A stretch of 36,557 bases of DNA from positions 1 to 36,557 of the forward strand of contig NZ_JAGQEK010000005.1 in assembly GCF_024346075.1 (NCBI RefSeq). Reading direction: 5' to 3'. The notes below the pieces were generated by a model that worked only from the letters and a program-made list of their open reading frames with translations, did no database searches and was not told where the DNA came from. Source of the stretch: Synechococcus sp. Cruz CV12-2-Slac-r. GTDB lineage: Bacteria > Cyanobacteriota > Cyanobacteriia > PCC-6307 > Cyanobiaceae. Positions 1 through 36,557 of the stretch are shown one piece after another (the first letter of the stretch is position 1; each line of letters starts with the position of its first letter). The translations under genes and the position numbers were made by a program.

Positions 1-1
1 C

Positions 2-43
2 GGTCAATTGCAGGAAGTGAATCTGAGTGCCCCGTCAGGCTAA
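2..43 (+). CDS. 3' end of an unidentified gene (partial)
   Basis: One frame is open from the window edge to a TAA at 41-43 and would encode only the last 13 residues of a protein (GQLQEVNLSAPSG). The other two plus frames also stay open for short distances, so this is weak evidence. It fits as the tail of a plus-strand gene lying directly upstream of the small basic protein. It is too short to identify. Confidence 0.3.
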   Translation, partial: GQLQEVNLSAPSG

Positions 44-70
44 AGTTTTCGTATCTATGGGGTTGATTCT

Positions 71-226
71 TTGTCTAAGCGCAGAAACTTAAAACGGGAA
101 AAGCAAGAGCGCAACCGTGCCTACGCCCGTAAATTCAAAAAACGCAAGCTGCGCAATGATGGTCGTGGTGAAGGTGCCGGCAACGGCGTTACCGGTACTG
201 CCAACAACGGTGGCGCTGCCGATTAA
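71..226 (+). CDS. Small basic protein, 51 aa, function unknown
   Basis: The gene uses a TTG start. The upstream in-frame stop at 41-43 leaves no ATG, GTG or other TTG start available. The first 30 residues are dominated by Lys and Arg (it begins MSKRRNLKREKQERNRAYAR), and the tail is a Gly/Asn/Ala-rich stretch that ends in Asp. This resembles short basic proteins annotated as conserved hypotheticals in picocyanobacteria, and the charge suggests RNA or ribosome contact, but that is inference. The glycosyltransferase starts 13 bases downstream on the same strand, so the two are probably co-transcribed. I do not recognise a named family. Confidence 0.6.
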   Translation: MSKRRNLKREKQERNRAYARKFKKRKLRNDGRGEGAGNGVTGTANNGGAAD

Positions 227-239
227 TCCGCAGGTATAG

Positions 240-1169
240 ATGCTTTTTAGCATTGTTATTCCAACCTATAATCGTTTGCCAATATTGAGCAAATGCCTGG
301 CTGCCCTTGAAGCCCAGAAGGGTTTGGAAGAAGGCGACCATTTTGAGGTTGTATTGGTAGACGACGGTTCCACGGACGGAACCGTCGACTGGCTACAGGA
401 AAATCAACAGCAGCTAACTCACCTGAGGCTGGTGTGCCAAGAACATGGCGGCCCCGCTCTCGGTAGAAATCTTGGTGTTAAGGAAGCCAAAGGCGAAGTA
501 ATTATCTTTATCGATAGCGATTTAGTTGTGTTGCCAAGTTTTCTTGCTGAACACAGCCGTTCCTTGCGAAAATCCTGGAAAGATCGCGGTAATCGCTTGT
601 GTTTTACCTATGGCGCAGTAATAAACACCCACAATTTTGAATTCCCATGCAGTGAACCCCACAAGCTCAGTGATCTCTCGTGGGCATATTTTGCAACTGG
701 AAATGTAGCTATCGATCGCAGTGTTTTAGTGCAATCGGGTTTGTTTGACCCTGCCTTTCAACTTTATGGTTGGGAAGATCTGGAACTTGGTGAACGGCTT
801 CGGCGAATGGGTGTTTTGTTAGTACGCTGCCCTGCCGCGGTGGGATATCACTGGCATCCAGCCTTAAGCCTTGAACAACTTCCCGATTTAGTGCGAAAAG
901 AGCAGGAACGAGCCCGAATGGGCCTGGTTTTTTATCGCAAACATCCCACCAGAAGAGTGCGTTTCATTATTCAATACACAGCCCTTCATCGCTTGTTATG
1001 GGATTTGTTAACTCTCGGTGGAATTTTGAATGTGAATACTCTGAAGCCCCTTCTGGCTTGGTTAATCAAGATAGGAAAACCTGGCTTGGCTATGGAACTG
1101 CTGAGATTGCCCTTGAATCGGATTGGTGTAGAGGCAATGTTTAAACAAGCCCGTCAGGCCAACTGGTAA
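240..1169 (+). CDS. Glycosyltransferase family 2 (GT-A fold)
   Basis: This is a 309-residue cytoplasmic or membrane-associated sugar transferase. The N-terminus SIVIPTYNR is the typical GT2 nucleotide-binding start. VLVDDGSTDGT lies near residue 41 and the metal-binding DSD triad near residue 92. GWEDLELGERLRR near residue 178 carries the ED motif expected for the catalytic base. No multi-spanning membrane domain follows, so it is not a processive synthase. The acceptor and donor sugars cannot be read from the sequence; cell-surface polysaccharide or glycolipid synthesis is the usual role. It follows the small basic protein by 13 bases and precedes rpsB by about 100 bases. Confidence 0.9.
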   Translation: MLFSIVIPTYNRLPILSKCLAALEAQKGLEEGDHFEVVLVDDGSTDGTVDWLQENQQQLTHLRLVCQEHGGPALGRNLGVKEAKGEVIIFIDSDLVVLPSFLAEHSRSLRKSWKDRGNRLCFTYGAVINTHNFEFPCSEPHKLSDLSWAYFATGNVAIDRSVLVQSGLFDPAFQLYGWEDLELGERLRRMGVLLVRCPAAVGYHWHPALSLEQLPDLVRKEQERARMGLVFYRKHPTRRVRFIIQYTALHRLLWDLLTLGGILNVNTLKPLLAWLIKIGKPGLAMELLRLPLNRIGVEAMFKQARQANW

Positions 1170-1194
1170 GTTTAGTAAGTTCTTTCATTCCGCA

Positions 1195-1270
1195 CACCCG
1201 CACGTTTCGGGTGAAGTAAGACCAAATGGTCGAGCTTCCCTGGCGGGTGGTGGCCAACCCGAAACCCACC
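1195..1270 (+). promoter_or_regulatory. Structured rpsB leader with competing hairpins
   Basis: Four short complementary segments precede the rpsB ATG at 1272: CACCCG at 1195-1200, CGGGTG at 1208-1213, CGGGT at 1244-1248 and ACCCG at 1257-1261. The first pair makes a 6-bp stem with a 7-base loop, and the second makes a 5-bp stem with an 8-base loop just before the start codon. The segments can also swap partners. GGTGG at 1246-1250 can instead pair with CCACC at 1266-1270, which touches the start. Autogenous control by S2 is known in some bacteria; its presence here is inference. Confidence 0.3.
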
Positions 1271-1271
1271 G

Positions 1272-1991
1272 ATGGCAGTTGTTACCCTCTCCGAGATGAT
1301 GGAGGCTGGTGCCCATTTTGGCCACCAGACCCGCCGCTGGAATCCCAAGATGCAGCGCTACATCCATTGCGCCCGCAATGGTGTGCACATCATCGACCTC
1401 GTGCAGACAGCCGTCTGCATGAACAATGCATACAAATGGACACGCAGTGCCGCTCGTTCCGGCAAACGTTTCCTCTTCGTAGGCACTAAAAAGCAAGCAG
1501 CTGAAGTTATCGCCCAAGAGGCTGCCCGTTGTGGTGCCAGCTACGTAAACCAGCGCTGGCTGGGGGGGATGCTCACCAACTGGACCACCATGAGGGCGAG
1601 GATTGATCGCCTTAAGGATTTGGAACGGATGGAAAGTTCCGGTGCCATTGCCATGCGTCCCAAAAAGGAAGCAGCGGTGCTACGCAGGGAGCTAGACAGA
1701 CTTCAGAAGTATCTTGGTGGCTTGAAAAATATGCGCCGCCTGCCAGATGTTGTGGTGCTCGTTGATCAAAAACGCGAGTACAATGCGGTTCTGGAATGTC
1801 AAAAGCTAGATATCCCACTTGTTTCAATGTTGGATACCAATTGCGATCCAGACCTCTGCGATGTGCCCATTCCCTGCAACGATGATGCAATTCGTTCGGT
1901 GCAGTTGGTGATCGGCCGCCTGGCAGACGCCATCAATGAAGGCCGCCATGGCGCCCATGATCAAGGCGCCGAACAAGAGGATGAGGGCTAA
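1272..1991 (+). CDS. rpsB: 30S ribosomal protein S2
   Basis: S2 binds the small ribosomal subunit near the head-body junction and is needed for S1 association. The protein is 239 residues, normal for bacteria. It starts [20 protein letters not shown], the standard S2 N-terminus, followed by RRWNPKM, and later shows [10 protein letters not shown] and DTNCDPD. The last 15 residues are an acidic, poorly conserved tail. The start at 1272 is chosen because S2 proteins begin within this motif. It is followed after 62 bases by tsf, the classic rpsB-tsf pairing, so the two are very likely one translation-factor operon. Confidence 0.98.
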
Positions 1992-2053
1992 ATTCCCTCC
2001 TGCTTCTCCGCTCCATTCCGCTCTACAATCCGCCCTGCTCCCCAGTGCCTCCT

Positions 2054-2707
2054 ATGGCTGAAATTTCAGCGAAACTAGTTAAAGAACTGCGCGACCAAAC
2101 CGGCGCTGGGATGATGGATTGCAAAAAAGCACTCCTGGAGGTTGATGGCGATCTTCAAAAAGCTACTGAATGGCTACGACAAAAAGGAATTTCCTCAGCT
2201 GAAAAGAAGGTGGGTCGCACAGCAGCTGAGGGTTCAGTTGGAAGCTATATCCATACCGGCGCAAGGGTTGGAGTGCTTGTAGAGATAAATTGCGAAACTG
2301 ATTTTGTTGCTAGGGGCGAAAAGTTTCAAGAGTTAGTTCGTAATGTTGCAATGCAGATTGCCGCATGTCCAAACGTTGAATTTGTTTCTACAGACAGCAT
2401 TCCCCCTGAAGTGGCTGAACGCGAATCTGCCATCGAATCAGGTCGTGATGATCTCGGTAATAAACCAGAAGCGATGAAGGTAAAAATAGTTGAAGGTAGA
2501 GTGGCAAAAAGATTGAAAGAGTTGGCGTTGCTTGAGCAACCTTATATAAAGGATAGTTCTTTAACAGTATCTGAATTAGTTAAGCAAGTAGCTGGTATTC
2601 TGGGGGAAAATATTCAAGTAAGACGATTCACCCGATACACTCTCGGAGAGGGTATTGCGGTAGAAAAATTAGATTTTGCAGCTGAAGTTGCTGCCATGGC
2701 TGTTTGA
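2054..2707 (+). CDS. tsf: Elongation factor Ts
   Basis: EF-Ts is the guanine-nucleotide exchange factor for EF-Tu. The 217-residue protein has the short form usual in cyanobacteria, without the long coiled-coil insertion of E. coli EF-Ts. Visible motifs are the N-terminal UBA-like domain with [15 protein letters not shown] near residues 13-27 and CETDFVAR near residue 80, which contacts the EF-Tu G domain. The ATG at 2054 is preferred over a GTG nine bases upstream because [13 protein letters not shown] matches the family start. The leader is C/T-rich with no clear Shine-Dalgarno. It lies downstream of rpsB, and its stop sits 11 bases before the next ATG. Confidence 0.97.
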
Positions 2708-2718
2708 TTAACGGCGAA

Positions 2719-3702
2719 ATGGGGGCATCCTCTGAACCCCTGCTTCAGCTTTCTTTAATTCAAGCTAAGGGAGAGAGGGCTGTGCTTGCCCTTTACCCCT
2801 TGCTTGAAGAGTATTTGTCTATATTAAAAGTACAGTTAGAACCTGCTGTTTTTCAAGCTACTTTTCAATTAGTTACTCAGCACCAACCGGAAAATTTCAA
2901 TAATCTCAAAGAAGAGGTGCGCTGGAAATTTAGAACAAGACTTCGTTGGCTTTGTGGCCGTTGTTCAAGCTTTCTCAACGTTGAGCAGCTTTTGCAGCTC
3001 GCGATTAAGCTACAGAAGCATGATCCTGAACCGCAACTACTTGAAAATGAAGTAGTTGAATCAAACCTGCCTCCAGGTTCAATTTCTTTATCTTTGGAAT
3101 TAGCTCCATTAATGGATGGATTTAATCCGCGGGACTTTAGTCAAAATAATCAAGAAGATGAAGAAAGTCTTCCGGCTACTTTTAAGCTAATTCAACAGAT
3201 GCTTGCAGCTGCCTCATTTAAAGGGGTATCACATCTACAGCATTCATTTCCAATGCCCCATGAGCCCCTCGCACTGCACCGTTGGTTGATGGCATGGGAC
3301 TTTGCCCTCGAGCGTAGATTGAGAAACCTTAGTAATGCTGTAAATGTTGAGTTGCATCGCAGGGGGCTTATTCGCAACGTTTTGCCAATCGCCTTATTAG
3401 ACGCTGTGCAAGAAGGTAGTGCTGATGTTCTCTCGGCTCCAGCAAATTTGATAGCGATAACCTTGCCGTATCCCCTAGGGAGCAGTGAAGATTTTTCGCT
3501 GCATGGGGTTTTGTTACGCAGCAGCGATATGGAATATCTCTACCCATCATTGCGCTCTATTCGGGCGCGAATCAACCAAATTAATACAAAATTACTCAGA
3601 ATAGCGAGAAGAGCACAGCACTGGGAGCAGCAGCTGGCCACCCGAAAAGCGGAACAGCAGTGGATCAAAGACAGCCGCCAAGACGAAACTCCGATCTCTT
3701 GA
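2719..3702 (+). CDS. Unrecognised protein between tsf and recG, 327 aa
   Basis: I do not recognise a named domain. The reading frame is long, has normal codon use and shares direction with tsf and recG. The ATG at 2719 lies 11 bases after the tsf stop; a TTG at 2704 would overlap tsf. The 3' end overlaps the proposed recG start by 43 bases. The protein is soluble-looking and Leu-rich. Its middle is acidic (QNNQEDEES). The C-terminal 60 residues are basic and helical (SIRARINQINTKLLRIARRA) and could form a coiled coil or bind nucleic acid. Its position suggests co-expression with translation and DNA-repair genes. Its function is unknown. Confidence 0.8.
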   Translation: MGASSEPLLQLSLIQAKGERAVLALYPLLEEYLSILKVQLEPAVFQATFQLVTQHQPENFNNLKEEVRWKFRTRLRWLCGRCSSFLNVEQLLQLAIKLQKHDPEPQLLENEVVESNLPPGSISLSLELAPLMDGFNPRDFSQNNQEDEESLPATFKLIQQMLAAASFKGVSHLQHSFPMPHEPLALHRWLMAWDFALERRLRNLSNAVNVELHRRGLIRNVLPIALLDAVQEGSADVLSAPANLIAITLPYPLGSSEDFSLHGVLLRSSDMEYLYPSLRSIRARINQINTKLLRIARRAQHWEQQLATRKAEQQWIKDSRQDETPIS

Positions 3703-6185
3703 AGGGAGGGCAAATATCAATTGAATTAGAGCAGTGGTTTACCCGGCTACAGCAAAGCCTTGGCCTTGAAGTTGGTGCTGATTATTTAAATATTCAAGGC
3801 AAACGCAGCCAATTTAATAATTTTTTGGCCGCATCATGCTCGCAGCCCCCAGCTGGTTTAACAACAGATCAGCAAGAAAAACTGCGGAATTATGCGGAGG
3901 GATTTCACAATTACAACAGCTTGTCTGTAGATCAGAGAAAGCGCATCGTAATTGATCTGCGCCGTAGTCTTCATCAATGGCGAACAGAGCTTCAACCTAC
4001 ATCATCCCCATCAGCTCCTAGATTACGGCTAGAAAAAATAGATATAGATACTTCAGAAAGTATTAGTAAACTATCTACTTTCAATCTAAATACACCACTT
4101 GGGCAGATTGATGGTATCAGTTCAAAACTAGCCACACAGTTTGCAAAAATAAATTTATGGCTGGTTAAAGATTTATTACATCATTACCCAAGGGATTATG
4201 TTGACTACTCCCAATTAGTACCAATTAGCAGCCTGCAGCCAGGCTCAACAGCAACAATTGTGGCAACCGTAAAGCGCTGCCATGCATTTGTAAGCCCTAA
4301 AAATCCAAATCTTTCTATTCTTGATTTGCAATTGCAAGATCCAAGTGGAAAACTTAAAATTAGTAAATTTATGGCTGGCCGTCGTTTTACAAGCACCGCT
4401 TGGCTTCATCAGCAAATGCGCTCATATCCTGTTGGTGCAAGGATCGCTGCTAGTGGACTTGTAAAGGAAAGCCGTTTTGGCATCAGCCTTCAAGATCCAT
4501 TGCTGGAGATTTTAGAAACTCCTAATACAAAATTGCAGTCGCGTCAGATTGGTCGCCTGCTTCCTGTTTACCCCTTAGGCGAAGGATTGGTAGCAGAGCG
4601 CTTAAGGGAGTCGGTTATAAAAATTCTTCCTGTTGTTAATCAATTGCTAGATCCTTTACCGGATGTTTGGCGTTTAAAATTAAAACTTATAAGTTTAAGG
4701 GAGGCTCTTTATCAAATACATCAGCCAGAATCGGCAGACTTTCTGCAGGCAAGTCGTCGTCGCCTTGTATTTGATGAATTTCTGCTTTTGCAATTAGCTC
4801 TTGGTTTACGACGTTTGCAGATTAAACTTAAGAATGCGCCAGTTTTGCCAGCTTCAGCTGTAGGAAATAGATTACTTAATTTTCAGAAGTTATTGCCCTT
4901 TCAATTTACGCCGGCACAAGCACGTGTGCTTCAGGAAATAAGAGCTGATATGGCCAAACCTCAACCGATGGCTCGCCTATTGCAGGGAGATGTGGGAAGT
5001 GGCAAAACTGTAGTTGCTATTGCGGCGCTTTTATGTGCAATTGATGCTGGCCACCAGGGCGCCTTGATGGCCCCTACTGAAGTTTTAGCGCAACAGCATT
5101 ATGAGAAGTTGTGTAGTTGGATGCCTCATTTAAATGTTACCGTTGATCTGCTTACTGGCTCCACCCCAGCCCCTCGTCGCAGGGCGTTGTTACAGGATCT
5201 TGCTAATGGACAGTTGCAATTTTTAGTTGGCACCCACGCCCTTATTGAAGATCCAGTTAATTTTGTAAGTTTAGGCTTAGTTGTTGTAGATGAGCAGCAT
5301 CGTTTTGGTGTAGCGCAACGCAACCGCTTGCTGAATAAAGGGCTTCAACCCCACCTTCTTACTATGACGGCAACGCCAATTCCACGAACCCTTGCACTAA
5401 GTGTGCATGGCGATTTAGATGTAAGCCAGATAGATGCTCTTCCTCCAGGGCGCTTACCAATTATAACGCAAGTACTTAGTAATCAGGAGAGGTGGATTGC
5501 GGAGGAATTAATTAGAACTGAGGTGGCTGCTGGTCATCAGGCTTATGTTGTTTTACCTCTGGTTGATGAATCAGAAAAAATAGAACTTCGTTCTGCTGTT
5601 GAGGAACATCAAAGATTGGCCCATGAGGTGTTCCCAGATTTAAGCCTTGGCTTGCTACATGGTCGCCTTAACAGCTCTGATAAACAAGCAGCCATCGAAG
5701 CTTTTTCCCGTGGTGTAACTCAAGTTCTAATTTCCACAACAGTTGTAGAGGTTGGGGTTGATGTTCCAAATGCCACGGTAATGGTTATCGAACATGCAGA
5801 ACGCTTTGGCCTTGCCCAAATGCATCAACTAAGGGGCAGAGTAGGAAGAGGAACTTCCCCATCCCATTGCCTTCTAATTAATAACAGCAGTTCTGCGATA
5901 GCAAAACAAAGGCTTGATGTTTTAGCGCGTAGCTCGGATGGTTTTGAAATTGCTGAGGTAGACCTTAGGTTGCGGGGGCCAGGACAGGTTTTGGGCACTC
6001 AGCAATCAGGCCTACCTGATCTTGCCCTTGCCAGTCTTAGTGATGATGGCAGTATCCTTGAAGAGGCTCGCGATGTAGCCCAAGCGATCTTGGCAGCAGA
6101 TCCTGAATTGATAGAACATCGCCAGCTGGCTGAGGATCTTGCCTTACAAAAACAAAAATTAGCAAATGCTGCCCGCCTAAATTGA
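3660..6185 (+). CDS. recG: ATP-dependent DNA helicase RecG
   Basis: RecG remodels stalled replication forks and Holliday junctions. The 841-residue product has a cyanobacterial-style N-terminal extension, then the wedge/OB-fold domain (LLHHYPRDYVDYS near residue 175), then a superfamily 2 helicase core. Walker A is GDVGSGKT near residue 443, the DEQH box is VVVDEQHRFG near residue 543, and motif III is TMTATPIPRT. The C-terminal helicase half carries ISTTVVEVGVDVPNA and QLRGRVGRG. The start is uncertain: GTG at 3660 or TTG at 3699, the latter overlapping the upstream stop as TTGA. The stop overlaps a possible TTG start of the next gene, which indicates translational coupling. Confidence 0.96.
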   Translation: MDQRQPPRRNSDLLKGGQISIELEQWFTRLQQSLGLEVGADYLNIQGKRSQFNNFLAASCSQPPAGLTTDQQEKLRNYAEGFHNYNSLSVDQRKRIVIDLRRSLHQWRTELQPTSSPSAPRLRLEKIDIDTSESISKLSTFNLNTPLGQIDGISSKLATQFAKINLWLVKDLLHHYPRDYVDYSQLVPISSLQPGSTATIVATVKRCHAFVSPKNPNLSILDLQLQDPSGKLKISKFMAGRRFTSTAWLHQQMRSYPVGARIAASGLVKESRFGISLQDPLLEILETPNTKLQSRQIGRLLPVYPLGEGLVAERLRESVIKILPVVNQLLDPLPDVWRLKLKLISLREALYQIHQPESADFLQASRRRLVFDEFLLLQLALGLRRLQIKLKNAPVLPASAVGNRLLNFQKLLPFQFTPAQARVLQEIRADMAKPQPMARLLQGDVGSGKTVVAIAALLCAIDAGHQGALMAPTEVLAQQHYEKLCSWMPHLNVTVDLLTGSTPAPRRRALLQDLANGQLQFLVGTHALIEDPVNFVSLGLVVVDEQHRFGVAQRNRLLNKGLQPHLLTMTATPIPRTLALSVHGDLDVSQIDALPPGRLPIITQVLSNQERWIAEELIRTEVAAGHQAYVVLPLVDESEKIELRSAVEEHQRLAHEVFPDLSLGLLHGRLNSSDKQAAIEAFSRGVTQVLISTTVVEVGVDVPNATVMVIEHAERFGLAQMHQLRGRVGRGTSPSHCLLINNSSSAIAKQRLDVLARSSDGFEIAEVDLRLRGPGQVLGTQQSGLPDLALASLSDDGSILEEARDVAQAILAADPELIEHRQLAEDLALQKQKLANAARLN

Positions 6186-6196
6186 ATTTATTTCAT

Positions 6197-6850
6197 ATGC
6201 AACGACCCTGGAATTCACTAAGCATTCATGATTGTGGGGAGCCTCTAGTTAGCCTTCCAGCCTGCTTAGCTCGCTGGCAGCCCCACCCGTATGCAGTTTT
6301 AGGGGCTCCATATCCTGAGGGAATTGACCCATTTCGACTACGCCAAGCAGTGCTGCTGCGGCTTCTTAAAGCTCAGTTGATATTGCAACAAGGTCCACTG
6401 AAATGTGGGCTACTTGTATTTGATGCCTGGCGGCCAATTGCTGTGCAGCAATACATGGTGGATTGGAGCCTTGCCCAGCCAGGGGCTACGGCTGCGGCCG
6501 TGGAAGCGTTATGGGCGCCACCCAGCACAAACCCCCTTACACCGCCGCCCCACAGCACTGGCGCAGCGGTTGATCTTTGTTTAGTGGGCAACGATGGGGT
6601 ACGCCTAGCGATGGGTGGAGAAATTGATGCTTGCGGCGATATTGCAAAACCGGAGCACTTTGCAAACGCGTTGGCGGGCTCAGAGCAAGAAATTTGGCAG
6701 TTTCATAGAAACCACTTAGCCAAGGCGATGGCAATGGTGGGTTTTAGTCAGCATCCCCATGAATGGTGGCACTTCAGCTATGGAGATCAAATGTGGGCCT
6801 GGCACTGTGGGATGAGTTCAGCTCGTTATGGAACAGCACCCTGCGGTTGA
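6197..6850 (+). CDS. VanX-like D-Ala-D-Ala dipeptidase (peptidase M15D)
   Basis: This family hydrolyses D-Ala-D-Ala with a single zinc. The expected residues are present: FDAWRP near residue 76 (VanX Arg71 equivalent), HSTGAAVDL near residue 118 (zinc His and Asp), and EWWHFSYGD near residue 193 (catalytic Glu and third zinc ligand). The length of 217 aa is close to VanX. There is no signal peptide, so it is probably cytoplasmic as VanX is. The ATG at 6197 is preferred over a TTG at 6182 that overlaps the recG stop. No vanH or vanA partners are nearby, so a role in peptidoglycan or D-Ala-D-Ala recycling is more likely than vancomycin resistance. The 3' end overlaps sir by 25 bases. Confidence 0.88.
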   Translation: MQRPWNSLSIHDCGEPLVSLPACLARWQPHPYAVLGAPYPEGIDPFRLRQAVLLRLLKAQLILQQGPLKCGLLVFDAWRPIAVQQYMVDWSLAQPGATAAAVEALWAPPSTNPLTPPPHSTGAAVDLCLVGNDGVRLAMGGEIDACGDIAKPEHFANALAGSEQEIWQFHRNHLAKAMAMVGFSQHPHEWWHFSYGDQMWAWHCGMSSARYGTAPCG

Positions 6851-8622
6851 AGTAGATCCATAAGCTGTTTTTTCTCTAGTTGATTGCAATAGTCACCAAA
6901 ACTTTGCTTCTTCCCGTTATCGCGCCAATGTTGCAACAAAGGTTTAATGGTGATTTCAAGATCCATTAAAGGGAGTTTATCGAGGATCGGCTGCGCCAAG
7001 CGCGTGAGGCCTGGATTGCCGCCCAACCAGAGTTGATATTGATCAACACCACTACCAACTAAAGCCAGCTCAGCCATATACGGACGAGCGCAGCCATTTG
7101 GGCAACCCGTCATACGAAGCAGAATAGGTGTTGTAATTTCTTCCGCCTCAAGCAATTTTTCAAGTCTTTCAATTACTGAGGGCAGAATTCTTTCTGATTC
7201 AGTTATGGCAAGTCCGCAGGTTGGCAGCGCAGGGCAGGCGATCGCATGGCGTGAAAGGAGGCTTGTTTCCGCTGGATTTGTCCAGCCGATTTCAGCAAGG
7301 GCTTCTGCTACTTCCTGACGCTGGTTACGGGCGATGTTGCAAAGCAAAATATCTTGATTAGCGGTAAGCCGTATTTCGGGAAGATAACGCTCCACAAGTT
7401 TTCTTAAGCCAACTTTGCGTTCCCCATCCAACCGGCCACAAAGCAAGGGAAGACCAACAAACCAACGGCCGTCGCCCTGTTGGTGCCAACCCAAATAATC
7501 CTCGAGTACAGGCTTTGGCTCTATTAAAGCTGCGGTAATGCCGCCAGGAAAATAACGCTCAAGTTCGCTGCGGAACCAGGCGATGCCCCGATCATGAATC
7601 AGATATTTCATGCGGCCATGGCGCCGTTGTTCGCGATCGCCGTTGTCACGTTGCAAAGCCACCACGGCCTGCACAAGATCGAGAATATCGGTTCCTTTTA
7701 CATAACCAAGGCAATCAGCTGAACGGGCAAAGGTTTCTTCCTTGTTGTGAGTGCGGCCCATCCCACCGCCCACGTAAACATTGCAACCTCTCAATTTCCC
7801 AGCCAAATCAGTAAACGCAACAAGGCCAAGATCCTGGGTTAACAAATCGATTGAATTGTCTCCAGGCACCGTTACGCCCACCTTGAATTTGCGGGGCATG
7901 TAGGTGGAGCCGTAGAGGGGCTCCTCTGGATCACCACTGTTGAGCTTGCCCTCGAGCTGCCGCTTACGCACCTTGCTGCAGGCGATTGACGGACGAATTT
8001 TGTAGCGCTTTTCCCCATCTACCCAAAGTTCTAAGTAGGCCCCTGCAGCTGCTTTTGGTGCCAATAGATCAGCAATATCGTCTGCTAAACGGCGAGCAAC
8101 TGGGTATCCAAGGCCCTCATATGGGGCGGCGGGAGCCATCACGTTGCGATTGATATCGCCACAGGCAGCAAGGGTTGAACCCAGATTCCTAACTATTGAT
8201 GCGAGCACAGTGCGGAGATCTTGCTTTGCAATGCCGTGAAGCTGAAAAGCCTGCCGTGTCGTAACACGCATGCTGCCATTGCCGTATTGATTGGCTAATT
8301 GATCCAGAGCAAGGAAAAGTTGAGCGGGCACCTTGCCCCCTGGGCTGCGCAAGCGCAACATCATTCCCCAATCCTTAGCCTGCCCCTTGAGGCGGTTATC
8401 ACGGTTGTCTTGCTGGTAAGAACCATGAAATTTCAAGATTTGCACGGCCCCATCAGTGAAGAAGGGCAAATCGTTTTCTAGTTCGCTTGCCAGGGGCTCT
8501 CGCAGGTGCTGGCTGTTTGCCTTTAACTGCTCAAATTTGCTGGGTTCTTTAGAAGCCAAAGGAGTTGGCGCAATAGTCACAGGCTGGCTCAGGCTCCGGA
8601 TCAACGTCTTAGCAACGACCAT
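6826..8622 (-). CDS. sir: Ferredoxin-sulfite reductase
   Basis: The enzyme reduces sulfite to sulfide with six electrons from ferredoxin in assimilatory sulfate reduction. The 598-residue protein has the siroheme/[4Fe-4S] architecture. The N-terminal half has TDGAVQILKFHGSYQQDNRD and RVTTRQAFQLHG. The cluster ligands are CPALPTC near residues 462-468 and CPNGC near 503-507, the C-X5-C plus C-X3-C pattern. FHGSYQQDNR favours sulfite over nitrite reductase. The start is ATG at 8622, with a TTG two codons upstream. It is divergent from glyS across only 51 bases, so the promoters must be compact or overlap coding sequence. It converges on the VanX-like gene with a 25-base overlap. Confidence 0.94.
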   Translation of the reverse strand: MVVAKTLIRSLSQPVTIAPTPLASKEPSKFEQLKANSQHLREPLASELENDLPFFTDGAVQILKFHGSYQQDNRDNRLKGQAKDWGMMLRLRSPGGKVPAQLFLALDQLANQYGNGSMRVTTRQAFQLHGIAKQDLRTVLASIVRNLGSTLAACGDINRNVMAPAAPYEGLGYPVARRLADDIADLLAPKAAAGAYLELWVDGEKRYKIRPSIACSKVRKRQLEGKLNSGDPEEPLYGSTYMPRKFKVGVTVPGDNSIDLLTQDLGLVAFTDLAGKLRGCNVYVGGGMGRTHNKEETFARSADCLGYVKGTDILDLVQAVVALQRDNGDREQRRHGRMKYLIHDRGIAWFRSELERYFPGGITAALIEPKPVLEDYLGWHQQGDGRWFVGLPLLCGRLDGERKVGLRKLVERYLPEIRLTANQDILLCNIARNQRQEVAEALAEIGWTNPAETSLLSRHAIACPALPTCGLAITESERILPSVIERLEKLLEAEEITTPILLRMTGCPNGCARPYMAELALVGSGVDQYQLWLGGNPGLTRLAQPILDKLPLMDLEITIKPLLQHWRDNGKKQSFGDYCNQLEKKQLMDLLQPQGAVP

Positions 8623-8673
8623 AAACAATCCAGCCCGATGGATTCATAAAGTTGAAGAAGAAACTAAAAGAAG

Positions 8674-10860
8674 TTGCCCACATTTCTGTTGGAAATCGGA
8701 ACCGAGGAACTCCCGGCCGATTTCGCTCGACTCGCCATACCTCAGTTACAGCAGTTGGTTGAGGCGGAATTACAGCTGCATCGTTTGGATTTTGGCAAGC
8801 TGCACTGCACAAGCACCCCAAGACGCCTCGCGGTTTTGGTTGAAGATCTCCAATCGCAAGGGAAGCAACAGAGCCTTGAGCGCAAGGGGCCACCAGGCAG
8901 CCAGGCCTTCAGCGCAGGGAAACCAACGGAGGCAGCCCTTGGTTTTGCCCGCCGTTGTGGAGTTTCAGCTGAGAGCCTCGAAATAAGGGAAACAGCAAAG
9001 GGACCTTTTGTATTCGCAACTGTGGTGGAGGCAGGCAGTTCTTGCGTTGATGTGCTCACCAAGGCGATTCCCACCTGGATCAATGCATTGCAGGGAAGAA
9101 GATTTATGCGCTGGGGGAGCGGGGAGGAGCGCTTTTCAAGGCCTCTGCGCTGGTTGGTTGCAATGCTGGACGCTGAGTTGCTTGAAGTGAAACTTACAAA
9201 TACCGATCCAACGATTGTGAGCAGCTGCTTCAGCCGTGGCCATCGCCTGGCCCGAGAAGAAATAAAAATAACAAGTGGGTTGTTATATAGTGATCAATTA
9301 AGAGCCGAAGGAGTAATTGTTGATAGAGAAGAAAGAGCTAAACTTATTGGCGATAGTATAAATATGGCTGCTGCAAAACTTGAAGCAAAGCCAGACCTTC
9401 CTAAGGAATTATTTGAAGAGTTAATAGATTTAGTTGAAGCCCCCTTAATGATAATAGGCGCTGTGCCAAATCATTATTTAGATTTACCGGCAGAGGTGCT
9501 ATGCACTGTAATGCGAGTTCATCAGCGTTACGTTCCTCTTTATGCAAGGAATACAGTTGTAGATCCCTTATCACTTAGTGCGCGCGAATATCTATTGCCA
9601 AAATTCCTTTGTATAACAAATTCATTACCCGAAGCTGTTGAGCAGGTGCAGCGCGGCAATGAAAGAGTGTTAGAAGCACGATTGGCAGATGCGCAGTTTT
9701 TTCTGTTGGCAGATCAAGCAATTACATGTGAGGAACGTCGTTCCCAGCTTGCACGGGTAAGCTTTGCAGCGGGTTTGGGCAATTTGCTTGATCGTACTGA
9801 AAGATTGGAATGGTGCGTATTTGAATTAATAAAAATGAATGGGGAAATAAGTAAAATTGAAGCTGAACAAATCAGCAGAGCAGCCCACTATTGCAAACAT
9901 GATTTAGTAAGCCAGATGGTATCTGAGTTTCCCGAGCTGCAAGGAATAATGGGTGCTAAATATTTATTAGCTGAAGGAGAAAGCAGAGCAACTGCCTTAG
10001 CTGTTCTTGAGCATTACCTGCCAAGAGGGGCGGGTGATGTTTTACCCAAATCAAAAGAAGGAAATTTATTAGCTATTGCAGAACGATTGGAATTACTTCT
10101 TAGTATTTATGCTAAGGGAGACCGTCCAAGTGGATCATCTGATCCCTACGCATTGAGGCGAGCAGGCAATGCGCTTCTACTTTTGTTATGGGACATGAAT
10201 TGGAGCTTGAATCTATGGGAACTACTACAAAATGCCTGCGAACATTGGTTTCATCTCTTACCCCATTTAACAATTAATTCAAATGAATTGGCAATTGAAT
10301 TAGCTGAATTTTTACAGCAACGCTTTCTAAGCTTGCTACAGGAGCAGGGTTGCGATCTAGATATTGCACAGGCGGTAGCCGGCCTAACTAATGAATCAAA
10401 AAGAATCCTTAATAATGTTACAGATGGGCAAATGCGAGTGAAATTACTCGCGGAACTACGGCGCAAGGGCTCACTACAAGCGGTACAAGTTGTTGTTCAA
10501 AGGGCTGCAAAGCTTGCTGAAAAAGCAGAACTAAACCCACTCACAATAAGACCTGATGAGGTTATTGATATAAAATTGTTTGAAAAAACAAGTGAGCACG
10601 AAATGTATAAAGTGTTAAAGCAACTGGAAGATGTTTGCAACAAAGGCTCAAAAGCTTATGTGGAACTAGCAAATATATTAGCAAGTAGCTCGAACATATT
10701 GGCAAACTTTTTTGACGGTGATCAAAGTGTAATGGTAATGGTTGAAGATCATGATATAAGAAGAAATAGATTAAATATGCTTGGAGTACTTAAAAATCAA
10801 GCCTATATTTTAGCAGACTTTAGTTGTCTTAATGCCACCTTTGATAGCCCCTGTAGTTAG
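8674..10860 (+). CDS. glyS: Glycyl-tRNA synthetase beta subunit
   Basis: GlyS pairs with GlyQ (not in this window) in the alpha2beta2 enzyme that charges tRNA-Gly. The N-terminus MPTFLLEIGTEELPADF is the family signature and sits at a TTG codon. The in-frame TAA at 8665-8667 rules out upstream starts, and AAAGAAG precedes the TTG. The middle shows the HD-like HYCKHDLVSQMV, DPYALRRAGNALL near residue 489, and a C-terminal anticodon-binding DALR-like region ending in RRNRLNMLGVLKNQAYILADF. At 728 residues it is full length. Codon and base use become much more AT-rich after about 9250. The last 51 bases overlap chlP on the other strand. Confidence 0.97.
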   Translation: MPTFLLEIGTEELPADFARLAIPQLQQLVEAELQLHRLDFGKLHCTSTPRRLAVLVEDLQSQGKQQSLERKGPPGSQAFSAGKPTEAALGFARRCGVSAESLEIRETAKGPFVFATVVEAGSSCVDVLTKAIPTWINALQGRRFMRWGSGEERFSRPLRWLVAMLDAELLEVKLTNTDPTIVSSCFSRGHRLAREEIKITSGLLYSDQLRAEGVIVDREERAKLIGDSINMAAAKLEAKPDLPKELFEELIDLVEAPLMIIGAVPNHYLDLPAEVLCTVMRVHQRYVPLYARNTVVDPLSLSAREYLLPKFLCITNSLPEAVEQVQRGNERVLEARLADAQFFLLADQAITCEERRSQLARVSFAAGLGNLLDRTERLEWCVFELIKMNGEISKIEAEQISRAAHYCKHDLVSQMVSEFPELQGIMGAKYLLAEGESRATALAVLEHYLPRGAGDVLPKSKEGNLLAIAERLELLLSIYAKGDRPSGSSDPYALRRAGNALLLLLWDMNWSLNLWELLQNACEHWFHLLPHLTINSNELAIELAEFLQQRFLSLLQEQGCDLDIAQAVAGLTNESKRILNNVTDGQMRVKLLAELRRKGSLQAVQVVVQRAAKLAEKAELNPLTIRPDEVIDIKLFEKTSEHEMYKVLKQLEDVCNKGSKAYVELANILASSSNILANFFDGDQSVMVMVEDHDIRRNRLNMLGVLKNQAYILADFSCLNATFDSPCS

Positions 10861-12132
10861 CATTAAGTTTGCTTCCTCCTCCGTTCTTACGGCACTGGCA
10901 ACGGGGACGTAATGGGCGGGAGCAAGAGCATTTCCTCTGAAAACGGCACCGATAGTTAGAAAGGTAAGTTTTAATTGTTGCCAAGGATTCATGGTAACAA
11001 CTCGCTTATAGAGATAACTGTCGAATGTAAGACGTTGTACATCTTTATCATCACACATTTCAACAAAAGCCTCTCGTGCTGCATCATTGCGGTAAAAAAT
11101 ATTTTGTAATAACTCAAGAACCTTATATGTAGCTCCGTACTTTCGATCCCATTTCTTCAAATATACTTTGAGATCTTTCTCGGTAGGTACTTTACTTCCA
11201 GCCGCAGATGATTCAACGATTTGTTCTGCGCACATTCTGCCACTTTTAGCAGCAAAATATATACCTTCTCCTGAACTTTTTGTAACATAACCAGCGGCAT
11301 CACCCACCAAGGCCATGCGACCAACCACTCGCCTGGGCCTGGGATGTTCTGGAATCGGATGAGCCTCTACCTTGATCACTTCACCATTTAGAAGTCTTTT
11401 TTTTGCCCGTTCACGAATGCCCTGCTGGAGGCTCTTAATTAGGCTTTGGTTTTCCTGCATGGTTCCAGTTCCCACTGCCACATGATCGTATTTAGGAAAT
11501 ACCCAGGCATAAAAATCAGGCGAAACGTCTGTACCTACATACATTTCGGCCAGATTTTCATAATATTTCATTTCTTCAGGAGGTAATTTGATTCTTTCTT
11601 GAAAAGCAATGGCTACGTTGTAATCTCCTGCGTCCATAGCTTTAGCAACCCTACTATTAGCACCATCTGCGCCAATAATAATATCTACTTCAATACTACA
11701 AGCTACACCGGTTGAATCCCCGGAACTGTAGTCTGAATAATATAACTTGTAAGGTCCTTGGCGCTTCAATCCGGTATCAATTTTAGTAACAAGTCCATTG
11801 ATTAATTTTGCGCCATTTTCTGCGGCGCGTTCACGCAAAAATGAATCCATCACTTCCCTGCGACACATACCTATATATTCATCTTGATTTTCTAAATTAA
11901 TATCAACCTCTCGATTTGATGGAGATATCATTTTCATATGACGAACTTTCCGATCAATGATCGATTCAGGTAAGTTGAACTCCTCAACCATGCAAAGGGG
12001 TATGGCACCTCCGCAGGGCTTTGCGTTATCTAACTTCCGCTCAAAAATCCAGGTTTCTAATCCTGCTTTTGCCAGCACCTCAGCTGCACAAGAACCACTC
12101 GGACCACCTCCAACAACTGCTACACGCACCAT
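10810..12132 (-). CDS. chlP: Geranylgeranyl reductase
   Basis: ChlP reduces geranylgeranyl groups to phytyl with NADPH, supplying the side chain for chlorophyll and tocopherol; it acts at the thylakoid membrane. The 440-residue protein starts MVRVAVVGGGPSGSCAAEVL, a Rossmann FAD-binding site. Next come CGGAIPLCMVEEFNLPE near residue 40 and the second FAD motif GRMALVGDAAGYVTKSSGEG near residue 275. These are diagnostic for the plant and cyanobacterial ChlP group rather than archaeal reductases. It is transcribed toward glyS, and the 17-codon 3' overlap covers the ends of both proteins. Upstream is a 117-base gap shared divergently with the carboxypeptidase gene. Confidence 0.96.
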   Translation of the reverse strand: MVRVAVVGGGPSGSCAAEVLAKAGLETWIFERKLDNAKPCGGAIPLCMVEEFNLPESIIDRKVRHMKMISPSNREVDINLENQDEYIGMCRREVMDSFLRERAAENGAKLINGLVTKIDTGLKRQGPYKLYYSDYSSGDSTGVACSIEVDIIIGADGANSRVAKAMDAGDYNVAIAFQERIKLPPEEMKYYENLAEMYVGTDVSPDFYAWVFPKYDHVAVGTGTMQENQSLIKSLQQGIRERAKKRLLNGEVIKVEAHPIPEHPRPRRVVGRMALVGDAAGYVTKSSGEGIYFAAKSGRMCAEQIVESSAAGSKVPTEKDLKVYLKKWDRKYGATYKVLELLQNIFYRNDAAREAFVEMCDDKDVQRLTFDSYLYKRVVTMNPWQQLKLTFLTIGAVFRGNALAPAHYVPVASAVRTEEEANLMLTTGAIKGGIKTTKVC

Positions 12133-12249
12133 TTAATAAATCCTAAGAAAGGAATTCACGTTCCTAAAAGCTAACACTGTCCCAACTGGCACCGCTGGTT
12201 AAATTGGTGTTCAGCACTACGATCTTTGTGATTTCATAAGCAAGTCTGA

Positions 12250-12978
12250 ATGCAACGCATTCGAGAAGACGTTCCAATCGCCCGGCGAGTACCGCGAGGG
12301 GCAAAATCCCGTGATCTACCAATTGGACCCGTTGTCTTAAGCGTGGCACTGGCTCTAGGCACTGGGCTCGCAGCTTTATTTTTGCTCCAGGATCAAATCA
12401 GTCAGGGCTTTTTAGCTCCCTCACTGGTGGCTGGAATTGATGTGAAACCAGATCAATTCGGCCGCCTGCTGGGGCATTTCCCTTACCCGGAAGCAACTGC
12501 GGATCAGCTCATTGAAATTGCTCCAGGAATGTTGTTGCAGGCAGATGCAGCAGCGGCCTATGAGCAGATGCGCCGTGCAGCAGAAACTGATGGAGTTGAG
12601 CTTCGCTTAATCAGTGCCTACCGCTCGATGAGCACCCAGAAGCAGATTTTCTTTGATGTGAAATCTGAGCGAAATCAAACTGCAGAAGCAAGGGCAAAAG
12701 TAAGTGCCCCGCCTGGCTATTCAGAGCACAGCACCGGCTATGCAATCGATATGGGCGATGGCAGCCTGCCTCAATCCAACCTGTCGGTGGATTTTGAAAC
12801 CACCCCAGCTTTTTACTGGCTGCAAAACAATGCTCAGCGTTATCACTTTCAACTCTCCTTCCCCTTGGGCAACCGTCAGGGGGTGAGCTATGAACCCTGG
12901 CATTGGCGCTTTGAAGGCACCAGCGATGCTTTGAAACGCTTTCAACCGGCAAACCAACATGAGCAGCGGGGGGTATAG
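12250..12978 (+). CDS. VanY-like D-alanyl-D-alanine carboxypeptidase (peptidase M15B)
   Basis: The enzyme trims the terminal D-Ala from peptidoglycan stem peptides. The 242-residue protein has a basic N-terminus, then one hydrophobic segment at about residues 27-47 (VVLSVALALGTGLAALFLL), which is an anchor or signal, and then an exported M15 domain. The zinc and catalytic motifs are SAYRSMSTQ near residue 120, SEHSTGYAIDMGD near residue 158 and EPWHWRF near residue 216. It stands alone, 60 bases before typA, and is divergent from chlP. It differs clearly from the VanX-like gene at 6197 by its membrane segment and motif spacing, so the two act in different compartments. Confidence 0.92.
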   Translation: MQRIREDVPIARRVPRGAKSRDLPIGPVVLSVALALGTGLAALFLLQDQISQGFLAPSLVAGIDVKPDQFGRLLGHFPYPEATADQLIEIAPGMLLQADAAAAYEQMRRAAETDGVELRLISAYRSMSTQKQIFFDVKSERNQTAEARAKVSAPPGYSEHSTGYAIDMGDGSLPQSNLSVDFETTPAFYWLQNNAQRYHFQLSFPLGNRQGVSYEPWHWRFEGTSDALKRFQPANQHEQRGV

Positions 12979-13038
12979 TCGCGAAAGCCAAGCCCTGTCG
13001 CAAGCTGCGCTTGGTAATCCGTTAGAAATTTTTCCGAG

Positions 13039-14847
13039 ATGAGCGCCAGCACCATGCGCGCAGCGATTCGCAATATCGCGATTATCGCCCACGTTGACCA
13101 CGGCAAAACTACCCTTGTAGATGCCCTCCTTCAGCAATCCGGAACTTTCCGAGACGGGGAAGTTGTTCCTACTTGCGTGCTTGATTCCAACGATCTGGAA
13201 AGGGAAAGGGGCATTACTATTCTCTCAAAAAATACAGCGGTTGATTACAACGACACAAGAATCAATATTGTTGATACCCCTGGCCACGCTGATTTTGGTG
13301 GCGAAGTGGAAAGGGTCCTGGGAATGGTTGATGGCTGTTTATTGATTGTGGATGCCAATGAAGGGCCGATGCCACAAACCAGATTTGTGCTTAAGAAAGC
13401 TCTTGAAAAGGGTCTTCGGCCGATTGTTTTCGTAAATAAGATTGATAGACCAAGAGCCGATCCTGAAATCGCTGTTAGCAAAGTTCTTGATTTATTTATT
13501 GAACTGGGCGCAGACGACGATCAATGTGATTTCACATATTTATTTGGTAGTGGCCTGGGTGGTTACGCCAAGCCAGATATGGCTACAGAAAGTGAAAATA
13601 TGAAACCACTTTTTGATGCAATTTTACGTCATGTACCACCACCGATTGGCGATCCTGAAAAGCCATTGCAATTACAGGTAACAACCCTTGATTATTCTGA
13701 TTTTCTCGGCCGAATCATAATTGGCAAAATACACAATGGAGTCATTAAAAACGGCCAGACAGCGGCTTTGCTTAAAGATGATGGCTCCGTAAAAAAAGCA
13801 AGAATTAGCAAGCTTCTTGGTTTTAAAGGCTTACAACGGATAGAAATACAAGAGGCATTTGCAGGCGATCTTGTTGCAGTTGCTGGCTTTGATGATGTTA
13901 ATATTGGTGAAACAGTCGCCTGTCCTGATAATCCTGAAGCGCTTCCTCTAATTAAGGTTGATGAACCAACCCTACAGATGACCTTCTGTGTAAACGATTC
14001 ACCGTTTGCCGGCAAGGAAGGTAAATTTGTTACCAGCCGCCAATTGAGAGATCGCTTACAGAAAGAGCTTCTCACCAATGTTGCACTTAGGGTTGAAGAA
14101 ACAGATTCTCCAGATCGCTTTTCCGTATGTGGGCGTGGCGAACTTCATCTTGGCATTTTAATTGAAACCATGCGGCGGGAAGGCTTTGAATTCCAAGTAT
14201 CTCAACCCAAAGTAATATTTAAAACGATTGACGGACACACCTGCGAACCCTATGAAGCACTAGTGCTCGATGTTCCAGAGGAATCTGTTGGTAATTGCAT
14301 TGAAAAATTAGGCGTCCGCAAAGGTGAAATGCAAAATATGGAAACCGGAATTGACAAAAGAACCCAACTTGAATTTGTTGTGCCATCAAGGGGCTTGATC
14401 GGTTTCCGTGGTGATTTTATTCGGGCAACACGAGGTGAGGGGATTATGAGCCATTCATTCCTTGAATATCGCAGAATGCAAGGTGATCTCGATGCTCGCC
14501 GCAATGGGGTATTAATTTCTTTTGAAGAAGGAACAGCAACTTTCTATGCATTAAAGAGTGCAGAAGATCGTGGTGTCTTTTTCATTACGCCTGGCACTAA
14601 AGTATATAAAGGCATGATTGTTGGCGAAAATAGCCGCCCGCAGGATCTAGAACTTAATATATGTAAAGCAAAGCAGCTAACAAATATTCGTTCTGCTGGC
14701 GCAGATGAGCTGGATGCCCTTCAGACTCCGATTCAGATGAATTTAGAGAGGGCGCTTGAATACATAGGGCCAGATGAAATGTTAGAAGTTACACCTGAAT
14801 CCATTCGTTTGCGCAAACTTCCGTCTAAGAAGGTTGTGAAGCGCTAA
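13039..14847 (+). CDS. typA: Ribosome-associated GTPase TypA/BipA
   Basis: TypA is an EF-G-like translational GTPase that binds 70S ribosomes and helps 50S assembly under stress. At 602 residues it has the usual length. The G1 motif is AHVDHGKTT near residue 19, the switch region is RGITI, and G3 is [12 protein letters not shown] with NKID at G4. The family-specific C-terminal domain contains [12 protein letters not shown] and [12 protein letters not shown] at 13039 is chosen; an ATG at 13054 is possible. The gene is followed after 5 bases by a DUF309 gene and then lpt genes, giving a plus-strand run to 18507 that is probably one or two operons. Confidence 0.98.
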
Positions 14848-14852
14848 CTCCT

Positions 14853-15254
14853 GTGGAAGCATTTAAGGACCAGCGCTTTTGCAGTGGAATTGAAAATTTT
14901 AATGATGGGCAGTATTATATTGCCCATGATTTATTTGAAGACTTATGGCACGATACTCAGGAACCAGAAAGGCGTTGGATACATGGAATAGTCCAGATTT
15001 CAGTTGCAATGTATCATAAATTAAATGGCAATATAAACGGTGCTATCCTTTTACTTGCAGAGGGGATAAGTCGCCTAAATAGCTCTCTTTCTACTCCGGC
15101 AGGATTGAATGTTGAGTTATTGTTGAAAGCGTGCAAACGACAGCTTGAATTGTTGCAATATTTCCAGCAAAAACATGAAAAATCACTACCACTAAATGAA
15201 TATGCTGCCTACATATCTCTTTTCCCTCAGCCATTGCTCGTATTTGAAAGCTAA
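14853..15254 (+). CDS. DUF309 domain protein, 133 aa
   Basis: This small soluble protein carries the DUF309 signature: FNDGQYYIAHDLFEDLWH at about residues 16-33, with the conserved His and Glu that give the (Y)xxHExxE-like core, followed by RRWIHGIVQISVAMYHKLNG. The family is helical and of unknown biochemical function. The start is a GTG 5 bases after the typA stop, so translational coupling is likely. The next gene starts 7 bases after its stop. Its place between typA and the LPS-export genes suggests co-expression but does not reveal a job. Confidence 0.85.
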   Translation: MEAFKDQRFCSGIENFNDGQYYIAHDLFEDLWHDTQEPERRWIHGIVQISVAMYHKLNGNINGAILLLAEGISRLNSSLSTPAGLNVELLLKACKRQLELLQYFQQKHEKSLPLNEYAAYISLFPQPLLVFES

Positions 15255-15261
15255 AAATATT

Positions 15262-15636
15262 ATGAATTTTAAATCTTTTGTATTTGCATTAGTAAGCGGT
15301 GTAACCATTGCATCTAATGCATTCTGTACTCCTCTTATAACTGTTGAATCAGATCTTCAACAAGCAGACAACACAACAGGGGTTGTAACAGCTACAGGTA
15401 ATGTAAGAGTTCTTTATCCAGAAAAAAAGCTTACTGCCACTGCTAACCAAGCTCAATATTTCACAAAAGAGGGGAGAATTGTCTTGAATGGTGATGTTGA
15501 TGTAATTCAAGAAGGTGGAAATAGGCTGAAGGCTCAAAGAGTTATCTATTTTGTTGCAAGTGATCGTTTAATCGCAGACCCACCAGCAGGGGAACAGGTA
15601 AAAAGCTGGATTCGCATAATGCGCCAGACACCATGA
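15262..15636 (+). CDS. LptA/OstA-like periplasmic LPS transport protein
   Basis: LptA-type proteins form the beta-jellyroll bridge that carries lipopolysaccharide across the periplasm. The 124-residue product has a signal peptide (hydrophobic VFALVSGVTIASNAF near residues 7-21). One OstA repeat region follows: DLQQADNTTGVVTATGNVRV, then KKLTATANQAQYFTKEGRIV and LNGDVDVIQEGGNRLKAQRV. It is shorter than E. coli LptA. The ATG at 15262 is preferred to an upstream ATG that lies inside the DUF309 gene, because only this start gives a signal peptide. The stop overlaps the lptB start, and the following lptB and permease support the call. Confidence 0.82.
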   Translation: MNFKSFVFALVSGVTIASNAFCTPLITVESDLQQADNTTGVVTATGNVRVLYPEKKLTATANQAQYFTKEGRIVLNGDVDVIQEGGNRLKAQRVIYFVASDRLIADPPAGEQVKSWIRIMRQTP

Positions 15637-16361
15637 CTTTGTTGTTGCAGAAGGTTTCTCTGAGTTTTTCAGGCAAACCTGTTGTAAGAGATGTTTCTCT
15701 AGCTTTAGCTCCCGGAGAGGTGGTGGGCTTGCTTGGCCCGAATGGTGCTGGTAAAACGACTACTTTTAATCTTGTAACTGGCATGTTGAAGCCAGACCTA
15801 GGCGATGTGCTTTTAGATAACAACTCGATTAAACAATTATCAATGCCTGAAAGGGCCCGCAAGGGTATTGGTTATTTAGCTCAAGAAGCTAGTATCTTCA
15901 GAAATTTAAGTGTGCGCGATAATCTGTTATTAGCGATGCAGCAAAGCGGTGTTTCTCCCAGCGCACAAAGAGGGCGCTTAGAAGAACTGGTAATTGATTT
16001 TCAATTAGAGCGTTTTTTTAATCGCAAGGGCTTTCAGCTCTCAGGTGGCGAGCGGCGGCGCACCGAGGTGGCTCGCGCCCTAGCTGTTGGGGTGTCGGGG
16101 CCGAGATTTTTATTATTGGATGAGCCGTTTGCAGGTGTAGACCCGCTAGCTGTTAATGACCTGCAGCAACTAATAATTTCGCTTCGAGATCGTGGAGTTG
16201 CAATGTTAATAACAGATCATAATGTACGCGAAACCTTATCTATTACCGATCGAGCATACATACTTACCGATGGTTCAATCCTTGCCTCAGGCACCGCCTT
16301 TGATCTTGCTAATAATCCATTAGTTCAAAAGCATTATCTTGGCGAGGGATTTGTGCTATGA
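15633..16361 (+). CDS. lptB: LPS export ABC transporter ATP-binding protein LptB
   Basis: This ATPase drives LPS extraction from the inner membrane. The 242-residue protein has Walker A GPNGAGKTT near residue 35, a Q-loop in YLAQEASIFRNLSV, the signature LSGGERRRTEVARAL near residue 136, Walker B LLLDEPFAGVDP near residue 158 and the H-loop in LITDHNVRETL. FRNLSVRDN and DHNVRETL are typical of LptB rather than of branched-amino-acid ATPases. The start overlaps the lptA-like stop by four bases (ATGA), and the permease start overlaps its stop in the same way, so the three are translationally coupled. Confidence 0.94.
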   Translation: MTLLLQKVSLSFSGKPVVRDVSLALAPGEVVGLLGPNGAGKTTTFNLVTGMLKPDLGDVLLDNNSIKQLSMPERARKGIGYLAQEASIFRNLSVRDNLLLAMQQSGVSPSAQRGRLEELVIDFQLERFFNRKGFQLSGGERRRTEVARALAVGVSGPRFLLLDEPFAGVDPLAVNDLQQLIISLRDRGVAMLITDHNVRETLSITDRAYILTDGSILASGTAFDLANNPLVQKHYLGEGFVL

Positions 16362-17527
16362 GAAATTTATTTCAGTTGCTTGCTCGCCGTTGGCAATCGA
16401 TACCTTTAATGGATAGATGGCTTTTATCAGAATTAATTGGGCCACTGTTATTTGGCATTGCAGCTTTTACTGCTGTAACACTTTCAGTTGGTGTGGTTTT
16501 TGAGTTGGTGCGTAAGGTAGCTGAATCAGGATTGTCGATTGCAGTTGCTACGCAAGTTTTATTTCTAAAATTGCCCGGATTTCTTGTTCTTTCATTTCCA
16601 ATGGCCACCCTAATGGCCACTCTTTTGGCCTACAGCCGTTTATCGGGGGGTAGTGAGCTCACAGCGCTGCGCAGCATCGGAGTTTCAACGATGCGTTTTG
16701 TTTTACCAGCGATATGTTTAGCTGCTGTAATGAGTGGTCTCACTTTTATGTTTAATGACCTTATTGTTCCACCGGCTAATAGAAGCGGTTACGTAACCTT
16801 ACAGAAGGCACTAGGCAGAAGTATTGATTCTGAAAAGGGTGAAAATATTATTTATCCAAGATATGGAAAGGTTGTAGGCTCCTCAAGTGCTGGAGATAAA
16901 GAGCGTTTAGTTCATCTCTTCTATGCAAGAGATTATTTTAATGGTGCGATGGTTGATGTTACTTTGCTAGACTTTAGCAGGCCAAATAGCAGGCAGATGC
17001 TTACTGCAAAACTTGCTAGATACGATCAAAAATCTGGGAATTGGGAGTTCATAAATGGCAATGTTATTAATATTTCGGAAAATGGTGGCATGAATACTAC
17101 AGCCGAATTTGATAGTTATTTTTATCCGCTCGGCCAAGGCCCTCTAGATCTTGCTGAGCTTCCGAGAGATGCAAACAATATGACCGTGGCCCAAGCAAGG
17201 GAAGGGTTAAGAATTCTGGAACAAGCTGGAGACCGTAAGGAAGCTCGAAAACTGCGCGTTCGCATTCAGGAAAAGTTCTCTTTCCCTGCTATCTGCTTAG
17301 TTTTTGGCTTGATTGGGGCCAGCTTGGGTTCAAGGCCAAACGGTCGTACTAGTCGAAGTCAAGGTTTTGGTATCAGCGTGCTTTTAATTTTTCTTTACTA
17401 CCTCTTGGCCTTTGTTTTCAGTTCCCTTGGCGTTAAGGGCACCCTCACGCCTTTGCTGTCCGCCTGGTCTCCAGTTCTTATTGGGCTTGTGGGAGGGGCT
17501 TATCTGTTGCGAGAAGCGAGCCAATAA
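16358..17527 (+). CDS. LptF/LptG (YjgP/YjgQ) family permease
   Basis: This is the inner-membrane half of the LPS exporter. The 389-residue protein shows the family plan: three N-terminal membrane segments (about residues 27-50, 64-86 and 105-125), a periplasmic jellyroll-like middle rich in short strands, and three C-terminal segments (about 305-385). MDRWLLSELIGPLLFG and SYPMATL-like LSFPMATLMATLLAYSRLS near residue 75 are characteristic. Only one such gene is present here, although the E. coli exporter uses an LptF-LptG heterodimer. A homodimer, or a partner elsewhere on the chromosome, is possible. It is coupled to lptB by an ATGA overlap. Confidence 0.92.
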   Translation: MRNLFQLLARRWQSIPLMDRWLLSELIGPLLFGIAAFTAVTLSVGVVFELVRKVAESGLSIAVATQVLFLKLPGFLVLSFPMATLMATLLAYSRLSGGSELTALRSIGVSTMRFVLPAICLAAVMSGLTFMFNDLIVPPANRSGYVTLQKALGRSIDSEKGENIIYPRYGKVVGSSSAGDKERLVHLFYARDYFNGAMVDVTLLDFSRPNSRQMLTAKLARYDQKSGNWEFINGNVINISENGGMNTTAEFDSYFYPLGQGPLDLAELPRDANNMTVAQAREGLRILEQAGDRKEARKLRVRIQEKFSFPAICLVFGLIGASLGSRPNGRTSRSQGFGISVLLIFLYYLLAFVFSSLGVKGTLTPLLSAWSPVLIGLVGGAYLLREASQ

Positions 17528-17580
17528 ATGCTGATTCTCTCCTTCTCAACCAATTTTGTCCTAAACCATAGGTATCTTCC

Positions 17581-18507
17581 ATGACGCTTCCTTTGACGGA
17601 TCCGGTTCTATTGCTTGGTCTTATGGCCTTTGGTTCGCTTTTATTAGCCTTACCAATAGCTTTTTGGAGTCTTAGCGGCAATCCAGGCGCTCTAACCGAA
17701 AAACTTGTGCGGATTTTGGTTGTTGCTGCAAATTTGCTGCTCACCGCCCAATTGGTGTTGCGTTGGCTTGACTCGGGGCATTTCCCCATCAGTAACCTTT
17801 ATGAATCACTTTGTTTTTTAGCCTGGGGTTGCACACTTACCCAGCTTCTCGTAGAGCGCAGCTGGCCCTCACCATTAGTTCCTGCTGCCACCACCCCAAT
17901 GGCACTGATTTGCGTTGCATTCGCAAGTTTTGCCTTGCCAGACACCTTGCAAAACGCGGCTCCGCTAGTGCCGGCGTTGCGCTCTAGCTGGCTTGTGATG
18001 CATGTAAGCGTGATAATGATGAGTTACGCCGCCCTTTTAGTTGGTTCTCTGCTATCAGTTGCTGTTTTACTTACAGAGCGAGACCAATTACTAGAATTGC
18101 GCAGCAGTTCAATCGGAAGTGGTGGTTTTCAGAAGGCTCGCTTAGATGCAAGCGGAAGTGTTTCCTTAGAAACAACAACTTTTGGTTTAGGAGAACGTTT
18201 AGATAACCTTAGCTATCGCACTATTACAGTTGGATTTTTGTTGCTAACCGTCGGCTTAATTAGTGGCGCGGTGTGGGCTAATGAGGCTTGGGGCAGTTGG
18301 TGGAGCTGGGATCCAAAAGAAACATGGGCCTTAATTTGTTGGTTGGTTTATGCGGCCTATCTTCATACACGCCTTACAAGGGGTTGGCAGGGTAGAAAAC
18401 CAGCATGGGTTGCAATTGGAGGCCTAGTGGTAATTTGCGTTTGTTATATTGGAGTGAATTTACTTGGTATTGGTTTGCATAGTTACGGCTGGTTCTTTGA
18501 TACTTGA
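17581..18507 (+). CDS. ccsA: Cytochrome c biogenesis protein CcsA (heme handling)
   Basis: CcsA, with Ccs1/CcsB, carries and attaches heme to apocytochromes c at the lumenal face in system II. The 308-residue protein is polytopic with around eight membrane segments. The tryptophan-rich WWD motif is present as [15 protein letters not shown] near residue 238, and conserved histidines lie in the flanking loops (VMHVSV near residue 140; GLHSYGW at the end). The start ATG at 17581 is 53 bases past the permease stop. Some databases call this family CcsB. It converges on the methyltransferase with a 1-base gap. Confidence 0.93.
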
Positions 18508-18508
18508 T

Positions 18509-19237
18509 TTAATTAACGCTCTCAAGTAGTTCTTGAAACTTTTCATCACAGCCCAGCTTATTAATTAATGTATTCCTCTCCCACAAGCAAAGCTGCCTTT
18601 CAGGGAAGCCTTCTATCCAGTCGTCGATAACATGGATTGGTTTACCGAGATTGAAAGGTGGCAGCTCTAGATTAAGCAAACGAAATGAACCTGTAGTTAT
18701 ATCTTTGTTATTAGTACAATTTTGGTGATTAGAAGTTAAGATATAACGAATATCACTTTCTAGAAAATTTTGTATTGCTACTGCAATATCTTTATAGGAA
18801 AGATGAAATAAGCAGTCTCTGCATAGCCAGAGATCAGCTTGAGGTAATTTATCATTTGTTATATCCAAGCTTATAAAACTTTTATTTGCATCTCCATAAA
18901 GCAGCTGATTTTTTTCTATTAGTGCTTTTACTATATCTGCCCCTATATATGAAATAGCTGTATTCCATTCAATAGCTCTAAGCCAGTTGAAATCGCCGCA
19001 TGGTGAATCGAGTATTACATGCACTCCTAATTCTTCTACAAGAGCTGGAATTTTTGATCTTATGTTTTCTGTATATGCCAAAGTAGATCCTGGACCGGAA
19101 ACGCTTTCGCTATCTCCCCAAGTATTGTTCTGATAGTAGTAATCAAAAATATTATTACCGGCTTTAAGCAAATCAAATTTTTGCGTAAAGCTAATTCTTA
19201 CCGATTCAATGAAGGGAATTATCCAATTTTTAAACAT
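18509..19237 (-). CDS. Class I SAM-dependent methyltransferase-like protein
   Basis: The 242-residue protein has a Rossmann-type SAM site: ILDSPCGDFNWLR near residue 75, GADIVKALIEKN near residue 98, LDITNDKLPQADLWLCRDCL near residue 124. Its C-terminal block (DITTGSFRLLNLELPPFNLG, then DDWIEGFPERQLCLWER) matches a family I recall as uncharacterised methyltransferases, often near surface-polysaccharide genes. The substrate is unknown. The gene is distinctly AT-rich: 20 G/C of 60 at 18901-18960 against 35 of 60 at 19741-19800 in rpe. It sits between ccsA and rpe with gaps of 1 and 4 bases. Lateral acquisition is plausible but inferred. Confidence 0.75.
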   Translation of the reverse strand: MFKNWIIPFIESVRISFTQKFDLLKAGNNIFDYYYQNNTWGDSESVSGPGSTLAYTENIRSKIPALVEELGVHVILDSPCGDFNWLRAIEWNTAISYIGADIVKALIEKNQLLYGDANKSFISLDITNDKLPQADLWLCRDCLFHLSYKDIAVAIQNFLESDIRYILTSNHQNCTNNKDITTGSFRLLNLELPPFNLGKPIHVIDDWIEGFPERQLCLWERNTLINKLGCDEKFQELLESVN

Positions 19238-19241
19238 CTAT

Positions 19242-19916
19242 TCAGTTGCTTGGCGCTTGGCTGTTGCGAATATTGGTAATGGCTTCTGCGTAATTATCGG
19301 TATTAAAGATGGCGGAGCCAGCAACCAGGGCATTTGCACCAGCTTCAATAACTTGCCAAGCATTATTTGCTTTGATGCCCCCATCAACTTCAATCCAAGG
19401 GTCAAGGCCTCTTTCATTGCACATCTGCCTAAGAGCGCGCACTTTGTTCACTGCAGATGGTATGAAACTTTGACCACCAAAACCGGGATTCACACTCATT
19501 ATTAGAACTAGATCACAGAGTTCTAGGCAATATTCAAGGCTGCTCAAAGGAGTACCTGGGTTCAATACAGCACCGGCTTTGCAGCCCAAATCACGAATTT
19601 GCCCAAGGTTTCTGTGCAGGTGAGGGCAAGCCTCTACCTGTACATAAATGTGATCTGCACCGGCTTTGGCAAAATCTGCTACATATTTTTCTGGCTCAAC
19701 AATCATTAAATGCACGTCTAGGGGCTTGCTGGTGACGGGCCGCAGTGCCTCAACCACCAGTGGGCCAATGGTGATGTTGGGCACAAAACGGCCGTCCATT
19801 ACATCCACATGGATCCAGTCGGCTCCAGCCTGATCCACTGCCCTCACATCATCGCCAAGCCTTGAAAAGTCTGCGGAAAGGATCGATGGGGCGATCACAA
19901 GGGATTTCTTTGACAT
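19242..19916 (-). CDS. rpe: Ribulose-phosphate 3-epimerase
   Basis: Rpe interconverts ribulose-5-phosphate and xylulose-5-phosphate in the Calvin cycle and the pentose phosphate pathway. The 224-residue TIM barrel has SILSADF at residues 11-17, [12 protein letters not shown] at residues 36-47 (metal and catalytic Asp), [18 protein letters not shown] and EVDGGI near residue 175 with the second catalytic Asp. The ATG at 19916 is chosen because [17 protein letters not shown] is the family start; the frame stays open further upstream but that part reads antisense to glpX. It is divergent from glpX across 88 bases. Confidence 0.97.
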
Positions 19917-19937
19917 AAACACGCAGTCGATAACGGA

Positions 19938-19943
19938 ATTGTA
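19938..19943 (-). promoter_or_regulatory. Possible rpe -10 element
   Basis: On the minus strand the hexamer reads TACAAT, five of six to the sigma-70 consensus, and ends 22 bases before the rpe ATG. No good -35 is seen at 17 bases, so this is weak. An 8-base palindrome GGAGCTCC lies directly upstream at 19945-19952 in the rpe/glpX divergent gap. Confidence 0.25.
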
Positions 19944-20004
19944 CGGAGCTCCCTGGCCTGGAACGCTGATACAGTCGCTCACACAGTTCTTCGCCCCAGC
20001 CCCC

Positions 20005-21009
20005 TTGGACCGCACCCTCATCCAGGAAATTCTTGAAGTAGTAGAGCAGGCGGCCATCGCTTCCGCTGAACTCACTGGTATGGGACTAAAAAATGAGGCG
20101 GACGCCGCTGCAGTTGAAGCCATGCGCAAACGCATGGGACTCATCAACATGCAAGGCCGAATCGTTATTGGTGAGGGTGAGCGGGATGAGGCCCCCATGC
20201 TCTACATCGGCGAAGAGGTTGGTACTGGCACAGGCCCGGGCGTTGATTTCGCCGTAGACCCATGTGAGGGCACAAACCTTTGTGCAAACAGTCAGAGGGG
20301 CTCTATGGCTGTTCTCGCTGCCTCAGATCGTGGCGGTTTGTTTAATGCGCCCGATTTCTACATGAAGAAGCTGGCTGCACCCCCTGCCGCCAAGGGCAAG
20401 GTTGATATTCGCAAATCAGCAACAGAAAACATCGCAATCCTCAGCGAGTGCCTTGGTCTTGCTCCTACAGAGCTGGTAATCGTTGTAATGGACCGCGCAC
20501 GTCACACAGATCTAATTGCTGAAATTCGCACCACCGGCGCTCGGGTACAGCCAATTTCAGATGGAGATGTTCAAGCAGCCATCGCCTGTGGTTTTACAGG
20601 CACAGGCACCCATTGCTTAATGGGCATTGGCGCAGCTCCTGAGGGGGTTATCTCCGCGGCAGCTTTGCGAGCCCTTGGCGCTCATTTCCAAGGTCAATTG
20701 GTATACGACCCTGCAGTGGCTCAAACCTCTGAATGGGCTGGCTACACCAAAGAGGGCAATATTGCCCGCCTCAACGAAATGGGTATTACCGATGTAGATA
20801 AGGTTTATGAAGCTGATGAGTTGGCCTCTGGTGAAAATGTTGTTTTTGCAGGCAGCGGCATTACCGACGGTTTACTTTTCCATGGTGTGAAATTTGAAAA
20901 AGATTGCACCCGCACCAGCAGCCTGATCATCAGCACCCTCGACAACACAGCAAGGTTTACAAATACAGTGCACATCAAAGAGGGCGCAAAAAGCATCGCC
21001 CTGCACTGA
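20005..21009 (+). CDS. glpX: Class II fructose-1,6-/sedoheptulose-1,7-bisphosphatase
   Basis: This is the Calvin cycle bisphosphatase that in cyanobacteria hydrolyses both FBP and SBP. The 334-residue protein shows [13 protein letters not shown] near residue 52, the metal-binding [10 protein letters not shown] near residue 80, [13 protein letters not shown], and [17 protein letters not shown] near residue 204. The TTG at 20005 is chosen because [17 protein letters not shown] is the usual family start; a longer reading from 19939 adds 22 unlikely residues. It is divergent from rpe, another Calvin cycle gene, and is followed by hemA. Confidence 0.96.
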
Positions 21010-21040
21010 GCTCCGCTTCTATCTTGAACCGCTAGCAATT

Positions 21041-21068
21041 GGGGGTGGTGATTTTGGTTGCCACTCCC
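21041..21068 (+). other. Hairpin between glpX and hemA
   Basis: GGGGGTGG at 21041-21048 can pair with CCACTCCC at 21061-21068 (8 bp including one G-U) around a 12-base loop. It has no good U-run after it, so it is either a weak terminator for glpX or a structure in the hemA leader. The hemA ATG follows 23 bases later. Confidence 0.25.
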
Positions 21069-21091
21069 ATTGAATCCCCTTTGTTTCAGCC

Positions 21092-22417
21092 ATGCATCTT
21101 GCCGTCGTAGGTCTCAGCCACCGCACGGCTCCGGTTGAAATCCGAGAACGGTTGAGTATTCCTGAGCATTCCTTGGAGCAGTCCCTGAAGGAATTGCGTG
21201 CTCACGACCAGGTGCTGGAAACCTCAATACTGAGTACCTGCAACCGTTTAGAGATCTACAGCCTGCTTAAAAACCCCGAGGAGGGTGTTGAGGCAATTCA
21301 AAATTTCCTTGCCAGCCACAGTGGCTTACCTGGCCCGGAATTACAGCCTCACTTATTTGCCTTACACCACGAGGAGGCAATTCAACATCTTTTAAGAGTT
21401 AGTGCCGGCCTTGATAGCCTGGTAATTGGGGAGGGTCAAATCCTCAGCCAAGTAAAAAAAATGTATCGATTGGGGCAAGACCATCAATCGATTGGCCCGA
21501 TTCTCAATCGCCTGCTTAATCAAGCGGTTAGCACCGGCAAGCGGGTGCGTACTGAAACAAATCTAGGTTCTGGAGCTGTATCGATCAGCTCAGCTGCTGT
21601 TGAATTGGCGCAATTAAAGGTTGGCCAAGAACAGGGCATAGATGAATTGGTATCATTAAATAATGAAATAATTGCAGTTGTTGGAGCAGGCCGTATGGCC
21701 AGGTTGCTTATTCAACATCTGCAATCCAAGGGCGCAGCAAAACTTGTGCTGTTGAATCGCACAGTGTCAAAAGCAGAACTACTGGCAAGCGATTTCCCTG
21801 AACTACCCATTGAATGCCTGGGTTTAGAGCAGTTAGATAAACAATTATGTGCCTGCTCACTATTATTTACAAGTACAGGGACCGAGGAGCCAATAATTGA
21901 TAGCAAACGAATTGATAATTTGATAAGGAATCAAAGATTGATGTTGATCGATATCGGTGTGCCACGCAATATCAGTTCAGATACCAGCCTTAGCCGCAAT
22001 GTTCAATGTTTTGACGTAGACGATTTGCAGGAGGTTGTTGATCGCAACCAAGCGGCTAGACGAGAACTAGCCGTTCAGGCGGAACGGCTCCTCGATGAAG
22101 ATCGGCAAGTGTTCTTGGAATGGTGGGATGGCCTGGAGGCTGTTCCCACCATCAATCGCATGCGGCGCCACCTAGAGGAATTGCGTCAGCAGGAATTGTT
22201 AAAAGCTTTAAGCCGCATGGGATCCGATCTCTCAGATCGGGAGCGCAAGGTGATCGAAGCGCTCACTAAGGGCATTATCAACAAGGTGCTCCACGGCCCC
22301 ACAACGGCCCTGCGGGCGGCTCAGCCCCGTTCACAAAGACTTCATTCCATGGAGGCCCTCGAGAGGCTCTTTGGGCCCTTTGCTGGCCAGGGTGATGGCG
22401 ATCAAGGCAGCGATTAG
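21092..22417 (+). CDS. hemA: Glutamyl-tRNA reductase
   Basis: HemA reduces glutamyl-tRNA to glutamate-1-semialdehyde, the first committed step of heme, chlorophyll and bilin synthesis. The 441-residue protein begins MHLAVVGLSHRTAPVEIRER. Catalytic Cys50 lies in STCNRLEIY, followed by GLDSLVIGEGQILSQVK near residue 109. The NADPH-binding motif is AVVGAGRMARLL near residue 193, and the C-terminal dimerisation helices follow. The length is typical of cyanobacteria. It stands between glpX and glgC, with a long enough leader (82 bases) for its own promoter. Confidence 0.97.
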   Translation: MHLAVVGLSHRTAPVEIRERLSIPEHSLEQSLKELRAHDQVLETSILSTCNRLEIYSLLKNPEEGVEAIQNFLASHSGLPGPELQPHLFALHHEEAIQHLLRVSAGLDSLVIGEGQILSQVKKMYRLGQDHQSIGPILNRLLNQAVSTGKRVRTETNLGSGAVSISSAAVELAQLKVGQEQGIDELVSLNNEIIAVVGAGRMARLLIQHLQSKGAAKLVLLNRTVSKAELLASDFPELPIECLGLEQLDKQLCACSLLFTSTGTEEPIIDSKRIDNLIRNQRLMLIDIGVPRNISSDTSLSRNVQCFDVDDLQEVVDRNQAARRELAVQAERLLDEDRQVFLEWWDGLEAVPTINRMRRHLEELRQQELLKALSRMGSDLSDRERKVIEALTKGIINKVLHGPTTALRAAQPRSQRLHSMEALERLFGPFAGQGDGDQGSD

Positions 22418-22486
22418 TAAGCGGTTTTATTAGAAATCGGCCTACAAAAATCGAGAGGCATTAATCACAAAGCAAGCGTGATCAAA

Positions 22487-22506
22487 CCAATTCCTTGCCG
22501 AATTGG
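22487..22506 (+). other. Hairpin in the hemA-glgC gap
   Basis: CCAATTC at 22487-22493 and GAATTGG at 22500-22506 form a perfect 7-bp stem with a 6-base loop. It is followed by a G-run rather than a T-run, so it is not a normal intrinsic terminator. It lies 38 bases before the glgC ATG and may be part of the glgC 5' leader. Confidence 0.3.
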
Positions 22507-22544
22507 GGGGGCTTCCACCAGAGTGGCGCCGCTGCAGGGGCTAG

Positions 22545-23840
22545 ATGAAAAGAGTTTTGGGCATCATTCTTGGAGGCGGAGCCGGCACCAGGCTCTTCCC
22601 TCTCACCAAGATGCGGGCTAAGCCGGCTGTGCCCCTTGCTGGAAAGTATCGACTTATCGATATTCCGGTGAGCAATTGCATAAATAGCGGGATCACGCAA
22701 ATTTATGTTCTTACCCAGTTCAATAGCGCTTCATTAAACCGGCATATTTCGCAGACCTACAATCTCTCTACAGGTTTCGGCCAGGGCTTTGTTGAGGTTT
22801 TAGCAGCCCAGCAAACACCCGATAGCCCTAGCTGGTTCGAAGGCACGGCAGATGCCGTTCGCAAGTATGAATGGTTATTTAAGGATTCGGATGTAGATGA
22901 GATAGTAATTCTTTCTGGCGATCAACTTTACCGGATGGATTATAAATTATTTGTTGAAGAACATCGCCTTAGTGGGGCAGATCTCACAGTTGCAGCTCTT
23001 CCAGTTGATGCGCAGCAGGCTGAGGATTTTGGTCTAATGCATACAGATAATGAAGGTTGGATAAGTAAGTTTAGAGAAAAGCCCAAAGGCGAAGCTCTTA
23101 AGGAGATGCGAGTTGATACTGCAAGCATGGGCTTGAGCGAATCTGAAGCGGCACGCAGACCATACCTAGCTTCGATGGGTATCTATGTATTTAAGCGGGA
23201 TGTATTATTTAAATTGCTTGCTGAGAATCCTGAAGCAACAGATTTTGGTAAGGAGATCATTCCAACTGCATTGCAGGATGGCTTAAAATTAAAATCATAC
23301 TTTTTTGATGATTATTGGGAAGATATCGGAACGATTCGTGCATTTTATGAGGCTAATTTAGCTCTCACGGCCCAACCTGATCCGGCTTTTTCCTTTTACG
23401 ACAAACAATTTCCTATATACACACGCCACCGATATTTGCCTCCTTCTAAGTTGCAAGACGCTCAAGTAACCGAATCAATAATTGGTGAAGGTTCCTTGCT
23501 TAAAGCCTGCAGCATCCATCGATGCGTTTTGGGAGTTAGATCGCGCATCGAAAATGAGGTTGTTCTTCAAGACACTCTCGTTATGGGTTCTGATTACTTT
23601 GAATCAGGTGAAGAGCGAGAACTCTTGCTCGAAAAGGGTGGAATTCCCATGGGAGTGGGAAGAGGTACAACCGTAAAAAGAGCAATTTTGGATAAAAATG
23701 TTCGCATTGGCGCCAACGTTACGATCGTAAATAAAGACCATGTGGAGGAGGCGGACAGGCCTGAACACGGTTTTTATATCCGTAATGGCATCGTGGTTGT
23801 TGTGAAAAATGCTTCCATTGCCGATGGAATGACGATCTAA
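22545..23840 (+). CDS. glgC: Glucose-1-phosphate adenylyltransferase (ADP-glucose pyrophosphorylase)
   Basis: GlgC makes ADP-glucose, the committed step to glycogen, and in cyanobacteria is activated by 3-phosphoglycerate. The 431-residue protein has [12 protein letters not shown] at residues 9-20, a nucleotidyltransferase core with [10 protein letters not shown] and [11 protein letters not shown] near residue 125, KFREKPKGE near residue 168, and a left-handed beta-helix C-terminus. AGGGG lies a few bases before the ATG as a ribosome binding site. The gene is followed by gnd and pgl, so glycogen synthesis and the oxidative pentose phosphate pathway are neighbours. Confidence 0.98.
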
Positions 23841-23941
23841 TTCGTTCAAACCAAAGCTTTGGGATCCGAACAGATCGTTCTTCTTAGCAGGCTCTTAAGC
23901 CGCTTGTTGCCACACTGATACGGTCTGGTTTTGTTTTAACC

Positions 23942-25357
23942 ATGGATAAAGGGCATTTTGGCTTGATCGGTCTTGGCGTGATGGGGGAAAACCTCGTTTT
24001 AAACGCTGAGCGCAACGGCTTTTCCAGCGTTGTCTACAACCGCACAGCTCAAAAAACCGATGAATTTTTGGCTGGCAGGGGCGCTGGAAAGCAGATCAGC
24101 GGTGCTTATTCCCTTCAAGAATTTGTAGACAAGCTTGAACGTCCCCGGCGGATCTTGATGATGATCAAGGCTGGCCAACCGATAGACGACACAATAGCCA
24201 GCATTTCCCCTTACCTAGAGGAGGGTGATCTTCTCATCGATGGCGGTAACTCTCTTTACACCGATACCGAACGGCGTGTCGCGGAGCTGGAAAGCAAGAG
24301 CTTTGGTTACATCGGAATGGGTGTTTCTGGGGGAGCTAAAGGCGCTCTAGAAGGGCCAAGCATGATGCCTGGTGGCACCAAATCTTCTTACGACGCCATC
24401 GAAAGCCTCGTTACCAAAATGGCGGCCCAGGTGGAAGATGGCCCCTGTGTCACCTACATCGGCCCAGGTGGTTCCGGTCATTTTGTTAAGACTGTCCACA
24501 ACGGAATTGAGTACGGCATTGAGCAAATTCTTGCTGAGGCCTACGACTTGATGAAGAGGGTGGGGGGCATGAACGGCACCCAGATGGCAGATGTGCTCGG
24601 CAAGTGGAACAGCACTGAAGAGCTCTCTTCCTACTTAGTTGAAATTACAGAGGTTTGTCTTCGCACCAAAGATCCAGAAGATGGCGCTGATCTGGTGGAG
24701 AAAATCATGGACCAGGCCGGCCAAAAGGGCACCGGTTTATGGACGGTGGTGAGCGCCTTACAAATGGGCGCCCCAGTGCCAACCATTTACGCCTCATTAA
24801 ACGCCCGTGTGATGAGTTCTCTCAAGCCCCAACGGGTTGCTGCTGAGTCGATTCTCAAGGGCCCCGCCATCAAGCCCTTCTCGATGGGTAGCCCCGAGGA
24901 TTCAATGGCACCGTTAATGGACGCCGTTGTTCTCGCCTGTATGGCGAGCTATGCCCAAGGCATGGAACTCATGCGTATTGCCTCAGAGGAGCACAACTAC
25001 AACCTGCATATGCCTTCCATTGCTCAGATTTGGAAAGGCGGTTGCATAATTCGCGCAAAACTGCTGAAACGCATCCAAAACGCGTTTAACAAAGACCCTC
25101 AACTCTGCAACTTACTTGTAGATCCCTGGTTTGCTGAGCAGGTTAATAATCGATTAGCTGGCCTAGCTCAAATAGTGGCCGGAGCAGCTGAGGCTGGGAT
25201 CCCAGTGCCATGCCTAAGCAGCACCCTTGATTACATTAATAGTTATCGCAGCGGCCGTTTGCCTCAGAATTTGGTGCAAGCAATGCGTGACTGTTTCGGT
25301 TCCCATACCTATCAAAGAGTTGATAAGGACGGGGCTCATCACACCGAGTGGCTTTAG
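23942..25357 (+). CDS. gnd: 6-phosphogluconate dehydrogenase (decarboxylating)
   Basis: Gnd converts 6-phosphogluconate to ribulose-5-phosphate plus CO2 and NADPH, the main dark NADPH source in cyanobacteria. The 471-residue protein has the NADP Rossmann motif GLGVMGENLVLNAERNG at residues 10-26, DGGNSLYTDT near residue 100, GVSGGAKGALEGPSMMPGG near residue 128 and the catalytic GGSGHFVKTVHNGIEYG near residue 178. The stop codon overlaps a GTG that can start pgl. A 101-base gap separates it from glgC and contains the 12-base palindrome CCAAAGCTTTGG at 23851-23862. Confidence 0.98.
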   Translation: MDKGHFGLIGLGVMGENLVLNAERNGFSSVVYNRTAQKTDEFLAGRGAGKQISGAYSLQEFVDKLERPRRILMMIKAGQPIDDTIASISPYLEEGDLLIDGGNSLYTDTERRVAELESKSFGYIGMGVSGGAKGALEGPSMMPGGTKSSYDAIESLVTKMAAQVEDGPCVTYIGPGGSGHFVKTVHNGIEYGIEQILAEAYDLMKRVGGMNGTQMADVLGKWNSTEELSSYLVEITEVCLRTKDPEDGADLVEKIMDQAGQKGTGLWTVVSALQMGAPVPTIYASLNARVMSSLKPQRVAAESILKGPAIKPFSMGSPEDSMAPLMDAVVLACMASYAQGMELMRIASEEHNYNLHMPSIAQIWKGGCIIRAKLLKRIQNAFNKDPQLCNLLVDPWFAEQVNNRLAGLAQIVAGAAEAGIPVPCLSSTLDYINSYRSGRLPQNLVQAMRDCFGSHTYQRVDKDGAHHTEWL

Positions 25358-26070
25358 TGTCTGTTTATCAATTAAGCAGGGTTGCTAATCGCACTGAATT
25401 AGCGCAACTTGCCGCTGAGCGAATTGCAGCCTGTATTAACAACACGCTTCAACAGCGTGAGCGGGTGCAGATTTCCCTCTCTGGCGGCAGCACCCCGGAA
25501 GCCGCTTACAAACTCTTGGGCCAGCTGACGCTGGCCTGGGATCGCATCGATTTTTTTCTGGGGGATGAGCGCTGGGTTGCCACCGATGATCTCCTCAGTA
25601 ATGCCCGAATGGTGCGATCGAGTTTGCTTGCGAATCCCAACAGTTCAAAAGCCTCTTTTTATGCCGTACCCACAAACGCCAGCAGCCTTGAAATAGGAGT
25701 TGAAGCCTATGAACGCAGCCTTGAGCAAATATGCAACAGCAGCCCACCTGTATTTGACTTGGTGTTATTAGGCCTCGGTGATGACGGACACACCGCATCA
25801 CTATTCCCTGGAACCGCAGCCACGTTGGTACGCGATCGCTGGGTAACGGTGGGGGAAGGCAAAGGAATTCCAAGGATTACTTTCACTGTGCCAGTGCTAT
25901 GCGCAGCCCGTGAAGTGATGTTTTTGGTGGCAGGAGCAGGCAAAAAAGTTGCTCTGCAACGATTGCTAGATCCCCTAGAAGATCCTGTTCGTACCCCTGC
26001 AAAATTGGTAGACACTGCATCAACCATCTCTGTTTTAGCTGATACTGAGGCCTGTGCCGGGTTGGCCTGA
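25357..26070 (+). CDS. pgl: 6-phosphogluconolactonase
   Basis: Pgl hydrolyses 6-phosphogluconolactone to 6-phosphogluconate, the step just before Gnd. The protein is about 237 residues. SLSGGSTPEAAY near residue 43, FFLGDERWV near residue 68 and LGLGDDGHTASLFPG near residue 127 are the family motifs. Two GTG codons compete as starts: 25348 inside gnd, and 25357, whose first base is the last base of the gnd TAG. The second is chosen because MSVYQLSRV fits the family start and gives a one-base overlap. The tight link with gnd implies translational coupling within one oxidative pentose phosphate unit. Confidence 0.95.
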   Translation: MSVYQLSRVANRTELAQLAAERIAACINNTLQQRERVQISLSGGSTPEAAYKLLGQLTLAWDRIDFFLGDERWVATDDLLSNARMVRSSLLANPNSSKASFYAVPTNASSLEIGVEAYERSLEQICNSSPPVFDLVLLGLGDDGHTASLFPGTAATLVRDRWVTVGEGKGIPRITFTVPVLCAAREVMFLVAGAGKKVALQRLLDPLEDPVRTPAKLVDTASTISVLADTEACAGLA

Positions 26071-26074
26071 ACTA

Positions 26075-26620
26075 ATGGCGATGCTGATTGCAGCGGGGGA
26101 CGGCTTTGCTGGCTGGAGCAGCCTTAACGACACTGTTATGGGGGGAAGAAGCAGTGGATCGTGCAGCATTGATTCCCAGGGTTTGGTAATGCAAGCTCTT
26201 GTGGTAACTGAAGGTGGTGGCTTTGTTAGCTGCCGCTCCCCCCGTTATCAACCGCCTTTAAATCTCAGTGCTGCCTCAGCCCTAGAGCTAGTACTTGAAG
26301 GAGATGGCAGACGCTACAAATTGGCGATAGCTCCGGCAGACCTAGCTGGCAAATTGGCGGATTTTTTACCCGGTGGTTTGCGGTGGGTTCGCGATTTTGA
26401 TACAAATTCAGCTGGTATTACCCGCGTTCGAATTCCCTTTTCTGAATTACAGCCAACTCTGCGGGCAAATCCAGTGGGATTGCCATTGCGATTTGATCCA
26501 AGCCGTATTGCGCAGATACAAATTTTGCATTCTCGTTTTGCTGAGGATGGCAGCGAAAACAAAGGTTTTCGGCCAGGGCCTTTAAAGCTTGTTTTGCAAA
26601 AATTGGAGGCCCTTCCCTAA
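26075..26620 (+). CDS. CIA30 (NDUFAF1-like) domain protein
   Basis: The 181-residue product is almost entirely a CIA30 domain: WSSLNDTVMGGRSSG near residue 13, GGGFVSCRSPRY near residue 47, and the later strand RIAQIQILHSRFAEDGSENK with the closing PGPLKLVL. CIA30 proteins help assemble mitochondrial complex I. Bacterial and plastid members are linked to redox or NDH assembly, but the role here is not established. ATG at 26075 (4 bases after pgl) is preferred to a GTG at 26054 that would overlap pgl. No signal peptide is apparent. Its stop overlaps the next start as TAATG. Confidence 0.85.
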   Translation: MAMLIAAGDGFAGWSSLNDTVMGGRSSGSCSIDSQGLVMQALVVTEGGGFVSCRSPRYQPPLNLSAASALELVLEGDGRRYKLAIAPADLAGKLADFLPGGLRWVRDFDTNSAGITRVRIPFSELQPTLRANPVGLPLRFDPSRIAQIQILHSRFAEDGSENKGFRPGPLKLVLQKLEALP

Positions 26621-27018
26621 TGGCACCGGCTTGGTTGCCGGCAACAAACCAATTAGAGGAACAAGCCCACTTGCTCCAGAAAATTAGCCAATGCGCTGAT
26701 CACTCAAAGCCTGGGTTATTGCATGGAGCAATTCTTTTAGAAGCTGAAGCTGATAGTTGGTTAGTTCGACTAGAAGCGCGTGATAAGACAGGTTTCAGGC
26801 TAGAGGCTGAGGATCTTGAACTTGAAATCTATGGTTCAGCTCAAAATCCCTCGATCCAAATTGGCTGGCTTCTTGATTCAGATCAACCATTGCTTTGGCT
26901 TGGCCGCCATCCGGTATGGATGGATCCCAATACCGGCCTGCAGCTCGAACGCCCGGAAGCAGGAATCAACCTGGAAACCTTAGGCAGACGGCTGCGCACT
27001 TTGCTTATTCAGGGCTGA
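26620..27018 (+). CDS. Unknown protein, 132 aa, downstream of CIA30
   Basis: I do not recognise a family. The ATG shares one base with the stop of the CIA30 gene (TAATG), which argues strongly that it is translated and coupled. The protein is soluble-looking and acidic in the middle ([12 protein letters not shown]), with tryptophan-rich strands ([20 protein letters not shown]) and a helical, basic C-terminus (LGRRLRTLL). The last ten bases overlap ilvD on the opposite strand. It closes the gnd-pgl-CIA30 unit. Confidence 0.75.
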
Positions 27019-28685
27019 TCAGTTACAGCTCCCTTGCTGCTGCAACCAACTTGGCGGGCATATTTACCTAAAACTCCAGTGCGATAGCGGGGTACTGGTG
27101 GAATCCAAGCTTCTCGGCGAAGCTTAATTTCAGCTTCATCCACGTTTAATTGCACCAATAATTTATGAGCATCCACTGTGATGCTGTCTCCTTCATGCAC
27201 CAATGCAATCGTTCCGCCAACGGCCGCTTCTGGAGCAACATGGCCCACCACCATTCCATAGGTACCACCTGAAAATCTTCCATCAGTTATCAATGCAACC
27301 TGATCACCTAAGCCTTGGCCGATAATCGCCGAGGTTGGCGAGAGCATTTCTCGCATTCCAGGCCCCCCTACTGGCCCCTCGTAGCGGATTAGCAAAACAT
27401 CACCAGCACGAATTGCACCACTCAGAATTGCTTCAAGGCAATCTTCTTCACATTCAAAAACCCGCGCAGGGCCCGTGAGGCATGGATTTTTTACGCCCGA
27501 TATTTTCGCAACACAACCTTCACTGGCCAAATTTCCTTTTAGAACTGCTAGATGACCCTTTTCATAAAGGGGATTAGCCAGGCTCCTAATAACTTCCTGA
27601 TCTGTTGGTGGTGCCGAGGGAATATTTGCAAGAATTTCATTAAGCGTCTTACCTTCAATCGTGCGGCAATTGCCATGTAACAACCCTGCATCTAGTAGCA
27701 ATTTCATTACCTGCGGAATCCCGCCTGCAGCGTGCAAATCAGTTGTTACGAATCGTCCACTAGGTTTTAGATCGCAGATAACAGGAACTCGCTGACGGAT
27801 TGTTTCAAAATCATCAATACAAAGTGGAATATTGGCGCTGCGGGCAATAGCGAGTAGGTGCAGAACCGCATTAGTGGATCCGCCAATTGCCATAATCACA
27901 CTTATCGCATTTTCAAAGGCTTCGCGGGTTAATAGATCGCTGGGGCGAATATTATTTTCAATTGCAAGAACCAGCACCTCCGCAGATCTGGCCGCGCTAT
28001 CTGCTTTCTCCTGGTCTTCAGCAGCCATTGTTGAGCTTGAAGGCAGACTAAAACCCATCGCCTCGATGGCAGAACTCATTGTATTGGCTGTAAACATTCC
28101 GCCGCAACTACCAGCACCTGGACATGCATTTTTTTCAACTGCGAGCAATTGCTCAGCATCAATTTTATTAGCTGTAAATTGCCCTACAGCTTCAAATGCG
28201 CTCACAACAGTTAGATCGCATCCACCAAGTTTGCCGGGTTTAATTGTTCCGCCATACACAAAGATAGCTGGAATGTTCATGCGAGCCATCGCTAGCATTG
28301 CCCCAGGCATATTCTTATCGCAACCGCCAACTGCAATTACTCCATCCATTGATTGTGCATTACATGCTGTTTCAATCGCGTCTGCAATCACCTCTCTCGA
28401 TACAAGCGAATACTTCATCCCTTCTGTGCCCATTGAGATGCCATCACTCACAGTGATAGTGCCGAACATCTGAGGCATTGCACCAGCAATGAAAGCTGCC
28501 TGTTCAGCCCTCTTCGCTAAATCATTAAGGCCGATATTGCAAGGGGTAATGGTGCTGTATCCATTGGCAATACCAACAATCGGCTTATTAAAATCAGCAT
28601 CACCAAATCCAACAGCTCGCAACATTGCCCGATTGGGGCTGCGTTGGATTCCCTGGGTAACTGCACTGGAGCGAAGGTTTTTCAT
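27009..28685 (-). CDS. ilvD: Dihydroxy-acid dehydratase
   Basis: IlvD dehydrates 2,3-dihydroxy acids to 2-oxo acids in the last shared step of valine, leucine and isoleucine synthesis. The 558-residue protein has the iron-sulfur cysteines in GGCDKNMPG near residue 121 and [15 protein letters not shown] near residue 190, and the C-terminal [20 protein letters not shown] near residue 465. Its length and motifs fit the [2Fe-2S] plant/cyanobacterial type. It is the last gene of a minus-strand run upp - small membrane protein - ilvD, with a gap of 27 bases to the upstream gene. It overlaps the unknown 132-aa gene by 10 bases at its 3' end. Confidence 0.98.
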
Positions 28686-28712
28686 AACTGGATAAATATC
28701 TCGCTAATTATC

Positions 28713-29003
28713 TCAGTTGCTCCCCTCAGGGCTGAGGTTTTCCAGCTGGCGACGCACTTCGTCTATGGCCAAATTTAAACGCTGCACCCGTTCCTCAAGG
28801 CTTTCTGAGGCCACAGGGATCACGGCAGTGATTGGTTTAACCGATCCCATAGTTAACGAACTCAGGCGTTTCACTTGCTTGCTAAGGGCCATACGACGCT
28901 CTGCCCTTGACAGAAGCCACCAGGTAAGGCCAGCAGCACCTAGGGCTGCACCAGTAAAAGCGCTAAGCAAGAGGGAACTGGAGCTGTTCGACTGATCGGC
29001 CAT
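28713..29003 (-). CDS. Small membrane-anchored coiled-coil protein, 96 aa
   Basis: I do not recognise a named family. The protein has a Ser-rich start, one hydrophobic segment at about residues 11-31 (LLLSAFTGAALGAAGLTWWLL), a basic stop-transfer (SRAERR), and a C-terminal amphipathic helix (ESLEERVQRLNLAIDEVRRQ) that looks like a coiled coil. This predicts an N-in or N-out single-pass protein with a short soluble tail. It is 20 bases downstream of upp and 27 bases upstream of ilvD on the same strand, so it is likely co-transcribed with both. The reading frame is supported by its placement and the coherent topology. Confidence 0.75.
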   Translation of the reverse strand: MADQSNSSSSLLLSAFTGAALGAAGLTWWLLSRAERRMALSKQVKRLSSLTMGSVKPITAVIPVASESLEERVQRLNLAIDEVRRQLENLSPEGSN

Positions 29004-29023
29004 AAATGGGCCTAATTCTGTTT

Positions 29024-29689
29024 TCAGCCTAGGAAATCATCTGATGCTGTGCCATAAAGCCTATGGGCTGCATCACCAATCCCAGGCAAAATATTTTGAT
29101 TTTGATCTAAATCAGCATCAATGCAGGCTGTGTAGATGCTCAGATTAGGAAATAAATCGGCCAGGCGTTTGAGGCCCGGGGCTGAGGCAACGGCGCAAAT
29201 AACCCTCAATCTTTGATCCCTAACGCCTTTTTGATCAAGGGCGCTTAGCACCTTGATCAAACTGGAGCCTGTGGCAATAGCGCCGCTATAAACAATTGCG
29301 CCAACTCGATCACCAATTCGATTTGGCAATCTATTCAAATAGATTTGGTCCTCTTCATCCCCAGAGGATTTCGAAATACCCACATGGGCAATCCTGGCAT
29401 TTGGCAACACTTCCTGTCCGCCTAACCAAAGCCCTAAACCCGCCCTGATTATGGGCACCACAAGTAAAGCAGCAGAAGCATCAATTACCTCAGCTTCAAC
29501 TAAACCAGCTGTTGTTTGAATTTGAATTTTTTGTTGTGGCAACCAATCTCTAATTGCCTCGTAGCTAAGCCAGCGACCAAGCTCCTTCATCGCCGAAGCA
29601 AATAGCGGAGTTGGTGTATTCGGATCTCGCAGCACGGTTAGCCAGTGGGCCACCAGCGGATGGGGAGGAACGATCACCCGCAAAGACAT
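29024..29689 (-). CDS. upp: Uracil phosphoribosyltransferase-like protein
   Basis: Upp salvages uracil to UMP with PRPP. The 221-residue protein aligns along the family: RVIVPPHPLVAHWLTVLRDP, VVPIIRAGLGLWLGGQEVLP, NARIAHVGISKS and a C-terminal LPGIGDAAHRLYGT. The PRPP loop, usually VDPMLATGGS, reads IVYSGAIATGSS here, so the aspartate is replaced by Ser. The GDAGDR-like motif reads GDAAHR, with a second Asp lost. The fold assignment is secure; catalytic activity is not. It heads the upp - membrane protein - ilvD run and diverges from the pentapeptide gene with only 40 bases between starts. Confidence 0.85.
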   Translation of the reverse strand: MSLRVIVPPHPLVAHWLTVLRDPNTPTPLFASAMKELGRWLSYEAIRDWLPQQKIQIQTTAGLVEAEVIDASAALLVVPIIRAGLGLWLGGQEVLPNARIAHVGISKSSGDEEDQIYLNRLPNRIGDRVGAIVYSGAIATGSSLIKVLSALDQKGVRDQRLRVICAVASAPGLKRLADLFPNLSIYTACIDADLDQNQNILPGIGDAAHRLYGTASDDFLG

Positions 29690-29729
29690 GCTGCTGACTT
29701 AACTTGTTCCTGCCAGCTTACGAGTTGTA

Positions 29730-30224
29730 ATGAGATTAGCTAAAGCCTTGGTTTCTGGGTTACTTGTTCTTGTTCTTTTGTTCTCTCCCAGCCCGGCCCT
29801 TGCTATGACAGCGCCTGAGTTGCGCGGCGCAAAATCTTTACAAGATCTCAGCCCTGATATGCACGGAAAAGATCTGCAGCAAAAAGAATTTCTTAAGGCA
29901 GATTTAAAAGGTTTTGATTTTTCGAATGCTGATCTAAGGGGAGCTGTATTCAACGGGAGCCAGTTGCAAGGCACAAATTTGCAGGGGGCAGATATGCGAG
30001 ATGTAGTTGGATTTGCAAGTGGTTTCCAGGGATCTGATCTACGTCAGGCCCGCCTTGATCGCAGCATGCTGCTCCAAAGTCATTTTCGCGATGCACTCAT
30101 TGAGGGAGCTGATTTTTCAGAAGCCGTGTTGGATCAACCTGAGCAAAAGGCTCTTTGCGCAAGGGCAGCAGGTACAAATCTCCTCTCGGGAGTTAGCACA
30201 ACTGAAAGTTTGGGTTGCGCTTAA
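29730..30224 (+). CDS. Secreted/lumenal pentapeptide-repeat protein
   Basis: The 164-residue precursor has a signal peptide with a clear Ala-Leu-Ala site after residue 25 (VLLFSPSPALA). The mature part carries pentapeptide repeats of the A(D/N)LXX type from about residue 55 (KEFLKADLKGFDFSNADLRG, AVFNGSQLQGTNLQGADM) to about residue 125, forming a short right-handed beta-helix. A Cys pair near the C-terminus (LCARAAGTNL, SLGCA) could form a disulfide. In cyanobacteria such proteins occur in the thylakoid lumen or periplasm, and their functions are mostly unknown. The riboswitch begins 6 bases after its stop. Confidence 0.88.
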   Translation: MRLAKALVSGLLVLVLLFSPSPALAMTAPELRGAKSLQDLSPDMHGKDLQQKEFLKADLKGFDFSNADLRGAVFNGSQLQGTNLQGADMRDVVGFASGFQGSDLRQARLDRSMLLQSHFRDALIEGADFSEAVLDQPEQKALCARAAGTNLLSGVSTTESLGCA

Positions 30225-30230
30225 AAATGC

Positions 30231-30371
30231 GGTGATAGGGTTCAGCTTCGGTTCCTTGGAGATCAGCCCAGGGAGGTAACGGGGAAAGTTCGGTGAAAAG
30301 CCGGCACTGTCCCGCAGCTGTAAGAGGTTTGGCTATGCCTTATCTCAAGTCAGAACGCCCGCCGAATCACC
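30231..30371 (+). ncRNA. Cobalamin riboswitch upstream of hupE
   Basis: The region has the ordered core of the adenosylcobalamin aptamer: GGGGAAAGTTCGGTG near 30279, CCGGCACTGTCCCGCAGCTG at 30301-30320, and the B12 box AGTCAGAACGCCCGCC at 30348-30363. The closing P1 helix is GGTGAT at 30231-30236 pairing with ATCACC at 30366-30371. It lies between the pentapeptide gene stop and the hupE ATG. B12 riboswitches repress cobalt uptake and B12 genes when the coenzyme is bound, which fits the downstream hupE and CobW-family genes. Confidence 0.92.
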
Positions 30372-30379
30372 CTTCATCC

Positions 30380-30398
30380 CCGGCGCGGACCGGCTTTT
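30380..30398 (+). terminator. Possible riboswitch expression-platform hairpin
   Basis: CCGG at 30380-30383 can pair with CCGG at 30390-30393 around a 6-base loop, followed by CTTTT at 30394-30398 and the hupE ATG at 30403. It is a short stem, so attenuation is only suggested. The same bases cover the place where a ribosome binding site should be, and no purine-rich Shine-Dalgarno is visible, so translational control is equally possible. Confidence 0.35.
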
Positions 30399-30402
30399 CT
30401 GG

Positions 30403-31038
30403 ATGCTTAAAGATTTATTTGTTAAGCCTGTCGCTGCCAAGCGAGTCATTTCTGCGTTAGCCGTTTGTGTGTTGCTGCCTTTCTGCGTTGCAACTCCAGC
30501 GCTCGCCCATCATGTGATGGAAGCATTTCCGATGAAGCCAAGCCCGTTTACAGGGCTTCTTAGCGGTTTGCTGCATCCTGCCCTTGGCGTTGACCATCTA
30601 CTTTTTCTTATGGCGATTGGCCTTGTGGGGCTGCGTCAACAGTTCCGATGGGTTATTGGCTTGTTAGCAATTGGATTGATCGGGGCGCTCCTCGGTTTGG
30701 CCTGGCCAAACAGCCTGCCTGGAGCTGAGGCCTGGATCGGTATTTCACTCGCTATAGAAGCATTGGTGTTGCTGGATCGCTTACCCAAAACACTTTTGCT
30801 ACCTGCCATTGGCTTGCATGGTTTTGTTCTAAGCGCTTCTGTATTGGGTTGGGAGCCAACTCCGGTAATTTTTTATCTGTTTGGTTTACTTATAAGCCAG
30901 GGATTATTACTTTGGATATCATTAAAACTGGTAAAAAATCTTTGGTCTAATTGGGGTTCAGCTGCGAAATTAAGAATTTTTAGTGGCATCTTGTTTGGCA
31001 TCGGCAGCAGCCTTATTTGGTCAACATTGGTGCCATAG
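30403..31038 (+). CDS. hupE: HupE/UreJ family metal (cobalt/nickel) permease
   Basis: HupE/UreJ proteins are nickel or cobalt permeases. The 211-residue precursor has a signal peptide cleaved after ALA35, leaving an N-terminal His-His (HHVM), and the signature HPALGVDHLLFL at residues 58-69. About six membrane segments follow. The B12 riboswitch immediately upstream points to cobalt rather than nickel as the cargo; this is inference, but B12-regulated HupE has been proposed from comparative genomics. The CobW-family gene starts 2 bases after its stop, so the two are one transcription unit. Confidence 0.9.
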   Translation: MLKDLFVKPVAAKRVISALAVCVLLPFCVATPALAHHVMEAFPMKPSPFTGLLSGLLHPALGVDHLLFLMAIGLVGLRQQFRWVIGLLAIGLIGALLGLAWPNSLPGAEAWIGISLAIEALVLLDRLPKTLLLPAIGLHGFVLSASVLGWEPTPVIFYLFGLLISQGLLLWISLKLVKNLWSNWGSAAKLRIFSGILFGIGSSLIWSTLVP

Positions 31039-31040
31039 GC

Positions 31041-32081
31041 ATGGATAAAACGCAGCAGCGCCGCATACCCGTAACGGTTATTACTGGATTTCTTGGCGCC
31101 GGTAAAACCACATTGCTGAGGTATTTGCTCAGGCAAACAAAACAACGCCTTGCGGTTGTAGTTAATGAATTTGGTGAGGTTGGTATCGATGCTGCTTTGA
31201 TCAAGGGTTGCGCAAGCTGCGATGGTGAACCAGCCCCAGTGATCGAGCTAGCAAATGGCTGCCTTTGCTGCACAGTTCAGGACGACTTCTTACCCACCAT
31301 TGAAAAGTTACTGGCCAATCCAGAACCCCTTGATGGGATTGTGATTGAAACTAGTGGTCTCGCACTACCGGAGCCCCTCCTCCAAGCCTTTCAATGGCCT
31401 CAGATTAAACATCGAACGCTGGTGAATGGCGTAATTACGGTGGTAGACGGAGAAGCCCTTGCTGCAGGTTCAGTTCTTGGCGATCTGGAGGCGGTAGAGC
31501 AGCAGAGGATCAATGATCCAAGCCTTGATCACCAAGATTCAATTGAAGATCTATTTAAAGAGCAATTAGAACAAGCTGATCTTGTTTTGATCTCCCGGGC
31601 AGATCTTTTGAGCCCCGATGCACTGCAACGCGCTAAGGATTACCTCGCTGCGCAATTGCAAATTGTTCAACCCCAAAAGCAGGCTCCTTGTCTAGCGATT
31701 GCGAATGGTGAAATATCTGCAGATCTATTGCTTGGCTTGATGCGGCCTTCCTTGCCAGTTGAAGAGGAAGAACATAGCCACAGCCATCCTGAACTTCTTG
31801 CTGATTCGCTAAGTATGCAGGGGCTGTGGAATCGCGATGGATTAGAGCAAATCTTGCTGGAAACAGCAATAAATCCAATGGATTTACTGCGATTAAAAGG
31901 ACGAATTCCGATAAATGGGAAGGCTTTACCTTTGCAGGTTCAAGCTGTGGGGAGGAGGTTGAACATGTGGTTTGAAGCAGATGGGCTTCGGGCAGATCAA
32001 CTGGAACTGGTTTTAATTGGCGGCAATCCAAATAGCAGCCTGCTTAGATCAAGCCTGGAGGAGCTCGAGGTTAAAAATTGA
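31041..32081 (+). CDS. cobW: CobW-family GTPase (COG0523 metallochaperone)
   Basis: COG0523 G3E GTPases deliver metals; the CobW subgroup is linked to cobalt insertion in cobalamin synthesis. The 346-residue protein has the P-loop GFLGAGKTT at residues 16-24, the metal site CLCC at residues 74-77 preceded by CASC at 57-60, ETSGLALP near residue 110, and SRAD near residue 184 in the NKxD position. A short acidic/His run EEEEHSHSHPE near residue 250 could bind metal. Its place after a B12 riboswitch and hupE supports cobalt rather than zinc. ATG at 31041 is used; an upstream in-frame start lies inside hupE. Its stop overlaps a TTG that could start purS. Confidence 0.88.
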   Translation: MDKTQQRRIPVTVITGFLGAGKTTLLRYLLRQTKQRLAVVVNEFGEVGIDAALIKGCASCDGEPAPVIELANGCLCCTVQDDFLPTIEKLLANPEPLDGIVIETSGLALPEPLLQAFQWPQIKHRTLVNGVITVVDGEALAAGSVLGDLEAVEQQRINDPSLDHQDSIEDLFKEQLEQADLVLISRADLLSPDALQRAKDYLAAQLQIVQPQKQAPCLAIANGEISADLLLGLMRPSLPVEEEEHSHSHPELLADSLSMQGLWNRDGLEQILLETAINPMDLLRLKGRIPINGKALPLQVQAVGRRLNMWFEADGLRADQLELVLIGGNPNSSLLRSSLEELEVKN

Positions 32082-32143
32082 ATACCCCAACAGCCCCAAA
32101 TGGCAGCCTCAACTGCGAGGATCCCCATACACGCAATGTTTCA

Positions 32144-32401
32144 GTGCTGCGTTTCGTTGCTCGGGTTCAGGTGCAGCTGCGCCCCTCGGTTCTAGATCCT
32201 GCTGGCGAGGCTACGAAAGCAGCAGCAAATCGTCTTGGAATTTCCGGTTTACAAAAACTTCGCATTGGTAAAGCAATAGAGCTGGAATTAGAGGCAGCAA
32301 ACCGAGAGGAAGCCATGGCATCAGTTGAATTACTTAGTGATCGACTCTTGGCAAATCCGGTAATTGAAAATTGGTCTGTAGTGCTGGAGCAAATGGAATG
32401 A
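32144..32401 (+). CDS. purS: Phosphoribosylformylglycinamidine synthase subunit PurS
   Basis: PurS is the small structural subunit that joins PurQ and PurL in the fourth step of purine synthesis. From GTG at 32144 the protein is 85 residues, the normal size, beginning [20 protein letters not shown] and containing [20 protein letters not shown] and [14 protein letters not shown]. The frame is open back to a TTG at 32078 overlapping the cobW stop; that longer form would add 22 residues without family support. No strong ribosome binding site favours either. The stop overlaps the purQ ATG (ATGA). Confidence 0.88.
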
Positions 32402-33051
32402 CAATTGGAATTGTTGTTTTCCCTGGTTCCAATTGCGATCGCGATTTAGCCTGGGCATTAGAAGGCATATTAAACATTCCTACACGATTTCTCTGGCACG
32501 AAAATACAAGTATTGACGGAGTAAAAGGAATAATTTTGCCTGGTGGATTCAGTTATGGCGACTATCTAAGATGCGGTGCTTTGGCAAGTTTTGCTCCGCT
32601 CTTAAATGAGGTGAAGGATTTCGCAGATACTGGCGGACCGGTATTAGGGATATGCAATGGTTTTCAAATTCTTACTGAATTAGGCCTTTTGCCCGGTGCG
32701 TTAACTAAAAATCAGAATTTACATTTTATATGTGAGCCATGTGAACTTTTAGTGAACGAGGCTAGTAATACATTCCTGAATGGCTATGCTAAGAACGAGT
32801 TGATAAATCTTCCAATTGCCCATGGGGAGGGGAAATATCATTGCGATTTGGATACTTTTGATGACCTACAGCAAAATAACCAAATAGCACTTAGTTATAG
32901 TAATAATCCAAATGGTTCACTTGCAGATATAGCTGGAATATGCAATAAAAAAGGCAATGTTCTTGGTTTGATGCCACACCCTGAGAGAGCCTGCGACCCG
33001 ATCTTGGGTGGAATCGATGGTCAAAGATTATTAAAAACCTTCATGGGTTGA
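32398..33051 (+). CDS. purQ: Phosphoribosylformylglycinamidine synthase subunit PurQ
   Basis: PurQ is the glutaminase subunit that feeds ammonia to PurL. The 217-residue class I amidotransferase has nucleophile Cys86 in GICNGFQIL, oxyanion-region [13 protein letters not shown] near residue 50, and the His/Glu pair in MPHPERA near residue 195. It begins [16 protein letters not shown], diagnostic for PurQ. An ATGA overlap couples it to purS; purL is not in this window. It is notably AT-rich compared with the preceding genes. A strong terminator follows at 33076. Confidence 0.97.
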
Positions 33052-33075
33052 AGGATCCTAAATTAAACATTAATA

Positions 33076-33105
33076 AAATCTAGCGGCCATAAGGCCGCTA
33101 GATTT
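33076..33105. terminator. Bidirectional intrinsic terminator between purQ and the peroxiredoxin gene
   Basis: AAATCTAGCGGCC at 33076-33088 and GGCCGCTAGATTT at 33093-33105 form a perfect 13-bp stem with a 4-base loop (ATAA). A/T-rich ends on both sides give a U-tract in either direction, though short. It lies 24 bases after the purQ stop and 19 bases after the peroxiredoxin stop (on the minus strand), so it can serve both convergent genes. Confidence 0.88.
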
Positions 33106-33124
33106 GCAAAGCATATTTAAATAA

Positions 33125-33724
33125 TTAAGAGATAGCAGCAAAGAAATCTTTGCTTCCAACCGGATCAGGATTCATTGTGCGATCACCAGGGGTCCAGTTA
33201 GCAGGGCAAACCTGATCAGGATTAGCTTGCACATGTTGAAACGCCTGAAGAACTCTGAGGGTTTCTTCTACATTTCTACCTACAGCTAAGTTATTGATTG
33301 TGGCATGTTGTACGACACCTTCTGCATCGATAATAAACAGACCACGAACAGCTATGCCAGCATCTTCGTCTAAGACGTTGTACGCCCTGGCAATGTCTTT
33401 TTTGAGGTCTGCTACCAGCGGATATGCCAAATCACCAATGCCACCCTCCTTGCGATCAGTTTGTATCCAAGCTAGATGACTAAATTGACTATCTACCGAA
33501 ACACCCAATACCTCTGTATTTTTGCTGGCAAATTCGGCGTATCGATCAGAAAATGCTGTGATTTCTGTAGGGCAAACAAAGGTGAAATCAAGGGGATAGA
33601 AAAATAGAACTACGTATTTACCGCGGTAGTTGGAGAGGCTGATTTCCTTAAATTCCTGATCCACCACTGCCGTAGCAGTAAAATCTGGGGCCTGCTGGCC
33701 AACTCTGAGGCTTCCGTTGGTCAT
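33125..33724 (-). CDS. Typical 2-Cys peroxiredoxin
   Basis: The enzyme reduces hydrogen peroxide and organic peroxides with thioredoxin as donor. The 199-residue protein has peroxidatic Cys51 in DFTFVCPTE and resolving Cys173 in [22 protein letters not shown] near residue 95 holds the GG(L/I)G loop seen in oxidation-sensitive members; the C-terminal YF motif appears as DFF. The ATG at 33724 is chosen as [15 protein letters not shown] fits the family, though the frame continues upstream to 33775. The leader contains a hairpin at 33759-33773 (GCGGA/TCCGC). It is divergent from the small gene at 33851. Confidence 0.96.
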
Positions 33725-33850
33725 GGTATGAGCTGATGAGTAAAGGGTTTTAACTAAAGCGGACAAACTCCGCATTAGCGGCCTAATAAAGCTACCACTA
33801 TTTACTGCAGCTTGTGAACTAAAGTTTGTCTACAAAAGACGAGTTAATTG

Positions 33851-34159
33851 ATGGGCTGGGATCCCGCGCTGATGCGCAAATACAACAATACCGGGCATTT
33901 TCGTCTCCTGAATCAGCTGCGCAGCGAACTTAAAGCACACCCGATTCAAAGAGAAACGAAGCAAGTCGCAGAGGTATTCAGCACTCCGCAAACAAACACC
34001 CGTGAGATACGTTCGCGTGAGATACAGCCTCAGGCCTATGCAGGAGGTAGAAGCAGACGTTCAACAAGCTCAGATAACATCTCAAATAAAGACTATTCAA
34101 AAGAACAGAATTCATCTTCTAGCTTTCGCGACAGATTAAATGCTATTGAAATGAGGTAA
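33851..34159 (+). CDS. Small basic protein, 102 aa, function unknown
   Basis: The N-terminus (MGWDPALMRKYNNTGHFRLL, then NQLRSELKAHPI) is of a kind I recall in conserved hypothetical proteins of picocyanobacteria. The remainder is Ser/Arg/Gln-rich, low complexity and probably disordered (GGRSRRSTSSDN), ending in SFRDRLNAIEMR. There is no signal peptide or membrane segment. ATG at 33851 is preferred to a TTG directly before it. It is transcribed alone, divergent from the peroxiredoxin gene and facing tRNA-Met. Its biochemical role is unknown. Confidence 0.7.
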   Translation: MGWDPALMRKYNNTGHFRLLNQLRSELKAHPIQRETKQVAEVFSTPQTNTREIRSREIQPQAYAGGRSRRSTSSDNISNKDYSKEQNSSSSFRDRLNAIEMR

Positions 34160-34180
34160 GCAGTTAATGCTAAATCGAAA

Positions 34181-34254
34181 TGGCTCGAGGGAGACTTGAA
34201 CTCCCGACCCCGGGGTTATGAATCCCGTGCTCTAACCAGCTGAGCTACCGAGCC
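34181..34254 (-). tRNA. tRNA-Met (CAT), elongator type
   Basis: The minus strand folds into a 74-base cloverleaf: acceptor GGCTCGG with TCGAGCC (last pair G-U), D arm GCTC/GAGC, anticodon loop TTCATAA with CAT, and T arm GGGAG TTCAAGT CTCCC, with discriminator A. The CCA end is not encoded. The first acceptor pair is a normal G-C, so it is not the initiator tRNA, which has a mismatch there. The anticodon stem has one imperfect closing pair. tRNA-Ile with a modified CAT anticodon is a less likely alternative. Confidence 0.92.
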
Positions 34255-34288
34255 CTGGTTTCAAGTGAGCATAGTGGATGGTAAGACC

Positions 34289-35314
34289 CTACCTTTGCGG
34301 AAGATACGCAACCGGGTTCACAGCACCAGACCTGGCAGGAATAATTTCAAAATGAAGGTGCGGGCCAGTGCTGCGTCCGGTGCTGCCCATCAAGGCTATA
34401 GGAGTTCCTTGAGCAATATTCATGCCTTTGCTTACTAATAGCCTGCTGTTGTGGGCGTAACGCGTAAGGGTGCCGTCATTATGGGAAACCTCAACTAGAT
34501 AACCGTAGCCGCCGTCGTTCCAACCGGAACTTACAACTACACCATCAGCAACCGAATGAATTGGTGTTCCAACACTATTTGCGATGTCAATTCCCCTGTG
34601 CATGCGGCCCCAGCGCCAGCCGTAGCCAGAAGTAAGTGTGCCGGCTGCTGGCCACACATAACTGGTAAAAGATCTTTGGCTAGGTTGATTTCCGAAATCA
34701 GGCAGACCAGGCCAACTAAGTCCACCACTGGAACCAGGTGTGATTGCAAGGGTATTACGAGCGCGTAATGGTTGAAATAATTTAATTGGAGTGTCGACAG
34801 CTAAGCGAGTAATTGGATTAAGCCCAGGATTTAAACGTGTAAGTTCTTTTAGGGGAACTTCATATCTACTTGCAATTTTAGCTAAATTATCACCAACTTT
34901 TGCAAAAATAGAGCGATTCGGCTGAGTTCGTCGAATTTCTGAATCATCTAGGGCAACAACAAAGCGAATAGTATTAATTGATTTCGCAGGGATTGCAACC
35001 CACTCATTATTCGAGAATTTACGATTAATATCACAATCATTTAGATCTGCAAGATAATCAGAAGGGATATCCAGCTGATTTGAAAGCTGCTCCAAGGTAA
35101 TGTCTAAGCGAGTTTTCACATAAACGCTTGAAGATTCAGCGCTTGCTATAAGAACTTGCTTATTAAATTGGCGACTTGAATCAAGATTAACGGGAAGATT
35201 TGACTTTGAATAAGACTGACTATCAAGATTAGAGCGACCTGGAAGACCTGCTAATACCACTAATCCTGCAGGAAAACAGATAGTGACGCACGCAAGTAAA
35301 GCAGAAGGCTTCAT
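34289..35314 (-). CDS. LysM-M23 peptidoglycan endopeptidase
   Basis: This is an exported peptidoglycan hydrolase of the lysostaphin/NlpD type, or a LytM-type amidase activator. The 341-residue precursor has an N-terminal signal segment (SALLACVTICFPAGLVVLAG) and two LysM-like regions (about residues 60-105, diverged, and 128-172 with KVGDNLAKIASRYEVPLKEL). A C-terminal M23 domain (about 208-335) carries HRGIDIANSVGTPI and HLHFEI, with the HxxxD and HxH zinc ligands intact, so catalysis is likely. Its own promoter is plausible at 35369-35397. The tRNA-Met gene lies 34 bases downstream on the same strand. Confidence 0.92.
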   Translation of the reverse strand: MKPSALLACVTICFPAGLVVLAGLPGRSNLDSQSYSKSNLPVNLDSSRQFNKQVLIASAESSSVYVKTRLDITLEQLSNQLDIPSDYLADLNDCDINRKFSNNEWVAIPAKSINTIRFVVALDDSEIRRTQPNRSIFAKVGDNLAKIASRYEVPLKELTRLNPGLNPITRLAVDTPIKLFQPLRARNTLAITPGSSGGLSWPGLPDFGNQPSQRSFTSYVWPAAGTLTSGYGWRWGRMHRGIDIANSVGTPIHSVADGVVVSSGWNDGGYGYLVEVSHNDGTLTRYAHNSRLLVSKGMNIAQGTPIALMGSTGRSTGPHLHFEIIPARSGAVNPVAYLPQR

Positions 35315-35368
35315 GCAATAAAATCAAAGAATAAGCCGTTGGAGAAGCCAACTCCCAACAACTTCCAA

Positions 35369-35397
35369 ACAATACACTACATACCAGGGGAAATCAA
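35369..35397 (-). promoter_or_regulatory. Possible sigma-70 promoter for the M23 peptidase gene
   Basis: On the minus strand TTGATT (35397-35392) and TATTGT (35374-35369) are separated by 17 bases; each matches four of six consensus positions. The -10 lies about 55 bases before the start codon, and the intervening leader has a small hairpin (GTTGG/CCAAC). This is by-eye evidence only. Confidence 0.35.
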
Positions 35398-35427
35398 GTG
35401 CCCTAAGTTACAGAATTGCCGATAAGT

Positions 35428-35904
35428 TCAAGGATCACTGTGCTGCAGAGGCTTTTTGATCTGCCTAAGCGCTTCAAAAAGCACCACGGCAACAGCAACC
35501 GACAAATTCAAGCTTCTCACGTTTTCGCAAGCTAGCGGCACCCTCAGCAGATGGTCACATGCACTGCGGGGCAGGGGGGGGAGCCCACTAGTTTCGCGGC
35601 CAAATAGCAGCCAATCAGAGTCTAAAAAGGGAAAATCAAGATAAGAATCACTGGCATGCCTGCTAAGGCCAATTAATCTGCCGCCTTGCAATTGCTGCTG
35701 TTCGTAGAACTGAGTCCAATTGCTATGGCGCCGGAGCTGAACGAAGGGCCAGTAATCGAGTCCGGCTCGTTTCAGTGTGCGATCACTAATCTCAAAGCCA
35801 AGGGGCTCAACTAGATGCAGCTCAGTTTCCGTAGCAGCGCAGGTGCGAGCTACGTTGCCTGTATTTGGAGGTATTTCGGGTTCAAACAGCACAACCCTTG
35901 GCAT
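35428..35904 (-). CDS. trmL: tRNA (cytidine(34)-2'-O)-methyltransferase
   Basis: TrmL (YibK) methylates the ribose of wobble C34/U34 in certain leucine tRNAs. The 158-residue SPOUT protein has the N-terminal VVLFEPEIPPNTGNVARTC, LVEPLGFEISDRTLKRAGLDY near residue 33, GRETSGLP near residue 102 and the knot-forming VRSLNLSVAVAVVLFEALRQ near residue 128. The ATG at 35904 overlaps the cobU stop (ATGA); a GTG one codon earlier is possible. It is the last gene of a minus-strand pair with cobU. Confidence 0.95.
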   Translation of the reverse strand: MPRVVLFEPEIPPNTGNVARTCAATETELHLVEPLGFEISDRTLKRAGLDYWPFVQLRRHSNWTQFYEQQQLQGGRLIGLSRHASDSYLDFPFLDSDWLLFGRETSGLPPLPRSACDHLLRVPLACENVRSLNLSVAVAVVLFEALRQIKKPLQHSDP

Positions 35905-36473
35905 CACAATGAAATTCCCTGCACGCTTGTTGCAAGCCTATGAAGGGGTAGGGCTTGTCCCATGCAAACAAGCCAGCGTTCATCGCAAACGCCGGCGCAA
36001 GCTCTGGTTAGAGCCCCCAAACGATCTCGAAAAGTACCTCCCACAGCAGTGGGGGGCACCACACCCCAACCAACTTCCTCGCTCACTAAAAACACGGGCA
36101 TAGCTCGGTAAATCAAATTTTTCAGCAGTGCTTGCTGCATCAGCAGCCAATGCTGTTCTGAATACTCCAATCCAGCTGCAACCCAACTGCCAAGCGAATC
36201 AATCAGTAACCAGGCTTGTGAATATTTGCTATTAGGTGCTAACAAATCGGGAAGGTAGGAAAATTCAATACCTTCAATCAGAACCCAATGGGAAGGTCTC
36301 CTGATTTTGTGTTGTTCTAGCCTTTTCTGCCACTCAGTATCTTGAACATAGAGTTTTCCAGGCGCCACATAACAGATCTGTGCTCCAGCAGACTTACTTT
36401 CCAATAGCTGCTCTGCCCATTCACTTTTGCCACTTCTGCTGGCGCCTGTAACAATTATATGTTTAGCCACCAC
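35904..36473 (-). CDS. cobU: Adenosylcobinamide kinase / adenosylcobinamide-phosphate guanylyltransferase
   Basis: CobU (CobP) phosphorylates adenosylcobinamide and adds GMP in nucleotide-loop assembly of B12. The 189-residue protein has P-loop GASRSGKS at residues 10-17, QHKIRRP with the guanylylated-His equivalent at residue 55, [12 protein letters not shown] near residue 93, and [20 protein letters not shown] near residue 130, all family hallmarks. The start is one of two consecutive GTG codons (36473 or 36470). An ATG upstream is out of frame and leads to a stop. Its first bases overlap the end of another minus-strand gene. Confidence 0.93.
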
Positions 36474-36557
36474 CGTTCATATTGCGCAGCGTGGCTACTG
36501 AGGAGGGTGATACACGATTGAGATAACGGAAAATCCAATATTTAAAAATAGTGGCTA
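36463..36557 (-). CDS. C-terminal end of an unidentified minus-strand gene (partial)
   Basis: One minus-strand frame stays open from the window edge to a TAA at 36465-36463, giving a 30-residue tail ([20 protein letters not shown], then LRNMNGGG). The other two minus frames contain stops. It would overlap the cobU GTG start by 8 to 11 bases, a spacing typical of this compact genome, so a co-transcribed upstream gene is likely. The tail is too short to identify. Confidence 0.45.

Follow-up and report, generated by a model that had tools for sequence, protein, structure and literature searches.

The window analysed here, a stretch of 36,557 nucleotides from Synechococcus sp. Cruz CV12-2-Slac-r, carries a cobalamin riboswitch followed by genes for a HupE/UreJ-family permease and a COG0523 GTPase, set between a pentapeptide-repeat protein gene and purS-purQ. 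The host is a freshwater picocyanobacterium that belongs to the same genus as Synechococcus lacustris, as judged by the genus grouping of matching contigs. The features of the locus are as follows.

29730-30224, plus strand: pentapeptide-repeat protein gene, 164 aa (PF00805, 57.4 bits)
30232-30380, plus strand: cobalamin riboswitch aptamer (RF00174, 57.3 bits against a gathering threshold of 31.5)
30375-30405, plus strand: putative outer helix, CAUCC (30375-30379) with GGAUG (30401-30405), from a single-strand fold
30380-30393, plus strand: expression-platform hairpin, P13-like, CCGG-CGCGGA-CCGG, supported by stem covariation
30403-31038, plus strand: hupE, HupE/UreJ-family permease, 211 aa (PF04955, 60.4 bits; cut-off 23)
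31041-32081, plus strand: cobW, predicted CobW-clade COG0523 GTPase, 346 aa (PF02492, 176 bits; CobW_C, 40 bits)
32078-32401, plus strand: purS (PF02700, 88 bits)
32398-33051, plus strand: purQ, overlapping purS (NF002957, 315 bits)

The aptamer was identified with the Rfam Cobalamin model, which it matches over the full span of 1-189 (E 8e-12), and no second match was obtained in the genome assembly, which is 86.8% complete in 237 contigs. The original prediction of a complete cobalamin aptamer is therefore borne out, and the strength of the match supports control by a B12 riboswitch. Regulation by the end product, also proposed at the outset, stands in its general form, with one amendment concerning what is sensed. 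Pseudocobalamin is the form that most cyanobacteria make (PMC8123684), and the ligand is therefore probably adenosyl-pseudocobalamin rather than B12; in one survey all cobalamin riboswitches responded to cobalamin and pseudocobalamin alike (PMC9600662).

Downstream of the aptamer lies a hairpin of 4 bp whose loop reads CG(C/A/T)GGA or CTCGGA; it was found by its loop motif, with pairing not required, in 62 loci comprising 40 distinct sequences. A Shine-Dalgarno-like GGA sits within the loop, and across loci the hairpin and its GGA stand 5-15 nt ahead of the hupE AUG; the spacing of 13 nt from GGA to AUG in the window is above the usual. Among the 40 distinct sequences 94% of the cells in the stem are standard pairs as against 81% in shuffles, and there are 33 two-sided changes as against 11, neither value being matched by any of 2000 shuffles that ignore kinship among the sequences. 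Shifting the stem partner by one or two columns reduces pairing to 58% or less. The L5 loop of the aptamer, CUGUCCCGC, is complementary to the GGA of the hairpin loop, and a kissing loop between L5 and L13 is a feature of cobalamin riboswitches (PMC9600662). By analogy, we infer the same contact here, and we go no further because both L5 and the GGA are invariant and so carry no covariation signal for it. In the window and its close relatives only, the outer helix encloses the platform hairpin and covers the hupE start codon; it is kept in loci L133, L137 and L139 and, with one mismatch, in L128. Folded for minimum free energy, the window leader was no more stable than shuffled sequences (z 0.4), and a terminator scan revealed neither a riboswitch-associated terminator nor an excess of terminators over shuffles. 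Translational control is the best reading of this leader.

The riboswitch, hupE and cobW were originally described as a two-gene unit, which proves too narrow. The aptamer begins 7 nt past the stop of the pentapeptide gene, and at the other end cobW overlaps purS by 4 nt (32078-32081), if purS starts at the TTG at 32078. The pentapeptide gene heads a conserved string whose order is the same in 48 hupE-cobW loci, and in 43 of these 48 the aptamer starts between -7 and +34 nt from the pentapeptide-gene stop. Such a position at the very end of the gene leaves scant space for a promoter of the riboswitch's own. In 57 relatives that have no hupE at this locus, the distance from the pentapeptide gene to cobW is mostly about 10 nt, and no RF00174 match was present in the 15 loci of this kind that were searched. 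Inside the pentapeptide gene-cobW string, riboswitch and hupE are either both present or both absent, like a single block. This block-wise distribution, together with the position of the aptamer at the end of the pentapeptide gene, makes an intercistronic riboswitch, or one transcribed from within the pentapeptide gene, the probable reading.

The downstream end of the string is more variable. Among the loci compared, the overlap of cobW with purS occurs only in the window and in Synechococcaceae bacterium Bin_79_3 (G105; L128, L002); elsewhere the two genes, where both are present, are separated, in the relatives examined by a conserved gene of about 100 aa on the minus strand. That gene was not found in the window genome or in Bin_79_3, both of which are incomplete assemblies. 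It is possible that purS-purQ are co-transcribed with the B12-controlled genes, and internal promoters are allowed as well. A bolder proposal is that the riboswitch moves with hupE as an intercistronic cassette into and out of the pentapeptide gene-cobW unit, thereby toggling B12 control of cobW, and that in the pair formed by the window genome and Bin_79_3 loss of the intervening gene joined the purine-synthesis genes purS and purQ to the B12-controlled message. We regard this as speculative and on balance doubtful. In a quick tree of HupE, the states beside cobW and alone are explained by few changes (5), and the tree favours neither gain nor loss of the block.

Gene order was compared across picocyanobacteria by combining the locations of the riboswitch, HupE and CobW in a family sample of 151 genomes, and the hupE-cobW order recurs. 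Of the 135 family genomes for which a CobW was listed, at least 47 have riboswitch, hupE and cobW in succession, 41 of them through listed HupE matches and 6 more with HupE confirmed by tblastn. None of the hupE-cobW pairs listed in the 151-genome sample lacks the riboswitch. The nearest loci by CobW identity are those of Bin_79_3 (91%) and S. lacustris Tous (70%). At least about 37 further family genomes have riboswitch and hupE away from cobW. Outside the family, 122 cyanobacterial genomes were compared. In at least 31 of them hupE lies at most 1.1 kb upstream of cobW, and a riboswitch is listed no more than 2 kb ahead in at least 8 of those; in at least 16 further genomes of the 122, cobW has a riboswitch at most 2 kb upstream and no hupE is listed in the interval. 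The arrangement is thus common in cyanobacteria and built of known parts, and being widespread it is not special to the window genome.

These comparisons bear on whether the riboswitch controls cobW at all. It could govern hupE only, with cobW expressed from a constitutive promoter or transcript of its own and outside B12 control. The family genomes in which riboswitch and hupE stand apart from cobW fit this idea, as do the hupE-less relatives in which cobW directly follows the pentapeptide gene with no riboswitch in the 15 loci tested; the existence of both types of locus means that cobW need not be B12-controlled. We nevertheless consider this explanation unlikely for the window. As claimed originally, two bases separate the hupE stop (31038) from the cobW ATG (31041), and the gap is mostly short in other loci. 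The order of hupE ahead of cobW recurs in the at least 31 genomes outside the family, and no sigma-70-type promoter match was obtained between 30100 and 32450, although such scans are weak evidence. In addition, the at least 16 genomes with a riboswitch upstream of cobW and no listed hupE suggest that B12 control of cobW as such has been selected for.

The assignment of the first gene to hupE, made in the original prediction, agrees with its PF04955 score and with the motif HPALGVDH, which fits the family signature HPxxGxDH. The protein has a putative signal peptide, and its residues H58, D64, H65, E109 and H139 are invariant in 46 relatives, all HupE proteins from hupE-cobW loci; no HupE was found among solved structures. 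In Synechocystis, a mutant in HupE recovers when given cobalt or methionine (PMC7689651), and riboswitch-linked cyanobacterial HupE proteins have been assigned to cobalt (PMC7689651, PMC4284471). By analogy, the window HupE is a probable cobalt importer, as had been proposed. It might instead carry nickel, or nickel together with cobalt: HupE/UreJ proteins near hydrogenase or urease genes are thought to be nickel carriers (PMC7689651), and PF04955 does not distinguish metals. We judge this highly unlikely for a HupE that is linked to a B12 riboswitch and to cobW, the more so as the Synechocystis mutant backs the cobalt assignment of riboswitch-linked family members and the two strong-scoring HupE/UreJ proteins tested form a separate clade.

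Several family genomes contain a second, divergent clade of riboswitch-linked HupE with 18 members in our set (L207, L208, L210-L213, L215-L223, L225-L227), and some of these genomes also carry a hupE-cobW copy. At three of these loci (L208, L225 and L226, in G005, G113 and G090) two adjacent cobalamin riboswitches point away from each other on opposite strands, each towards a hupE of its own.

The second gene, which starts at the ATG at 31041 and whose stop ends at 32081, encodes a GTPase with the P-loop GFLGAGKTT, the motif NEFGE, CLCC at residues 74-77 and the cysteines C57 and C60. The original prediction had singled out the CLCC and a His-rich patch; both exist, but the patch, HSHSH at residues 245-249, is short, with 3 His. 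All CobW proteins in a 2009 survey had a stretch of at least 4 His (Haas et al., PMC2770081), a minimum of which the window protein falls short. The orthologues of Prochlorococcus MIT9302 and L137 also have 3, so this minimum is not strict in the clade. The best curated model is TIGR02475 (CobW) with 329.5 bits, 2.6 below its cut-off of 332.1, and we therefore call the protein CobW-clade rather than a member of the TIGR02475 equivalog; several Prochlorococcus-type CobW orthologues fall below the cut-off as well. ZigA and a YjiA-type model score 130.9 and 97 bits. In a maximum-likelihood tree, built with few reference sequences and containing some long branches, the window GTPase joins the cobN-adjacent CobW proteins of Azospirillum and Pseudosulfitobacter, plus a Calothrix CobW, and this group is split with 100/100 support from ZigA, from the other COG0523 protein that this genome encodes and from a YciC-like protein. 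CobW is reported to possess a further cysteine pair, C56/C61, that is absent from zinc-binding homologues (Young et al. 2021, PMC7895991), and the equivalent pair C57/C60 is present in all aligned picocyanobacterial CobW and not in zinc-type proteins. Clustering with zinc-responsive COG0523 members, which would have spoken against the original prediction, was not seen. Altogether the sequence evidence identifies the window GTPase as CobW-clade and not zinc-type.

That it is a zinc-homeostasis protein merely adjoining hupE is hardly credible. In its favour are the mixed nature of the COG0523 family, a score just short of the TIGR02475 cut-off and the short His patch, but the tree, the model scores and the cysteine pattern in effect rule out a zinc-type identity, a separate COG0523 protein that groups with zinc-type members is encoded on another contig, and no Zur-box-like match was found in the window, a weak test that gave no match near the zinc-type paralogue either. 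This second COG0523 protein (G000:C222:4796-5320; L082) has a long His stretch and lacks the CobW cysteine pair. The G4 motif of the window protein is SRAD (residues 185-188; 31593-31604); G4 is SRxD or a close variant in picocyanobacterial CobW, and NKxD or [ST]KxD in other aligned COG0523 proteins.

Elsewhere in the genome, the late-insertion cobaltochelatase CobN is encoded in parts split over two other contigs (817 and 728 bits), and the B12-dependent methionine synthase MetH is found as well. A broken metH with an internal TGA was considered and rejected, as the TGA appears to be where the gene naturally stops before the reading runs on into the next frame.

Computation established the riboswitch and its genes, the hairpin with its covariation, the identity of CobW, the co-occurrence of CobN and MetH and the conservation of the string. 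We propose that the locus is a B12-feedback-controlled cobalt supply unit, with a probability of about 0.82; in this proposal we infer the ligand, the direction of control, the coupling, the specificity for cobalt and the hand-over of the metal. We envision that at low levels of adenosyl-(pseudo)cobalamin the GGA ribosome-binding loop beside the hupE AUG would be free and HupE translated, and translation of cobW would probably be coupled to it, as its start lies 2 nt past the hupE stop. Co(II) would enter the cell via HupE, and CobW with GTP would bind it by its cysteines and raise the supply to CobN. Once the cofactor is plentiful, the aptamer would close, its L5 would pair with the loop of the hairpin, and less HupE, and hence less CobW, would be translated.

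A direct flow of cobalt from HupE to CobW and on to CobN, which extends the original idea of a GTPase that takes cobalt from HupE and delivers it to B12 synthesis, would fit the precedent of the Azospirillum order cbtB-cbtA-cobW-cobN, in which transporter, cobW and cobN follow one another. CobW is known to bind Co(II) together with Mg-GTP and to increase B12 synthesis when cobalt is low (PMC7689651). Alternatively, CobW may draw on cytosolic cobalt whose level HupE has raised. Against the supply unit we counted the location of cobN elsewhere, the 13-nt spacing of the GGA, a fold no better than shuffles, the missed TIGR02475 cut-off, the 3-His patch, the SRAD G4 motif and the invariance of L5 and the GGA.

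A metagenome survey of 2007 listed B12 elements ahead of cobW and hupE (PMC2211319), and the 2009 survey reported that in cyanobacteria cobW does not cluster with B12 genes and is not under riboswitch control (Haas et al., PMC2770081). We found no published description of the hupE-cobW pair in cyanobacteria in a literature search of mainly freely accessible journals. Our findings extend B12-riboswitch control of cobW broadly to cyanobacteria, in contrast to the 2009 survey, which covered far fewer genomes. They also provide a testable model in which picocyanobacteria match cobalt uptake and delivery to the demand for the cofactor, and the presence of the riboswitch-hupE block ahead of cobW in some lineages but not in others is a natural contrast by which the effect of this control can be tested.

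Synechococcus lacustris Tous and Synechococcus sp. RCC307 possess the same pentapeptide gene-riboswitch-hupE-cobW string with the conserved hairpin; strings of their type keep the minus-strand gene or a gap before purS, whereas the window has neither. The CobW of Rhodobacter capsulatus (PMC7895991) shares with the window protein the GTPase motifs, a CxCC and an upstream cysteine pair, although in the window protein the pair is C-x2-C rather than C-x4-C, and this protein also differs in its 3-His patch and SRAD G4. In Proteobacteria cobW is often controlled by a B12 riboswitch (PMC2770081). The Azospirillum cluster resembles the window in that CobW adjoins a cobalt transporter, but there the transporter is CbtAB and cobN belongs to the same cluster, whereas in the window genome cobN lies elsewhere. 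Also close is the B12-riboswitch-controlled hupE of cyanobacteria, including slr2135 of Synechocystis PCC 6803 and its marine counterparts, where a riboswitch likewise precedes a HupE/UreJ permease assigned to cobalt (PMC4284471, PMC7689651). Compared with these, the window has cobW only 2 nt further on and its aptamer directly behind another gene.
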